From Vibrio cyclitrophicus (GTDB lineage: Bacteria; Pseudomonadota; Gammaproteobacteria; Enterobacterales; Vibrionaceae), in assembly GCF_024347435.1 (NCBI RefSeq), contig NZ_AP025480.1, forward strand, positions 2,170,001 to 2,234,000: a stretch of 64,000 nucleotides of DNA, written 5' to 3'. Below, one piece after another: positions 1 through 64,000 of the stretch (the first letter of the stretch is position 1; every line of letters starts with the position of its first letter). Position numbers and translations under genes: made by a program. The notes under the pieces are model-generated. The model searched no databases. It worked only from the letters and a program-made list of their open reading frames with translations, and was not told the DNA's origin.

Positions 1-170
1 GGATCGTTTGCCAAGCCTAAATAGTCATTACTCGAAAAATTAATGAAGTTAGAACCTTCACTATTAAGCAAAGGGCTATTGCTGTTTTCGAGTACCTTAA
101 GTTGACGAGTTAGCCCTTGCTCGCGACGATGAGCAAGGGCACTTTTGATGCGAGATTTAAACAGTGGCAT
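1..170 (-). CDS. bioF: 8-amino-7-oxononanoate synthase, N-terminal part (cut by window edge)
   Basis: Reading from the ATG at 170 towards the window start gives 56 codons without a stop. The peptide starts [12 protein letters not shown] and contains [16 protein letters not shown], the N-terminal signature of BioF, the PLP enzyme that condenses pimeloyl-ACP with alanine in biotin synthesis. The ATG lies inside the end of bioB in another frame, so the two genes overlap by 14 bases, which suggests translational coupling in a bioBF operon. The catalytic domain lies outside the window. Identification rests on the N-terminus and on the standard bioB-bioF order. Confidence 0.9.
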
Positions 171-1209
171 CGTAGAACATGTCATCTTTCGTTGGACGAG
201 CAGCAACGCGCTCCACCACTTGATCTAACAGTTCATTTTCTTGAATTTCGTCAGGCTTTTGAGCCACCTGTTGGCTATTGATACCCAACTTCTTAAACAA
301 CTGCATATCCGTGTCTTCGTCTGGGTTTGGCGTAGTAAGTAACTTACAGCCGTAGAAGATAGAATTTGCACCCGCCATGAAACACATCGCTTGCATCTGT
401 TCATTCATGTTCTCACGACCTGCAGATAGACGAACCGCAGACATTGGCATCATGATGCGAGCAATCGCAATAAGCTTAATGAAGTCAAAAGACTCAACAT
501 CATCAACGTTTTCCATCGGTGTGCCTTTCACTTTTACGAGCATGTTGATTGGCACACTCTCAGGGTGTACTGGAAGGTTAGCCAGTTCTACAAGTAGACC
601 CGCACGATCATTGGTGCTTTCACCCATACCAATAATACCACCAGAACAGATCTTCATACCGGCATCACGCACGTGAGATAATGTATCTAAACGATCTTGG
701 TAAGTACGAGTAGTAATGATGCTGCCGTAGAACTCCGGAGAAGTATCAAGGTTGTGGTTGTAGTAATCCAGACCGGCATCCGCTAACTCGCCAGCTTGAT
801 CGGGCGTTAGCATACCTAGCGTCATACAGGTTTCTAGGCCCATGCCTTTCACACCTTTGATCATGTCAGTTAGGTGAGGCATATCGCGTTCTTTCGGATT
901 TTTCCATGCCGCGCCCATACAGAAACGAGTCGAACCCGCGTTTTTGGCTTTTTGCGCCGCATCCAAAACACGCTCGACTTCCATTAAGCGTTCTTTGTCG
1001 ACATCCGTTCGGTAGTGAGCACTTTGAGGGCAGTATTTACAGTCTTCAGGACAAGCACCGGTTTTAATCGATAGAAGCGTACTCACCTGCACGTGGTTGT
1101 GCTCTTGGTACTGTCTATGAACCACTTGAGCTTCAAACATTAAATCCATAAACGGTTTTTCAAGCAGTGCTCTTACTTCAGCAACTGTCCAGTCATGACG
1201 AACTTCCAC
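157..1209 (-). CDS. bioB: biotin synthase
   Basis: Radical-SAM enzyme that inserts sulfur into dethiobiotin, the last step of biotin synthesis. The cluster-binding motif [12 protein letters not shown] is present. The frame is open up to 1287, but I place the start at the GTG at 1209: it gives 350 residues and puts the motif cysteines at 53, 57 and 60, the same numbers as in E. coli BioB, and a purine-rich AAAAAGGAT lies just upstream. Starting at 1287 would put the start codon next to the BirA operator. The gene is first in a bioBF operon on the minus strand, divergent from bioA, and its stop overlaps bioF. Confidence 0.97.
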
Positions 1210-1296
1210 GTGTCGATCCTTTTTATTATTTGATATTACATCTCTATCAATAGAGATTGTATTTATGCTTGGATAGTCTACCGACAAGCTTTAGAC

Positions 1297-1328
1297 TGTC
1301 AACACATTGATAATATAAAAAGTTTACA
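1297..1328. promoter_or_regulatory. BirA-type biotin operator between bioB and bioA
   Basis: TGTCAAC (1297-1303) and GTTTACA (1322-1328) are separated by 18 bases. This is the arrangement of the E. coli bio operator (TGTAAAC-N18-GTTTACA) with one mismatch in the left arm. It sits between the divergent bioB and bioA genes, where BirA-biotinyl-AMP would repress both. The assignment is by pattern and context. Confidence 0.85.
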
Positions 1329-1365
1329 TGTGGTTACTTTTAAACCACAAAAAATGGGAGTTACT

Positions 1366-2643
1366 ATGGATCTCGCCTTTGATCGCCAGCATATCTGGCA
1401 TCCCTACACATCAACGTTAACACCTCTGACCTGCTATCCAGTCACCAATGCAGACGGTGTTTACCTAGAATTAGAAGGTGGAAAACGCATTGTTGATGGC
1501 ATGTCATCTTGGTGGTCAACCATCCATGGCTACAACCACCCAGCATTAAATGCAGCCGCTCACAGCCAAATCGATAAAGTTTCACACGTTATGTTCGGTG
1601 GTATCACCCACCAACCCGCTATCGATCTATGTAAAAAGCTTTTGAATCTCGCGCCAAATAATCTTGAACATGTATTCTTGGCCGACTCTGGCTCGGTAGC
1701 CGTGGAAGTTAGCCTAAAAATGGCACTGCAGTATTGGCACGCTAAAGGGCAACCTCGTTCAAAGTTTCTCACGCTAAGAGATGGCTACCATGGCGATACC
1801 TTTGCAGCGATGTCAGTCACTGACCCAGCTAACTCAATGCATAGCCTTTACAAAGGTTTTTTGCCTGAACACATTTTTGCAGACTCTCCGAAAACAGGTT
1901 TTTGGGATCAATGGAATGCGAGCGACACAAACAGCTTTCGAGAAAAGCTAGCCGCACACCACCAAGAAGTTGCTGCCGTGATCTTAGAGCCAATCGTTCA
2001 AGGTGCTGGCGGTATGCGTATCTACCATCCTGAATTTCTGAGACAGGTTCGCTTGCTGTGTGATGAATTCAACGTATTACTTATCTTGGATGAGATTGCG
2101 ACCGGATTTGGCCGTACAGGGAAACTTTTTGCTTGCGAACATGCCGATATTCAACCGGATATCTTATGTGTAGGTAAGGCGCTAACTGGTGGCTACATGA
2201 CCCTTTCAGCAACGCTTGCGAGTAAAGAAGTTGCTGACACAGTATGTGGCGGTGAAGCGCGTTGTTTTATGCACGGTCCAACATTTATGGGTAACCCATT
2301 AGCTTGCGCGGTAGGTGCGGCAAGCTTGTCCATCATAGAGCAAGGCGATTGGCAAAATCAGACTCAACAAATTGAACAACTTTTCTCTGAGTTGCTACCG
2401 CCTTTGCGAGAGTATGATCTTGTCAAAGATGTTCGCTGGTTGGGAGCGATTGGCGTTGTTGAAACCCATACACCTGTCGATATGGAAACCATCCAAGCTC
2501 ACTTTGTTGAACAAGGGGTTTGGATTCGTCCATTTGGTAAGTTGATTTATATGATGCCTCCCTTCATTAGCAAGCCTGAGCACATCGAGAAACTTGTTTC
2601 CGCTATTAATTGCGCATTAAAAGATCGCCACTGCTTTAAATAG
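1366..2643 (+). CDS. bioA: adenosylmethionine-8-amino-7-oxononanoate aminotransferase
   Basis: Class-III PLP aminotransferase that makes 7,8-diaminopelargonic acid with SAM as amino donor. The protein has the BioA-typical HIWHPYTS start, DGMSSWWSTIHGYNHP, LILDEIATGFGRTG, and the PLP lysine in VGKALTGGYMT (about residue 271). I chose the ATG at 1366 because GGGAG lies eight bases before it and it gives 425 residues starting MDLAFDRQHIWHPY, as in the family; the frame extends to 1330, close to the operator. It is monocistronic and divergent from bioBF, under the shared BirA operator. Confidence 0.96.
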   Translation: MDLAFDRQHIWHPYTSTLTPLTCYPVTNADGVYLELEGGKRIVDGMSSWWSTIHGYNHPALNAAAHSQIDKVSHVMFGGITHQPAIDLCKKLLNLAPNNLEHVFLADSGSVAVEVSLKMALQYWHAKGQPRSKFLTLRDGYHGDTFAAMSVTDPANSMHSLYKGFLPEHIFADSPKTGFWDQWNASDTNSFREKLAAHHQEVAAVILEPIVQGAGGMRIYHPEFLRQVRLLCDEFNVLLILDEIATGFGRTGKLFACEHADIQPDILCVGKALTGGYMTLSATLASKEVADTVCGGEARCFMHGPTFMGNPLACAVGAASLSIIEQGDWQNQTQQIEQLFSELLPPLREYDLVKDVRWLGAIGVVETHTPVDMETIQAHFVEQGVWIRPFGKLIYMMPPFISKPEHIEKLVSAINCALKDRHCFK

Positions 2644-2658
2644 AAGACAAAGCTATTA

Positions 2659-2709
2659 CCTCTCCTTACTGGTTCATTTGCTATCTGCAATATTGAAGTT
2701 AAGGAGAGG
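2659..2709. repeat. inverted repeat after bioA
   Basis: CCTCTCCTTA and TAAGGAGAGG form a perfect 10-bp inverted repeat with a loop of about 31 bases. Each arm is followed by a near-copy of CTGGTTCATT. There is no T tract, so it is not a typical intrinsic terminator, although it lies where bioA should terminate. Confidence 0.4.
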
Positions 2710-2747
2710 CCGGTTCATTATTATCGACAATAGAGAACGACCGCCTT

Positions 2748-3014
2748 CTAACGAAGTTGGCTGTCTTTACTTGCTCTGCGATTGAACAATGAGTGACGAT
2801 ACGCAACGTGTTCAAACATGGACTGGCATCCAATACAGAAACGCACGCCTTTAATTGCTAGCCGTCTCTTTTCTGATATCTCATCACCGCACTCGTCACA
2901 ATAATGCAAGCTTTCCCCACTTTGAATGTTCCCTCTTACACGAGAGAACTCATCATCAATGGTATTTTGAATTTGCTGACTGACGCTATCGTCACCTGCC
3001 AATCCTACGGCCAT
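2748..3014 (-). CDS. ybiI: DksA/TraR-type C4 zinc-finger protein, YbiI-like
   Basis: An 88-residue protein, the same length as E. coli YbiI, with the four zinc cysteines in CDECG and CIGC (about residues 39-61) and the YbiI-like end RRASKDSQLR. DksA/TraR proteins bind RNA polymerase through the secondary channel, but the short YbiI branch lacks the long coiled coil and its role is unknown. A strong GGAGGA ribosome site supports the start at 3014. It is a single gene between bioA and serS, with its own promoter and a palindrome upstream. Confidence 0.85.
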   Translation of the reverse strand: MAVGLAGDDSVSQQIQNTIDDEFSRVRGNIQSGESLHYCDECGDEISEKRRLAIKGVRFCIGCQSMFEHVAYRHSLFNRRASKDSQLR

Positions 3015-3049
3015 AAGTCCTCCTCTGTATTTGCATGAGAAAATTTGTA

Positions 3050-3074
3050 CCTACCGCGGTAGGAGCGCATTATA
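3050..3074 (-). promoter_or_regulatory. Probable ybiI promoter with a 14-bp palindrome at the transcription start
   Basis: On the minus strand there is a consensus -10 TATAAT (3069-3074), and a few bases downstream the perfect palindrome CCTACCGCGGTAGG (3050-3063), about 36 bases before the ybiI ATG. The palindrome would cover the transcription start, a usual repressor position. No regulator is identified. Confidence 0.5.
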
Positions 3075-3181
3075 ACCATTTTTTAGTGGTGTAATAATAA
3101 CCTAAATTAGAGAAACGCTATTACAAATGAGTAATGAAATTGACCCTCGACTCACTGCTTTCCGGTGTAACAGATAATAAA

Positions 3182-3207
3182 AAAACCCAGCCGATTGACT
3201 GGGTTTT
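3182..3207 (-). terminator. intrinsic terminator of serS
   Basis: AAAACCCAG and CTGGGTTTT flank an 8-base loop; on the minus strand the stem ends in a long T run, 20 bases after the serS stop. Confidence 0.9.
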
Positions 3208-3226
3208 CGTATAACAGTTTTACTGA

Positions 3227-4549
<1,323 letters not shown>

Positions 4550-4676
4550 TTAGTTATTTGAATATTCAGTAGATTGCTACTGAATCACTGCTAAACCCCT
4601 AAAACTGGTGCTATTTCAACCAATTTATAACGATTTAATTGAATTTTTATGACTAGGTAACGATATCCAAAAAAGA

Positions 4677-6032
4677 CTACTTTTCATAGCGTTTTTGTGG
4701 GCTTTTTGCGTCCAAATCCGCCAGATAATCTAGCTTCTCGCCAATTTTTGTCTCTAAGCCTCGTTTTGTTGGGAAATAGTATTGCTTCTCTCCCATTTCA
4801 GGAGGCAGATACTTTTCACCAGCCGCGTAGGCTCCTGGTTCGTCATGAGCATAACGGTATTCTTGCCCATAGCCCATGTCCTTCATCAAAGTTGTAGGTG
4901 CATTTCGCAAATGATGAGGGACTTCATATTCAGGAAGGTTGTGAGCATCTGCTAGAGCTTGCTTCCAAGCAGTGTAAACAGCGTTACTCTTTGGTGCACA
5001 CGCAAGATAAACTACCGCCTGCGCAATAGCACGTTCCCCTTCTGCTGGGCCAATGCGAGTGAAACAATCCCAAGCCGACATTGCGACCTGCATTGCTCTT
5101 GGATCAGCATTGCCAATATCTTCAGAAGCAATCGCCAGCAAACGCCTTACGATATACAAAGGGTCACAACCCGCTGCAATCATTCTTGCTGACCAATACA
5201 AAGCCGCGTCAGGGTTTGAGCCACGAATCGATTTATGAACAGCGGAGATCAAGTCGTACCAAATATCACCCTTGTTATCGAAACGAGCAACCTTCTCGCC
5301 AGCCACTTCAGCTAACAACTGCAACGTTATCGCTTTCTCGCCTTTATCGTTGTCTTCTGCCATGTCATATAAAAGCTCAAGATAGTTGAGCGACATGCGT
5401 GCATCACCGTTGACCAGTTCAGCAAGGCGATCTAATACATTATCAGCAAAATTGGCCGACATATCACCTAACCCACGCTGTTTATCTTCGATAGCTTGGC
5501 GAATGACAAGGGAGATATCATCTGTATTCAGCGAAGTCAGTTTGTAAACACGCGCACGCGACAACAAAGCGTTGTTCAATTCAAAAGAAGGGTTTTCAGT
5601 CGTCGCGCCAATAAAGGTTACAGTGCCATCTTCAATATGCGGCAGAAAGGCATCTTGCTGGCTTTTGTTAAAGCGATGGACTTCGTCCACGAACAGGATA
5701 GTTCTGCGTCCTGCTTGCTTGTTCTCACGCGCTTTTTCAATGGCGATACGAATGTCTTTTACACCCGAGGTTACTGCCGATACGCGTTCAACCTCTGCGT
5801 TAGCATAGTTTGCTGCTACTTCCGCTAACGTGGTTTTACCGGTGCCAGGAGGCCCCCACAAAACCATCGAGTGGATATGGCCCGCTTCCAATGCCCTGCG
5901 AAGCGGTTTACCTGGACCTAATATATGCTGCTGACCTATGTACTGTTCGACAGTTTCAGGCCTCATACGAGCAGCAAGGGGACGAAAATCTTCGTCCCCT
6001 GCAAAATCTAAGCTGTAATTACTCAATTGCAA
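4677..6032 (-). CDS. rarA: replication-associated recombination protein A (AAA+ ATPase)
   Basis: RarA (MgsA) is a clamp-loader-like AAA+ ATPase that acts at stalled replication forks. Visible motifs are Walker [10 protein letters not shown] (about residue 57-65), Walker [10 protein letters not shown], sensor 1 GATTENPSF, and the C-terminal tetramerisation domain ending with the conserved [14 protein letters not shown]. The length of 451 residues fits the family. It lies 63 bases after lolA and upstream of serS, as in E. coli and other Vibrio. Confidence 0.96.
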
Positions 6033-6095
6033 TCTCTTGATTCATTGATGGCATCAATGCCTATCGACATGCTACCAAACGATCTGCGGTCTAGA

Positions 6096-6695
6096 TCAGT
6101 TTCTTTGGTCGTCGACCTCGACACCTTCCGGCGCCACAAAAGTAAAGCGGTCTGCTGCAGGTTTACCTAAGTCGACGTTGCTAAAGGTAAACTCACCTTT
6201 CTGACCATCTTGTTCAATCACATTAAAGCCCTGAACAATGCCTTTTTCGTTGATATTAATCTGGAAGTCACCCTGATTCGAGTCGACTGCCGTTGGTGTT
6301 AGTGTAAATTGATTACCCGACTGCGCTACGTTGTAGTTATCCCAATCGCTTTCTTGGTTACGTGTCAGCAGCACAAAAGGTGTTTGCGATGTTGCTTGTT
6401 CTTGCCAGTAAATACTCACTTGCTCAATGAATGGGCTGTAATACCACAAGCTTTGACCGTCAGATACCAGTAGGTTTTCATCAGGGAAAGTGGTTTCCCA
6501 ACGGAATAAGCTTGGGCGTGCAATCTCTACCGTGCCCTCACCTTCCATAACGACATCACCATCAGGGCTCGTCACGACTTGTTTAAAGTCAGCGCTAAAA
6601 CCTGCGTTCAATGCTAAGCGACTACTCAGTTCTTCTTTCGGAGAAGCCAACACTGAGAAACTCATAAATAGAAGTGCGAATACTTTTTTCATCAA
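6096..6695 (-). CDS. lolA: outer-membrane lipoprotein carrier protein LolA
   Basis: Periplasmic chaperone that takes lipoproteins from LolCDE to LolB. The N-terminus [17 protein letters not shown] is a signal peptide with predicted cleavage before SPKEEL, and the mature part has the LolA pattern with [16 protein letters not shown]. 199 residues is normal. Two adjacent Met codons leave the start uncertain by one residue. Its partner genes lolCDE are at 29.1-32.2 kb. The usual ftsK-lolA linkage is interrupted here by a repeat element. Confidence 0.96.
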
Positions 6696-6759
6696 TAATC
6701 CTGTTAGAACATACGTCGGTCATATTTTCGATTTGACCGACTTAATGGGTATAAGTTCA

Positions 6760-7054
6760 TAGGGCGTGTTGACCTTTCGTGGTTGAATTTTGTTCGGATG
6801 GGGACGCCTAGTCAAAAGCGTTTTAATCGCGGCGAGGGGGAAGTAGCCTAGTCATTCTAAGCAAATCTCCCTCAACAAAGAGTAAAACGCTTTTTGCGGG
6901 GGCGCCCAGCTCGAACCCTTCGGGCAGCGTTTGCTGGTCATTTCTACTACGTTATCGCCTTCTCATGTAGGCTAGCTACACATCAAAGCCTCTGCCTTGT
7001 ATAAATACCCAGCAACTCGCTGCAAAAAACAGCTCGAAAGATCTACACGCCCTA
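6760..7054. mobile_element. MITE-like 295-bp element with terminal inverted repeats
   Basis: The region between ftsK and lolA is bounded by 20-bp terminal inverted repeats, 6760-6779 and 7035-7054, that match at 18 of 20 positions (left arm begins TAGGGCGTGTTGACC, right arm ends ACACGCCCTA). Inside, AAAAGCGTTTTA (6814-6825) pairs with TAAAACGCTTTT (6883-6894), flanked by further pairing GACGCC/GGCGCC and GAGGGG/CCCTC, giving one long hairpin; GAACCCTTCGGG makes a small extra hairpin. No open reading frame of transposase type is present. The dinucleotide TA at both ends is compatible with a TA target. It looks like a non-autonomous transposable or structured repeat element. I see no second copy in the window. 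Confidence 0.7.
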
Positions 7055-7060
7055 GTAGAA

Positions 7061-10000
7061 CTAATCTTTTGGTGGAGCTGGTGCCAAGACTTCTCTGTTA
7101 CCGTTATGTCCAGGAGCACTGACGATACCTTGAGCTTCAAGTTGCTCGACAATTCTTGCTGCACGGTTGTAGCCAATCTTAAATCGACGTTGGACACCAG
7201 AAACTGAACCACGACGCGAATGGACCACATGTTCAACAACTTGGTCAAACAAAGGGTCGACTTCTTCATCGCCTTCCATTTTCTCACCTGGCAGCAAAGT
7301 TTCAGGCGTCTGTTCACCGTTAGTGATCTCATCAATATAGTTTGGCTTACCGCGTGCTTTCCAGTTATTCACGACTGCATGTACATCATCATCAGATGCA
7401 AAGGCACCGTGTACACGAGTTGTATGACTAGAACCCGGAGGCAAGTACAGCATATCACCCATACCCAATAGTGACTCGGCACCACCTTGATCAAGGATAG
7501 TTCTTGAATCCGTTTTGGTTGATACCGTAAAGGCCACACGCGTTGGGATGTTAGCTTTGATAAGACCGGTAATAACATCCACTGATGGACGTTGAGTCGC
7601 TAAGATCAAGTGGACGCCAGCCGCACGTGCCTTCTGCGCCAAACGAGCAATAAGTTCTTCAACTTTCTTACCAACGACCATAATTAGGTCGGCAAATTCA
7701 TCGACGATAACCACAATGTAAGGCAACTTCTCTAGCAATGGCGCTTCAGGATCCATGCTGTCACCCGGTTTCCACAGTGGGTCATGGATTGGATGACCCG
7801 CTTCCGCGGCCATCTTCAATTTGTCGTTGTAGCCTTTAATGTTACGAACACCAAGTGCTGACATCAATTTATAACGACGTTCCATTTCGCCTACACACCA
7901 ACGAAGGGCATTAGACGCATCTTTCATGTCGGTTACCACTTCAGACAACAGATGAGGGATACCTTCGTAAACCGATAGTTCAAGCATTTTCGGGTCAATC
8001 ATAATGAAACGAACATCTTCAGGTGATGCTTTGTATAGCATACTCAAGATCATCACGTTCACACCTACCGATTTACCAGAGCCGGTTGTACCTGCAACCA
8101 GAACATGTGGCATCTTAGACAGATCAGCAATAACCGCTTCACCTGCGATGTCTTGTCCTAGAACGACTGTCGTTGGTGATTTTGCTTCTTGGAACTGAGG
8201 GCTCGCAACCACATCAGAGAAGAATACCGTTTGACGACTCATGTTTGGCAGTTCTAAGCCAACATAAGGTTTACCCGGGATTACCTCTACGACACGCACT
8301 GCCAAAGCAGACAATGAACGCGCTAAGTCCATAGATAGACCAGAGATACGGCTCACTTTTACACCAGGGGCAAGGTCGAGCTCAAATCGGGTGATCACTG
8401 GGCCAGGGAAAATATCAACGACTTCGGCTTTAATCTTGTAATCGGCAAGTTTAGACTCAACAAGACGAGCAATGGCTTCTAGCGCATCACGATCAATAAA
8501 GGTTTCACGCTTTTCAGGGTGGAACAGTAATTCAAGCGTCGGCAATGGCTCTGCAGGTTTCGGCAAGTTAACATCTTGTTGAACTAAAAACGGGTTTTGT
8601 GTCGCCGCGATATTCGCTTGGGCTTCAGAAACAAGGTTTTGGAATGCCGCGACATCTTGGTCTTGATGTACAGGTTCTTCTTCTGTTACCTCTTCCCAAG
8701 GAAGATCAACAACTGGTGCTTGGTTCTGCTCAGTCGTTTGCGTCAGCTCTTGTTCATAAGATGACGGAGCAAGTGGCCCTTCATCATTATCAATAGGTTC
8801 AGCGTCTAGCTCTGAATTAGGTTCAAAGCTTTGCTCTTCCGTTGTCTCGAAAGGCGCTGAGAATTCTTGTGGTGTTTCTTCTATTTCACCCATTGGCGAA
8901 GCGTATAGAGATTCTGGTTGAACATCTTCCGCATCGAACTCGTTATTTACTTCTGGTGAGCTATCCATTACTGGTTCTACACTGTCAACAACCGTTTCAG
9001 TAGGATGAACTGCTGGTTGCTCTTCCTGCATGTATTGCTGATACGCGATCTGAGATTCATGCGCGTCAACCTGATCCTGTTCTGCGAGGTCATCTTCATA
9101 CATAGCCGCATTTTCTAGCTGCTCTATCGTTGCATTCAACTGCTTAGAACGCTCAACACCTTCTTCTAAAGTCTCCTCTGGCGCTTGGTAAACAGGAGCT
9201 ACAGAGATCGGTTGTGCTGTAGCACTTTCGTTTTGAATGGATGCTTGCTCATGGGTAGAATCGTCTTGCTTCTTCACTGCCTCTAAAGGCATGTGAATAT
9301 TGTACTGGCGCTTCTGTGGCACAGCATTATCAATGGTATTGCTCGCCGCTCCTGAAGATTCAGCCGTTGCAGAGAAGCTCATGGTTGGATCAAGGGAGTC
9401 TTGTTCTGCTTCTTTACTCTGTTCTTCAGCACTGTCTTCTATAGCGGGTAAATCTCGATAATTTGGCTGCTTATGACGATCTTCCAATCGTTCTCGGTCG
9501 GCAGATTCTTTCAGTTCAGGTTCGAGCAACTCTTGATCTTGTCCACGAACTTTGTTTACAGCAGACGTAAAGAATTTAATTGCACCTTCACCCAACCATT
9601 CAACAATGCTTAACCAAGAAATCCCCGTTAGCAGAGTAAAGCCAGCTCCCCATAAGAAAAGCAGAACCAATGTACTGCCAAGAACGTTTAACGTTGGAAG
9701 CGCAAGACTCGACAATACGTCACCCACTACGCCACCTGACGAAAAGTACCAAATATCGTCAAAGTTGATATCCGCTAGGCCACAACTCGTAAGAATAAGA
9801 ACCGTAAGACCAAGTAAGCGAGTACCCCACAGCATAAAATCAATCTGTTCGTCTTCATTGCGCTTACGGAACAGTACCCACGCAGTCACCGTCACCAATA
9901 TAGGTAATGGGTAAGCCAGAGAACCAAACACAAAGAAAAGTGTATCAGCCAACCATGCACCTACATAGCCACCGGCATTTTGAATGTCACCACCCCATGC

Positions 10001-10186
10001 AGTTTGCGACCATGATGGGTCAGCTGGGCTGAAAGTTAATAACGCAACGGCAAGTAGAATAGAGAAGAGAACGCCCAGAATCAGGCTGCACTCTCTAAGA
10101 CGTTGAGAACCATTTAAACGAGGAGACTGAGGCTCTTCACTCGTTTTAATGATTGTTTCTACTTTATTACTGCTCTGCTTGAACAT
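7061..10186 (-). CDS. ftsK: DNA translocase FtsK
   Basis: Septal DNA pump that clears and unlinks chromosome termini through XerCD at dif. The 1041 residues comprise an N-terminal membrane domain (four to five hydrophobic segments within about residues 25-190), a long acidic Glu/Gln-rich linker (about 200-550), the RecA-like motor with Walker [14 protein letters not shown] (about residue 693-705) and Walker [16 protein letters not shown], and the C-terminal winged-helix gamma domain that reads polar KOPS sites ([20 protein letters not shown]). The linker length varies between species. It lies downstream of lrp. Its stop is only six bases from the repeat element at 6760-7054. Confidence 0.98.
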
Positions 10187-10303
10187 AAACCAACTTAATA
10201 ATTGAACGAGATGAAAATGTCGCGAGCAGCTCGAGCCACTCGTTCCAATGAAACTACTGTTGATTTAACCATATCAAACAGAAAAACCCAATTCCAGAAA
10301 GCA

Positions 10304-10330
10304 AGAAAGCGGAACAAATGTCCGCTTTCT
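10304..10330 (-). terminator. intrinsic terminator after lrp
   Basis: AGAAAGCGGA and TCCGCTTTCT form a 10-bp stem with a 7-base loop, 20 bases after the lrp stop on the minus strand. Confidence 0.75.
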
Positions 10331-10349
10331 TTCATTTCACCAATTGTGA

Positions 10350-10844
10350 TTAACGAGTTTTAATCACAAGTTGATTAGTTTGTTTCACTTCTTCCATTAC
10401 AACGTAAGTTCGAGTGTCGTTTACGCCTGGTAGACGCAGTAACGTATCACCGAGCAACTTACGGTAAGCACCCATATCCGATACACGTGTTTTTAGAAGA
10501 TAGTCAAAATCACCCGACACTAAATGACACTCTTGGATGTCATCTAGTTTCTGAACAGCGGTGTTGAATTGTTCGAACACATCTGGAGCACCACGGTTCA
10601 ACGTAATTTCAACAAACACTAAAAGTGAAGCATCAAGGTACTGTGGGTTCAGCAACGCTGTATACCCAGTAATGTAACCTTGACGTTCTAAACGACGAAC
10701 ACGTTCAAGACATGGAGTTGGAGAAAGTCCTACTCGTTTTGAGAGTTCAACGTTTGAGATACGACCGTCTTTTTGCAACTCATTAAGAATGTTGCGGTCA
10801 ATACGATCTAGTTCCTTGGACGGCTTCTTATAATTGTCTGCCAT
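10350..10844 (-). CDS. lrp: leucine-responsive regulatory protein
   Basis: Global feast/famine regulator. Residues about 10-60 carry the helix-turn-helix (ISNVELSKRVGLSPTPCLER) and the rest is the RAM ligand-binding and oligomerisation domain. The 164 residues match enterobacterial Lrp closely, starting MADNYKKPSKELDRIDRNIL. It is divergent from the alanine dehydrogenase gene, suggesting that Lrp controls that neighbour and itself from the shared AT-rich spacer. Confidence 0.97.
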   Translation of the reverse strand: MADNYKKPSKELDRIDRNILNELQKDGRISNVELSKRVGLSPTPCLERVRRLERQGYITGYTALLNPQYLDASLLVFVEITLNRGAPDVFEQFNTAVQKLDDIQECHLVSGDFDYLLKTRVSDMGAYRKLLGDTLLRLPGVNDTRTYVVMEEVKQTNQLVIKTR

Positions 10845-11000
10845 TTTTTATTCCACCTTATTACTTCCTTGCAAAAAAATATACTACAACTTTTTAATAT
10901 TCAGTATCAAATTTTATTTAAACATATCTATACTAGATATTAATTCGACAGAATTACCCTACGCATAGATAAAACAACCAAATTATATTGAGGAGTCAGG
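10845..11000. promoter_or_regulatory. AT-rich divergent promoter region lrp/ald
   Basis: 156 bases with long A/T stretches separate the start codons of lrp and ald. Lrp and related regulators commonly control adjacent alanine dehydrogenase genes, so Lrp sites are expected here. I cannot point to one unambiguous Lrp box. Confidence 0.45.
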
Positions 11001-12125
11001 ATGATCATTGGCGTACCGAAGGAAATCAAGAACCACGAATACCGCGTTGGTATGACCCCAGCTAGCGTGAGAGAGCTAATCTCACACAGCCACCAAGTTT
11101 TTGTAGAAACCAATGCCGGTAATGGTATCGGTTTTTCAGACGATGATTACATCGCTGTAGGCGCATCCATTCTTCCTACTGCTGCTGACGTTTTCGCGAA
11201 AGCAGAGATGATTGTAAAGGTTAAAGAACCCCAAGCTGTCGAGCGAGCTATGCTTCGCGAAGGGCAAATATTATTTACTTATTTACACCTTGCACCAGAT
11301 TTTCCACAAACTGAAGAGCTTATCAAGAGCAAAGCTGTCTGTGTAGCCTACGAGACTGTAACAGATAATATGGGTCGCTTGCCACTATTAGCACCAATGT
11401 CTGAAGTCGCTGGTCGCATGTCTATTCAAGCTGGTGCACAAACGTTAGAGAAGTCTAACGGTGGTTGTGGTCTTCTTCTTGGCGGCGTTCCTGGTGTAGA
11501 ACCAGCAAAAGTTGTTGTTGTTGGCGGTGGTGTTGTAGGTGCTAACGCTGCACGTATGGCTGTTGGCCTTCGCGCTGATGTAACCATTCTTGACCGCAAC
11601 GTGGATACGCTTCGTCGCCTAGATGAAGAATTCCAAGGTCGTGCAAAAGTGGTTTATTCTACAGAAGACGCTATTGAGAAGCATGTTCTAGCAGCAGACC
11701 TAGTGATTGGTGCAGTACTAATTCCTGGTGCAGCAGCACCTAAATTGGTAACTAAAGACCACATCGCAAAAATGAAACCTGGCTCTGCAGTTGTTGACGT
11801 TGCGATCGACCAAGGCGGTTGTTTCGAAACTTCACACGCGACGACTCACGCTGACCCGACTTACATTGTTGATGACGTAGTTCACTACTGTGTTGCTAAC
11901 ATGCCAGGTGCAGTTGCTCGTACTTCTACTTACGCGCTAAACAATGCAACACTTCCTTACATTGTTAAGTTAGCGAACAAAGGCTACCGCGAAGCACTTC
12001 TATCTGATGAAGGCTTCCTAGAAGGTCTAAACGTAATCCACGGTAAAGTAACTTGTAAAGAAGTTGCAGAAAGCTTTGACCTAGAGTACGTAGACCCAGC
12101 TGAAGCAATCGCAATGTTTAACTAA
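11001..12125 (+). CDS. ald: alanine dehydrogenase
   Basis: NAD-dependent enzyme that interconverts L-alanine and pyruvate plus ammonium. The N-terminus [18 protein letters not shown] and the nucleotide-binding segment [17 protein letters not shown] (about residues 170-186) are typical, and 374 residues is the usual length. A clear GAGGAG ribosome site precedes the ATG. It is monocistronic, divergent from lrp, and followed by a strong terminator, which fits amino-acid catabolism under Lrp control. Confidence 0.97.
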
Positions 12126-12137
12126 TGATGTAATGGC

Positions 12138-12177
12138 TAACTGAACGCAATAATCTTCTCGTTGAAGCGTTCAGTTA
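12138..12177. repeat. inverted repeat after ald
   Basis: TAACTGAACGC and GCGTTCAGTTA form a perfect 11-bp inverted repeat around an 18-base loop. It has no T tract and lies just before the true terminator. Confidence 0.5.
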
Positions 12178-12195
12178 ACTCATACACATTAAACA

Positions 12196-12230
12196 AAAAG
12201 CCAGTACGACATGATGTCGCACTGGCTTTT
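12196..12230 (+). terminator. intrinsic terminator of ald
   Basis: AAAAGCCAGT and ACTGGCTTTT enclose a second pairing CGACAT/ATGTCG, followed by TTTTTTA on the plus strand. Confidence 0.9.
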
Positions 12231-12296
12231 TTATTTATGATTTTATTTGCATTAATGAATTACAATCGTAAAAACACGTAACAGTACCACACACAG

Positions 12297-13499
12297 TTAG
12301 CGATCGAACTTAACTCCATGAATCAATAGGTTTCTTGGTGTAATACTGCGTTCACAAAACTCTTCAATCGAAGCTTCATAGCCTTGTTCTTGTAGATAGA
12401 TGGCTCGATCTAAGGCCAACCATATCTCTAATGGTCGTCTGAAAACTTGTTGAACTAAACTCAGCTTTTCCATTTCCCAAAAAAGCGCTTCACCTTGCTC
12501 TAAATATAAACCAAAGTTGATACCTGCACCGAGTGACATGCCTTTCACTTCAGACGCCCAACCACAAAATGACTCAAAGCCTTCAGATAACTCTGATTTT
12601 TTGATACTTGGTATGGGGATGTATTCGTCGATACCGAGTTCAGCTTTAAGCAATTGGCAAAAACCTAGTCGATAGCTCATCTCCAGCTGACGATGCCTCT
12701 TTACTCTCTCACCACCCGTCACCGCTTCTTGAAGTGGGATTCTTAAATCGCTCTTGCTTAAGGTCAAAGCAGAGCTTCTCGCAACACAAGACATCGCTTG
12801 ATAAACATCTTCTCTAATCAGATGGTAACAGCAAGGTGAAATAGTCACGGCTGGCAATCCATGAAAAACAGATTTCTTGACTAACTCAACGTGGAGATCA
12901 CCACACGCGTGAAGTGCAACAGCATGTTGGTCTATATTAAACACTTCTTCTGCGTCTTCTGTAAATGCATCCCCCTGAACAAAGGTCATATCTAGTTGCT
13001 GAGCGTCAGCAATAGCTTGCCCGCTCTCACACAAAGATTGTTGCCATTCAAAACTGGTGACTTTTTGTTTCGATTGTTGAGACAAGATTCGCCCAAGAAA
13101 ACCTTTACCAGAACACCATTCCAACCACTCTTTCCCATAATGGTTCTCAAGCACAGCTTCTCCCATCGAAACAATTTGTTGCAACTTTCTTCCAGGAATA
13201 CCATCTCCAGTACCGCGAGCAAGCTTTAACCCGGCAAGTGTCGCTCTATCAAACTGGATATTTTGGTTAACGGAATATAATTGAGGGAGGAAAAGAGTCA
13301 ATTCATCGGCCACTAGCTGAGGCTGCTCTTTCAACGTTTGAATGCGCTGAATACTCAAGCCTTCTAACCAATCAACAAGAGGACGATTCACATTGCGCCA
13401 TGGTGTTTGCTGAGTTCGACATAGATGGAAGGGATCTGAACGCCAATAAATTTGGTGCTCTAACAAAAATGAGTCGAGTATTTTAAATCGTGAATGCAT
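12297..13499 (-). CDS. SAM-dependent methyltransferase domain protein
   Basis: A 400-residue protein with a class-I methyltransferase core in its middle: the glycine-rich SAM motif WCSGKGFLGRIL (about residues 128-139), then AVALHACGDL and VTISPCCYHL. This pattern belongs to the methyltransferase group that includes the GSTCD-type domain. The substrate is unknown; no tRNA- or rRNA-specific motif is evident. It stands alone between ald and cysB. Directly before the ATG there is a hairpin that includes the G-rich ribosome site. Confidence 0.8.
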   Translation of the reverse strand: MHSRFKILDSFLLEHQIYWRSDPFHLCRTQQTPWRNVNRPLVDWLEGLSIQRIQTLKEQPQLVADELTLFLPQLYSVNQNIQFDRATLAGLKLARGTGDGIPGRKLQQIVSMGEAVLENHYGKEWLEWCSGKGFLGRILSQQSKQKVTSFEWQQSLCESGQAIADAQQLDMTFVQGDAFTEDAEEVFNIDQHAVALHACGDLHVELVKKSVFHGLPAVTISPCCYHLIREDVYQAMSCVARSSALTLSKSDLRIPLQEAVTGGERVKRHRQLEMSYRLGFCQLLKAELGIDEYIPIPSIKKSELSEGFESFCGWASEVKGMSLGAGINFGLYLEQGEALFWEMEKLSLVQQVFRRPLEIWLALDRAIYLQEQGYEASIEEFCERSITPRNLLIHGVKFDR

Positions 13500-13503
13500 G
13501 CTT

Positions 13504-13531
13504 CCCCCTATGATGGGTGGATTGTAGGGGG
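13504..13531 (-). promoter_or_regulatory. Hairpin covering the ribosome-binding site of the methyltransferase gene
   Basis: In the minus-strand message CCCCCTA pairs with TAGGGGG around a 14-base loop, and the GGGGG arm lies four bases before the ATG at 13499, where the Shine-Dalgarno sequence should be. Pairing would block initiation. Function is inferred from position only. Confidence 0.5.
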
Positions 13532-13639
13532 TAGAGGCCGAAATAGAAAGGCACTATATGAGATGCGGCGCAAAGAGAGGCAGTGTAAAGAAAAGTTATC
13601 GAGATGCGAACGTTTGGGGATGACACATAATTAAAACAA

Positions 13640-13665
13640 AAATCGGCCTGATAACAGACCGATTT
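13640..13665 (-). terminator. intrinsic terminator of cysB
   Basis: AAATCGG and CCGATTT pair around a short loop containing further CTG/CAG pairing, with a T-rich run on the minus strand, 48 bases after the cysB stop. Confidence 0.8.
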
Positions 13666-13713
13666 AAAATTTAGAAATGCTTCCGAGCTTCTAGTCTTGT
13701 AATGTTCTAATCA

Positions 13714-15010
<1,297 letters not shown>

Positions 15011-15775
15011 ATGAATATTGGTTTAATAATCACCTTAGTAGCCGTTCTTTTGGTGTTGGTTTTAGGCTACAACATCATGCTTCAATACAAAGTTAAGGTA
15101 GAGACAGCGAAGAAACAGGAAGCTTCTCGTTATCTAACCATTATTGATGGAACAGAAGAATTGATTGGCAACGCTCATCACATGCCTTTTAGCCAAGATC
15201 TTCTTGTATGCTTAAACAATCGAATTCTTGATGCATTAGAAAACATGTATCAACTCGACCCTAAAAATAAGCAACTGGCTCAACGAATCGAAAGCGTAAA
15301 ACAACAAATCACTCAGCTTAAGGAAAACTACCAAGGTGGCGAAAGCACAGCTTTCCGAGTACCAAGTAGTGATAAGCAAGCGATAATGATGCTGAAGCTT
15401 GTTAAACGCCTACGTGATACAGTGCGCAACGAACACAACAAAGGCCGTTTTGAAACGCAAGCTTATGTCGTAGAAAACGCTCGCTTAGAAACCATTCAGA
15501 TCCGCATCAATATCGAGAACGTTATCAAGCGTGCAAATGACTCAATATCTCGCGGACAGCCGGGTACGGCCATTCAGTTACTGCGAAAAGGCATTGATGC
15601 ACTAGCAACGAAAAACGATTCATACTCGAATCAAGCAAAAGAAAAGCTTCAACAGATGCTTAACGATCTTGACCAGAAACGCCAAGACAAAAACGCACAA
15701 GATTTACAACAAATGGAATCTAAAGAGCGTGACGACGATATGGATGCTCTATTTGGTCAGAAGAAGAAATGGTAA
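15011..15775 (+). CDS. conserved membrane-anchored coiled-coil protein of unknown function
   Basis: 254 residues. Residues 3-23 (GLIITLVAVLLVLVLGYNIM) form one N-terminal transmembrane anchor; the rest is charged, rich in Glu, Lys and Gln, and predicted mostly helical, with coiled-coil-like stretches at about 80-110 and 185-240. Homologs in Vibrio are sometimes labelled DNA repair ATPase, but I see no Walker A motif or any other ATPase motif. It is divergent from cysB and closed by a terminator. A cytoplasmic-facing scaffold is one possibility; the function is unknown. Confidence 0.8.
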   Translation: MNIGLIITLVAVLLVLVLGYNIMLQYKVKVETAKKQEASRYLTIIDGTEELIGNAHHMPFSQDLLVCLNNRILDALENMYQLDPKNKQLAQRIESVKQQITQLKENYQGGESTAFRVPSSDKQAIMMLKLVKRLRDTVRNEHNKGRFETQAYVVENARLETIQIRINIENVIKRANDSISRGQPGTAIQLLRKGIDALATKNDSYSNQAKEKLQQMLNDLDQKRQDKNAQDLQQMESKERDDDMDALFGQKKKW

Positions 15776-15793
15776 TCGTCTAACCCAAACAAG

Positions 15794-15830
15794 AAAAGGC
15801 CGCCATATTTACTTAAATAGGCGGTCTTTT
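15794..15830 (+). terminator. intrinsic terminator of the 15011-15775 gene
   Basis: AAAAGGCCGCC and GGCGGTCTTTT pair with one G-T pair around a 15-base loop and are followed by T residues. Confidence 0.85.
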
Positions 15831-15916
15831 TGTACCAAATGAATTTCCTTTCTCTGTATAGGGAGTTCTAGTGAGCTGTGATAAAATCCCGCATTATCAA
15901 CAAACTTGCCCCTACC

Positions 15917-16672
15917 ATGTATCAAGAACTATTAGCTCCAATTAACTCCTTTCTTAAAGCTGAAACGCCAGATTCATGGATCGATGAAGCCAAAAAGCCA
16001 GAAAATCTGCACATCATTCTACGCGATCACATGCTTTGTGAGCTTAAAGCGGCTCAAAGCGCTCTGTTCCTTATCCGCAAGTACGCGGTTGATAAAGAGA
16101 GTGCCAAGCAACTGAATGAATGGATCTTGCCATACGAGCAGTTTGCTTACCGCCGTATTGGAGACCTAGAGTCACTTCGTGGTAAGAGCAACGTATCCAA
16201 ACAAATCACAGCGAAAGAAGGGTGTAACTACGGTGCTGACCTGATCGACAAAATGGTGCTGTTGATTAAAGAAGAACTGCATCACTTCTATCAAGTGATG
16301 GAATTGATGGAAAAGAAAGGCGTTACTTATCAACCGATTGAAGCAGGTCGTTATGCGAAAGGTTTGATCAAGCAAGTTAAAACTTACGAGCCAGATGCTC
16401 TGGTTGATAAACTGATCATCGGTGCGTTTATTGAGGCTCGTTCATGTGAACGCTTCGCTAAGTTAGCTCCTTTCTTAGAAGAAGACATGGAAAAATTTTA
16501 TGTGTCTCTACTTCGTTCAGAAGCTCGCCACTACCAAGACTACCTTGAGCTAGCAGAACAGATCGCAGGGAAAGATATTTCAGAGCGTATTGCCCACTTC
16601 GCTCAAGTGGAAGCTGACCTTATTACTTCAGAAGACAGTGATTTCAAATTCCATAGTGGCACTCCGGTTTAA
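15917..16672 (+). CDS. miaE: tRNA-(ms2io6A)-hydroxylase
   Basis: Diiron monooxygenase that hydroxylates the isopentenyl group of ms2i6A at position 37 of some tRNAs. The ferritin-like iron ligands appear as ELKAAQ, EELHHFYQV, EARSCERF and SEARHYQDY. I prefer the ATG at 15917 (MYQELLAPI, aligned with the family N-terminus, 251 residues). An in-frame GTG at 15878 has a better GGGAG upstream, but it overlaps TGTGATAAAAT, which resembles an extended -10 element. It shares a bidirectional terminator with pyrF. Confidence 0.93.
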   Translation: MYQELLAPINSFLKAETPDSWIDEAKKPENLHIILRDHMLCELKAAQSALFLIRKYAVDKESAKQLNEWILPYEQFAYRRIGDLESLRGKSNVSKQITAKEGCNYGADLIDKMVLLIKEELHHFYQVMELMEKKGVTYQPIEAGRYAKGLIKQVKTYEPDALVDKLIIGAFIEARSCERFAKLAPFLEEDMEKFYVSLLRSEARHYQDYLELAEQIAGKDISERIAHFAQVEADLITSEDSDFKFHSGTPV

Positions 16673-16719
16673 AAGTAAGCCAATCTAGCCCAAACAAATT
16701 CTGTTTCTCAAAAACAAAC

Positions 16720-16748
16720 AAGAAGGCCAGCAATTTGCTGGCCTTCTT
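16720..16748. terminator. bidirectional terminator between miaE and pyrF
   Basis: AAGAAGGCCAGCAA and TTGCTGGCCTTCTT form a 14-bp stem with almost no loop, lying between the convergent ends of miaE and pyrF. Confidence 0.85.
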
Positions 16749-16776
16749 TATTCGTATCGCTAACTATAAGAGAAAC

Positions 16777-17472
16777 TTAAGCTAGAGTACCGTTAATCTC
16801 AGCAAGAACCGCTGCAGGGTCTGGAGCTTGAGTAATTGGACGACCGATAACAAGATAGTCAGACCCTGACTCAATCGCTTTAGAAGGCGTCATAATACGC
16901 TTCTGGTCACCAACATCAGCGCCTACAGGACGAATACCTGGAGTCACTAACTTGAACTCCTGACCAAGAGTGCCTTTCAACAAAGAAGCCTCTTGTGCAG
17001 AACATACAACACCGTCTAAACCTGAGTTTTTCGTCAGAGAAGCCAAACGCATAACTTGTTGTTGTGGTTCAAGATCCAAACCAATACCCGCCAAATCAGA
17101 TTGCTCCATGCTGGTTAGTACCGTCACCCCGATTAGCAATGGACGTTCTTTACCATATGGTTCTAAGATCTCACGCGAAGCGGTCATCATACGTTCGCCG
17201 CCACTGGCGTGTACATTAACCATCCATACGCCTAATTCAGCGGCGGCACGAACGGCTTTTGAGCATGTGTTCGGGATATCGTGGAACTTTAGGTCTAAGA
17301 AGACTGAAAAACCACGTTTATGCAATTCACGAACAAATTCAGGGCCAAACAAGGTAAACATCTCTTTGCCGACTTTTAAGCGGCAAGATGCTGGGTCAAT
17401 ACGATCAACAAAGGCTAACGCATCCGCTTGGTTGTCATAATCCAAGGCTACAATGATTTTTTGGTCGTTCAT
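16777..17472 (-). CDS. pyrF: orotidine 5'-phosphate decarboxylase
   Basis: Last step of UMP synthesis. The catalytic Lys-Asp array is visible in [12 protein letters not shown], and the phosphate-binding ends in TPGIRP and YLVIGRPIT. 231 residues matches E. coli PyrF. It follows lapB on the same strand as in E. coli (lapA-lapB-pyrF), but a hairpin terminator after lapB suggests partly separate transcription. Confidence 0.97.
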
Positions 17473-17551
17473 TTCATCTCCTAACGCAGTTAACTTTCTA
17501 CAAAATATTTACTCACCTACACATAGCGGGTGATAAATAACAGTCATAAAA

Positions 17552-17571
17552 ATGCAGCCCGAAAGCTGCAA
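17552..17571 (-). terminator. intrinsic terminator after lapB
   Basis: TGCAGC and GCTGCA pair around CCGAAA; on the minus strand TTTTTATG follows. It lies 32 bases after the lapB stop. Confidence 0.7.
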
Positions 17572-17602
17572 TTAAAAATTTGGTCTTAAAATGACCACAA
17601 AT

Positions 17603-18781
17603 CTATTCACCATCAAGCCCACGAATAGGCTTGATCGTCCCCCACCCTTTACATGAAGGACAGTGCCAATACATTGAGTGTGTTGAGAAACCACATTGGC
17701 GGCAACGGTAATGAGGCTTAACTTTAAGCTGCTCACCAACCATTGATTGAAGCGTGGTTAAGCTATCTTTCGCTCGACCTTCTTCTGCTTCTGCTAGGTG
17801 ATAATCAATTAATCGATAGAAGCCTTTCATGGTTGGGTTTTTAACAAGCTGCTTGGTGAGTAGCTCTTGAGCAGAGCCAACATCTTCATGGTGAGCAACT
17901 AATTGAGCAAGCATCAATTCCGCAGATACGCCGGCTTTCTTTTGGATACACGCTTTAAGGAATTCGACCAGTTGAGCTTCTTGTCCAAGCTTGTGGTAAC
18001 ACTCAGCAAGGGTTGGCAACACCTCACTAATGAAATCGATATCTTGCTCGAGTACCGATTCCAGACAGTCTATTGTCTTTTGGTAGTCTTCGTTAGCTAA
18101 ATGGAATTTGCCTAAAGCAATACTAGCACGGACACATTTGGGGTCTTCGGAAAGTGCCTTTTTAAAATGCTGAAGCGCTTTAGAGCGATTGCCATCAGCT
18201 TGTTCTTGCATCGCAAGTTCACACCAGAAGTGCGCAACAGTCGCACGCATCTTCATCTTTTTCTTACCGAGCTTAACTAGAATATTTCCATAATGGATAG
18301 CCTTGTTCCACTCGCGAGTTTGTTGGTAGATAGCAACCAATTGCTGTAAAGCACCCTCTTTATGATCGGGTTCTTCTACAAGTTGTTCAAAGATTTTTTC
18401 GGCGCGATCAAGAAAGCCAGAGACCATATAGTCTTTAGCTAACTGTTGTAAGGCGAGGTTTTTCTGATCGAGAGTAAGCCCCGAACGTGAGATAAGATTT
18501 TGGTGGATACGAATAGCGCGGTCAACTTCACCTCTTGAACGGAACAGATTACCCAAGGCCAAATGAGTATCAATGGTCTCATTATCTACCTGAAGTAGTT
18601 CAATAAAGTGGTCAACGGCTTTATCAGATTGATCCGACAGTAATAGGTTCAAACCCGTCACATATTGACGGGATATCTGGTGTGATTGTTTCTGTTTTTC
18701 TTGCTGAGCATTACGATTACCCATATACCAACCGTAAGCGGCAGCAATAGGTAAAAGTAAGAACAGTAACTCTAACATCAA
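17603..18781 (-). CDS. lapB: lipopolysaccharide assembly protein B
   Basis: LapB (YciM) is an inner-membrane-anchored TPR protein that guides FtsH to LpxC and so balances LPS synthesis. The first ~18 residues form the membrane anchor (MLELLFLLLPIAAAYGWYMG). Repeated 34-residue TPR units fill about residues 35-330. The C-terminus holds a rubredoxin-like zinc ribbon, CRQC and CPSC. At 392 residues it is close to E. coli LapB (389). It starts nine bases after lapA and forms an operon with it. Confidence 0.96.
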   Translation of the reverse strand: MMLELLFLLLPIAAAYGWYMGNRNAQQEKQKQSHQISRQYVTGLNLLLSDQSDKAVDHFIELLQVDNETIDTHLALGNLFRSRGEVDRAIRIHQNLISRSGLTLDQKNLALQQLAKDYMVSGFLDRAEKIFEQLVEEPDHKEGALQQLVAIYQQTREWNKAIHYGNILVKLGKKKMKMRATVAHFWCELAMQEQADGNRSKALQHFKKALSEDPKCVRASIALGKFHLANEDYQKTIDCLESVLEQDIDFISEVLPTLAECYHKLGQEAQLVEFLKACIQKKAGVSAELMLAQLVAHHEDVGSAQELLTKQLVKNPTMKGFYRLIDYHLAEAEEGRAKDSLTTLQSMVGEQLKVKPHYRCRQCGFSTHSMYWHCPSCKGWGTIKPIRGLDGE

Positions 18782-18790
18782 ATAAGACCT

Positions 18791-19063
18791 TTAAGCTTTG
18801 GTATCAGCAGCTACCTGCTTTGATTGCTTATTGAGTTGTTTCTTCAAACGATGAATTTTCAGTTGAGATCGCATATGCATATTGCCGAAGACTAACCAAG
18901 CAAGACCAAAACCTGAAACGAAGACCACACCTAGTAAGCTTGATAGGTGGAAGTCACCTTGCGCTAGCAGATAGTTAAAGTTCACCGTCGTTTGGTTTTG
19001 AGAGCCTAAAGCCAGTGCAATTAGGAAAAGTGCGATAACGGCGACTATTTTTATAATTTTCAT
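18791..19063 (-). CDS. lapA: lipopolysaccharide assembly protein A domain protein
   Basis: A 90-residue protein with two transmembrane segments (about residues 4-20 and 40-62) and a basic cytoplasmic tail rich in Lys and Gln, as in LapA (YciS). It is translated just ahead of lapB with nine bases between them. The pair works with FtsH in LPS homeostasis in E. coli. Confidence 0.92.
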   Translation of the reverse strand: MKIIKIVAVIALFLIALALGSQNQTTVNFNYLLAQGDFHLSSLLGVVFVSGFGLAWLVFGNMHMRSQLKIHRLKKQLNKQSKQVAADTKA

Positions 19064-19141
19064 AGTTCATCACTCATTGGTTAGTTAGCTGTACGATTAT
19101 GCAGGAAAATTACTAATCAGACCACCATATTATGGTCATAA

Positions 19142-19173
19142 AAAAGCGGCATACATTATAGTATGCCGCTTTT
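19142..19173 (-). terminator. intrinsic terminator of ihfB
   Basis: AAAAGCGGCATAC and GTATGCCGCTTTT form a perfect 13-bp stem with a 6-base loop, 20 bases after the ihfB stop. Confidence 0.9.
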
Positions 19174-19192
19174 CTTAATTCCGATAAGTAGG

Positions 19193-19477
19193 CTACAGTC
19201 CTGAGTTTACTCGCTCACGTAGCTCTTTACCTGGTTTAAAGTGAGGAACGTATTTACCTTCCAACTCAACCTTGTCACCAGTTTTAGGATTACGTCCAAC
19301 ACGAGGTTCACGGTAATGCAGAGAAAAACTGCCAAAGCCGCGAATTTCGATTCGATCACCACTTTCTAGTGTTGAAGCCATGTGCTCTAAAATGTCTTTT
19401 ACAGCGTCTTCAATTTCTTTTGCAGAAAGATGCGTTTGCTCAGCGCATAGTCTTTCAATCAATTCAGACTTAGTCAT
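19193..19477 (-). CDS. ihfB: integration host factor subunit beta
   Basis: One half of the IHF heterodimer, which bends DNA by more than 160 degrees. The 94 residues match E. coli IhfB in length and carry the HU-family core [22 protein letters not shown] (cut here to its recognisable part [10 protein letters not shown] and the intercalating proline loop RNPKTGDKV). It lies downstream of rpsA, as in E. coli, but a terminator separates the two. Confidence 0.97.
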
Positions 19478-19538
19478 AGTTACCCTCGTTGGTTTTCTTT
19501 TTAGAAATTATAGACCTATCGGAAAAATAAGCAAAAAA

Positions 19539-19560
19539 AAAGGAGCCTTACGGCTCCTTT
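19539..19560 (-). terminator. intrinsic terminator of rpsA
   Basis: AAAGGAGCC and GGCTCCTTT pair around TTAC; the minus strand continues with nine T residues. It lies about 40 bases after the rpsA stop. Confidence 0.92.
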
Positions 19561-19598
19561 CTTGGCTAGATAGCTATAATTCTCTTAATGAGAAGCTA

Positions 19599-21269
19599 TT
19601 ATTCGCCTTTAGCAGCTTTGAATGCGTCTGCCATTGCGTTACCGAACGCGCCTTCTTCAGACTTGTTCAGTGAAGCCATTGCTTCTTGCTCATCAGCTTC
19701 ATCTTTAGCTTTGATAGATAGGTTGATTACGCGGTTCTTACGGTCTACACCAGTGAACTTCGCTTCAACGCTGTCGCCAACGCTTAGGATTAGAGATGCA
19801 TCTTCGATACGGTCGCGAGAAACTTCAGAAGCGCGGATGTAACCTTCAACGCCTTCGATTAGCTCGATAGTAGCGCCTTTCGCGTCAACTGCAGTAACAG
19901 TACCGTTTACAAGAACACCTTTCTTGTTGTCAGCAACGTATGCGTTGAACGGGTCGTTTTCCATTTGCTTAACGCCAAGAGAAATACGCTCACGCTCTGC
20001 ATCTACTGCTAGAACAACAGCAGAGATTTCGTCGCCTTTCTTGTATTCACGTACAGCTTCTTCGCCTGCAGCGTTCCAAGAAATGTCAGATAGGTGTACT
20101 AGACCGTCGATACCGCCTTCTAGACCGATGAAGATACCAAAGTCAGTGATAGACTTGATCTTACCAGTAACTTTGTCGCCCTTAGCTTGCATCTCTGCAA
20201 ATGACTGCCATGGGTTAGCTTTACACTGTTTCAGACCTAGAGAGATACGACGACGCTCTTCGTCGATATCAAGAACCATAACCTCAACTTCGTCGCCAAC
20301 ATTAACAACTTTAGAAGGGTGGATGTTCTTGTTAGTCCAATCCATTTCAGAAACGTGTACTAGACCTTCAACGCCTTCTTCGATTTCAACGAAGCAGCCG
20401 TAGTCAGTTAGGTTTGTAACACGACCAGAAAGCTTGTGACCTTCTGGGTAACGCTTAGCGATTGCTACCCATGGATCTTCGCCTAGTTGCTTAAGACCTA
20501 GTGAAACACGAGTGCGCTCACGATCGAACTTAAGAACTTTAACTAGGATTTCGTCACCAACGTTAACGATCTCTGATGGGTGCTTAACGCGCTTCCAAGC
20601 CATATCTGTGATATGTAGAAGACCGTCAACACCGCCAAGGTCAACGAATGCACCGTAGTCAGTAAGGTTCTTAACGATACCTTTAACTTCAGTACCTTCT
20701 TGTAGAGTTTCAAGAAGTTCGTCACGCTCAACACTGTTTTCAGATTCGATAACAGCACGACGAGAAACAACAACGTTGTTACGCTTCTGGTCTAGCTTGA
20801 TTACTTTGAACTCTAGCTCTTTGTTTTCTAGGTGAGCAGTGTCACGGATAGGACGTACGTCTACTAGAGAACCTGGAAGGAAAGCACGGATACCGTTAAG
20901 TTCAACAGTGAAACCGCCTTTAACTTTACCGTTGATGATACCAACAACAGTTTCAGCTTCTTCACAAGCTTTCTCAAGTACGATCCAAGCTTCGTGGCGC
21001 TTAGCTTTCTCACGAGAAAGTTGAGTCTCACCGAAACCATCTTCAACAGCGTCTAGAGCTACGTCTACTTCAGCACCAACTTCAACTTCAAGTTCGCCAG
21101 CAGCGTTCTTGAATTGTTCAGCAGGGATAGCAGATTCAGACTTAAGACCAGCATCTACAAGAACGAAACCGTTCTCGATAGCTACTACAGTACCTTTAAC
21201 GATGCTGCCTTGTTGGAATTCAGTTTCAGATAGAAACTCTTCAAAGAGTTGAGCAAAAGATTCAGTCAT
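19599..21269 (-). CDS. rpsA: 30S ribosomal protein S1
   Basis: Ribosomal protein that captures mRNA at the 30S subunit. Its 556 residues contain six S1 OB-fold repeats, the last four with the repeated pattern [27 protein letters not shown] followed by GLVHVSEM or similar. Codon use is highly biased, as expected for an abundant protein. It lies between cmk and ihfB, the conserved enterobacterial and Vibrio order. S1 is known to repress its own leader in E. coli; here the 106 bases between cmk and rpsA would hold such a leader. Confidence 0.98.
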
Positions 21270-21375
21270 TATTTAATCTTCAATAATTAAACGTCCATGG
21301 GTATCCTACCGCATGGGGTTGATAAATTCGCCGGTCATCATCCTTGCGACCAACGTTCGTACTAGCTCGGCGAAA

Positions 21376-22056
21376 TTACCCAGCCAGTTTCGATTCAATA
21401 TAGTGTAGTGCTTTTTCTACTACCTGCTCAATATTCATTGAGGTGGAATCAAGCACTAGAGCATCCTCTGCAGGGCGAAGTGGCGCCACTGGGCGATTAC
21501 GATCTCTATCGTCTCGCTCTTGGATCTCGCTCAAAAGGTCGTCAAATTTAACATCTAACCCCTTCTGTTGCAACTGTTTAAGGCGGCGACTCGCACGCTC
21601 TTCAGCACTTGCATCTAAAAATATTTTGGCTTCAGCTTCAGGAAACACAACAGTTCCCATATCACGGCCATCAGCAACTAAACCTGGAGCAGCATTGAAT
21701 GCGCGTTGACGACGAAGCAGTGCTTCACGAACGCGAGGTAAGGCAGCCACTTTTGAAGCCGCCATACCAGTCTCTTCCTTACGAAGCTCACCAGACACAT
21801 CTTCACCTTCAAGGATAACCTTAACCAAATCGCCTTCAGCAATAAACTGAACATCTAGATGGGTCGCAAGCGGCACCAAAACATCTTCTGATTCAGTACC
21901 CACACCATGGTGAATTGCTGCTAAAGCCAATACGCGATAGATAGCACCTGAGTCTAGAAGATGAAAGCCTAGCTTATCTGCTAGTAACATACACAGGGTA
22001 CCTTTACCTGCACCACTTGGTCCATCAACCGTAATCACTGGGCTTTGAGAAGGCAT
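21376..22056 (-). CDS. cmk: cytidylate kinase
   Basis: Phosphorylates CMP and dCMP. The P-loop GPSGAGKGT lies at about residues 12-20, [13 protein letters not shown] gives the substrate-binding region, and [13 protein letters not shown] the lid. 226 residues is typical. It lies directly upstream of rpsA. Confidence 0.97.
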
Positions 22057-22264
22057 CTTTTACTCCACGTTTTGTCGTAAGTTTTATTATGTACTAGCAA
22101 TTAGCCACTACTTTGTAGGCGGCATATTATAGAGAAAAATTGAAAGTCGAGCGAGGTAAATCTCAGATAATTCAAACTTGATGATGCATCAACGAATGCA
22201 ACCGACTCAATATCAATCACCTTAGGTCAATAAGACTCGCACCGGCTTTGTCTTGATATAAAAA

Positions 22265-22287
22265 AGCCCCGTCATTGACGAGGCTTA
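22265..22287 (-). terminator. intrinsic terminator of kdsB
   Basis: AAGCC-C-CGTCA pairs with TGACG-A-GGCTT; six T residues follow on the minus strand, 28 bases after the kdsB stop. Confidence 0.85.
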
Positions 22288-22315
22288 GAGATCTTGTATG
22301 GAGACTCAAAGAAGC

Positions 22316-23062
22316 TTAACCAATAATGGCACGAACCGCTTCCAAATCTTCTGGAGTATCCACGCCAGCTGCAGGAGCTTCCATTGCTACGTCTACGTGA
22401 ATTTTCTCGCCGTACCAAAGCACTCTCAATTGCTCCAAGCACTCTATACGTTCTAGCGTACTAGGCTCCCAATTAATGTACGTATTGATAAACCCAGCTC
22501 GGTAAGCATAGATACCAATGTGTCGTAGTAAAGGAGACTTCGCAGCGGTGCCATTGTTAGCGTAAGCATCGCGATCCCAAGGGATGGTTGCTCGGCTAAA
22601 ATACAGAGCGTAACCGTCTTTGTCGGTCACAACTTTAACAGCATTTGGATTAAACACTTCATCAGCATGAGTAATTTCCACACCGAGTGTTGCCATTGGT
22701 GCTGTGCTGTTCGCGAGGTTATTCGCAACCTGATTAATAATCGCAGGTGGGATTAGTGGCTCATCCCCCTGAACATTCACGATAATATGGTCATCAGGAA
22801 TGTTCATCACTTCAATCACTTCAGCTAAACGCTCTGTACCTGATTCGTGATTCGGAGATGTCATACAAACGGTCGCACCAAATGCTTTAACCGCTTTCTC
22901 AACTCGAGCGTCATCGGTAGCGATAATAACGTTATCAGCACCCGCCTTCATTGACTGCTCGTAAACCCATTGTATCATCGGCTTTCCACCAATATCAGCC
23001 AATGGTTTTCCTGGCAAACGGCTCGATTGATATCTTGCCGGAATGACAACCGTAAACGACAT
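22316..23062 (-). CDS. kdsB: 3-deoxy-manno-octulosonate cytidylyltransferase
   Basis: Makes CMP-Kdo, the donor for the LPS inner core. The N-terminal nucleotide-binding signature [14 protein letters not shown] and the metal-binding NVQGDEPLI are present; 248 residues matches E. coli KdsB. Its ATG overlaps the stop of the small upstream gene by one base. It is the last gene of the msbA-lpxK-ycaR-kdsB operon. Confidence 0.97.
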
Positions 23063-23241
23063 TATTTACCCTCATCCATTGAAACGGTGCGAGCTTCAGG
23101 TTCTAAAAGAACAGGAATACCCTCTTTAATTGGGTAAGCAAGGCGATCAATTTTACAAACAAGCTCTTGCTTATCCTTGTCAAAAGTTAGTTTACCTTTA
23201 CATACAGGGCAAGCAACGATCTCAAGCAGACGGTGATCCAT
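23062..23241 (-). CDS. ycaR: Trm112/YcaR family small zinc-ribbon protein
   Basis: A 59-residue gene. It begins [18 protein letters not shown] and continues with [16 protein letters not shown], the signature of the UPF0434/YcaR family; only the first CPVC cysteine pair and one further Cys (LVCKID) are visible. Its start lies 20 bases inside the end of lpxK and its stop overlaps the kdsB start (TAATG-type junction), so translation is tightly coupled. The same lpxK-ycaR-kdsB order occurs in E. coli. Function in these bacteria is unclear; Trm112 relatives are methyltransferase partners. Confidence 0.93.
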
Positions 23242-24229
23242 AGTATTCCATAACCTCTTTTATTCTTTTTAAAATTTGCTGTTGCGAATCTTCATCGAAC
23301 TGCGCAGATACCGGAAGATACCACCAGTTCTCTTGCGCATATTCTTCGCATTTTACAGCGTCTTTTTCTGTCATAATCATATTCATACCTTTCTTTGCTA
23401 AGGCATAAAGTTCATCTTTATCGAAATCTTGATGGTCGGCGAAACCCTGTGTGAAAACCACATCACCATCAAGATCTTCTAATGTTTTAAAAAAGCGCGG
23501 TGGATGACCAATACCAGCAAAAGCCACCAGCTTTTGCAATTTTTCTACTGGTACTTTCTGACCCGTCTTAAGGTTAACAGCTTGGCTTGGTAGCAAAGAC
23601 ATAGAGAACTCCCGTCCCTGCACTTCACCGCCATTGTTAACCAAAAAGTCTACGTCATCTAAACGAGATACTGGCTCTCTTAACGGACCCAAAGGAATGA
23701 GGCATTCACTACCAAAGCGTCTCGCACCATCGATAACCGCAAACTCAATATCGCGTTCAAGTGCATAATGCTGAAGGCCATCATCAGTGATAATGACATT
23801 AACACCTTCATTCAATAAAGCTTTCACCGCGTTTGCACGCACAGGGTCAACCGCTACAGGCGCACCCGTTCGCTTTCTGATTAAACGAGGTTCATCACCA
23901 GAATGTTCAGCCGGCGTGCTCTCATCCAACACTAACGGGTAGCTTGGTGCTTTTGCCCCATAGCCTCGGGAAACGACTCCGGGTTTAAAGCCGTTAGCCT
24001 GCAGCATCTCGACCAACCAAATCACAACCGGTGTTTTACCATTGCCACCAGCAGTAATATTACCAACAACAATCACAGGCAATGGTGGACGGTAGGTCTC
24101 TTTTTTCCTCGATAGATAAGCGTCACGACGTCGGCTACTGATCATTTTGAACAGCAAACTCAATGGCCATAATAACGGCCAGAGAATGTATTTTAACGGG
24201 TGATTGTTAAACCAAATCTTTTCGATCAC
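23222..24229 (-). CDS. lpxK: tetraacyldisaccharide 4'-kinase
   Basis: Adds the 4'-phosphate to make lipid IVA at the inner membrane. An N-terminal hydrophobic segment (about residues 13-29, [16 protein letters not shown]) anchors the protein, and the P-loop is [14 protein letters not shown] (about residues 56-69). [12 protein letters not shown] is the conserved catalytic segment. 335 residues is normal. It lies 14 bases after msbA and overlaps ycaR by 20 bases. Confidence 0.97.
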
Positions 24230-24243
24230 AACAAGACCTAATC

Positions 24244-25992
24244 TTATCCGCTAAACTGAATTCGGTGCAGTTGAGCATAAGCGCCATCATGTGCAATTAG
24301 CTCAGCGTGTGCACCTCTTTCGACAATGTGACCGTCATCAACCACTAAAATCTCATCAGCTTGCTCGATGGTCGATAGTCGGTGAGCGATCACCAGTACT
24401 GTTTTGTCTTTTTGTAGCTCTTCTAGGGCAGATTGAATGGCTCTTTCTGATTCTGTATCCAGTGCAGACGTTGCTTCATCAAGAATCAACACAGGGGCAT
24501 CTCTCAATAAAGCTCGTGCAATCGCAATCCGCTGTCTTTGTCCACCAGAAAGACTCGCACCATTCTCACCTACAACCGTATCAATGCCATTTTCCATGCC
24601 CTCAATAAACTCACTCGCATGAGCAAGTTTAGCCGCGTGTTCAATCTGTTCGCGAGAATATTTTTCTTCAGCTGCATACGCGATGTTGTTCGCTACCGAG
24701 TCGTTAAACAAGTGCACATTCTGAGAAACAAGGGCAAAGTGCTCACGTAGATTCCTCAATTCGTAATCACGAATATCATGTCCATCAAGTTCGATAGAGC
24801 CTGAATCTACGTCATAAAAACGAGTAAACAGGTTGGCAATGGTACTCTTGCCCGAACCTGAACGCCCAACAAGTGCAACCGTTTTACCTTTGGGAATTTT
24901 GAAACTCACCTTGTCGAGTGCTGGTTTCTCTGCTCCGTCATAGGTAAAAGTCACATCTTTAACCGCAACTTCACCCGTTACCGTTTCAGGCTTCAACGTA
25001 CCTTTATTTTGCTCTGTATCTAGATCCATCAAACCAAATAGAGTGGTACTTGCTGCCATACCACGTTGGAATTCAGACGTTACGTTGGTTAATGCTTTTA
25101 GCGGACGCAGTAAACCAAACATTGCAGAGAAGACAACGGTAAACGTACCAGGGGTAAGCTCAGCTTTAATAGAGTCAACACTAGCAAGGAATAGAACAAC
25201 AACAATCGCCACTGACGCGATCATCTGAATGATTGGGTTAGCAGCCGCTTGAGCAGTGATTAGTTTCATGCTTTGTTGGCGCATTTGATTACTAACTTTA
25301 TCAAAGCGATGTTTTTCTAGGTCTTGACCACCGTAAGTTAGAACCACTTTATGCCCTTTCAGCATTTGTTCAGCTGAAGAAGCAACATGACCCATACTGG
25401 TTTGCATATTCTTGGAGATCTTTCTGAATCGCTTCGATACGATACTGATCGCCCACGCGACAAGAGGCGCTACAGCGAATAACACCAAAGACAACTGCCA
25501 ACTATTCCAGAACATCAGCGTCAGTAAGCCAATAATACTTGCACCTTCACGAACAATACTGACTAACGCTTTACTGGTGGCAGCAGACACTTGTTCTGAA
25601 TCGTACGTAATTCGAGATAACAATGCGCCTGTCTGTTCTTTATCAAAGAAAGAAACCGGCATATGCATGAAATGGCTAAAGATTTTTCGACGAATTTCCA
25701 TCACCACATTGCCAGAGACCCAGCTCAAGCAATAGGTTGACACAAAACCACTGACGCCACGAACGAACATCATGACAAAGATGATAATTGGAAGCGTGCG
25801 TAAAAAGTCAGATTCAGCATTACCAAAGCCTTCATCAAGTAACGGCTTTAGTAAGGAAATCATATAGGTATCAGAGACGGCATTTATAATAAGCGCAATA
25901 ACCGCAACACCTAGGCCTGCCTTATATAGTCGAATATAAGTCCAAAGTCTTTTAAATGTGACCCAGGTAGTTTCATCTGTTTGTGTTGACAT
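24244..25992 (-). CDS. msbA: lipid A export ATP-binding/permease protein MsbA
   Basis: Homodimeric ABC flippase that moves core-lipid A across the inner membrane. Six transmembrane helices occupy about residues 15-300 and the nucleotide-binding domain follows with Walker [11 protein letters not shown], signature [15 protein letters not shown] and Walker [13 protein letters not shown] chose the ATG at 25992 ([10 protein letters not shown], 582 residues, the length I recall for the V. cholerae protein) over an upstream in-frame GTG at 26013. It is followed immediately by lpxK. Confidence 0.96.
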
Positions 25993-26023
25993 AGAATCGC
26001 TTAATTTTCTCACAATAATCTAT

Positions 26024-28375
26024 CTATTCTACTCCCTTACGAAGCATCTGCCTATACCACTGCCCGCCTTGTTGTTCTCTAATCGCATGATATTGCCAAC
26101 CTTCTTCACTAAGAGTGATGGTTATTTGCCCACTCTCTCCAGTATCAAGCCAAACACTCCCCGCCTCTTTATACCGTCCGACAACTGATTCGTTCGGCAT
26201 TCCCCATTGATTACCTTTGGCCAGAGAAGCTATCGCTAGTTGAGGAGATACGGCTTTAATAAAGGACTTGATCGACGATGAGTCACTACCGTGATGTGGA
26301 ACCAACATGACATCACTTCGAAGTTGGTCACCTTCACGAGAAAGTAACCACTCACTGACCAATTCAATATCACCAGTGAGCAACATTGAGAACTCTGAAG
26401 CGGGAGCAGAAAGCCTTACGACACACGAATGTGGGTTGTACGCCCTCTTCGCTCTTTGAGGTGGCCATAAAACCTTAAAATCGACACCTTGCCAGTTCCA
26501 ACTTTCTCCGAGAATACATGCTTGAAGATTAAGCTGGGCTTGAGTATTAAGATGAGTTTGTTCATTGAAACTCTGACTGACCCTTACCCACTTTGGCGTG
26601 TAGTTTTCAAGTAACGCCGGATAGCCACCAGCATGGTCGGAATCAAAATGGCTAACAATAACACCGTCCAATTCATGAATTCCCCTCTGATTTAAAGTAG
26701 GGATCAGTAAAGACTCTACAATTGAGCCCCCAGGCCACACGTTACCAAGGTCATAGACTACAACTTGAGTGTTCTTTTCCAAAACCAAAGACAGTCCATG
26801 TCCAACATCCAAAATATCAATTCTTAATGTGTCATGCTTGAACTTGCCAAACTCCCACCACAATACAAAGACTATAACGACAAATATCGATAACGTTCGT
26901 TGGAGGTATCGGCTACAAAAACCGAAAAACAAGATGAGTAATACAGATAGCTCAATGGTGTGGTTATCAACTTGAATCCAAAACCTTTCCGAAAATGGCA
27001 GGCTAAAGACAAGGGGCTCAAGCGACAAATCAACCAGCTCCCACAAATGACCAGCAAAGCCCTTGCCTAACAACTCCCACTCGCTTGCTAACAACACTGA
27101 TCCACTTGCACCGAATACCGACTCAGATAAGAAACTGATAAACATTGCCAAAAACAATAATGGAATCGTTACCAACGATACCCAAGGCAGAAGTAGTAAG
27201 TTATAGAAAACCGAGATCAGGCTAACCCCTTCAAAGAACAACATAGAAAAGGGAGCGATAAGTATTGTCAGCATTAGCTGTATTTTGATGAGTTGTAATA
27301 CTCGGCTCGTAAGCGTGACATCTAAAGAAGATGGGGCATTGTTTGAAGCAATATAGAGAACAGCGCCCAAGGCACCAAAGGACAACCAAAAGCTACTCGA
27401 CAATGCTGAGAATGGCCAAATCAATAAGACCACGCACAGACTTAAAGCCACATAACGGACCAAGCTGATATTTTGACCACGCCACAAGAAATAGCTTGCG
27501 ATAACACACATCACAAGCGCCCTTAACGTCGGTAATGTAAAGCCAGCAAACCAACTGTAAAAGTACGCCAACCCTAACCCGAACAGTGTAGGTAGCCAAA
27601 GAAGCTGAGGGGATAATAATCTAACTAACTTCCCCAACTGATAACCAATGCCGAAGGCTATACTGATATGCAATCCAGAAATAGCCATCAAGTGAATCAA
27701 CCCACTGCTTTTAAGCAAATCCCATCGCTGGGGCGGAATAAGGTCTCGATAACCAAAACTCAACGCCATAATGAGGTCGGCATTCGCTAGTTGGCTCAAT
27801 CTTTCTAAACTGCTTTCAAACCACTGAGAACGTAAGTTGGTGCTTGAGTGAATTCGATATTTAGTCTCTGCTCGGTAACTTGCGTTGGCCACCACTCCAG
27901 CACTAAACAGATGCTTTTCGAGATCAAAGCCCGCTTCATTGAGTTTGCCCCATACGGGCTTTATTGACATCGATAAATAGACACGGTCTCCAAGCGTTAA
28001 CTTGAATGGAGTAAATAATCTCAGTTTTATCAATTGAGGGAAGATTAATTTTTCGCCGCCAATTGATCTAGCTACTATTACGCTTTCAAAACCATGGCTA
28101 TTTTCACTAAAAAGGCTAACAACTGACGCATTTATGGTAGTATTCTGCCCTGATTGAAATAATCGACTTGTCTGCATTTCAATCACATTCCCTAGACAGA
28201 TAACTAGTATCAAGGCTGTTACTGAACCTCTTGCTCTCCGGAAAACGCTATACTTTGTTGATGCTAAAAGTAACAACAGCATCAATGGTGCCCAAACCCA
28301 ATGTGGCATCACAGGCCAAAAGCTAGCTGACACAACTGTCACAGCGAATGAAATCAAGAACCAAGAGTTAAACAA
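26024..28375 (-). CDS. comEC: DNA internalization-related competence protein ComEC/Rec2
   Basis: Inner-membrane channel for transforming DNA. Of 783 residues, the N-terminus holds several hydrophobic helices, about 190-470 is the Competence domain (SSGLIHLMAISGLHISIAFG), and the C-terminus is a metallo-beta-lactamase-like domain with VSHFDSDHAGGYP (about residue 575) and MLVPHHGSDSSS. In Vibrio this gene is needed for chitin-induced transformation. The start is a TTG at 28375 with GGAGG 11 bases upstream. It lies 10 bases or more upstream of msbA on the same strand, and its start is only 17 bases from the divergent gene at 28393. Confidence 0.95.
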   Translation of the reverse strand: MFNSWFLISFAVTVVSASFWPVMPHWVWAPLMLLLLLASTKYSVFRRARGSVTALILVICLGNVIEMQTSRLFQSGQNTTINASVVSLFSENSHGFESVIVARSIGGEKLIFPQLIKLRLFTPFKLTLGDRVYLSMSIKPVWGKLNEAGFDLEKHLFSAGVVANASYRAETKYRIHSSTNLRSQWFESSLERLSQLANADLIMALSFGYRDLIPPQRWDLLKSSGLIHLMAISGLHISIAFGIGYQLGKLVRLLSPQLLWLPTLFGLGLAYFYSWFAGFTLPTLRALVMCVIASYFLWRGQNISLVRYVALSLCVVLLIWPFSALSSSFWLSFGALGAVLYIASNNAPSSLDVTLTSRVLQLIKIQLMLTILIAPFSMLFFEGVSLISVFYNLLLLPWVSLVTIPLLFLAMFISFLSESVFGASGSVLLASEWELLGKGFAGHLWELVDLSLEPLVFSLPFSERFWIQVDNHTIELSVLLILFFGFCSRYLQRTLSIFVVIVFVLWWEFGKFKHDTLRIDILDVGHGLSLVLEKNTQVVVYDLGNVWPGGSIVESLLIPTLNQRGIHELDGVIVSHFDSDHAGGYPALLENYTPKWVRVSQSFNEQTHLNTQAQLNLQACILGESWNWQGVDFKVLWPPQRAKRAYNPHSCVVRLSAPASEFSMLLTGDIELVSEWLLSREGDQLRSDVMLVPHHGSDSSSIKSFIKAVSPQLAIASLAKGNQWGMPNESVVGRYKEAGSVWLDTGESGQITITLSEEGWQYHAIREQQGGQWYRQMLRKGVE

Positions 28376-28392
28376 GAGAGTAGCTTCCTCCT

Positions 28393-28905
28393 ATGCCAAG
28401 AAAGTTTATTAAACGATTTATGCCTGACCATGAGCTAATCAAGCGTCAGAAAGCATTGAAAGTTTTTGGCAATGTTTTGTACAACCCCAACTTATGGTGC
28501 CTTAATCGTCGCTCTGCGGCTGGTGCGTTTGCTGTTGGGTTATTCATGGCGTTTGTCCCTCTTCCAAGTCAAATGATTATGTCTGCTGGTCTTGCTGTCG
28601 CATGTGGCGTGAACCTACCTTTGGCCGTCGCACTCGTTTGGATCAGCAACCCGGTCACCATGCCAGTACTCTTCTACTTTGCTTATAAAGTCGGAGCGTT
28701 TGTGATGCATGTTCCGCCTCAAGCTTTTCATTTCGAACTGTCTTGGGATTTCATCTTGGCGCAAATGAGCACAATCGGGCCACCATTCTTACTGGGTTGT
28801 CTGATTTGTGGTGTGGTTTCAGCAATGATTGGCTACTTTGGTATTCGAGGTTTATGGCGTTACTCAGTAGTAAGAAGTTGGAAGAAGCGACAAGCAAGGT
28901 ATTGA
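28393..28905 (+). CDS. DUF2062 domain membrane protein
   Basis: 170 residues with the DUF2062 pattern: a basic N-terminus, then SAAGAFAVGLFMAFVPLPSQM, two to three hydrophobic helices (about residues 38-110), WISNPVTMPVLFYFAYKVG, and a last helix near 130-155. Members are small inner-membrane proteins of unknown function. It is divergent from comEC with very little spacer, and ends at a bidirectional terminator. Confidence 0.88.
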   Translation: MPRKFIKRFMPDHELIKRQKALKVFGNVLYNPNLWCLNRRSAAGAFAVGLFMAFVPLPSQMIMSAGLAVACGVNLPLAVALVWISNPVTMPVLFYFAYKVGAFVMHVPPQAFHFELSWDFILAQMSTIGPPFLLGCLICGVVSAMIGYFGIRGLWRYSVVRSWKKRQARY

Positions 28906-29022
28906 ACCTATACTCATTTACTCGTTATTTTAAACGGACAACAGTAAAAATCAGATGAGTCACGGATCTCTACAAGATTGCTATGTAATCAGAGTTGTAA
29001 ATATTACAGTTTGAATTCAATA

Positions 29023-29050
29023 AAAAAGGATCCCGCTAGGGATCCTTTTT
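29023..29050. terminator. bidirectional terminator between the DUF2062 gene and lolE
   Basis: AAAAAGGATCC and GGATCCTTTTT form a perfect 11-bp stem around a 6-base loop, between convergent genes. Confidence 0.92.
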
Positions 29051-29109
29051 TATATCTGTCGAAGTGCGGCTTATTCCTTATTAAGAACCAAGGCTATTAA
29101 TAAGACATG

Positions 29110-30354
29110 TTATTTTGAACTAAGCACCGCTGCTGGGTTCAACTTAGCCGCTCGTGATGCTGGGTACCACGTAGCCAGTAGGCTCAGAACAATAGCAGTA
29201 CCAGAAACGACAACAACATCTGTCATATCGAGCTGCGAAGGCAAGAAGTCGACAAAATAGATATCACCGGACAAAAATTGGTGATCAATAAGCTTCTCAA
29301 GCCCTTTGATAATAGTCGTTAGATTAAGCGCGACTAAGACACCTATCGCACTGCCAATTAAGCTACCTAATACGCCCGAAAACACGCCCTGCCAAACAAA
29401 AATGCGTTTCACAAGTCCATCCGATGCGCCCATGGTTCTTAAAATGGCAATTTCTGATGCTCTGTCTTTTACTGCCATCATTAGAGTCGAGACAATATTG
29501 AAACAAGCCACACCGATAACCAGTACCATTACTAGATACATGATGGTGCGAACCAACTGAATATCGCGGTATAAGAAACCAAACTTCTGTTGCCAGCTGC
29601 GAAGATACACATACACGTCAAGCTGATTGCCAACTTCACGCACAATCGAGTTTGCATTCAGAACATCGATCACTTTTAAAGAAACCCCAGTCACTGCCTC
29701 CCCTAAGTTAGCGTAAACTTGAGCATCGCCAATAGGGATTAGAGCCAAGCTGTGGTCTATTTGGCCATTTAGAGTCAGCAAGCCTACCACTTTAACGCGA
29801 ACACGCTTTGGCGCCTGAACCTTCACAGAACCGTTTACCGTTGGAATCATCAAAGTCAGGTAATCACCCACTTTCGCACCCAACACATTCGCTACACCAG
29901 AGCCCAGAATGATCTGTTGTTGTCCTGCCTTAAACTCGCTCCAAGCTTGTTTATCGATAAAACTCGATAGGCTTGATACCTGTTGTTCAAGTTGTGGATC
30001 AACACCGCGAACTTCAATTGCTTTGAGCTCTTTGCCTTTTTCGGCAAGCGCAGTAATTTTCACATAAGGCGCAGCCGCTACCACATCATCATGTTGGGTC
30101 GCTTGCTCGATCACATGCTCCCAACGTGTCACAGGTTCATTGACTCCCTCAAATTCTCCATGCGGGATAACAGAAAGTACTCGGGACTGCAGTTCACGCT
30201 CAAAGCCATTCATCGCAGATAAACCAATGATGATCACCGCGACGCCGACAGCAATACCGATCGTCGAAGACAAAGAGATGAACGAGACCATCTTGTCTCG
30301 TTGCTTTGCTCGACTAAATCGGCCGCCTATCAACAGAGATAAAGAAGAAAACAC
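29110..30354 (-). CDS. lolE: lipoprotein-releasing system membrane subunit LolE
   Basis: Permease subunit of the LolCDE ABC transporter, which extracts lipoproteins from the inner membrane for LolA. It has one N-terminal transmembrane helix (about residues 22-48), a large periplasmic domain and three C-terminal helices (about 270-395) with the conserved IAILRTMGASDGLVKRIF coupling segment. 414 residues matches E. coli LolE. It starts directly after the lolD stop. Confidence 0.95.
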   Translation of the reverse strand: MFSSLSLLIGGRFSRAKQRDKMVSFISLSSTIGIAVGVAVIIIGLSAMNGFERELQSRVLSVIPHGEFEGVNEPVTRWEHVIEQATQHDDVVAAAPYVKITALAEKGKELKAIEVRGVDPQLEQQVSSLSSFIDKQAWSEFKAGQQQIILGSGVANVLGAKVGDYLTLMIPTVNGSVKVQAPKRVRVKVVGLLTLNGQIDHSLALIPIGDAQVYANLGEAVTGVSLKVIDVLNANSIVREVGNQLDVYVYLRSWQQKFGFLYRDIQLVRTIMYLVMVLVIGVACFNIVSTLMMAVKDRASEIAILRTMGASDGLVKRIFVWQGVFSGVLGSLIGSAIGVLVALNLTTIIKGLEKLIDHQFLSGDIYFVDFLPSQLDMTDVVVVSGTAIVLSLLATWYPASRAAKLNPAAVLSSK

Positions 30355-31047
30355 TTAGCTCTCCTCTTTTTCTACGTTAACCAATAAACCGTCTTGCATG
30401 TGCAGTTGGCGGTCCATCTTACCCGCAAGCTCACCATCATGCGTTACAACCAAGAAAGCAGTATCGTATTCGTGGTTCAATTCGCGCATTAAGTCATAGA
30501 TAGAGAGTGCGGTGTTGTGGTCGAGGTTACCTGTCGGCTCATCCGCTAACACTAACGCGGGTTTGTTAACTAAAGCTCGTGCAATCGCCACTCGTTGTCT
30601 TTCACCACCAGAAAGCTCTGAAGGTCGGTGGTCGACACGATGACTTAGCCCCACTTTATCTAGTAAACGTTGTGCTTCTTCTTTTGCTTTAGCTGGTTTC
30701 TCGCCTCCAATAAGCAGAGGCATTGCCACATTTTCCAACGCTGAAAAGTCCGAAAGAAGGTGATGGAATTGATAAACAAAGCCGAGATGTTGGTTGCGAA
30801 GCTTCGCCTGCTTATTCGAACTCAAAGATGCTAAGTCTTGCCCGAGAAAGCTCACACTGCCCGCCGAAGCATCATCTAACGCACCAAGGATATGCAGTAA
30901 GGTACTTTTACCGGAACCAGAGGTACCAATGATAGCAACCAATTCACCTTTTTCGATTTCAAAGCTGACTCCCTTAAGAACCTCTGTATCCAACGAGCCT
31001 TCACGGTACGTTTTACGGATATCATTACATTGAAGAAAATTACTCAT
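30355..31047 (-). CDS. lolD: lipoprotein-releasing system ATP-binding protein LolD
   Basis: ATPase of LolCDE. Walker [11 protein letters not shown], signature [15 protein letters not shown], Walker [13 protein letters not shown] and H-loop VVTHD are all present; 230 residues is typical. Its start overlaps the end of lolC by eight bases, and lolE follows without a gap, indicating one operon. Confidence 0.97.
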
Positions 31048-32248
31048 AACGAAGGGCCTCAGCAGGTTTCACAGATGATGCACGATAAGAAGGGAACACA
31101 GTGGCAATCAGGCTAAGTGCAATAGCCAACACCACAACAACGGCGATTTGAACTGGGTTGATCATGATTGGCAGTTGCCCACCAAACGAGAACAGAGCCA
31201 CGCCCATCGCTTCTAAAATAGTATTTAGGTTCATGGCTAAGATAATACCTAATACACCACCAGATAACGCGCCAATAACGCCACTGCTGGCACCTTGAAC
31301 CATGAAAATCCCCATCACTTGACCATCGGTCATGCCTTGGGTTTTAAGAATAGCCACTTCAGACTGTTTCTCCATCACCACCATGATAAGTGCGGAGATA
31401 ATATTGAATGCAGCAACACCAATGATCAGCCCAAGCATCAAACCCATCATGTTTTTTTCCATGCGAACGGCTTGGAATAGTTCACCGCGTTGATCACGCC
31501 AGTCGCTCCATACCCAACCTTCAGGCAGAGGCTGGTTTGATAATTTTGCTACTTCAAACGGGTCATCAAAAAACAGTCGCCAACCTGAAATCGTGTCAGA
31601 CTTGTAACGCATCAAACGCCCGGCATCTTGGATATCTGTCACCATCAATTGAGCATCGATATCAGATCCCGTATTGAAAATACCCGCTACTGTGAAGTTT
31701 CTTTGACTTGGGATTCGTCCTAGAGGCGTATATTGGCTAGCACTGGTCACCATTAGGCGAACTTTGTCACCCATAGATACTTTCAAGTTTCTCGCCAAAG
31801 TATGGCCAAGGAACAACTGATACTGACCCGCTTTCAGTGAAGACAATCTACCCGCAATCAAGTGGTTCTGAAGAGGGTCATCTGAATTAGGTTCGATGCC
31901 AATCAAAAGGCCTGCAGACAGTTGAGCCGGACTTTGAATTACCGCCTCACTGCGTACAATCGGCTCAACATGACCATTGAGAGAAATCTGCTCTGCAAAG
32001 CTTGGCGCTTGTTCAGAAAAAGAGGTCGTCCCTCCTTGCTCATAAACCACAGCTTGAGGAAGAACGCCAAGAATTCGGTCTTTTAACTGCGCTTCGAATC
32101 CATTCATTACCGATAAAACAGTAATCAGAGACAGCACACCAATGGTGATACCTGCTGTCGACATATAAGAAACAAAACGGCTAAAGCGATCACCTGAACG
32201 GCCTTTCAAATAACGCAGGCCAACAAACACTGAAATAGGATGAAACAT
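31040..32248 (-). CDS. lolC: lipoprotein-releasing system membrane subunit LolC
   Basis: First gene of the lolCDE operon. Topology matches LolE: one N-terminal helix ([20 protein letters not shown]), a periplasmic domain, and three C-terminal helices with [19 protein letters not shown] place the start at 32248 ([19 protein letters not shown], 402 residues, matching the family N-terminus); ATG 32260 and TTG 32263 are in frame upstream but have no better ribosome site. Confidence 0.95.
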
Positions 32249-32475
32249 ACTTTGAACCATCAAAAAGGGATGCGGGTTAATGTAACGGGTATTGCTGTTA
32301 CTGTGTAGGGGGTAATTGAAAATATAGAGTGAATTAACTCAATTAGTTAGGCTTGAAAAACAGAACCTTGTCAAATCGACAAATTTCAAACAACTATTTA
32401 GGACTTTCAATTAACTGACCTTGATTACTGCGGCCACATAGCGATAATCAATAGATCACTTCAAGGAACTAACGC

Positions 32476-33045
32476 ATGACAGAACAAGAGTTTTTCACCG
32501 TTCACCACAGCCTTACTGCTAATATAGAGCCAATGGAAAGTAACTTCACTTTACCCTCTCAAATTCAGTTCGAATCCGAGATCCCTGCTCCCTTTGTTGT
32601 GGCAAGTGAATTTAGCCAGTTGGACCTGTTAGCCGACAGTGCTCGTGCTGAACTGAAAAATAGCGACTTGAAGAATATCACCAGCTTATTAGACGCGCAA
32701 AACTCTAAGTTAAACCTCTTGTTGAGCTTCATGTTATCGCAACAAGATGATGAGAAGTTTCGAACTCACACCTACTCATTCGGTGCGAGTCAGTTTTCCT
32801 GTTTTTCAAAAGCAGACATAGAACCGGGTCGTTTGGTAAAAGCCAAGCTTTTTTTAGAACACCCAGCGGCTGCCATTTATTGTTATGCGGAAGTGTTTGC
32901 TAGCGAAGCTAAAGATTCAGGTTTCGAAATCAAATTTAAATATGCTCACCTTCGCGATACAGACCAAGATCTGCTCATCAAAGCGGCGCTTCATCAACAG
33001 CAAAAGCTCTTGCGTCAACGCTCTTTAGAACGAGATAACAAGTAA
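32476..33045 (+). CDS. PilZ-domain-like protein upstream of mfd
   Basis: 189 residues, placed where V. cholerae has one of its PilZ proteins (plzB) between lolC and mfd. The C-terminal half (about residues 95-170) reads as a PilZ barrel, with SFGASQFSCFS in the place of the usual D/NxSxxG motif and a preceding FRTHTY, but no clear RxxxR motif, so c-di-GMP binding is doubtful. The N-terminal half is acidic and helical with no recognised domain. AAGGA lies eight bases before the ATG. Its stop is six bases before mfd, so the two are probably cotranscribed. Confidence 0.75.
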   Translation: MTEQEFFTVHHSLTANIEPMESNFTLPSQIQFESEIPAPFVVASEFSQLDLLADSARAELKNSDLKNITSLLDAQNSKLNLLLSFMLSQQDDEKFRTHTYSFGASQFSCFSKADIEPGRLVKAKLFLEHPAAAIYCYAEVFASEAKDSGFEIKFKYAHLRDTDQDLLIKAALHQQQKLLRQRSLERDNK

Positions 33046-33051
33046 ATAAAC

Positions 33052-36000
33052 ATGACTAAACAATCTATTTTTACATTACCTACACTCAAAGGAGCCGGTG
33101 ACAAAAAGCACATCGGTAACCTCGTTGGTTCGTCTCTCGCTCTTGCCATTGCCAAACTCGCAGAGCAACACAATAGCCATACTTTATTGGCTGTTCCGGA
33201 CCCACAAATTGCGCTTAAACTTCAATCTGAAATTGAACAATTTACAGCGGCAGAAGTTGCTCTATTTCCTGATTGGGAAACACTACCATACGACAGCTTC
33301 TCGCCACACCAAGAGATCATTTCTGACCGTATCGCGCGCCTTTATGCACTACCGACACTAAAAGATGGCATCACGATCGTTCCGATCAGCACGCTACTGC
33401 AGCGTCAGTCGCCGCGTGACTTTTTGTTACAACACACTCTAATGGTAAAAACAGGCGATCTGTACTCGTTAGAGAAACTGCGTCTTCAACTTGAAAAGTC
33501 GGGCTATCGCTACGTTGATCAGGTATTTGGCCCTGGTGAATACGCAAGCCGTGGTTCGATTCTTGACCTGTTCCCGATGGGCAGTAAAGATCCTTATCGT
33601 ATCGACTTTTTCGATGACGAAATCGACACAATTCGTACTTTCGATCCTGAGAACCAACGATCGATCGAAGACATTTCCGAGATCCGACTGCTGCCTGCTC
33701 ACGAGTTCCCAACCTCAGAAAGTGCCATTGAAGATTTCCGCATTCGCTGGCGTCAACAGTTCGATGCCCGCCGCGAACCAGAATCTGTCTACATGCAAGT
33801 TTCTAAAGGCACTTGGCCTGCTGGTATTGAATATTGGCAGCCCCTGTTTTTCGAGCATACCGAAACCTTATTCGACTATGTTGCCGACGAAGCGCAAATC
33901 TTAATTCTCGGTGATGTCGAAACTGCAGTTGATGCTTTCCTAACCGACGTGGCTCACCGATACGAACAGCGCGGTGTCGATCCATTACGACCACTGCTGA
34001 CACCTGAGCAACTTTGGCTGAAAAAAGACGAACTATTCGCGCATTTCAAACAGAAGCCACAGGTCAGTCTGAGCTTAGACACGATTGAAGAGAAAGCCGG
34101 ACGTGTCAATTTACCTATTGCGCCTCTACCGGATCTCAGTGTTCAACATCAGAACAAAGAGCCACTCGCAAACCTAAGAAAGTTCACTGAAGCCTTCGAC
34201 GGCAAAGTGGTCTTTTCGGTTGAGTCTGAAGGCCGCCGTGAAGCCCTAAGTGAATTGCTTCGAGGCATCAAAATTCGTCCAAGCGAAGTTGAAAACCTCG
34301 ACGCGGCAATTAAAGGCAAAGACAAGTTCAGCCTGATCCTCGGTTCTGCTGAGCATGGCTTTATCCACGAAGAGCAAAATATCGCCCTGATCTGTGAAAG
34401 CGACCTGTTGGGTGATCGTGTTGTTCAGCGCCGCAAAAAAGACAAAAAAAGCGTTAACAGCGACACCGTCATCCGTCATTTGGCCGAACTTAAACCGGGT
34501 CAGCCCGTTGTTCACATTGACCACGGTATTGGTCGCTATATTGGCCTGCAAACATTAGAAGCCGGTGGAATGAAAACCGAATACGTAACGCTTGAGTATC
34601 AAAATGATGCCAAGCTCTACGTACCTGTTGCTTCTCTGAACTTAATCGGCCGCTACTCTGGTGGCGCTGAAGATTCTGCACCGCTACATAAACTCGGTGG
34701 TGAAGCCTGGCAGAAGGCTCGTAAACGAGCGGCAGAGAAAGTCCGTGACGTTGCAGCCGAACTGCTTGATGTTTACGCCAAGCGCGAGCTAAAACCTGGC
34801 TACAAGTTTGTACTCGACCGTGGCCAATACGCGACCTTCAAGTCGGGTTTCCCATTTGAAGAGACCGATGACCAAGCAATGGCGATCAATGCCGTTATGT
34901 CTGACATGTGCCAAGCAAAAGCAATGGATCGCTTAGTGTGTGGTGACGTTGGCTTTGGTAAAACCGAAGTCGCGATGCGCGCGGCATTCGTATGTACCGA
35001 CAACAGCAAACAAGTGGCTGTGTTAGTACCAACGACGCTACTTGCTCAGCAACACTTTGAAAACTTCCGCGACCGTTTCGCGAACCAACCGATACGTGTC
35101 GAAGTGCTATCGCGATTTAAGTCGGCTAAAGAACAGAAATTGATCATGCAAGATGTCGCCGACGGTAAAGTCGACATCTTAGTGGGTACTCACAAGTTAC
35201 TTTCTAGTGACCTCAAGTTTAAAGATCTTGGCTTGTTAGTCGTCGATGAAGAACACCGCTTCGGTGTGCGTCAGAAAGAGAAAGTGAAAGCCATGCGTGC
35301 GGATGTCGATATCCTAACGCTAACCGCCACACCTATTCCTCGTACATTAAACATGGCGATGAGCGGCATGCGTGACTTATCAATCATCGCAACACCACCA
35401 GCTCGACGCTTGGCGATAAAAACCTTCGTTCGCGAAAATGATGATGCCATCGTCAGAGAAGCGGTGCTGCGTGAAATCATGCGTGGTGGTCAAGTTTACT
35501 TCTTACACAATCAAGTAGACACCATTGAAAAGACGGCTGAGTCACTGCAAAAACTGATCCCAGAAGCACGTGTCACTGTTGCTCATGGTCAGATGCGAGA
35601 GCGAGAGCTAGAGCGCATCATGAATGACTTCTACCATCAACGCTTTAACTTGTTGGTTTGTACCACGATTATTGAAACCGGTATCGATGTACCTACGGCA
35701 AACACCATTTTGATGGACAGAGCCGATAACCTTGGTTTAGCACAATTGCACCAACTGCGTGGACGTGTGGGTCGTTCTCACCATCAAGCTTATGCTTACT
35801 TGCTAACGCCACATCCAAAAGCAATGACGAAAGATGCAATCAAGCGATTAGATGCGATTGCTTCTTTAGAAGACCTAGGCGCAGGCTTCACCCTCGCAAC
35901 CCATGACTTAGAGATTCGTGGTGCAGGTGAGCTGTTAGGTGATGAACAGAGCGGTCAGATTCAGTCGGTCGGCTTTACGCTTTACATGGAAATGCTCGAA

Positions 36001-36513
36001 CAAGCCGTTGAAGCATTGAAAGAGGGTCGAGAACCATCACTTGATGACTTATTGCGTGAACAAACAGAAATTGAGATGCGTCTACCTGCACTATTGCCAG
36101 ACGATTATATCCCGGACATCAATACCCGCTTGTCTACGTACAAACGTATCGCGAGCGTAAGTGATACCGATGAGTTAGCCGAGTTGAAAGTCGAGTTAAT
36201 TGATCGCTTCGGTCTTCTACCTGATGCAACCAAGAACTTGTTATCGGTTTCAGAGCTTAAATTATCCGCAGCGTCTATCAAGGTGAAGAAAATTGAGGCT
36301 CACGAAAAGGGTGGATTCTTAGAATTCTACCCAGACGCTGACATAAACCCAACCTACCTTGTTAAACTGTTGCAATCTCAACCGCAAAAGTTTTCAATGG
36401 AAGGACCAACTAAGTTCAAGTTTACGGTACCATTGGTCGACAGACGGAAACGAATTCAATTTGTTAGTGATCTATTGGGCGAATTCAGACAGAACTTACT
36501 GCCATCAGCATAA
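33052..36513 (+). CDS. mfd: transcription-repair coupling factor
   Basis: Mfd removes RNA polymerase stalled at lesions and recruits UvrA. Of 1153 residues, the N-terminus carries the UvrB-like homology module (SPHQEIISDRIARLYAL, FGPGEYASRGSILDLFP), about 480-560 is the RNA polymerase-interacting domain (VVHIDHGIGRYIGL), and the RecG-like motor follows with Walker A GDVGFGKTEVA (about residue 630), DEEHRFG (about 731) and the TRG region LGLAQLHQLRGRVGRS; the C-terminus is the TRCF domain. Length is normal. It follows the PilZ-like gene by six bases. Confidence 0.98.
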   Translation: MTKQSIFTLPTLKGAGDKKHIGNLVGSSLALAIAKLAEQHNSHTLLAVPDPQIALKLQSEIEQFTAAEVALFPDWETLPYDSFSPHQEIISDRIARLYALPTLKDGITIVPISTLLQRQSPRDFLLQHTLMVKTGDLYSLEKLRLQLEKSGYRYVDQVFGPGEYASRGSILDLFPMGSKDPYRIDFFDDEIDTIRTFDPENQRSIEDISEIRLLPAHEFPTSESAIEDFRIRWRQQFDARREPESVYMQVSKGTWPAGIEYWQPLFFEHTETLFDYVADEAQILILGDVETAVDAFLTDVAHRYEQRGVDPLRPLLTPEQLWLKKDELFAHFKQKPQVSLSLDTIEEKAGRVNLPIAPLPDLSVQHQNKEPLANLRKFTEAFDGKVVFSVESEGRREALSELLRGIKIRPSEVENLDAAIKGKDKFSLILGSAEHGFIHEEQNIALICESDLLGDRVVQRRKKDKKSVNSDTVIRHLAELKPGQPVVHIDHGIGRYIGLQTLEAGGMKTEYVTLEYQNDAKLYVPVASLNLIGRYSGGAEDSAPLHKLGGEAWQKARKRAAEKVRDVAAELLDVYAKRELKPGYKFVLDRGQYATFKSGFPFEETDDQAMAINAVMSDMCQAKAMDRLVCGDVGFGKTEVAMRAAFVCTDNSKQVAVLVPTTLLAQQHFENFRDRFANQPIRVEVLSRFKSAKEQKLIMQDVADGKVDILVGTHKLLSSDLKFKDLGLLVVDEEHRFGVRQKEKVKAMRADVDILTLTATPIPRTLNMAMSGMRDLSIIATPPARRLAIKTFVRENDDAIVREAVLREIMRGGQVYFLHNQVDTIEKTAESLQKLIPEARVTVAHGQMRERELERIMNDFYHQRFNLLVCTTIIETGIDVPTANTILMDRADNLGLAQLHQLRGRVGRSHHQAYAYLLTPHPKAMTKDAIKRLDAIASLEDLGAGFTLATHDLEIRGAGELLGDEQSGQIQSVGFTLYMEMLEQAVEALKEGREPSLDDLLREQTEIEMRLPALLPDDYIPDINTRLSTYKRIASVSDTDELAELKVELIDRFGLLPDATKNLLSVSELKLSAASIKVKKIEAHEKGGFLEFYPDADINPTYLVKLLQSQPQKFSMEGPTKFKFTVPLVDRRKRIQFVSDLLGEFRQNLLPSA

Positions 36514-36542
36514 GACCCAATACACTTGCACATATAAATTAT

Positions 36543-36562
36543 CCAACCGACAGATCGGTTGG
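36543..36562. repeat. short hairpin between mfd and csiV
   Basis: CCAACCGA and TCGGTTGG pair around a 4-base centre. It has no T tract and ends six bases before the csiV Shine-Dalgarno sequence, so it could end mfd transcription weakly or influence csiV translation. Confidence 0.5.
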
Positions 36563-36576
36563 AAGACGGAGTAAAA

Positions 36577-37359
36577 ATGAAAAGACTGATCCCACTGCTA
36601 CTATTGTTCGTCTCATTGCCAAGTTTGGCTCAGAGACAATTTGATATAGAAGTGATCATTTTTAAGCGCGCAGTTGATGCAGAGAAAGTGAACGAATCTT
36701 GGCCAAACACACAGCCTAAAATTTCACTTGAGCGCGTTGGTTCATTTCAAGACACCCAGTATCGAGCAAAGAAAGGTGTACAAATGCTTCCTTACTCGGA
36801 ATATAAACTAACGCCTCAGAAAGACAAACTGCGTAAACACGCGGGGTTTGAAGTTCTAATGCATACGGCTTGGCGTCAAGGTGACCAAGGTAAGAGCTCT
36901 GCACCTGTTTTCCACATTCAAGCAGGTAAAGATTTTTCTAAAGAATTTAATGTCGATGGTTCTGAAAAAGGTGCGGTTACAACCACCACAGCTACCACGA
37001 CAGGTGCTGATGGCTTCCAAGAAGAGACTATTGATAAGCCACTATACGAATTAGACGGCAAGCTACAAATCTACGTTCAGCATTACCTATACGCTGAAAC
37101 GACATTGGATTTAAAAGCACCAAGTGTTCGTGAAGTGACTCTACAAGAACAACAAATCGAACTAGACTCACCAGTAAGCGGCGCAGAAAGCAATGTTCAA
37201 GTCGGTAACCTTACGGAGGTTTCACCTACCGTTGAAGTAGAAGAATTCCTCAAAAGCTACCGTATGGACCAAAAACGTCGTATGCGCAGTACAGAAACTC
37301 ACTACCTAGACCATCCGCTTTTAGGTATGGTGATCCAAGTTCGCCGCGTAGCGCAGTAA
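36577..37359 (+). CDS. csiV: peptidoglycan-binding protein CsiV
   Basis: Periplasmic protein of the CsiV family, described in V. cholerae as a factor needed for PBP1A/LpoA-dependent cell-wall synthesis. The first 18 residues (MKRLIPLLLLFVSLPSLA) form a signal peptide with predicted cleavage before QRQFDIEVIIFKRA, the family hallmark. The ATG at 36577 has GGAG six bases before it; the frame extends to 36559 without support. 260 residues. A strong terminator follows 110 bases after the stop. The V. cholerae role comes from my memory of the family. Confidence 0.88.
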   Translation: MKRLIPLLLLFVSLPSLAQRQFDIEVIIFKRAVDAEKVNESWPNTQPKISLERVGSFQDTQYRAKKGVQMLPYSEYKLTPQKDKLRKHAGFEVLMHTAWRQGDQGKSSAPVFHIQAGKDFSKEFNVDGSEKGAVTTTTATTTGADGFQEETIDKPLYELDGKLQIYVQHYLYAETTLDLKAPSVREVTLQEQQIELDSPVSGAESNVQVGNLTEVSPTVEVEEFLKSYRMDQKRRMRSTETHYLDHPLLGMVIQVRRVAQ

Positions 37360-37470
37360 GCTAATTGGCTTTGCCTAGAGGGCTATTTGATTCTTAGCGC
37401 TTTAGCTTGAGTTCTTGGGCCTAGCTAAATAGCTATCAAATAACGCTCCAACTATACATAAATAACAATT

Positions 37471-37500
37471 CAAGACGCCCTCCATTGCGAGGGCGTCTTG
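37471..37500 (+). terminator. intrinsic terminator of csiV
   Basis: CAAGACGCCCTC and GAGGGCGTCTTG form a perfect 12-bp GC-rich stem around a 6-base loop. The following T run is short (TT), but the stem is strong. Confidence 0.8.
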
Positions 37501-37545
37501 TTAAGTACTTTACTTTATAAGTACTCTCTTTATTTGGTACTTCTT

Positions 37546-38091
37546 ATGAGCCCTGATTTTCAAATCAACACACAACATCTCAATCTCAAGATAATTGAAG
37601 CTTGTGATGCTCCAGAGTTTGCTCAATTGGTTCAATCATCTCCAAGCTTGTTTCCTTGGGTTGATTGGTGTCATGACACGTTTTCTATCGTAGAAGCCGA
37701 AAAATTTATTTTGGCGACTCGTTTAAACTGGGTTAAAGCCGATGCGTTTGGCTTTGGTATTTTCGAACGCAGCAGCGGAAAACTGGTCGGTATGGTGGCC
37801 ATCAACGAGCTCTACCATACCTTTAATATGGCGAGTTTGGGTTACTGGGTTGGCGATCAATTTCAAAGAAAAGGGTTCGCCAAAGAAGCGATGCAGGCAT
37901 TATTTGAGTTTTGCTTTGCTCAACTGAAATTAACACGATTAGAGATTGTATGTGATACAGAAAACCTACCAAGTCAAAAACTGATCGAGAAATGCGGTGC
38001 TGAGCGAGAAACGATTGCCAAGAATCGATTTGTCTTTAACGGCAAACCAAAAGATGGTGTGGTTTACTCAGTATTACCGCCAACTGCTTAA
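37546..38091 (+). CDS. GNAT-family N-acetyltransferase (RimJ/RimL type)
   Basis: 181 residues with the RimJ/RimL-like layout: VGMVAINELYHTFNMASLGYWVG, then the acetyl-CoA loop FQRKGFAKEAMQAL (about residues 106-119), and LTRLEIVCDTENLPSQKLIEKCG. It probably acetylates a protein N-terminus or a small molecule; the family annotation ribosomal-protein-serine acetyltransferase is not proven here. I start at ATG 37546, because the earlier in-frame TTG at 37498 lies inside the csiV terminator. Confidence 0.88.
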   Translation: MSPDFQINTQHLNLKIIEACDAPEFAQLVQSSPSLFPWVDWCHDTFSIVEAEKFILATRLNWVKADAFGFGIFERSSGKLVGMVAINELYHTFNMASLGYWVGDQFQRKGFAKEAMQALFEFCFAQLKLTRLEIVCDTENLPSQKLIEKCGAERETIAKNRFVFNGKPKDGVVYSVLPPTA

Positions 38092-38098
38092 CTGCGGC

Positions 38099-38134
38099 TT
38101 TACTGCTTTACTGCTTTACTGCTTTACTGCTTTA
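38099..38134. repeat. 8-bp tandem repeat, TTTACTGC x 4.5
   Basis: Four perfect copies of TTTACTGC (38099-38130) plus TTTA, preceded by a diverged copy CTTAACTGCGG at 38087-38097 that includes the stop codon of the acetyltransferase gene. It lies just past the coding region, so copy-number changes in the perfect copies would not alter the protein. Confidence 0.9.
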
Positions 38135-38181
38135 AAAGATGATAAGCCGTTCAATTTTCAGATATGACGGTACACACAATT

Positions 38182-38209
38182 AAAAAAGAGCTCCGAAGAG
38201 CTCTTTTTT
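38182..38209. terminator. bidirectional terminator between the acetyltransferase gene and ndh
   Basis: AAAAAAGAGCTC and GAGCTCTTTTTT form a perfect 12-bp stem with a 4-base loop, between convergent genes. Confidence 0.92.
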
Positions 38210-38244
38210 ATTATCAACGTAATGCCTTTAACAAGCTTACCTGA

Positions 38245-39534
38245 TTAGTGAAGTTTCAGATTTGGACGAAGCACACGGTTAATACGACCAACCAACATCA
38301 TTAGCGATGTTTTTATTAGTCCATGCAGTGCCATTTGGTGCATTCGGTACAAAGAGATGTAGACGATACGAGCGATACGGCCTTCAACCATCATAGAGCC
38401 TTTAGTAAGGTTACCCATCAGGCTACCGACTGTTGAGAAACGGCTTAATGAAACCAATGAGCCTTTATCTTTGTATACGTAATCTTTCAGGTCACGACCA
38501 TTCATCTTAGCAATGATGTTAGTGAATGCGCAGCTTGCCATTTGGTGAGCGGCTTGTGCACGAGGTGGAACAAATGAACCATCCGCCTGCGTACATTGCG
38601 CCAAATCGCCGATAGCAAAGATGTTGTCATCAAGCGTGGTTTGCAGCGTGTTTTTAACAACCAGTTGATTAATTCGGTTAGTCTCAAGACCGCCAATATC
38701 TTTCATGAAATCTGGTGCTTTGATACCTGCGGCCCATACCATGATTTGTGCCGGAATCTTATCGCCGTCTTTGGTAGTTAAGCCTTCAGAATCCGCTTGC
38801 GTCACCATGGTGTTGGTACGCACGTTTACACCAAGCTTAGTTAGCTCAGAGTGTGCTGCACTCGAAATACGAGGAGGTAGAGCTGGAAGGATACGCTCTC
38901 CCGCTTCAACAAGATTTACGTTCAGCTTGCTTGAATCTAGGTCACCAAAGCCGTAAGTACGAAGTTCTTTCACTGCATTATGTAGCTCTGCAGAAAGCTC
39001 AACACCCGTTGCACCAGCACCAACAATCGCGATATCTACCGTGCCTTGACCGTTCTTAGCGTGCAGCTTTAAAAACTGGTTATTCATTTCGGTACGGAAA
39101 CGGTGCGCTTGTTCTGGGCTATCAAGGAAAATACAGTTATCACGAACGCCAGGAGTGTTGAAATCGTTTGACGTTGAACCCAAAGCCATCACTAGAATAT
39201 CGTATTCAAGTTCGCGGCTTGGCATAAGCAGTTCACCGTGATCATCTGTTAGCTCGCTCAGTGCAATCACTTTGCGCTCACGATCGATGTTGTTCAAGCT
39301 GCCCATTTGAAAATCGAAGTAATGGTTTTTTGCATGCGCACGATAGCTCAATGCATCAACACCTTCATCCAATGAACCCGTTGCTACTTCATGAAGTAAT
39401 GGTTTCCATAGGTGACTCGCTTTACGGTCTACCAGAGTAATCTGGGCACGTTTTTTACGACCTAAAGTGCGGCCTAGCTTGGTTGCTAGTTCTAAACCAC
39501 CAGCACCGCCGCCTACTACGATAATTTTTGTCAC
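38245..39534 (-). CDS. ndh: NADH dehydrogenase, type II (NADH:quinone oxidoreductase)
   Basis: Single-subunit, non-proton-pumping respiratory enzyme. The FAD-binding fold is at the N-terminus ([16 protein letters not shown]), the NADH-binding fold at about residues 165-180 ([17 protein letters not shown]), and the second FAD motif is [11 protein letters not shown]. The C-terminal 40 residues are amphipathic and membrane-attaching. 429 residues is close to E. coli Ndh (434). A perfect FNR box lies upstream, which fits anaerobic repression as known for E. coli ndh. Confidence 0.97.
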
Positions 39535-39795
39535 AATGACAATCCTCTACAAAATGAATAAATGGGGTTCGGCTCGATTACTCCAACCGATAAATTCTAT
39601 GTATCTACTCGCCTGCGCTCAAAGGCTATGGCTTATCTAATAATTGCGAAAACGAATAACAGCAACTCACGAGTAGTTAGAGGGATACGAACAACAAACT
39701 CAGGTTTGAAGTCCTGTTTACATGGATAAAAGGTGACTGCCTGAGAGGTAGAACACAAATAATGGGCAAGTTTTATCACTCGCTCTCAATTTTTC

Positions 39796-39809
39796 TTGAT
39801 ATTTATCAA
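39796..39809. promoter_or_regulatory. FNR box upstream of ndh
   Basis: TTGATATTTATCAA matches the FNR consensus TTGAT-N4-ATCAA exactly. On the minus strand it ends six bases before a candidate -35 TTGAGA, which would centre it near -50, close to the position of an FNR repression site in E. coli ndh. The promoter assignment is inference. Confidence 0.8.
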
Positions 39810-39971
39810 AATATTTTGCTTCAGAACATTATATATAGCAAAAAGATGACCGCAACAAAAATCCTTATCCTTAATGAGGATTCGGCACGAATTAGTTAAC
39901 GATTGCGCAAACTCGTCGATAAACCATATACAACAGATTTATCAATATCACCCCAACAGTTTCAGATGTAA

Positions 39972-39999
39972 AAAAGCAGCACTCATGGGTGCTGCTTTT
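39972..39999 (-). terminator. intrinsic terminator of ycfP
   Basis: AAAAGCAGCAC pairs with GTGCTGCTTTT around a 6-base loop, 20 bases after the ycfP stop; T-rich on the minus strand. Confidence 0.9.
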
Positions 40000-40018
40000 A
40001 TAAAATAAAACGAAGTAA

Positions 40019-40558
40019 TTAGGCGTTTTTGAAGGCTTTCATTGCTTGAAGGTGTTGAGAGATTTTTTTGAACTTATGGTTCTCTTTCTCATCCCAGATA
40101 ATGTCGTAGTAATCTTCGAGCGCCGCTTCGGTTTTAGTATTATCGTGAATTTCATCTTCACGAGATAGCACCACTAAACAGCGTCCTTTATTTTTCATAC
40201 GATATTGCGCGACGCACTTAGTTGCGATGTCTTCATACTCTTCTGGACGGTCAATTCGACCAACCATATTGTTCTCAGGTTGCAGGTTAGGGTTAAACAC
40301 CACCTGCTTAATGCCGCACAAAAAACCAATTCGTTCAGACCAAAAACCACCTAAACCGACGCCACAGATAATAGGATGCGGATCATCTGATTGTTCAATC
40401 ACTTTATGCACTTCTTTGAGAAGATGTTGCATATCGTGTTTGGGGTGCAAAGTACTGTAGTTAATGAAACGAACGTCATCATCAATGAATTGCAACTGCA
40501 GTATTTTTTCGTGATTGCCAGGGCTTGTAGAATCGAAGCCGTGCAGGTAAATAATCAT
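40019..40558 (-). CDS. ycfP: YcfP family alpha/beta-hydrolase-like protein
   Basis: 179 residues, closely matching the UPF0227 (YcfP) family: [51 protein letters not shown] and [10 protein letters not shown]. The fold is an esterase-like alpha/beta hydrolase, but the nucleophile elbow reads GVGLGG without the usual serine, as in E. coli YcfP, so ordinary esterase activity is doubtful. It follows thiK on the same strand; E. coli has nagZ between them. Confidence 0.92.
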
Positions 40559-40667
40559 TTGTACCTCCTCCGTTGAATGCTGGTACGCTTAGATAAATCT
40601 AACATGAAAAATAAGGTTTTAAAGGGAAGAGCCCCGAAATTATATATTTCACTTCCTAAACGTGATC

Positions 40668-41522
40668 CTAACTGCAGAAAGTGCAGCTGAGTGCCTCTGC
40701 TTCGCGCAAGTAACTTTCATCGCCCCACAGTTGGTGAGCCAGTAAGTACCATAACATCGCCATCATTCTACTTCTTGGTAACCATGCTTCTACACCGTCT
40801 AGCCATGGTTGAACATCATGGATCCCTCTTAGTTGACAGTACTTGTTAACGGCTTCAATCACCGGGACATCCGCAACCGCAATGGTTAACGTAAGATCAA
40901 GCCTTGGGTCAGCTAACGAGGCATATTCCCAATCAATGATCTTAATCCCGTCACTGTTTCGTACTAGGTTGTATCCACCTAAATCAAAATGACACAAAGA
41001 TAAGTCGACATGTGGAATACTCGGAGCAATACGCCATTGTTGATAAATTTGAGTGTAAACCTCAGTATTGTGAATAGCATCTAGCTGGAGCCAATAATGA
41101 TCGACTCGCGAAGTAAAACTAAATGGTTGGAGGGGTAATCGCTTGGTGTTAACTAAATGTACTGAGAGCAACGTTTTCAATAATTCATCAAGATCTAAAC
41201 CTTCGTAGAGCGTATCGCCAGCAATCCACTCGACCAATAACCCACTCTCATTAATGACGATAGGGCTTGGCCCTATACCAAGGCGTTCAATAGTTGAGAG
41301 CACTTGATACTCTTCATGACGAGAAATGAAAAACGCTTTGGTGATCGGTGTGATTGGACGCCATACATACTCAGTACCCCCTGCTGAAACCAATTTCCAA
41401 CAACGATTAGTCAAACCGCCAGTCAAAGTCTGTGCTCTAATGGGTGGTTCAGAGAAGTGGCTATCAAGCGAACTCAAACTGGTATCAAGAAGTTTAGCTT
41501 CAGACCAAGAAAAAATTGCCAT
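40668..41522 (-). CDS. thiK: thiamine kinase-like phosphotransferase
   Basis: 284 residues with the aminoglycoside/choline-kinase fold: the ATP-binding glycine segment LTGGLTNRCWKL (about residues 33-44), catalytic loop LCHFDLGGYNLV (about 178-189) and DFG-equivalent IKIIDWEYASLADP (about 195-208). In the neighbourhood lpoB-thiK-ycfP-ndh, E. coli has the thiamine salvage kinase ThiK (YcfN), and the motif pattern fits. A choline/ethanolamine kinase is an alternative. Confidence 0.8.
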   Translation of the reverse strand: MAIFSWSEAKLLDTSLSSLDSHFSEPPIRAQTLTGGLTNRCWKLVSAGGTEYVWRPITPITKAFFISRHEEYQVLSTIERLGIGPSPIVINESGLLVEWIAGDTLYEGLDLDELLKTLLSVHLVNTKRLPLQPFSFTSRVDHYWLQLDAIHNTEVYTQIYQQWRIAPSIPHVDLSLCHFDLGGYNLVRNSDGIKIIDWEYASLADPRLDLTLTIAVADVPVIEAVNKYCQLRGIHDVQPWLDGVEAWLPRSRMMAMLWYLLAHQLWGDESYLREAEALSCTFCS

Positions 41523-41556
41523 TGCTCATCCCTATAACGTATTAATTTCCATATAA

Positions 41557-41589
41557 AAAAAGACACTAACCAAAAGCCAGTGTCTTTTT
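41557..41589 (-). terminator. intrinsic terminator after lpoB
   Basis: AAAAAGACACT and AGTGTCTTTTT form an 11-bp stem around an 11-base loop, about 104 bases after the lpoB stop and before thiK. Confidence 0.75.
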
Positions 41590-41692
41590 ACTAACAGCGT
41601 ATAACACATTGAATTGGCATGTGACCAAGCTAGGCGCAGCCAAGATTAGACGCTATCAATACTGGCTGCGTTTGGTTGGCGAGTAAGCGAAA

Positions 41693-42283
41693 TTAAAGAC
41701 CCAATAGGCTCTTAGATTGTTGCTTACGGATTTCAGTCTCGTCAGCCCATTCAATCAGGCCAGACTCAAGATCCATTAGACGCATTGTCATTTTGTAGTA
41801 TACGTCTTCATCGCTACCTGCTTTCTTAACGATACTTGATAGATTGCCATACAACATGTATTGAGCACCTACCATTTTACCGAACTGGATCGCTGAGCTT
41901 TGATTTACAAGCTCATCATTGTTTTGGAAGTTCAGTTGATCTCGAACCGATTCTACGCGGTCCATATCAACAAAACGGAACTTACCAGAGTTCAGCATCT
42001 TAGTACTGATAGTGTCAGTGATTGACTCAGTATCGATGTGCTCACTTGTTTTGTTCTTAATACGCTCTACGAACACGATTGGACGCTGCTCACTAGTAAT
42101 GTAAGACACTGAACCTGAAGCCATCATGCTATCAACCATCTCACCAGCAATCGTTTGAAGATCAGTTGAACCGAAATCGATTGTCGTGGTTTCTACAGCT
42201 TGTGCATCACCGTAGCTTACCTTGTTCGAACAACCGCCTAAAATAACCGCTAAACCTAGTAGCGCAATGACACTCTTTTTCAT
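41693..42283 (-). CDS. lpoB: penicillin-binding protein activator LpoB
   Basis: Outer-membrane lipoprotein that activates PBP1B in E. coli. MKKSVIALLGLAVILGGCSNK is a lipoprotein signal with lipobox LGGC (lipidated Cys at residue 18). The rest matches the LpoB/YcfM domain: SGSVSYITSEQRPIVFVERIKN, DTISTKMLNSGKFRFVD and the end segment GLIEWADETEIRKQ. 196 residues. It is last of three adjacent lipoprotein genes. Confidence 0.92.
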   Translation of the reverse strand: MKKSVIALLGLAVILGGCSNKVSYGDAQAVETTTIDFGSTDLQTIAGEMVDSMMASGSVSYITSEQRPIVFVERIKNKTSEHIDTESITDTISTKMLNSGKFRFVDMDRVESVRDQLNFQNNDELVNQSSAIQFGKMVGAQYMLYGNLSSIVKKAGSDEDVYYKMTMRLMDLESGLIEWADETEIRKQQSKSLLGL

Positions 42284-42375
42284 TTTCTTTCCTCAATTTA
42301 TCACTGAATGGGGCATCACCCTCACTCTTAAATACTTACATAGGCAAATCAATCGATCCGCTTCTTAAATCTGAT

Positions 42376-42759
42376 TTACTGCTCTCGGAACTGTACTCGG
42401 AACTGAGTTGCGCTCGGGTTTACCGACACTTCCGACAACGAAATACTTTCAAAACCACGAACAATTGCTTGCTTCCAAGGACCTTGTTTTAAATTGACCT
42501 CAAGACCAGCATCGTCGTACCAGTAGAAACGATAAAGGATATTTTGATCGCCTTTATAGTTACTGTTCAAACGAACAATTCCTCTAGTATGACCATCGAT
42601 TTGATCAGTACGGATATCTTCAACCAATAAACGGCTACCCAATACCTTGTCACCAAAGAAAACGTTCTGAGTCAGGCTATCAACTCTTACGCCAGCTGTA
42701 TTATCAGCACACCCAGCCAGAGCCATAACCGCTGCGAAGCTCACTAACCACTTTTTCAT
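42376..42759 (-). CDS. ycfL: YcfL family lipoprotein
   Basis: 127 residues with a lipoprotein signal (MKKWLVSFAAVMALAGC, lipidated Cys at 17) and a DUF1425/YcfL domain (YRFYWYDDAGLEVNLKQGPWK). YcfL lies next to lpoB in E. coli too; no biochemical role is established. Its start overlaps the stop of the upstream gene by one base, indicating coupling. Confidence 0.88.
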   Translation of the reverse strand: MKKWLVSFAAVMALAGCADNTAGVRVDSLTQNVFFGDKVLGSRLLVEDIRTDQIDGHTRGIVRLNSNYKGDQNILYRFYWYDDAGLEVNLKQGPWKQAIVRGFESISLSEVSVNPSATQFRVQFREQ

Positions 42760-44150
42760 TACAGCCTCCCTAGCTGTTTATGCCACATTGTTGCGTTGTT
42801 CCCTTGTCGAGAAATCCAAACCAAGGTGGTCTGCCCTTCTCGTATATCGAAATCATACGTTTTAGCGCCTGCTTCTAACGTATATTGACCACTATTTGCT
42901 ACAAACGTGCTGCTCTTAATCTCGGCAGGTAATGATTGCCAACTGCGCGTGTCTGGTTGCTCAGTAAAGGTGTTCCACACATTAAACAGAATGTTACCTA
43001 CATCGTTACCTTGAGTGGTTTCTTTACGGATGCGATCTTTTGCCACAACACGCAGCGCTTGGCGAATAACGATACTCGTCATTCGTTCAGACAAATCATT
43101 CTGAGCCATCGCGTTCACGTCAGTAATTAAGCTTTCAGACAAAGGCTGCCCATTGATTCTTAAAGCAGAAAAACGTTCGACGTTTTGGTTTGGATAGTAT
43201 GGCAGCGCCAAAGAGTATATTGCTCCCTGATCACGACTGTCATAAATAGGTAAATCTAGTCGCCAACTATCCATCGCTTGCACTGCGCTTTGCTCTTGAA
43301 GCACAATCACTCGCCCTTGTCCGTTACCAAGCTTCGACGATTGCTTATAGCGCTTTTCTAGCGTTGCTAAATCTTGTCGCATTCCTAAACGAGCGGCTGT
43401 CGACATTGTTCTATCGATAATTTCTTGGTTTTCTGGCATCACGGCCAGAGCACGTCGATAGTCAACGTAGGCACTGTTTAAATCATTTGATGCTTCATAA
43501 AGCAGCCCAGACAAAAACATCAAATAGGCATTTTGTACCGATTGCAGCTTTTTACCCGCATCAGGGTAATTCGCAAGAATGCTGCCTACATTGGCTGATA
43601 AACCTTGAGACTTGGCATCACTCGCTGCTCTTTCTAACTCAGCTTCACGTTGTTTCTTTGCTTGTTCTTGTACTTGGTTGGCGCGACGCATTTCGATCAC
43701 CGCACCTTCTAAATCGTTTTTCTTCAAGTAATTTAAGCCGAGATAAAGATGAAGAAAACCCAATTCATAATCTGGCGGGACATACTCGGTAATATTGTCA
43801 TTCACAGCCAATGCACCAACGCTGGTCGCACTGTCTGAGATTGAGATCACGGCTTTGCTTTGTTGATCTCTTACTGCCTGGTCGGCCAACTCAAACGAAG
43901 ACTTACTCTCCGGATACTTTTGATCAAGCAGGTTAATTCTGCCCCTTTCAAAATTATCAAGAATGTCTCCTGCTGCGTAATCTGGTAACTCTTGTTGAGC
44001 CTCTGAATAATCTCCAGACTTCACTGCTTGGTATATCTCTTTGTTTTGAGCGCTATAATGGCTGAACAGACTTCCTGCCGACATACTCGCGCATCCCGCA
44101 GTCAACGCCGATAGCAGGGCAATGGAAGCGAATCTAAACTGTTGCTTCAC
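42759..44150 (-). CDS. COG3014-family lipoprotein with TPR-like repeats
   Basis: 463 residues. MKQQFRFASIALLSALTAGC is a lipoprotein signal (lipidated Cys near 20). The region about 25-270 is helical with TPR-like units (YELGFLHLYLGLNYLKKNDLE near 125-150 and the unit near 205-240), and the C-terminal part (about 285-460) is beta-rich. It is the first gene of the cluster COG3014-ycfL-lpoB. Its partners suggest a place in PBP1B activation or envelope assembly, but no function is known. Confidence 0.85.
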   Translation of the reverse strand: MKQQFRFASIALLSALTAGCASMSAGSLFSHYSAQNKEIYQAVKSGDYSEAQQELPDYAAGDILDNFERGRINLLDQKYPESKSSFELADQAVRDQQSKAVISISDSATSVGALAVNDNITEYVPPDYELGFLHLYLGLNYLKKNDLEGAVIEMRRANQVQEQAKKQREAELERAASDAKSQGLSANVGSILANYPDAGKKLQSVQNAYLMFLSGLLYEASNDLNSAYVDYRRALAVMPENQEIIDRTMSTAARLGMRQDLATLEKRYKQSSKLGNGQGRVIVLQEQSAVQAMDSWRLDLPIYDSRDQGAIYSLALPYYPNQNVERFSALRINGQPLSESLITDVNAMAQNDLSERMTSIVIRQALRVVAKDRIRKETTQGNDVGNILFNVWNTFTEQPDTRSWQSLPAEIKSSTFVANSGQYTLEAGAKTYDFDIREGQTTLVWISRQGNNATMWHKQLGRL

Positions 44151-44393
44151 TTAACGTCTCCGTGCATGTTTAAAATGCCAACTTCTATACGATTAATGGC
44201 GAATCAATACTCTCAAAATAAATACGTTGAAAAGTATCGCCTCGCCTAATTGATGCCGTTATTCAGACAACAGATGAAGTTTAAAGTTGGCATATAACCT
44301 ACAATTTATCCAACAAGCCAATCATTTAACTGGCTAAGCATTCAGCGACATGTTTACTAAACCAACTGATCACTTAACCAACTAATTGTTCAA

Positions 44394-44744
44394 CTAGCTA
44401 ATCAATAGCGGTCCAAGCGGGCGACCACCAACCAAGTGCATGTGGATATGGTATACCTCTTGGCCACCGTGAGAGTTACAGTTTACGATAAGACGATAGC
44501 CATCTTCTGCGATGCCTTCTTCTTTTGCTAACTTACGAGCCACGGTAAACATGCGCCCCATCATGGCTTCATCTTCCACTTCAACATCATTCGTTGTCGG
44601 AATCAGCTTGTTAGGGATAATTAGAATATGACTTGGCGCGCGAGGGTTAATATCGCGAAACGCCGTTACTAAGTCGTCTTGATATAGTAGATCTGCAGGG
44701 ATTTCTTTATTAATGATCTTACTAAAGATGGTTTCTTCAGCCAT
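44394..44744 (-). CDS. hinT: HIT-family purine nucleoside phosphoramidase
   Basis: 116 residues with the HIT motif [10 protein letters not shown] near the C-terminus (catalytic histidine triad) and the conserved [20 protein letters not shown] start. HinT hydrolyses AMP-lysine and other nucleoside phosphoramidates. It lies upstream of the lipoprotein cluster, as ycfF does in E. coli, with 243 bases in between that show no gene. Confidence 0.96.
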
Positions 44745-44911
44745 GTTTTTCTCCGATAAAACATTGAGTTTTTAATGTTTTGAGTATGCGCTATGCCGCA
44801 ACAAACCACAATAAATCCTCTTTAAAGCATAATAAAAAACACCGTTCAAATCAAAGAAAACGAGCCTTACCTCTCAAGAATGGCATGTTGGTTATAAGTA
44901 AGGGTTATTTT

Positions 44912-44925
44912 TGACGTGTGCGTCA
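44912..44925. promoter_or_regulatory. palindrome in the hinT/chemoreceptor spacer
   Basis: TGACG-TGTG-CGTCA, flanked by T-rich sequence on the left and A-rich on the right, makes a roughly 20-base imperfect palindrome, about 95 bases before the chemoreceptor ATG. A second palindrome, GACCT-N6-AGGTC, lies at 44981-44996, just before its ribosome site. Regulators are unknown. Confidence 0.45.
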
Positions 44926-45020
44926 TAAAATGCGTAAGTCGAGCTCAATAGAATGCTGATAATTTTGTTAGTTTTACTTTGACCTGACATTAGGTCTGCA
45001 TTTTATTTAGGGAGAAAGCC

Positions 45021-47012
45021 ATGAAGGGATCTGTGATCAAGCGTATGTACGCTGGTTTCGCACTGATCATCATCATGTTCGCAGTCACGATAACCATCAT
45101 GATGAACAGCATGAATCAGATACATAGCAATTTTGAGAGTGTCTCAGAAACCTCACTACCACTTGTTGCGCTTTCAAATCAAACAAGTGTTCAACTACTT
45201 TCTGCTGATAAGTCATTCAAGGACTTCCTAACCACACAAAACGCTGAGCGTATGTCTGCAATGCGTACAGAGTTTGCCTCATCACAAAACTCTTTTTCTG
45301 AAGTGCTTGGAAGCTTGGAAACCGCGAGTCAAAACAACGCTACACTTGTTGAACGTATTGCCCAGTTAAGAGCGATGGAACAGCGTTACTTCGCCGAAGC
45401 CGATGAAGCGATGAACAACTACGTGGCAATGTTCGAAGCACAAGAACAAGTACAAAAAGCATCACGTGATTTTCAACGTCTACACTCCGAATTGACTGTA
45501 GGTATGAAAGAGTACGTTGCTGACCAAAAAAGCATTTCTGTAAAAGTAATGGCGAAAAGCTACTTCATTAAACTGCAAGACGCTGAGGTGATTACTTCAG
45601 ATGCGCTAGCTAGTTCTGATGTGGCATTTGTGCAAAAAGCCGTTAACCAAAACAAAAAGGCCGTTACTCACCTTAACTACGCTTATCGCGGGCTATCAAC
45701 GCAATTACCTGCACTTAAAAATGTCTTCGATGAGTCAGTTCAAAAATTCACAAAAGACGTTGGTCAAAAAGGCGGTGTCTTAGACAAGCACAACAACTAC
45801 TTACAGGCGAAACAAGCGTTATACGTCAACATTGCCAACTTAGCCGTTGAAGTAGACCAAGCCATGGCCGTACTTGATTCATTCAATGTAACCGCAGAAG
45901 AACAACTTAACTCTTCATTGGCAGACGCAAGCAGCATTTACGACAAGGGTTTGTTCAATGCCATCGCAATCGGCGTTGTGGTGACGCTGTTTGCTGCAGC
46001 GATTGGATACCATATTGCCAACAGTGTAAGAGAGCCATTAACACGCATTCTGAAAACACTTGAAGGCTTAACTGAAGGTGATATGACGCAACGCATCGAT
46101 ATCCGTTATAACAACGAGTTCAGTCGTGTAAGTGGCCACATAAACACCCTAGCCGACAACCTTCACAATATCTTAGTTAAGTTGAATGATGCTTCAGATG
46201 ACCTAACTAAAACGGCAAGCGTGAACCAAAAAACCTCATCAGAGACTCAGGCTCAATTGAACAGCCAGCGCGAGCAAACAGCGACAGTCGCGACGGCAAT
46301 GACAGAAATGTCTCACTCGGTACAAGAGGTAGCGAACAGCGCGCAAAGTTCATTGACTATGGTTCAACAAGTGGAATCGGCTTCTGAGTCTGGTCGCCAG
46401 ATCATGAACACCAATATCAGCACTATCAATCAACTTGAATCACGTCTTACTGAATCGGTCAGCGCGGTGGGCGAACTTCAACAAATGAGTAGCCAAATTG
46501 GATCGATTCTTGATGTCATCCGCGGCATTGCTGAACAAACCAATCTACTTGCATTGAATGCAGCGATTGAAGCAGCACGCGCCGGCGAACAAGGTCGAGG
46601 CTTTGCAGTCGTTGCCGATGAAGTTCGAGTGCTGGCGCAAAAGACCACACAATCGACCTCGGAAATCGAGACGATGATCAGCAATCTGCAATCAAGCTCG
46701 AAAACAGCAAGCAATGTGATTGAAAGCTGCATGAGTGATATGGACATGTCGGTTGAACAAGCTTCAAGTGCCAACAGTGCGATGGAAGAGATCCAAGCAT
46801 TGATTCTAGAGATTAGCCACATGAGTACACACATATCTCAAGCAGCCGCTGAGCAAAGTGAAACATCTGGCGATATCGCACGTAACATCGAAGACATCAA
46901 CCATATCGCTGATGCAAGTTACCAAGCAATGTCGTCGATTGCAGAAGCCAGCCAAAACCTAACAGTACTTGCGAATCAGCAAGGCGATTTAGTTCATCAG
47001 TTCAAACTATAG
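45021..47012 (+). CDS. methyl-accepting chemotaxis protein
   Basis: Chemoreceptor of 663 residues. Transmembrane helix 1 lies at about residues 10-29, a periplasmic helical sensor domain at 30-308, helix 2 at about 311-332, then a HAMP segment and the cytoplasmic signalling coiled coil with the hairpin tip [20 protein letters not shown] (starting near residue 503). There is no C-terminal CheR pentapeptide. The sensed ligand is unknown; the sensor domain looks like a long helical bundle. GGGAGAAAG is the ribosome site. A terminator follows. Confidence 0.95.
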
Positions 47013-47081
47013 GTAACCAAAGAATCTATAGATATGAACCTAAAATGTTGGGATATCTAACCCAATAGTGATAACTAATTG

Positions 47082-47116
47082 AACAAGGGCAACTTTTATC
47101 AAGGGTTGCCCTTGTT
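47082..47116 (+). terminator. intrinsic terminator of the chemoreceptor gene
   Basis: AACAAGGGCAAC and GTTGCCCTTGTT form a perfect 12-bp stem followed by TTTT. Confidence 0.92.
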
Positions 47117-47208
47117 TTTTATGAGCTTTGTCATTATATGATTATTAAGGCTTGCTGTTTTCCGTTTATCTTTCACCTTTATGAGCGAGCCGCTAATAAG
47201 GAATTTAT

Positions 47209-48375
47209 ATGGCTGTTCATGTTGGCATTATCGATCAAGACCCCATTCGCTTGCTCACCCCACTACTTGATAACCGAACGATCAGTACTCACATCGTGTT
47301 TATCGGAGACAAGAATCAAGTCAGTATGTACAAACGTTTAGAAAGCGTTTTACAAAAACGCGACATTACCAGTGAGTTTTTCGAAATTCCTACCCTCGTA
47401 AATACATCCGCAATTAAAGAGTCTATCCAAAACCTTGCTGAAGACCTCAAAGCTCGTGGAGAAGAAGTGAAACTCAACGCAAGTTGTGGTCTTCGTCACC
47501 GCCTACTTTCTGTCTACGAAGTATTTCGTACTTACCACTGGCCAATCTTTGTTGTTGAACCAAACAGTGACAAGCTGTGCTGGCTTTATCCGAATGGCAA
47601 AGAAGATGCACAAGTACAAGACCGTATTACCATCGACGACTACCTAACGGTGTTCGGTGCTCGTGGTGAGTTCAGCGATGTACAGCTGTCTCCTCAACTT
47701 GATCAGAAGCTTTATGAACTGGGCGAACGCTGGGCAAGTAATGCACTAGAACTCGGCCCTGGCCTTGCTACATTGAACTACCTTGCAACGACTTGCCGTA
47801 AAGAACAGAGGCTTGATGTGGGGTTGTCTGAGAAGCAACAAGGTTATCGCGAGCTAAACATGCTGTTAAGTGATTTGGTGGAAGCTAAAATTGCCACTTA
47901 TGATAATGGTATTTTGACGTTCGCCAATGAAGATGCACGACGCTTCTCTAATGGCGAATGGCTAGAGACTTTGGTTCACAGTACCGTTAAGCAAATCCAA
48001 GATGACATGCCAACCATTCAAGATCGCTCTTTAAATGTTCAGGTATACCGCCAATTAGGTGAACGCGAGGTTCGTAACGAACTCGACGTGGCATCAGTAG
48101 TGAATAATAAGCTCCACATCATCGAATGTAAGACCAAAGGCATGCGTGATGATGGTGATGACACTTTGTACAAGCTGGAATCGCTAAGAGACCTATTAGG
48201 CGGCCTACAAGCACGTGCTATGCTGGTGAGCTTCCGCCCTCTTCGTCATAACGACATCACACGAGCAGAAGATCTTGGCCTTGCATTGATTGGCCCTGAC
48301 GAATTAAAAGATCTTAAAACACACCTAGCGGCATGGTTTACCGCCGCCGGTGGTGATGAAGATTTAGAGTGCTAA
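47209..48375 (+). CDS. CARF-domain PD-(D/E)XK nuclease, DUF1887 family (VC1899-like)
   Basis: 388 residues. The N-terminal ~150 form a Rossmann-like CARF sensor (MAVHVGIIDQDPIRLL); at the position where related CARF proteins have a TGGT/K-type loop it reads NASCGLRHRL (residues 90-99). A winged-helix-like middle (about 165-260) links to a C-terminal restriction-type nuclease domain with the complete pattern E291-x-D293, then E306-x-K308 (in HIIECKTKG). The V. cholerae ortholog VC1899 has a solved structure, and Card1 of type III CRISPR is a member of this family. No CRISPR array or cas gene is present here, so the activating ligand is unknown. Confidence 0.88.
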   Translation: MAVHVGIIDQDPIRLLTPLLDNRTISTHIVFIGDKNQVSMYKRLESVLQKRDITSEFFEIPTLVNTSAIKESIQNLAEDLKARGEEVKLNASCGLRHRLLSVYEVFRTYHWPIFVVEPNSDKLCWLYPNGKEDAQVQDRITIDDYLTVFGARGEFSDVQLSPQLDQKLYELGERWASNALELGPGLATLNYLATTCRKEQRLDVGLSEKQQGYRELNMLLSDLVEAKIATYDNGILTFANEDARRFSNGEWLETLVHSTVKQIQDDMPTIQDRSLNVQVYRQLGEREVRNELDVASVVNNKLHIIECKTKGMRDDGDDTLYKLESLRDLLGGLQARAMLVSFRPLRHNDITRAEDLGLALIGPDELKDLKTHLAAWFTAAGGDEDLEC

Positions 48376-48420
48376 AAATAAATAGACTCTTGAGAGCTGA
48401 ACGCTCTTAAGTAAATCTAA

Positions 48421-48452
48421 AAAGGCGAATGACTATTGAGTCACTCGCCTTT
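48421..48452 (+). terminator. intrinsic terminator of the CARF-nuclease gene
   Basis: AAAGGCGAATGAC and GTCACTCGCCTTT pair with one mismatch around a 6-base loop, followed by more T residues. Confidence 0.9.
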
Positions 48453-48528
48453 TTTTCTCCAGCTATTCGTCTGTTTTGCTCTATTTTCATCTTTCAACTA
48501 TCTATGCCTTTAATTTCTTTGCCTCATA

Positions 48529-48562
48529 AAAAATGGCCGCATCATTCGATGCGGCCATTTTT
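48529..48562 (-). terminator. intrinsic terminator of udp
   Basis: AAAAATGGCCGCATC and GATGCGGCCATTTTT form a perfect 15-bp stem with a 4-base loop, 53 bases after the udp stop. Confidence 0.9.
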
Positions 48563-48614
48563 AAATCTTGGAAACAGACTTAAAGCACTTTAAGACTAAA
48601 AGTATTTTTACAAC

Positions 48615-49373
48615 TTAAAGCATTTTACGTGCAGCTTCTACAACCACTTTGATTGAACGAGCTTCTGTTACTTTTAGCGTTTCGTGATCAGGCGTCTCTT
48701 TTTGAGTACGGTTGATGATTACACCAGCAACACAACCTGCTTTCAGACCAGAACTTGCACACATAGTTAATAGCGTTGCAGATTCCATTTCGAAGTTTAA
48801 AACGCCCATATCTTGCCATTCTTGCATAGAACCTTGGAAACGCTTAACAACGCGACCAGAGAACGTGTCGTAACGCTCTTGACCAGGATAGAACGTATCG
48901 CTTGATGCCGTTACACCCATGTGAACTGTTGCACCTGATTCGTCAACTGCCGCTTTCATTGCTGTTGCTACTTCGAAGTCAGCTACCGCTGGGAACTCCA
49001 TTGGCGCAAAGTGCAGGCTAGCACCGTCTAAACGAACAGAACCTGTAGAAACGATCATGTCACCCACGTTTACATGTGGCTGGATAGCACCAGTAGTACC
49101 AACACGAAGGAAAGTACGAACACCAAGTTGAGCAAGCTCTTCAACAGCAATAGAAGTAGATGGGCCGCCGATACCTGTTGAACATACAACAACTGGCTTA
49201 CCGTCTAGCTCTGCGCGATAAAGCGTATATTCACGATGGCTAGCAAGAAATACTGGATTCTCCATCTCTTCTGCGATTTTTTGTACACGAGCAGGATCAC
49301 CAGGGATGATCGCAAGAGTAGCACCGTTAAGATCTGCTTCAGTAACACCTAAATGGAAAACAGCTTGAGACAT
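48615..49373 (-). CDS. udp: uridine phosphorylase
   Basis: Cleaves uridine to uracil and ribose-1-phosphate. 252 residues with the phosphate-binding [27 protein letters not shown], the PNP/UDP signature [16 protein letters not shown], and [10 protein letters not shown] that binds ribose. Strong ribosome site AAGGAGCAAAC-ATG. A CRP box lies 102-119 bases upstream, as expected for a CRP/CytR-controlled nucleoside gene. Confidence 0.97.
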
Positions 49374-49474
49374 AGTTTGCTCCTTTTGGCTTATTGGGCT
49401 TTGTTAACCCTTATTTAAGCTCATAGTAAATTCGTGGGGTACACACACACTCTAACCAAGCCTATAACAAAATG

Positions 49475-49492
49475 AAGTGACATAGGTCACAT
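49475..49492. promoter_or_regulatory. CRP-type site upstream of udp
   Basis: GTGA-CATAGG-TCAC, with TGA before and ATC after, is close to the CRP consensus TGTGA-N6-TCACA with perfect half-site cores. Its centre is 110 bases before the udp ATG. CRP and CytR control of udp is known in E. coli. Confidence 0.8.
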
Positions 49493-49585
49493 CAATGATC
49501 GCAACAAGATTTCAAGTTTCACGAAAAACCGATTGGCATCACAAAAATAAGCAATCCATACGCCTATGTTGCATACTAATGAGAC

Positions 49586-49625
49586 AAAAAGCGCCTTTAA
49601 CGTATTACCGCTAAAGACGCTTTTT
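49586..49625 (-). terminator. intrinsic terminator of zntA
   Basis: AAAAAGCG-C-CTTTA pairs with TAAAG-A-CGCTTTTT around a short loop, 50 bases after the zntA stop. Confidence 0.8.
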
Positions 49626-49674
49626 ATAGTAGCTGCTTGTTATTTGTAGAGCGAGCTATGTCTGGGAGCTGAAC

Positions 49675-52026
49675 CTAATCTGCTTTAGATTTGAATCGAA
49701 GAAGACGCAAAGCATTCAATGTCACCAGTGCCGTCGCACCACTATCGGCTAACACCGCAACCCACAAACCGGTAATACCGAGTAAACTCGTCACCAAGAA
49801 AACACCTTTCAAACCGAGTGCAAGTGCTACGTTTTGACGGATATTATTCATGGTCGCTTGCGACAGTTCAATCATCGCAGGGAGTTCCGTTAAGCGATTG
49901 TGAGTCAGTGCAGAGTCAGCCGTTTCCAACGCCACATCCGTACCACCACCCATTGCAATACCTACGTTAGCGGTTTTCATCGCTGGTGCATCATTGATAC
50001 CATCTCCAACCATTGCGACATGCGACTGTTGAGATAACTCTTCAACGTAAGTCACTTTATCGCTTGGAAGTAGACTTGCCTTATATTGCATACCAATCTT
50101 GCTGCTGATCGCTGCTGCACTGCGCGGGTTATCACCAGTAAGCATGATAGATTGAATACCCAAGTTGTTAAGTCGTTCGATCGCCAGCTTAGCATCACTA
50201 CGTAAGGTATCTTGCCACGCTATCAATCCAATCACTGTCGCAGCTTGCTCGATTGATTCTTCTTGATCTTTAAGCTCAAGAGCAACCACAACCGTCTTGC
50301 CCTCGCCTTCTAATGCCTCAACCTGAGAAACAACATCGGCACCAAGATCGAACGTCACCTTAGAAGGCGATAAAACCTGATACTTAATTCCATCGACATC
50401 ACCTTCGACGCCACTGCCGATCAATGCTTTCTTATTATGCGATTCTGGGATCTCAACATTCAGTTCTTTTACTTTCGCCACTAGCGATTGCGCCAATGGA
50501 TGCGTAGAGCCAACTTCAATAGCACCAACTACACGTAGCATTGCATCTTGCTGCCAACCTGATAGAGCCTGAATATCCGTAACCTGAGGCTTACCTTCCG
50601 TCAAAGTACCCGTCTTGTCGAATGCAATGGTTTGGATTTTTCCAAGCTGTTCTAGCGCAGCGCCACCTTTGATTAAAGCACCACGCTTTGCTGCTGCTGC
50701 TAAACCAGAGGTAATCGCTGCTGGCGTTGAGATAACCAAAGCACAAGGACACGCAATCAATAGTAAGGCCAAACCACGATATACCCATGTTTCCCAAGGT
50801 TGGGAAAACAACAACGGTGGCGTAATAATCACTAACAATGCAACCAACATCATTAACGGTGTGTACCAACGGCTGAATTTATCGAGGAAGCGTTCTAGAG
50901 GTGCTTTACGGGATTCCGCCTCTTCAATAAGATGGAGGATTCGGTCAATCGCATTTTCACCCTGTTTAGACGTTATCGTAATGCGCACAACTTTATCGAC
51001 AACCACGGCGCCCGCCATGATGCTGTTACCTTCGATATGTTCAACAGGAACAGACTCACCGGTTAACGCACTTTCATCAAAACTCGCCGCGTCGGTAATC
51101 AGTTGACCATCAGCAGGCAAACGAGAGCCAGCTGCTACTTCAATCACATCGCCAGGAACAAGCTCGCTCACCGCCACTTCAACACGTTCACCGTTAATAA
51201 TCTTGGTCGCATTCTCTGGCACCAATGCCATAAGGGCTTGAACACCACTTCTTGCTCGCGATGAAGCGAAAGCTTCCAAGCGCTCACCAATCAAAAACAA
51301 CAAGAGAACCATCGCCGCTTCCGCGGTTTCACCAAGGTACAAAGCGCCCAGAGCCGCGACACTCATTAGGGTCTCAATCGCAAAAGGTGTTCCGGAACGT
51401 GCCAATTGAACGGCTTTTTTAGCCACCGGATATAACCCGAGTAAGCAAGTTACGGTAAACAAACCTTCACTTAGTTGAGGAGAAGTACTTTTCAGAAGTG
51501 CAGCGAACAACATTGCAGCCGCAATCGCTATAATCTGTAAATTAGGTTGGATATGGGCTTGCCAAAAAGTCTCAGGTTGTTGTTTTTCTTTCTTAGAACC
51601 GACTTCCGTAAGAGGGAAACCCGTTTTGATAGAGACCTGTTCAATGGTATCAGCAAGACTTTCATCGTCGAATTTAACCACCAGTTTTTCGGTAGCGAAT
51701 AGCACTTTAGCTTCAATAACACCTTTGATGTTACTGACCGCTTTTTCTATTTTTCGAGCACAAGCTGGACAGTCCATTCCCGAGACTAGCCAACTTTTTG
51801 AAAATTGGGCGTTGAGAGACTCAGTTAAGGGCAGCCGGTCTTCTTCTCCACTGTCTGAACCACAACAACCATCTGCTGGGGCAGAAGCCGTCGCAGAACT
51901 ACAGCATGTTGATGAAGAGCTTGAGGCTGTAATGCTGGTAATTTTCGGACTAGAACAGGTCGCCCCAGTCGCTTGCGATTGAACGTCCACTTTTGTTGAG
52001 CGGCACGCTGCATGTTTTGCGCACAT
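49675..52026 (-). CDS. zntA: zinc/cadmium/lead-exporting P1B-type ATPase
   Basis: 783 residues. An unusual Cys/Ser-rich N-terminus (residues 1-63, with CC pairs near 42-43 and 54-55) precedes an HMA domain with GMDCPACARK (about residues 82-91), then eight predicted membrane helices with the ion-site motif ACPCAL (about 424-429), phosphorylation loop DKTGTLTEGKP (about 470) and GDGINDAPAM. The CPC motif and the HMA DCPAC fit ZntA. The promoter has the 20-base spacer and dyad expected for ZntR. It is monocistronic. CadA-type ATPases are the alternative name. Confidence 0.94.
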   Translation of the reverse strand: MCAKHAACRSTKVDVQSQATGATCSSPKITSITASSSSSTCCSSATASAPADGCCGSDSGEEDRLPLTESLNAQFSKSWLVSGMDCPACARKIEKAVSNIKGVIEAKVLFATEKLVVKFDDESLADTIEQVSIKTGFPLTEVGSKKEKQQPETFWQAHIQPNLQIIAIAAAMLFAALLKSTSPQLSEGLFTVTCLLGLYPVAKKAVQLARSGTPFAIETLMSVAALGALYLGETAEAAMVLLLFLIGERLEAFASSRARSGVQALMALVPENATKIINGERVEVAVSELVPGDVIEVAAGSRLPADGQLITDAASFDESALTGESVPVEHIEGNSIMAGAVVVDKVVRITITSKQGENAIDRILHLIEEAESRKAPLERFLDKFSRWYTPLMMLVALLVIITPPLLFSQPWETWVYRGLALLLIACPCALVISTPAAITSGLAAAAKRGALIKGGAALEQLGKIQTIAFDKTGTLTEGKPQVTDIQALSGWQQDAMLRVVGAIEVGSTHPLAQSLVAKVKELNVEIPESHNKKALIGSGVEGDVDGIKYQVLSPSKVTFDLGADVVSQVEALEGEGKTVVVALELKDQEESIEQAATVIGLIAWQDTLRSDAKLAIERLNNLGIQSIMLTGDNPRSAAAISSKIGMQYKASLLPSDKVTYVEELSQQSHVAMVGDGINDAPAMKTANVGIAMGGGTDVALETADSALTHNRLTELPAMIELSQATMNNIRQNVALALGLKGVFLVTSLLGITGLWVAVLADSGATALVTLNALRLLRFKSKAD

Positions 52027-52103
52027 AATCTATCTCCTTAATACTCAAAAGCCTTGAGGTTTTAGCTAACCAATGACGGTAACAAAACCTTAAGTTCTTT
52101 AGA

Positions 52104-52135
52104 ATTATAAACCTTGGAGCTAACTCCAAGGTCAA
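52104..52135 (-). promoter_or_regulatory. MerR-family (ZntR-type) promoter of zntA
   Basis: Read on the minus strand: -35 TTGACC (52130-52135), a 20-base spacer, and -10 TATAAT (52104-52109). Within the spacer and the -35 lies the dyad ACCTTGGAG-N4-CTCCAAGGT (52111-52132). Overlong spacers with such a dyad mark promoters twisted by MerR-family activators; ZntR of E. coli uses a 20-base spacer. No regulator gene is adjacent. Confidence 0.9.
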
Positions 52136-52195
52136 GAAGAAGTTATCAGGCAATTCAATTTTTTCGAAAAACCTTATTCGAATACGACAGGATTA

Positions 52196-53659
52196 TCAGC
52201 GTTGCTTAAATTCTACGCACTCCTCTCTATTCGCAGACACATCATCAATCAGAACGGCATCATGAGAACAAAAAGGCTGCGTATTCAAACTCACGATAGA
52301 TACGTCTTCTTCGCCATGATCAACTTCAGAGCCTTGCATCAACTCAGCGATATGATAACGAAGCACCAAAATCCCCAACAGTCCAAACAAGACATTACCT
52401 AAAGCTTGTCCATACAACACACCCAACGCGCCATACCACTGCGAACCCAAGTATACGAACGGCAAAGTGCCCAAAGTCGCTTTACCCAGGTTGAGAGCCG
52501 TAGAATACAAAGGTTTCCCGAGGTTATTAAAAGACGTATTTGCGACAAATAACGCACCGTTAAAAGTAAAAGTCAAAGCAACATAAGTACAAAAAGCCGC
52601 AACAATTATGGCAGCATCACCTTGGAGGCTAAAGCCTTGAATCACGAGATCTTGTAAGAAATACAGCAAAATACAGACTGCGATGGTGTAAGCCGTGGTA
52701 ACCAGCAGAGAATTGTTCAAGGTTTCTTTAACTCTATCCATACGTTCAGCGCCAAAGTTCTGACCAATGATTGGCCCCACAGCACCAGATAACGCGAAGA
52801 TCACAGCGAAACACACCGGCGTCAAACGACCAATAACAGCAAAGCCAGCAACGAAATCCTCACCATATTGGGCGATACCTGTGGTCACTATCGCATTGCC
52901 AATCGGCGTTGCCGTATTGGTGATAATAGCGGGAATGGCAATAGCAAGAATAGGACGAAGGTTAATACGCCATTGCAACAAAGAAGGAGGAGCAACAAGT
53001 TGATGGCTACGTATTAAAGGATAAAGCGAGAAAAACAACACCGAAAAGCGAGCAAAAACAGAAGCGATAGCCGCCCCTTCAATGTTCCAACCAAAACCAA
53101 AGATAAAGAGTGGATCCAATATCGCATTAACGATACCGCCTGATAACGTTGCCCACATTGAACGCTTTGCATCACCTGCTGCTCTTAAACCTGCACCTGC
53201 CGCCATTGCCAGCGCTAGAAATGGGCCACTGGGTAATAGAATTTGTAGATAAGCTTGGGCACGTTCGGCCGCTACCCCTTTCGCACCAATCGCGGCCAGT
53301 AATTCAGGAATATAAGTAAACATCACCACGGTAATTGTCGAGCTAATAACAAACGCGGTTAACATGATACTGGTACTGAGGTTTCGAGCTTGCTCCTTAT
53401 CTTTGGAACCAATTGCTTTTGAAACCAGAGCGCCCATCGCAATGGAGGTGCCTATCGAGACAGAAGTCGAAAAGAACGTCAATGTCCCAGCAAAACCCAC
53501 CGCAGCTGCTAGTTCAACTTGTCCCAACATACTAATGAACAACATATCAAGTAAATCGACGACAAATAAGGCCATCAAACCTACAGAGCCTGCTCCCGAC
53601 ATCACCAATATATGGCGCATCGTTGAACCTTCTACAAACTTTGCAGTTTGATTTGACAT
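52196..53659 (-). CDS. MATE-family multidrug/cation efflux protein
   Basis: 487 residues with about twelve hydrophobic helices in two similar halves, typical of MATE (MatE) transporters (LLDMLFISMLGQVELAAAVG near residue 35-55 and VCFAVIFALSGAVGPIIGQN near 280). These use sodium or proton gradients. I start at ATG 53659 (MSNQTAKFVEGST) because GGAGG precedes it perfectly; the frame continues to 53803 without support. A hydrophilic tail of ~35 residues with several Asp and Glu follows the last helix. The substrate is unknown. Confidence 0.9.
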   Translation of the reverse strand: MSNQTAKFVEGSTMRHILVMSGAGSVGLMALFVVDLLDMLFISMLGQVELAAAVGFAGTLTFFSTSVSIGTSIAMGALVSKAIGSKDKEQARNLSTSIMLTAFVISSTITVVMFTYIPELLAAIGAKGVAAERAQAYLQILLPSGPFLALAMAAGAGLRAAGDAKRSMWATLSGGIVNAILDPLFIFGFGWNIEGAAIASVFARFSVLFFSLYPLIRSHQLVAPPSLLQWRINLRPILAIAIPAIITNTATPIGNAIVTTGIAQYGEDFVAGFAVIGRLTPVCFAVIFALSGAVGPIIGQNFGAERMDRVKETLNNSLLVTTAYTIAVCILLYFLQDLVIQGFSLQGDAAIIVAAFCTYVALTFTFNGALFVANTSFNNLGKPLYSTALNLGKATLGTLPFVYLGSQWYGALGVLYGQALGNVLFGLLGILVLRYHIAELMQGSEVDHGEEDVSIVSLNTQPFCSHDAVLIDDVSANREECVEFKQR

Positions 53660-53791
53660 GAAACCTCCAAAAACTGAAATATCACAAGCTAAAGCTCGAC
53701 AAACTTTAGATCTTTTAAACGATCGACTAAGAGAGCTCCTACAAACTAAAACCTTATAAAGACAAGCTTCATGCAAAACGTTCGACAAAGA

Positions 53792-53813
53792 AAAAGGCGC
53801 CAAAGCGCCTTTT
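53792..53813 (-). terminator. intrinsic terminator of the CBS-domain gene
   Basis: AAAAGGCGC and GCGCCTTTT pair around CAAA, 45 bases after the stop at 53858. Confidence 0.85.
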
Positions 53814-53857
53814 CTAATTATAGGATATTAAGAAGAATAATCGTTCTCAACACGCTA

Positions 53858-54274
53858 CTATACCTGATGTTTGAAGCATTCATCCAAGTTCTTACCAATT
53901 GCTCTTAAAACATCGGTTCTGGTGATAATACCTACTAGCTTTTTGTTATCGAGTACCGGGTAAGCTTTTGGCTTCCCGACTTGCATCATATCCGCCAATT
54001 CAATAATGGATAGGTCTGGCGATACCGAGAGTACCTCTTGGTACATACAATCACCGACAATGTGTGTGTCTTGGCAGAAATAGCTCACCTTAACTAATTT
54101 CTCTAATAAATCTTGTTCAGAAAGGAAGCCAATAACTTGCTCATTCTCATCAATTACTGGACCGCCCATGTGGTGGCTACGCATTACTCTGTCTAACGCT
54201 AGACTTAACGGCATATCAGGAGTGAATGTCACAACCTGCGGCGTCATGTAATCTTTCACTTTTATTGAATGCAT
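53858..54274 (-). CDS. CBS-domain protein
   Basis: 138 residues made of two CBS repeats: the first at about 10-60 (VKDYMTPQVVTF, MGGPVIDENEQVIGFLSEQDLLE) and the second at about 77-130 (CMYQEVLSVSPD, AYPVLDNKKLVGIITRTDVLRA). CBS pairs bind adenosyl ligands such as AMP or SAM. There is no other domain, so it is a stand-alone sensor-type protein of unknown partner. The ATG has GGGAG upstream. Confidence 0.9.
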   Translation of the reverse strand: MHSIKVKDYMTPQVVTFTPDMPLSLALDRVMRSHHMGGPVIDENEQVIGFLSEQDLLEKLVKVSYFCQDTHIVGDCMYQEVLSVSPDLSIIELADMMQVGKPKAYPVLDNKKLVGIITRTDVLRAIGKNLDECFKHQV

Positions 54275-54576
54275 TGTGCTCTCCCTAAATACTTTTCGTT
54301 ATGTCTTTTTCTATCTTGTTAAGTTAATTGTTGTCTAAAATCTTGATTTTACTAAATGGATTTCAACAATTTTATTGATAGGTAAAACCTACTAAGACGA
54401 AAAAACAAGGTCACAAAAGGCTTGTGAGCATTTTCCCACCGTCAAAAAAATAAAAAATAGAGCTCTTACAAAGCCTTACTTTTCCTTTCTTAGGCTTACT
54501 TAGCCGCGCTAGCTTGGGCAAATAAACCCTGTAATCTTCACCATACAAAAAATGAAGAGTCAGATTCAGGTAACTT
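54275..54576. other. 302-base spacer between the CBS gene and a small unknown gene
   Basis: No gene is supported on either strand. TCACAA-N5-TTGTGA (54411-54427) is a perfect palindrome that could bind a regulator. AAGCCT/AGGCTT (54471-54497) is a weak inverted repeat. The rest is A/T-rich, as expected for two divergent promoters. Confidence 0.5.
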
Positions 54577-54810
54577 ATGCAACACGACAACAACATGTAC
54601 GCGTACATTTATTCAGGTAGTGACGGGACAGAGAACACTCTCGTCGCCATTGTTGATAACGAAGAGAAACCTCTGATATCAAGCTGTGTGAACGAAATCA
54701 AACGCATGTCGACTCTAGCGATTAATCTGGCTGCCAAGCACAACCTGAAAGTCAAGCTTGTTAAATATCATAGAGAACAAGAGATCGATTTCGGCTTATT
54801 CATGAAATAG
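54577..54810 (+). CDS. small conserved-looking protein of unknown function
   Basis: 77 residues, soluble, alternating beta and helix (MYAYIYSGSDGTENTLVAIV, then a helix ISSCVNEIKRMSTLAINLA, then KVKLVKYHREQEIDFGLFM). No recognised domain. AGGTAAC precedes the ATG. Its composition fits a real folded protein. It is divergent from the CBS gene and followed by a hairpin. Confidence 0.65.
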   Translation: MQHDNNMYAYIYSGSDGTENTLVAIVDNEEKPLISSCVNEIKRMSTLAINLAAKHNLKVKLVKYHREQEIDFGLFMK

Positions 54811-54916
54811 CTAACTTATCACTCGCAAACATTGTTAACGACACACAAATACCGTATTTTGTGACAACCTTTCGAGTAGGTAATCGCACTAATAATGCTT
54901 GCCTATTGTCTCCAAT

Positions 54917-54953
54917 AAGCGATAGACCTAGATGAACAAACCTCATATCGCTT
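54917..54953 (+). terminator. hairpin between two small genes (possible terminator)
   Basis: AAGCGATA and TATCGCTT pair around a 21-base loop, and TTTATT follows. It lies 106 bases after the 77-residue gene and ends 24 bases before the next ATG, so it may terminate the first gene or affect the second. Confidence 0.45.
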
Positions 54954-54976
54954 TTATTGCCTAAATACGGTCAACT

Positions 54977-55273
54977 ATGATTTCGCTACGTTCACCTCAA
55001 ACCTACCTATCTGGCCATTTATCTGAGCTAAAAAGCTACTTTAGCGAGCTATTGGATTTCCAATCGCGTATCTGGGTTGTGCACATCTTTGAAGACTCAA
55101 TTACCGATCAATCGTTTGTAATTAATGAAGATGGTTTTAAAGAACCGTTAGAGTGGATGAAGAAGAAAGCATATACAGCGGCAATGTTAGAACGTGTCGA
55201 AAAAATGAAAGTCTCACAAATTATCGAGATCCAACTTGAAGATAAAATGCATCGACTGATGCGAGTGAAGTAG
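54977..55273 (+). CDS. conserved-looking hypothetical protein
   Basis: 98 residues with no recognised motif. It starts MISLRSPQTYLSGHLSELKSY, has a hydrophobic beta stretch RIWVVHIFED, and ends with charged helices (MLERVEKMKVSQIIEIQLED). Predicted cytoplasmic, no signal or membrane segment. Only weak ACGG precedes the ATG. It is on the same strand as the upstream 77-residue gene. Confidence 0.6.
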   Translation: MISLRSPQTYLSGHLSELKSYFSELLDFQSRIWVVHIFEDSITDQSFVINEDGFKEPLEWMKKKAYTAAMLERVEKMKVSQIIEIQLEDKMHRLMRVK

Positions 55274-55348
55274 CCTTTATATTATTTACTCAATCTATAT
55301 CATTTTACCATCAGTCGAAACGAACATTAATAAAGTTCAGGGGGAAAA

Positions 55349-55370
55349 AAGGCCAGCAATCGCTGACCTT
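55349..55370 (-). terminator. intrinsic terminator of ybiB
   Basis: AAGGCCAGC and GCTGACCTT pair with one G-T pair around AATC; six T residues follow on the minus strand. Confidence 0.85.
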
Positions 55371-55397
55371 CTCTCATTTCATGCTCTTCACTATCGG

Positions 55398-56354
55398 CTA
55401 GCGAGCACAATACGCTTCCCATAAACGCAGAGCCTTTGCATAAGCTTCAGCCTTGTCGTGCGTTTCTGCAAATAAAATCGCCGTCATGCTGTCAACGACA
55501 CTATTCGCCATCAACTCCATCTCATCTTCCGGCGTGCCTAATACACACTCCTTAGGAAGAGGAAGTGCCGGGTTCATGGTTCCTTCCCAGTAGAATGACT
55601 CTACTTTTTCAGGAGAACTCATCCACACGGTTTGGCTCACTTTCGGGTTGTATTCCGACTCACCATTCATACCTTTAAATGAAATCACTGAGTGGGACTT
55701 GTTACCAATGACATGCTCAACTTCCGCATGCAATTGTGGGAAACCTGGGTGGAAACTACCACGTAAGCCCAAGCGTCCACCACCAGGGTTTAATGCTCGA
55801 ACCACAGTATTAATCGGGGTACGTAAACCGTAACGATGCTTCCAGCCAATCATAGTCTGAGCTTCTGGAGCAAAATTCGCCAAAGGTAAATAGGCAATAC
55901 CGTCTTCTTCAAGGATCTGTTTCGCATCTTGAGGGTCTACAGCGCGGCGAACACCCACAAGGTCTAAATGAGTCTCTGCGTGCGTGCGACCACTTGGCTT
56001 ATCCATATAGCCATGCATCAACACTTTGTAGCCGTCGTCTGCTAATATTTTTGCTGCAAGCAAGTTCCACGGTTTACCACTCGCCGTATCATTGCGTTTT
56101 CCGGCATAACACGGCCAATCAATATCTGCGCCCAAATCCGGCACTCGAGATTGAAACGCTTTTACAAAGCCTGCAATTTCTTCATTAGTTTCATTCTGCA
56201 CACGAATTAACATCAGTAGCATAGCCATTTGATCGTCTCCGACCTCACCGCTTAAATACTCATCCATGATGCGATAAGCTTGTTCGAACGACAAAGGCTT
56301 GCGCCCTCTTTCCCCTCGTCCAACAGTACGAATACACTCTAAAATACTACTCAT
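55398..56354 (-). CDS. ybiB: YbiB/TrpD2-family phosphoribosyltransferase-like protein
   Basis: 318 residues with the fold of class-III phosphoribosyltransferases (anthranilate phosphoribosyltransferase TrpD): an N-terminal helical domain (MDEYLSGEVGDDQMAMLLMLIRV) followed by an alpha/beta domain (ILADDGYKVLMHG, then NPGGGRLGLRGSFHPGFPQLH). The true TrpD substrate loops are changed. E. coli YbiB is a DNA- and RNA-binding member without TrpD activity, close to 320 residues. A glycosyl transferase family label is common. It is monocistronic. Confidence 0.85.
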   Translation of the reverse strand: MSSILECIRTVGRGERGRKPLSFEQAYRIMDEYLSGEVGDDQMAMLLMLIRVQNETNEEIAGFVKAFQSRVPDLGADIDWPCYAGKRNDTASGKPWNLLAAKILADDGYKVLMHGYMDKPSGRTHAETHLDLVGVRRAVDPQDAKQILEEDGIAYLPLANFAPEAQTMIGWKHRYGLRTPINTVVRALNPGGGRLGLRGSFHPGFPQLHAEVEHVIGNKSHSVISFKGMNGESEYNPKVSQTVWMSSPEKVESFYWEGTMNPALPLPKECVLGTPEDEMELMANSVVDSMTAILFAETHDKAEAYAKALRLWEAYCAR

Positions 56355-56593
56355 TGACTATTAATTCTCTTCCGTAGATATCAATAAAATTTAATACGTC
56401 TCCGATTCTATGACACCCATAGCTCATTGCAAAGCGATTCAACCACTATCAACAACAGTGCAATTGATCCAAACCGGGGTAGCCATGTCTTACTGGAGTA
56501 ACAAACCGGCAACTGACCAGCATTTTAAAAGTAAACTTATTGGTGTAAAATTGATAAATACAAAGCTAAACGTGACCTATTGAGTAGTGCCGA

Positions 56594-57202
56594 ATGACTG
56601 TAAAAAAAACACTGAGCCAAAAGAAACGTGAATCGATCGTTGCTGCTGCTATCGCTGAATTTACCGAGCACGGCTATAAATCGACAAGCATGGACAAAAT
56701 ATCAAACCGTGCAGAAGTGTCTAAGCGCACTGTTTACAATCACTTTGCCAGTAAAGAGATGTTATTGGACGAAATACTCAACAGCATTTGGGCTAAAACA
56801 CTCTCGGCGACCCATTTCCCATATCAGACCAATCTACCACTAATCGATCAACTAGAAGCTATCGCCAATCAAGAACTTGAGCTCCTTGAGTCAGAGGGCT
56901 TTATCGACTTGTCTCGTGTGTTGTTTTCTGAGTACTTTCACAATGCAGAGCTTGCACATCAAGCCATGGAAAAATACTCGCAAGCGGAAAGTGGCCTAAC
57001 GCTCTGGATAAAAGCGGCTTTGGCCGACGGTCGTTTGATTGAATTAGATCCATTGTTTGCATCCACTCAGTTCATTGCTCTGCTTAAGTCGTTTGCCTTT
57101 TGGCCACAAATCATAGGTCATGCACCATCACCAGACGAGCAGCAAAAGCAAGTAATTGTTAATTCAAGTGTTGAGATGTTCCTCAAACAGTATCAGGCGT
57201 GA
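56594..57202 (+). CDS. TetR/AcrR-family transcriptional regulator
   Basis: 202 residues. The N-terminal helix-turn-helix reads TSMDKISNRAEVSKRTVYNH (about residues 30-49), the usual TetR signature, and the C-terminal helical domain carries the AefR-like pattern (LSRVLFSEYFHNAELA). It lies alone, with ybiB divergent upstream and ppiB following at 123 bases. Its target may be its own promoter or a nearby efflux gene; not determinable here. Confidence 0.92.
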   Translation: MTVKKTLSQKKRESIVAAAIAEFTEHGYKSTSMDKISNRAEVSKRTVYNHFASKEMLLDEILNSIWAKTLSATHFPYQTNLPLIDQLEAIANQELELLESEGFIDLSRVLFSEYFHNAELAHQAMEKYSQAESGLTLWIKAALADGRLIELDPLFASTQFIALLKSFAFWPQIIGHAPSPDEQQKQVIVNSSVEMFLKQYQA

Positions 57203-57325
57203 TTTTGGCGATTATCTGGAATTCAACCACAATGAAACCATCACTGGTATCCATTTTTATTTTCCCTATACTTCAACCCACTTTCGTCATTACGACTCAG
57301 TAAAACTTCAACTTTAGGTAGCACT

Positions 57326-57820
57326 ATGATTACTTTCACCACCAACTTTGGCGATATCGAGATTGAACTGAACCTTGAAAAAGCGCCAGTAACGTCGAAA
57401 AACTTCCTTAAGTATTGCCAGGATGGCTTTTATGAAGGCACTACATTTCACCGTGTTATCGACGGTTTCATGATCCAAGGTGGCGGACACACGCTCGACA
57501 TGACAGAAAAACCAACACGAGCACCGATTGTCAACGAAGCTAATCGCGGATTGAAAAATGTGATTGGTTCGGTAGCAATGGCTCGTACTGACGCACCGCA
57601 TTCAGCGACAGCGCAATTCTTTATCAACCTTGATGACAATGACTTCTTAGATCATACCTCAACAACCAATGCTGGTTGGGGCTACGCGGTGTTTGGTAAA
57701 GTATCGGCAGGTATGGATATCGTAAACAAAATTGCTGCAGCGCCAACGACCACCCGCTGGGGACACGAAGATGTACCTTGCGAAGATATTGTGATCACCA
57801 AGGTCACTATAAACGGTTAA
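57326..57820 (+). CDS. ppiB: peptidyl-prolyl cis-trans isomerase B (cyclophilin)
   Basis: Cytoplasmic cyclophilin of 164 residues with the active-site pattern [14 protein letters not shown] (catalytic Arg in FHRV), [20 protein letters not shown] and the WGYAVFGKV segment. Its length equals that of E. coli PpiB. AGG lies before the ATG. Confidence 0.96.
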
Positions 57821-58043
57821 ATCACACTCTCAGCTGGCGACTAAAATAATTTTTGTCCAAACGAATTTACGTAACCATGATGTTTGGCGAAGAAACTGAA
57901 ATGGGCAACCAAGATATAATTGTCAAATTATTATTAGAATACCACTCCAAGTAAATGGTAGTCAGTGGACATTTTACCTAAATAGAAAAACGTTGTTGAT
58001 GCTAATTGCATCTATATTAGTTACGATGAAAAAAGCAGAAACA

Positions 58044-58070
58044 AAGCCCTTGCTTCAGCTGCGAGGGTTT
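58044..58070 (-). terminator. intrinsic terminator of the EamA transporter gene
   Basis: AAGCCCTTGC pairs with GCGAGGGTTT with one mismatch or G-T pair. The stem starts immediately after the stop codon at 58071. Confidence 0.7.
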
Positions 58071-58937
58071 TTATTTTCTTCTCGACCATTTGATATAACA
58101 GAAAAGCGAGGCAATGATCACTGCCCCTCCGACTAATTTTTGCATCTCCACTGTTTCTTCCAACATACTCACACTCAACAACAACGTCCAAACTGGCTCA
58201 AGAATCATAATCAGCGCTGCCACTTCCATATTCACTGAATGTTGACCCACCGTTTGCAATAAGTAACGGATCGATGTTGCGACAACCGCAGAGACAATAA
58301 ACCAGAAGATGAGCGTTTTGGTTATTTCAAACTCCGGCTGAGCCGTCATCGACGCAAACGCCATTCCACTGATACCCACCACAAAAAGCTGTACGCAAAT
58401 CGAAGCAATTGGCTTGATGTTAGTGATAACACGCTTATTCATCACAAAATGGAAAGAGAGTAACATTGAAGCCAATAGGAAGTAGATCTGGCTTTGTTCA
58501 ACGTGCCAACCGTTCGTTAAAGTCAGTAATAACATACCAATAATTGCAATTGGGAATGACATCCAGAAGGCGCGATTAGGCTTAACACGAAATATTATCC
58601 AAGAAACAAACGGTGCAATGATCATGGCCAAACTCATGATAAACGCCCCTTCAGATAAACTTTCAGTCACCGACACCGCAAACACCCACACTTGCAATGA
58701 AGCAGACAATAACAATCCAACACCACAGAGAGAGAGAATCTGCTTAAAAGAAAGCTTACGGATATGATGGATACAGAACGGTAATAAAATCAAGCTTGCG
58801 ACAAAGAATCGCACACCAATGAACACAGGCCCAGGCATTTCCAATACCACCAGCTTAGATGCAATCCACCCAACTCCAGCCAGTAAAGTTGCACATAACA
58901 GGTAAAGCTCGCCGCGCATCGCTTTTACGTTCATCAT
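58071..58937 (-). CDS. EamA/DMT-family transporter
   Basis: About 288 residues with ten hydrophobic helices in two EamA halves (LYLLCATLLAGVGWIASKLV at the start; the repeat begins near residue 150). The metabolite exported is unknown. The frame extends to 58979, but the old yellow enzyme terminator (58959-58991) lies there, and the ATG at 58937 has a purine-rich GGATCG upstream, so I start there; Met 58934 or 58919 are alternatives. Confidence 0.9.
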   Translation of the reverse strand: MMNVKAMRGELYLLCATLLAGVGWIASKLVVLEMPGPVFIGVRFFVASLILLPFCIHHIRKLSFKQILSLCGVGLLLSASLQVWVFAVSVTESLSEGAFIMSLAMIIAPFVSWIIFRVKPNRAFWMSFPIAIIGMLLLTLTNGWHVEQSQIYFLLASMLLSFHFVMNKRVITNIKPIASICVQLFVVGISGMAFASMTAQPEFEITKTLIFWFIVSAVVATSIRYLLQTVGQHSVNMEVAALIMILEPVWTLLLSVSMLEETVEMQKLVGGAVIIASLFCYIKWSRRK

Positions 58938-58958
58938 TTTTATTCGATCCAATAACAA

Positions 58959-58991
58959 AAAAGCAACCCGACTCTGCAAGGTTGCTTTTTA
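58959..58991 (-). terminator. intrinsic terminator of the gloA / old yellow enzyme operon
   Basis: AAAAAGCAACC and GGTTGCTTTTT form a perfect 11-bp stem around an 11-base loop, 56 bases after the stop at 59048. Confidence 0.88.
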
Positions 58992-59047
58992 TAAACATTC
59001 AACAGGATCAAGATACTATCTCAATACTCTGCTTCAGACAGCTGTTT

Positions 59048-60152
59048 TTAGCCTGCGTATTCTGGGTAATCGGTTAAGCCTTTTTCAGCACCGCCAAACA
59101 AGGTATTTGGATCGTGCAGAGCAAGCGGATGACCATTTTGAATACGAGCGGGTAAATCAGGGTTAGCAACAAATGGACGACCAAAACCAACCATATCGGT
59201 TACGCCTTCCGCGACCGCTTTTGCTCCGCGCTCACTGTCGTACTTACCAGCATAGATCAGTACACCGTCATAAGCTGCACGAACGGCGGCCTTAAATGCT
59301 TTTGGCGTTTCAGGCGCATCGTCCCAGTCTACTTCTGCGATGTGCAGGTAAACGATCTTGTATAGGTTTAAGTACGCAGCTGCCGCTGTGTAAGTTTCAA
59401 CTGGCGTCGCGTCAACCGTACCATTTAGTGAAGTAAAAGGAGCAAGACGAACACCAACACGGTCAGCACCAATCGCTTCAACCATAGCTTCAACCACCTC
59501 ACCTAAGAAACGTAGGCGGTTTTCAATTGAACCACCGTATTCATCGGTACGGTTGTTTGCTTCAGAATCAATAAATTGGTTAATCAGGTAGCCATTTGCC
59601 GCGTGAAGTTCAATGCCATCAAAGCCAGCTTCGATCGCATTAAGTGCAGCTTGGCGATACTGTTCAACCACTTCTTTGATGTCTTCTTTCGTCATCTCAC
59701 GAGGTTCAACCACATCAACAAAGCCCGGTTCATCTGTACCGTTATCGATAAATACTTTTACATTTTCTGCTTTTTAGTGCAGAAGATGAAATGGGTTGCT
59801 CACCGCCAATGTTGTCTGGGTGCGTAACACGGCCAACATGCCAAAGCTGTGCGAAGATAACACCGCCTTTTTCATGTACTGCATCGGTTACTTTTTTCCA
59901 ACCAACGATCTGCTCGTCAGAGTAGATACCCGGTGTCCAAGCGTAACCTTGGCCCATAGGTGAAATTTGTGTACCTTCTGCCACAATCAAACCTGCAGAG
60001 GCGCGTTGAGCATAGTAAGCCGCCATCATTTCGTTTGCTGAATTACCAGGTTGCGTTGCACGAGAACGAGTCATCGGAGGCATAACAATACGGTTTTTTA
60101 GTTCGATGTTACCCAGTTGAATGGGTTGAAATAGTGCGTTTGTCATTGTCAT
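59048..60152 (-). pseudogene. nemA: Alkene reductase (old yellow enzyme) with one-base frameshift
   Basis: FMN-dependent reductase of activated alkenes and electrophiles. The N-terminal 120 residues (ATG at 60152, LFQPIQLGNIELKNRIVMPP, AQLWHVGRVTHPD) and the C-terminal part ([42 protein letters not shown]) are both intact but lie in different frames. The break is at a run of five A on the coding strand (T at 59771-59775), where four would restore [18 protein letters not shown] and a 367-residue protein. It follows gloA by eight bases, as in the nemA-gloA pair of E. coli. Sequencing error or a recent mutation are both possible. Confidence 0.88.
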
Positions 60153-60160
60153 TTCCTCGA

Positions 60161-60538
60161 TTAACCTAGTTGAATCAGTTCGATTTGGTAGCCATCTGGG
60201 TCAGTGATAAAAGCGATGTGCGTTGAACCGCCTTTCACTGGGCCCGCTTCGCGAGTCACGTTGCCACCCAGCGATTTGATCTTGTCGCATGCCGCGTAAA
60301 TATCTTCCACACCCAATGCTAAATGGCCAAAAGCGTTACCCATTTCATATTCATTAGTATCCCAGTTGTGCGTCAATTCGATAGTCGTACCGCCTTGCTG
60401 ATAGCCAACAAAAACCAATGTGTAACGGTATTCGGTATTGTCATGGCGTTCTAGTTCTTTCATCCCCAATACTTTGGTGTAGAACTCAATAGACTTATCT
60501 AGATCAGCAACTCGAATCATTGTGTGTAGGAATTTCAT
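60161..60538 (-). CDS. gloA: lactoylglutathione lyase (glyoxalase I)
   Basis: Detoxifies methylglyoxal as the glutathione hemithioacetal. 125 residues with the four metal ligands His5, Glu54, His72 (in [10 protein letters not shown]) and Glu120, and the conserved [14 protein letters not shown]. It lies upstream of the alkene reductase gene with eight bases between, so the two are an electrophile-defence operon. Confidence 0.96.
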
Positions 60539-60567
60539 ATTTCGCCCTTCGTACTTGAACCTAAGCC

Positions 60568-60578
60568 TCGTAATACGA
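60568..60578. promoter_or_regulatory. short palindrome upstream of gloA
   Basis: TCGTA-A-TACGA is a perfect odd palindrome 30 bases before the gloA ATG, and its half-site TCGTA is part of the longer palindromes near the LysR gene. AACCTAA/TTAGGTT (60558-60602) also flanks it. Its link to the LysR motif is tentative. Confidence 0.4.
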
Positions 60579-60732
60579 AGCGAATAAATGTTCGTTTAGG
60601 TTTGCCATAAAGGCTACCTATCTCTGTTGTTATTCATACTACTGAAGTCTTCAAAATCAGTGAAGTTATTAAATATTCTTATTTTGATAATTATTTGTTA
60701 TTAAGTGACACAGGCGTGGATCGATGAAATTA

Positions 60733-60758
60733 AAAGGGGAAGCTAGCGCTCCCCCCTT
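60733..60758 (-). terminator. intrinsic terminator of the LysR-type gene
   Basis: AAGGGG-A-AGC pairs with GCT-C-CCCCTT around TAGC, followed by TTTTAATTT on the minus strand. Confidence 0.8.
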
Positions 60759-60786
60759 GAATTGATACTTTCTGTCAGATACGCAC

Positions 60787-61722
60787 TTAGAACCTCAAGC
60801 GTCTATCTTTAAGCGTTTTCGACATCGCATCAGATGTGCGGATGACTTGCTCTCTAAACCATTTATGTGCGGGATCGTTATTCTGCTTCTTAAGCCAAAT
60901 TAAGTAATGAGACATCTGCTCATAAACAAACGGAGGCTTAAACAACTGCAGACCAAGCCTCTCTTGAAACTGGAGAGCCATAGAAAGTGGGACAACCGTT
61001 ATATAATCCGACTGGCTACATAAGAGGATATTACTAAACAGTGATCGTCCGTGAAACGCTATTTTGCGCTTAGATAAATCCAAAGAAGTGTAATGGCTCA
61101 AGCTACGAACTTTACGGCGAGTTCGGTCTAGTACCGCATGCTTTTCAGTCATAAACTGAGCCTCGCTGATCTCACCTTGAATTCGAGGGTGACCCTCACG
61201 ACACACAATAGCAAAGTCACCTTGATAAAGGACTTCACTGGCTATACTTGGATGCTCAGGAACCAAAATTTCAATCATAGCATCGAATTCTTGGGTCAGA
61301 AGATCTTCATAAATACGATCATCATTGTCTGGTTGGTCAAACACTTCAAGCGACAAATTTTGGTTAGGAAGCGCGGCAAAGCTATTGAGTAAAACCCATT
61401 GAAGATGCTCTGGTGAAGAGATAACAAACTTACGTTCAGAGGCTTGCTCATCAAAGCTCGCCATAGATTGAAATACACCGTTCAATTCATTAATTGGCGT
61501 TTTGATCTGTTCATACAAGCTTTGTGCATACGATGTAGGAACCACACCTCGTCCTTTACGGACAAAAAGCTCTTGGCCAATCTCTTTTTTTAGGCGTATT
61601 AGTGCGGTACTGATGGTCGACTGATTAGTACTGAGTTGATCAGCGGCCTTACTTAAACTGCCTTGCTCCATTACAGCAGAAAACACCGCAAGTAAATTAA
61701 AGTTTGGAATGTCGTTGCTCAT
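60787..61722 (-). CDS. LysR-family transcriptional regulator
   Basis: 311 residues. The helix-turn-helix lies at about residues 18-42 (QGSLSKAADQLSTNQSTIST) and the periplasmic-binding-protein-like effector domain follows (ERKFVISSPEHLQWVLL onward). The subgroup resembles LeuO-like LysR proteins. A TATCGT-N4-ACGATA palindrome lies 36-53 bases before its start, suggesting autoregulation. Adjacent gloA and alkene reductase genes are possible targets. Confidence 0.88.
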   Translation of the reverse strand: MSNDIPNFNLLAVFSAVMEQGSLSKAADQLSTNQSTISTALIRLKKEIGQELFVRKGRGVVPTSYAQSLYEQIKTPINELNGVFQSMASFDEQASERKFVISSPEHLQWVLLNSFAALPNQNLSLEVFDQPDNDDRIYEDLLTQEFDAMIEILVPEHPSIASEVLYQGDFAIVCREGHPRIQGEISEAQFMTEKHAVLDRTRRKVRSLSHYTSLDLSKRKIAFHGRSLFSNILLCSQSDYITVVPLSMALQFQERLGLQLFKPPFVYEQMSHYLIWLKKQNNDPAHKWFREQVIRTSDAMSKTLKDRRLRF

Positions 61723-61757
61723 ATGTAATTACTCATTAGGCGACCATAAACACCATG

Positions 61758-61775
61758 CTATCGTAAAAACGATAG
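61758..61775. promoter_or_regulatory. Palindrome CTATCGT-N4-ACGATAG ahead of the LysR gene
   Basis: Seven-base arms flank AAAA, 36-53 bases before the LysR start codon. The core TATCGT-N4-ACGATA recurs at 62422. Position and symmetry suit an autoregulatory LysR-type site; inference. Confidence 0.6.
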
Positions 61776-62275
61776 AATGAAATAGGAATCCGTCATTAGA
61801 GCGGTAAATTGAGACACTAACATCCCACGTAATAAGTATCTCAATAGGTTTAGCAGCAAAAACATTAACTTGCTATTCCTAGCGAGATGATGACGAGCAG
61901 CGTGATGCTTTCAAACCCAATAAGGACAGCAGCACTCCTTCTTCCTGAGCTTACTTATTTATAAGTGAGTACCGCAAGAGCCAACTCACTAACTTTTACT
62001 TAATCTACTGTTCACCAAGTATCTTAAACTCAAATGGCAACTGATTGGTTTAGATTCTAGTTTCAATACGTTGAAAAAAACATGATATTGTCTCATTAAA
62101 TGTGACACTGTGTTCTGATTGGATTTGGTATACATTTGACTATTATTAGCTACAATGCTTCGAATTCAACGATTGAAAGTCGCGTTTACTCATTATTGAA
62201 AGCATGTATTTTTAACACCTCATAGTGATGCCTCATTCGTCACTGATTTTCATTTCTCTCTTATTGTAAATAATC

Positions 62276-62383
62276 ATGAAAAAAATAAATTTCACTCAAT
62301 TACTTATTGATGCTTTTATTAATCATTTCATTGATCCAAGCCAACTTAAGCAACGATGTTTTCAAGCCGAATTTGAGCGCTAG
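62276..62383 (+). other. doubtful 35-codon open frame in the gene-free region
   Basis: Starts MKKINFTQLLIDAFINHF and ends KQRCFQAEFER followed by a stop. There is no ribosome site before the ATG and no known domain. It may be a chance frame or the rest of a decayed gene. Confidence 0.2.
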
Positions 62384-62421
62384 CAAATAAATCAACTAAC
62401 CGATTTAAAATTAAAGTAACT

Positions 62422-62437
62422 TATCGTAATTACGATA
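62422..62437. promoter_or_regulatory. Palindrome TATCGT-N4-ACGATA, second copy
   Basis: The perfect 16-bp palindrome TATCGTAATTACGATA shares both half-sites with the site at 61758-61775. A further copy of ATCGTAATT follows at 62446-62454. It lies about 415 bases upstream of the membrane-protein gene. Confidence 0.6.
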
Positions 62438-62850
62438 TTATCAAATCGTAATTCTGGGTGGATACTGTTCAAAACTCTTCCTATTATCCTGCCAACAAAT
62501 CAATTCTTAGCCAAAACAGAACGCTGACAAATATCTAACTGCAATGCGTCAATGATCATGGAAGACCCCCTCGATAGCTGAGGAACTACACGTAATAAGA
62601 TAATTGCTCATTAGCCATTCAGTTTCGGTCTGCTGGCTGACAACAAGTGTTGATTTATAGGGAAGCATTCGCTTCTTGATACCGAGAATCCGTTGTCTAG
62701 ACTAAGTAGTCTCACTTTAAAGGCCATCTAATACTCTTGTTTATTATGCGCACCCATATTCAAGATAATAAGCACCTATTTTTCAAGATGTCATCAAAAG
62801 TTAGACTTCTAGGCTACAAATTCTCTCTCCTTATTTGTGTAGGTTGAGAT

Positions 62851-63465
62851 ATGAATTTTATTAAAATCGTTTTCCAGAAAGTCTGGGCCATTGCTTTGGT
62901 CTTGATTAAGTTCTGCCTGTTTATGGCAGTGATGTTAGCTGGTGCATGGGCTCTTGCTCCGTTAGGCACAATCCACTCTAAAGACATCGACATGTCTCAA
63001 TTCAATAATCATCCCAACGAAATGATGATGAACTTCTTCCAGACAGAATACTTCTCTGGTTACCTATTCTCGGTCACGATAGCGGTCGTCTTAGCTGTCA
63101 TTTATGGCATGTGGCAAATACATGAATTGGGCGTGCATAAAGCGAAAGAACACAAAAGTGCTCACGTACAAATCGTGTTTGCACTGTCACTTTGTGGTCT
63201 ATTCATTAGCAAAACATTCTGGGTTATTGCATTAGTTATCGCGTTGGCGAACTGGAAGCATATTGGTCAATCACTGAGTGATGTTATTCGCCGTGGCGTA
63301 CAGCCTAAACAAGACACTACCAATACAGAAACTGCTGTAGTCCGCGTATCATCCGAAAAACCGTCTCAAACAAAACAGTCTCCAGTAGAACAATCTTCAG
63401 AAAAAAAGTCTGCCGATGAAAAGACTCCAACAAAACCATCCCCTACAGAAAAAGAGGTCGCATAA
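62851..63465 (+). CDS. Membrane protein of unknown function, paired with an HlyD-family adaptor
   Basis: 204 residues with about four transmembrane helices (roughly residues 12-35, 67-87, 104-116 and 118-133) and a hydrophilic C-terminal tail from about 150 that is rich in Lys, Ser, Thr, Pro and Glu and looks disordered. No family is recognised. Its stop overlaps the start of the HlyD-like gene by one base (TAATG), so the two products probably act together in the inner membrane, like other small membrane proteins encoded with HlyD-type adaptors. Confidence 0.8.
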   Translation: MNFIKIVFQKVWAIALVLIKFCLFMAVMLAGAWALAPLGTIHSKDIDMSQFNNHPNEMMMNFFQTEYFSGYLFSVTIAVVLAVIYGMWQIHELGVHKAKEHKSAHVQIVFALSLCGLFISKTFWVIALVIALANWKHIGQSLSDVIRRGVQPKQDTTNTETAVVRVSSEKPSQTKQSPVEQSSEKKSADEKTPTKPSPTEKEVA

Positions 63466-64000
63466 TGAAAGAGATGATGATCCCATACATCCTAATCGTA
63501 TGGTCACTATTTGCGACAGGTGCACTTAAAAAGAGCATCAAAAACTATACATGGGCTGCCATTGGTGGCGTGGTAATTCTAGCAGTGTTAGCGGTAATTT
63601 CTCGCTTGTGGGCCCCTGTTGATCTAACAAACTCAACCACTGTGAAAGCACCACACGCGGTAATGTCACCTATCTTTGGTCAGCAGATCGACAAAGTGCT
63701 TGTTAAGCACAACCAAATGGTTAAAGAAGGCGATATAATCTACACCCTTGTCGACATAGATTCTGCCGCAGACAAAGCAAAGATCGAATCTTCAATTGTT
63801 CAGAAAGAAGAACAGATTAAGCAAATGACTCGCGACTTAGAGCGCGCTGAAACTTCACCTGAAATTTTCAATCTGCGTGACGTAGAAAAGTACGACTCAG
63901 ACCTTCGAGTGCTGCACGCTCAACTTGTGTCGTTAAAAGCCGATCTACAAAAAGTAAATTGGGCGCAAGAGAAGAAAACGATTAGAGCTGAATTTGACGG
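63465..64000 (+). CDS. HlyD/EmrA-family membrane fusion protein, N-terminal part
   Basis: Open for 178 codons to the window edge. It starts MKEMMIPYILIVWSLFATGA, has two hydrophobic segments (about residues 6-20 and 30-48), and then the half-motif of a biotinyl-lipoyl-like domain (VMSPIFGQQIDKVLVKHNQ, VKEGDIIYTLVDID) followed by a charged coiled coil (about residues 100-170). This is the layout of periplasmic adaptors of efflux and secretion systems. The rest is outside the window. It overlaps the upstream gene by one base. Confidence 0.85.
   Translation, partial: MKEMMIPYILIVWSLFATGALKKSIKNYTWAAIGGVVILAVLAVISRLWAPVDLTNSTTVKAPHAVMSPIFGQQIDKVLVKHNQMVKEGDIIYTLVDIDSAADKAKIESSIVQKEEQIKQMTRDLERAETSPEIFNLRDVEKYDSDLRVLHAQLVSLKADLQKVNWAQEKKTIRAEFD

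What the first reader, a model, noticed from the sequence alone, without database searches (positions are those of the whole stretch)
47209..48375. Stand-alone CARF-nuclease with an intact catalytic pattern and no CRISPR partner
The protein joins an N-terminal CARF-like fold to a PD-(D/E)XK nuclease with the full E291/D293...E306-x-K308 pattern. Family relatives such as Card1 are switched on by cyclic oligoadenylate made by type III CRISPR complexes. This window has no cas gene or repeat array, and the loop NASCGLRHRL differs from the usual TGGT-type loop in related CARF proteins. The ligand and biological role are therefore open; it could be part of a CRISPR-independent defence or stress pathway conserved in Vibrio, since V. 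cholerae VC1899 is an ortholog in a similar neighbourhood.
Basis: partly seen in the sequence, partly recalled or inferred. Interest (0 to 1): 0.8.

Follow-up and report, generated by a model that had tools for sequence, protein, structure and literature searches.

The report
Core CRISPR-free CARF nuclease of Vibrionaceae
Most members of the Vibrio family keep a nuclease that looks like a CRISPR alarm-triggered enzyme, but with a re-shaped and strictly conserved signal pocket and usually no CRISPR system to feed it, so it probably answers an unidentified non-CRISPR signal.

Summary
Window 47209-48375 (+) encodes a 388-aa CARF + PD-(D/E)XK protein with E291/D293 and E306-x-K308, 85% identical to V. 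cholerae VC1899 (1XMX). Its genome has no RAMP, Cas1 or SMODS match, and its three Cas10-palm matches are all GGEEF proteins. My data argue against 'degenerate'. 290 of 296 Vibrionaceae genomes have a match; 130 of 130 distinct orthologues keep every catalytic residue and D9, D11, P12, R14, N90, A91, S92, G94, R96; median dN/dS is about 0.02, like neighbouring genes. Vibrionaceae plus 60 other relatives form a group (99/98) whose pocket differs from that of 17 mostly CRISPR-linked relatives (S9, Q11, GGTK), while catalytic residues are invariant in 84 of 84. Best reading: a type III effector-type nuclease re-purposed for a non-cA4, non-CRISPR trigger. Ligand and substrate are unknown. One group member (L178) does sit beside a III-D locus. 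Novelty: variant of a known kind.

The parts
47209..48375 (+). CARF + PD-(D/E)XK nuclease gene (DUF1887/Card1-Can2-like; orthologue of VC1899), 388 aa
47209..47658 (+). CARF domain, aa 1-150 (boundary approximate)
   Evidence: PF23400 aa 23-145; strands and helices of the model; most CARF-only structures align to about aa 1-129
47233..47250 (+). strand-1 pocket loop D9-Q10-D11-P12-I13-R14; D9, D11, P12, R14 invariant in 130 of 130 (Q10 85%, I13 67%)
   Evidence: the 17 CRISPR-type relatives have S9 15/17, Q11 13/17, P14 14/17
47476..47496 (+). strand-4 pocket loop N90-A-S-C-G-L-R96; N90, A91, S92, G94, R96 invariant, C93 129/130, L95 127/130
   Evidence: CRISPR-type relatives G93 16/17, T95 12/17, K96 15/17
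47659..47928 (+). linker and helical region aa 151-240, including W175 (7/7 Vibrionaceae and 58/60 group relatives against 3/17 CRISPR-type)
47929..48243 (+). PD-(D/E)XK nuclease core aa 241-345
   Evidence: PF09002; mean conservation 0.946, 43 invariant of 105 positions
48079..48087 (+). catalytic E291-L292-D293
   Evidence: invariant 130/130; E291 and D293 84/84; named as active site for VC1899 in PMC7969007
48124..48132 (+). catalytic E306-C307-K308
   Evidence: invariant 130/130; E306 and K308 84/84
47149..47191 (+). 5' leader stem-loop GGCTTGC(T)...(A)GCGAGCC, loop mostly 20-31 nt, just upstream of a Shine-Dalgarno-like AAGGA (47198-47202, by eye)
   Evidence: all 79 leaders (window + 78 named Vibrio loci): 89.7% of 573 cells paired, 7 of 8 pairs with changes on both sides, slid controls 12-52%; own-genome pattern
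47112..47140 (+). promoter-like TTGTTT-17-TATATG, picked by eye; not flagged by the consensus scan
   Evidence: conservation; not listed; inference
44394..44744 (-). HIT-domain protein, neighbour in 77 of 81 loci and 13 of 29 further loci; not claimed as a functional partner
45021..47012 (+). methyl-accepting chemotaxis protein upstream (73 of 81 loci; missing next to the gene in several Vibrionaceae), followed by a terminator-like hairpin
48615..49373 (-). phosphorylase-superfamily gene ('Udp', uridine-phosphorylase name recalled), convergent neighbour: found in 31 of 81 loci and 19 of 29 loci

Best explanation
It is a CRISPR-independent CARF nuclease of the Vibrionaceae core genome, related to the type III effectors Can2/Card1 and probably derived from that kind of protein. 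Shown: both domains, intact catalytic residues, family-wide retention, strong purifying selection, a conserved pocket whose chemistry differs from cA4 binders, and no Cas10, RAMP or Cas1 found in this genome. Inferred: it works as a CARF dimer in which a small ligand in the cleft between the two CARF domains (D9, D11, R14, N90-R96) brings the two nuclease domains together and switches on metal-dependent cleavage, more likely of RNA than of DNA (VC1899 showed only residual RNase in vitro), as a rarely used stress or infection response. The ligand is not cA4. My guess is a nucleotide- or RNA-end-derived signal made by ordinary cell machinery; the Q-to-D change at position 11 would suit a guanine-bearing ligand, but that is speculation.
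For: 290 of 296 Vibrionaceae genomes have a match; in the order 46 of 394 match, 34 of them Vibrionaceae and 12 among the 360 remaining genomes. The 11 Vibrionaceae genomes that I accept as carrying a Cas10-like gene all have a match too, and so do 279 others. 130/130 distinct proteins keep D9, D11, P12, R14, N90, A91, S92, G94, R96 and the catalytic residues; nine published CARF pocket positions are on average 94.0% conserved against 80.2% for the CARF domain (permutation p 0.018). Median dN/dS 0.0205 over 239 pairs (CARF 0.035, nuclease about 0); in a second, overlapping set 0.019 against HIT 0.015, Udp 0.022, MCP 0.023, 463-aa gene 0.037. Protein distances follow those of the neighbours (Spearman 0.55-0.73). 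67 rows split from 17 at 99/98, with a set-wise pocket difference and no catalytic change in 84. VC1899: no activation by cA4, weak residual RNase (PMC7969007). A CARF outside CRISPR can sense RNA: that of RtcR binds 5' tRNA fragments with cyclic-phosphate ends (PMC7790460, abstract).
Against: I know of no ligand, activation or phenotype for any member of this group. VC1899 was inactive on supercoiled DNA and nearly inactive on RNA in vitro. Acidic D9/D11 in a pocket is unusual for a nucleotide receptor; the site could instead bind metal, protein or RNA. L178, inside the group, lies beside a type III-D cluster. The pocket test is only p 0.018 on the published residue list, in which D34 (66%) and Q10 (85%) vary; the invariant set quoted was picked after seeing the alignment. 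The direction from CRISPR effector to stand-alone rests on an unrooted tree with long branches. Six Vibrionaceae genomes lack a match, two of them not small (3.1 and 4.4 Mb).
Confidence: 0.55

Rival explanations
1. Degenerate remnant of a CRISPR effector, 'cast adrift' and not retaining its function (suggested in PMC7969007).
For: VC1899 shows only weak residual RNase not regulated by cA4, and its pocket does not fit cA4.
Against: Near-universal retention, dN/dS about 0.02, invariant catalytic and pocket residues, a conserved leader stem.
Confidence: 0.05
2. A housekeeping RNA-processing or nucleic-acid-repair nuclease without a diffusible second messenger: the CARF pocket binds an RNA end, a protein or a metal, or is itself catalytic.
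For: Core gene among housekeeping-type neighbours; acidic D9/D11 invariant in Vibrionaceae; RtcR shows that a CARF can read RNA ends.
Against: The conserved residues lie in the two CARF ligand loops and keep the basic R96 and the CARF signature; no substrate is known.
Confidence: 0.25
3. A CRISPR-independent anti-phage abortive-infection effector that senses a phage-induced nucleotide.
For: Relationship to Can2/Card1/Cdn1; of the 17 relatives outside the group in the tree, 15 have CRISPR arrays or cas genes nearby.
Against: Defence genes usually turn over and move (general knowledge); this one is nearly fixed in the family, had no match in 50,697 phage records and 1 weak match in 72,556 plasmid records.
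Confidence: 0.2
4. It still serves type III CRISPR systems that come and go on mobile elements, perhaps with another cOA size.
For: At least 11 of 296 Vibrionaceae genomes carry Cas10-like genes; L178 is next to a III-D cluster.
Against: 279 genomes have a match without an accepted Cas10; the pocket residues differ from those of the 17 CRISPR-type relatives examined; G013 carries a separate Can2-like gene about 11 kb from its Cas10-like gene.
Confidence: 0.08

Closest known systems
VC1899 (PDB 1XMX), V. cholerae DUF1887 protein
   Same: Orthologue, 85% identical, same domains and catalytic residues; the pocket residues published for VC1899 (D9, Q10, D11, R14, D34, L95, R96, V115, P118) are those of the window protein.
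   Different: Nothing essential; what is added here is family-wide conservation, selection, the group-wide pocket comparison and the leader stem.
Can2 / Card1 / Cdn1 (PDB 7BDV, 8Q3Z, 8BAO, 6WXW, 6XL1, 9U49)
   Different: They are type III CRISPR effectors, several solved with cA4; the Vibrio protein lacks the Ser, Thr and Tyr cA4 contacts, has Arg for the Lys, and has no CRISPR locus.
RtcR CARF
   Same: A CARF domain working outside CRISPR.
   Different: Transcription activator, not a nuclease; its CARF binds tRNA fragments (PMC7790460, abstract).
Daci_4198-type PF09002 genes in a secretion-like / Ter cluster
   Same: PF09002 proteins not linked to CRISPR, named in PMC4012209 (passage).
   Different: Embedded in a predicted DNA-transfer cluster; not examined here. 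L179, beside a TraG/VirD4-like gene, may be similar.

Membership tests
CARF superfamily | Rossmann-like CARF fold | tested here: met
CARF superfamily | [DN]X[ST]XXX[RK] after strand 4 | tested here: met
   N90-A-S92-CGL-R96, N90/S92/R96 130/130; signature from PMC4012209
CARF superfamily | alcohol side chain (S/T) at end of strand 1 ('often', not strictly defining) | tested here: not met
   D9 in 130/130
PF09002 Card1-type endonuclease | profile match and E-x-D...E-x-K site | tested here: met
   E 3.8e-64; residues invariant
cA4-activated Can2/Card1 effector | cA4-contact residues (SthCan2 Ser19, Thr42, Lys99, Tyr118) | tested here: not met
   D9, D34, R96, V115; only R96 keeps the property
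cA4-activated Can2/Card1 effector | activation by cA4 | not testable with these tools
   negative for the 85% identical VC1899 in PMC7969007
type III CRISPR ancillary protein | type III locus or Cas10 in the genome | tested here: not met
   no RAMP, no Cas1, all three Cas10-palm matches are GGEEF proteins
CBASS effector | CD-NTase partner | tested here: inconclusive
   no SMODS match in the own genome; other CD-NTase models not tested
anti-phage defence system | protects against phage | not testable with these tools
   no assay; PADLOC matches are by homology only

The most novel reading that the evidence does not exclude
A whole bacterial family has turned a type III CRISPR effector nuclease into a core, vertically inherited receptor for an unidentified second messenger (or RNA-end signal), with a pocket rebuilt around D9/D11/R14/R96: a CRISPR-free CARF signalling pathway waiting for its ligand.
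Probability: 0.4. Interest if true: 0.85.

Novelty: new variant of a known kind. Interest (0 to 1): 0.58.

Why it matters
CARF proteins are read almost entirely through CRISPR. If this one is a maintained receptor for another molecule, a non-CRISPR nucleotide or RNA signal exists in nearly all Vibrionaceae and has been missed, and the best-known orphan (VC1899, structure released in 2004) is not a dead relic but a usable handle to find it. The pocket residues named here give the mutants, and the family-wide conservation predicts that the ligand maker is also a core function.

Tried and rejected
Type III CRISPR hidden elsewhere in the genome: rejected. The Pfam cut-off of PF22335 is a trap in Vibrio: 200 of 296 genomes pass it, and all three own-genome matches are GGEEF proteins. 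I therefore did not use that tally. Accepted as Cas10-like: seven genomes at E <= 3.5e-28 (G207, G174, G157, G180, G151, G041, G023); G037, G293 and G268, whose frames I read (GGDD; RAMP-like frames beside them); and G013 (E 1.1e-9, with a RAMP-like hit and an array in the same stretch, but no GGDD in the frame). The local Cas10 HMMs were built from these same frames, so their matching them proves nothing. Other matches between E 1e-9 and 1e-3, such as G210 (7.1e-10), were not read, so 11 is a lower bound.

CBASS partner: nothing found for SMODS only; mCpol and other cyclases were not searched. Mobile origin: not supported. MCP as operon partner: rejected, because it is absent next to the gene in several Vibrionaceae (e.g. 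L124, L127, L131, L132) and a terminator-like hairpin lies between. A fixed HIT-CARF-Udp order across the family: too strong; in the 81 loci HIT is found in 77 but Udp only in 31, and in the 29 loci HIT in 13, Udp in 19, one or both in 24. Leader stem as a regulon motif: the pattern hits 5 distinct places in the genome, one of them this gene (reversed-pattern control: 1 hit), not followed further. Rfam: nothing reached a gathering score. Viral fold library: only weak matches, TM 0.27 or less by query.

L178: checked whether the gene is core in its genus; it is in 1 of 3 genomes, so L178 may be a genuine CRISPR-linked member of the group and counts against a clean split. L224 and L225 have a CRISPR-type pocket but no CRISPR gene found nearby. 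Fisher test of pocket type against CRISPR context outside Vibrionaceae: 15 of 17 against 1 of 5, p 0.009, not corrected for relatedness.

Leader count: my first alignment (35 of 79 leaders) left out eight loci without clear arms or with long loops and gave 93.2% of 280 cells paired; I repeated it with all 79: 89.7% of 573. L065 and L097 were left out of both for short upstream sequence.

Literature: searches 'VC1899' (8 papers), 'DUF1887 Vibrio' (1), 'CARF domain superfamily classification' (42), 'CARF Vibrio orphan' (36), 'Card1 Can2 Vibrio' (9), 'RtcR CARF' (14), 'CARF independent of CRISPR' (0). In the listings, in passages of PMC7969007 (with its sections 21 and 22 whole), PMC6981274, PMC4012209, PMC3974666, PMC8211822, PMC12669027 and PMC11229360, and in the abstract of PMC7790460, I saw no statement of family-wide conservation or of this pocket comparison. 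Supplements were not readable, and papers under other licences (such as the 2020 CARF classification, recalled) were not found here.

Full report

What was already known. PMC7969007 (passages; sections 21 and 22) reports that VC1899 was purified and tested: it did not nick or degrade supercoiled DNA, had weak residual RNase not regulated by cA4, and shares none of the cA4 contacts of SthCan2 apart from R96 in place of a lysine. The authors call it an orphan and say that it may be a degenerate defence enzyme 'cast adrift'. PMC6981274 (passages) had earlier modelled cA4 into VC1899 with few clashes, noting that binding was not shown. PMC4012209 (passages) already notes PF09002 members outside CRISPR and the [DN]X[ST]XXX[RK] signature, which N90-A-S92-CGL-R96 fits.

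No CRISPR found in this genome. The own genome (5.28 Mb, 3 contigs, 100% complete) has one copy. RAMP, Cas1 and SMODS searches found nothing. Three Cas10-palm matches passed E 1e-3; all three are GGEEF proteins of diguanylate-cyclase type. The window has no repeat array and no Cas10 by local HMMs.

Core gene. 290 of 296 Vibrionaceae genomes have a match (283 of 289 high-quality ones); the six without include genomes of 1.0, 1.1, 2.1 and 2.6 Mb, but also one of 3.1 and one of 4.4 Mb. I extracted and checked reading frames only for the 157 loci used below, not for all 290, and G016 has the gene split in two frames. In the wider order 46 of 394 genomes match, 34 of them Vibrionaceae; the 12 others lie among the 360 remaining genomes (the list of non-matching genomes was cut, but its first rows, ordered by kinship, show no Vibrionaceae). 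At least 11 of the 296 Vibrionaceae genomes carry a Cas10-like gene and all 11 also have a match to the nuclease. Its presence does not track type III CRISPR. G013 even has a second, 25% identical Can2-like gene about 11 kb from its Cas10-like gene and close to an array.

Selection. Of 157 orthologous loci (130 distinct proteins) 102 of 388 positions are invariant, among them E291, D293, E306, K308 and, in the otherwise variable CARF domain (mean 80%), D9, D11, P12, R14, N90, A91, S92, G94 and R96. Nine CARF positions published as lining the modelled pocket average 94.0% against 80.2% (permutation p 0.018); two of the nine, Q10 and D34, vary. The set from D9 to R96 given above was picked after seeing the alignment. 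Median dN/dS is 0.0205 over 239 pairs (CARF 0.035, aa 151-240 0.014, nuclease about 0), and in a second, overlapping set of 80 sequences (76 pairs) 0.019, against 0.015 for HIT, 0.022 for Udp, 0.023 for MCP and 0.037 for the 463-aa gene at 42759-44150 (called COG3014 in my scripts, a recalled label). Pairwise protein distances correlate with those of the four neighbours (Spearman 0.63, 0.55, 0.63, 0.73), as vertical inheritance would give. A decaying gene would not look like this.

Position. In 81 loci (80 named, plus L189) HIT is found beside it in 77, the MCP in 73 and Udp in 31. In 29 further, more distant Vibrionaceae loci, read 1.5 kb to each side, HIT is found in 13, Udp in 19, one or both in 24. 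The surroundings are thus partly conserved and housekeeping-like. No repeat array and no Cas10 was found in the 80 named loci of up to 13 kb. Phage records hold no relative and plasmids one weak one.

A group with a different pocket. I gathered relatives from the order and class and from proteins. A tree of 84 rows separates 67 (7 Vibrionaceae, L178-L182 and 55 database proteins; the few that carry names are Thalassotalea, Pseudoalteromonas, Shewanella, Paraglaciecola and a gammaproteobacterial bin) from 17 others at 99/98 (unrooted, several long branches). Of the 17, 15 lie near CRISPR arrays, Cas10-like genes or other cas genes; L224 and L225 do not. Comparing positions, CRISPR-type, then group relatives outside Vibrionaceae, then Vibrionaceae: position 9 S 15/17, G/N/D 57/60, D 7/7; position 11 Q 13/17, D 45/60, D 7/7; position 14 P 14/17, A 46/60, R 7/7; position 93 G 16/17, N 44/60 (G 7/60), C 7/7; position 96 K 15/17, R 54/60, R 7/7; position 115 Y 16/17, I/V 57/60, V 6/7; position 117 H/D/N 17/17, E 53/60, E 6/7; position 175 W 3/17, 58/60, 7/7. 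E291, D293, E306 and K308 are unchanged in 84 of 84. So the pocket differs as a set while the blade is kept. Outside Vibrionaceae surroundings are known for five group members: in L179-L182 I found no Cas10, array or RAMP/Cas6-like hit; L178 lies beside a type III-D cluster with Cas5, Cas7, Cas6 and a CARF-TM gene and is found in 1 of 3 genomes of its genus. L178 is the main fact against a clean split.

Leader. Upstream of the gene, after a terminator-like hairpin, a stem GGCTTGC...GCAAGCC with a variable, mostly pyrimidine-rich loop precedes the Shine-Dalgarno-like site in most of the named Vibrio loci. On all 79 leaders at hand 89.7% of 573 cells pair, 7 of 8 pairs show changes on both sides, and slid controls reach 12-52%. 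Stems of 7 pairs with at least 4 G-C occur as the best stem in 76 of 108 leaders, against 3-8 in five sets of shuffles; anchored arms in 63 of 79. Among 29 more distant Vibrionaceae leaders only L124 has arms of this sequence as its best stem. The window's leader alone folds only moderately better than shuffles (z -2.0). No Rfam match reached a gathering score. It most simply protects or tunes the mRNA; this is inference.

Mechanism. By homology with Can2 (inferred, not shown): a dimer with the ligand between the CARF domains; binding closes the nuclease domains on nucleic acid. The ligand is not cA4 (published for VC1899). D9/D11 with R14 and R96 suggest a ligand with both hydrogen-bond donors and phosphate; a guanine nucleotide or an RNA end would fit such a pocket, but nothing here tests it.

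Verdict. Real, maintained, CRISPR-free in this genome, ligand unknown; a variant of a known kind rather than a new kind.

Noticed in passing
window 47149-47191: 5' leader stem-loop of the CARF nuclease gene, conserved with compensatory changes in most named Vibrio loci, variable loop, no Rfam family over its gathering score.
   Followed up: partly
L175 2396-4123 and 14236-15447 (G013): A Vibrionaceae genome with a Cas10-like gene, a repeat array and its own Can2-like nuclease in addition to the core orthologue.
   Followed up: partly
L178 8769-9911 and 9943-18749 (G389): A group member with the altered pocket next to a type III-D cluster including a CARF-TM gene: possible CRISPR user of the altered pocket.
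   Followed up: partly
L179 7749-10485 (G434): A group member directly behind a TraG/VirD4-like coupling ATPase, near a DUF4062 gene: possible other partner.
   Followed up: no
table; L246, L247, L248: The Cas10 palm model PF22335 passes its cut-off in 200 of 296 Vibrionaceae genomes; the three own-genome matches are GGEEF proteins, so annotation by that cut-off alone would probably over-call Cas10.
   Followed up: partly
genomes G128, G201, G268, G286, G295, G015, G057, G099, G113, G129: Extra matches to the nuclease in some Vibrionaceae genomes (three in G201); paralogues, Can2-like genes or fragments.
   Followed up: no
L224 and L225: CRISPR-type-pocket relatives with no CRISPR gene found nearby; L224 lies near a mad3/mad8-like gene and an EF-G-like gene.
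   Followed up: partly
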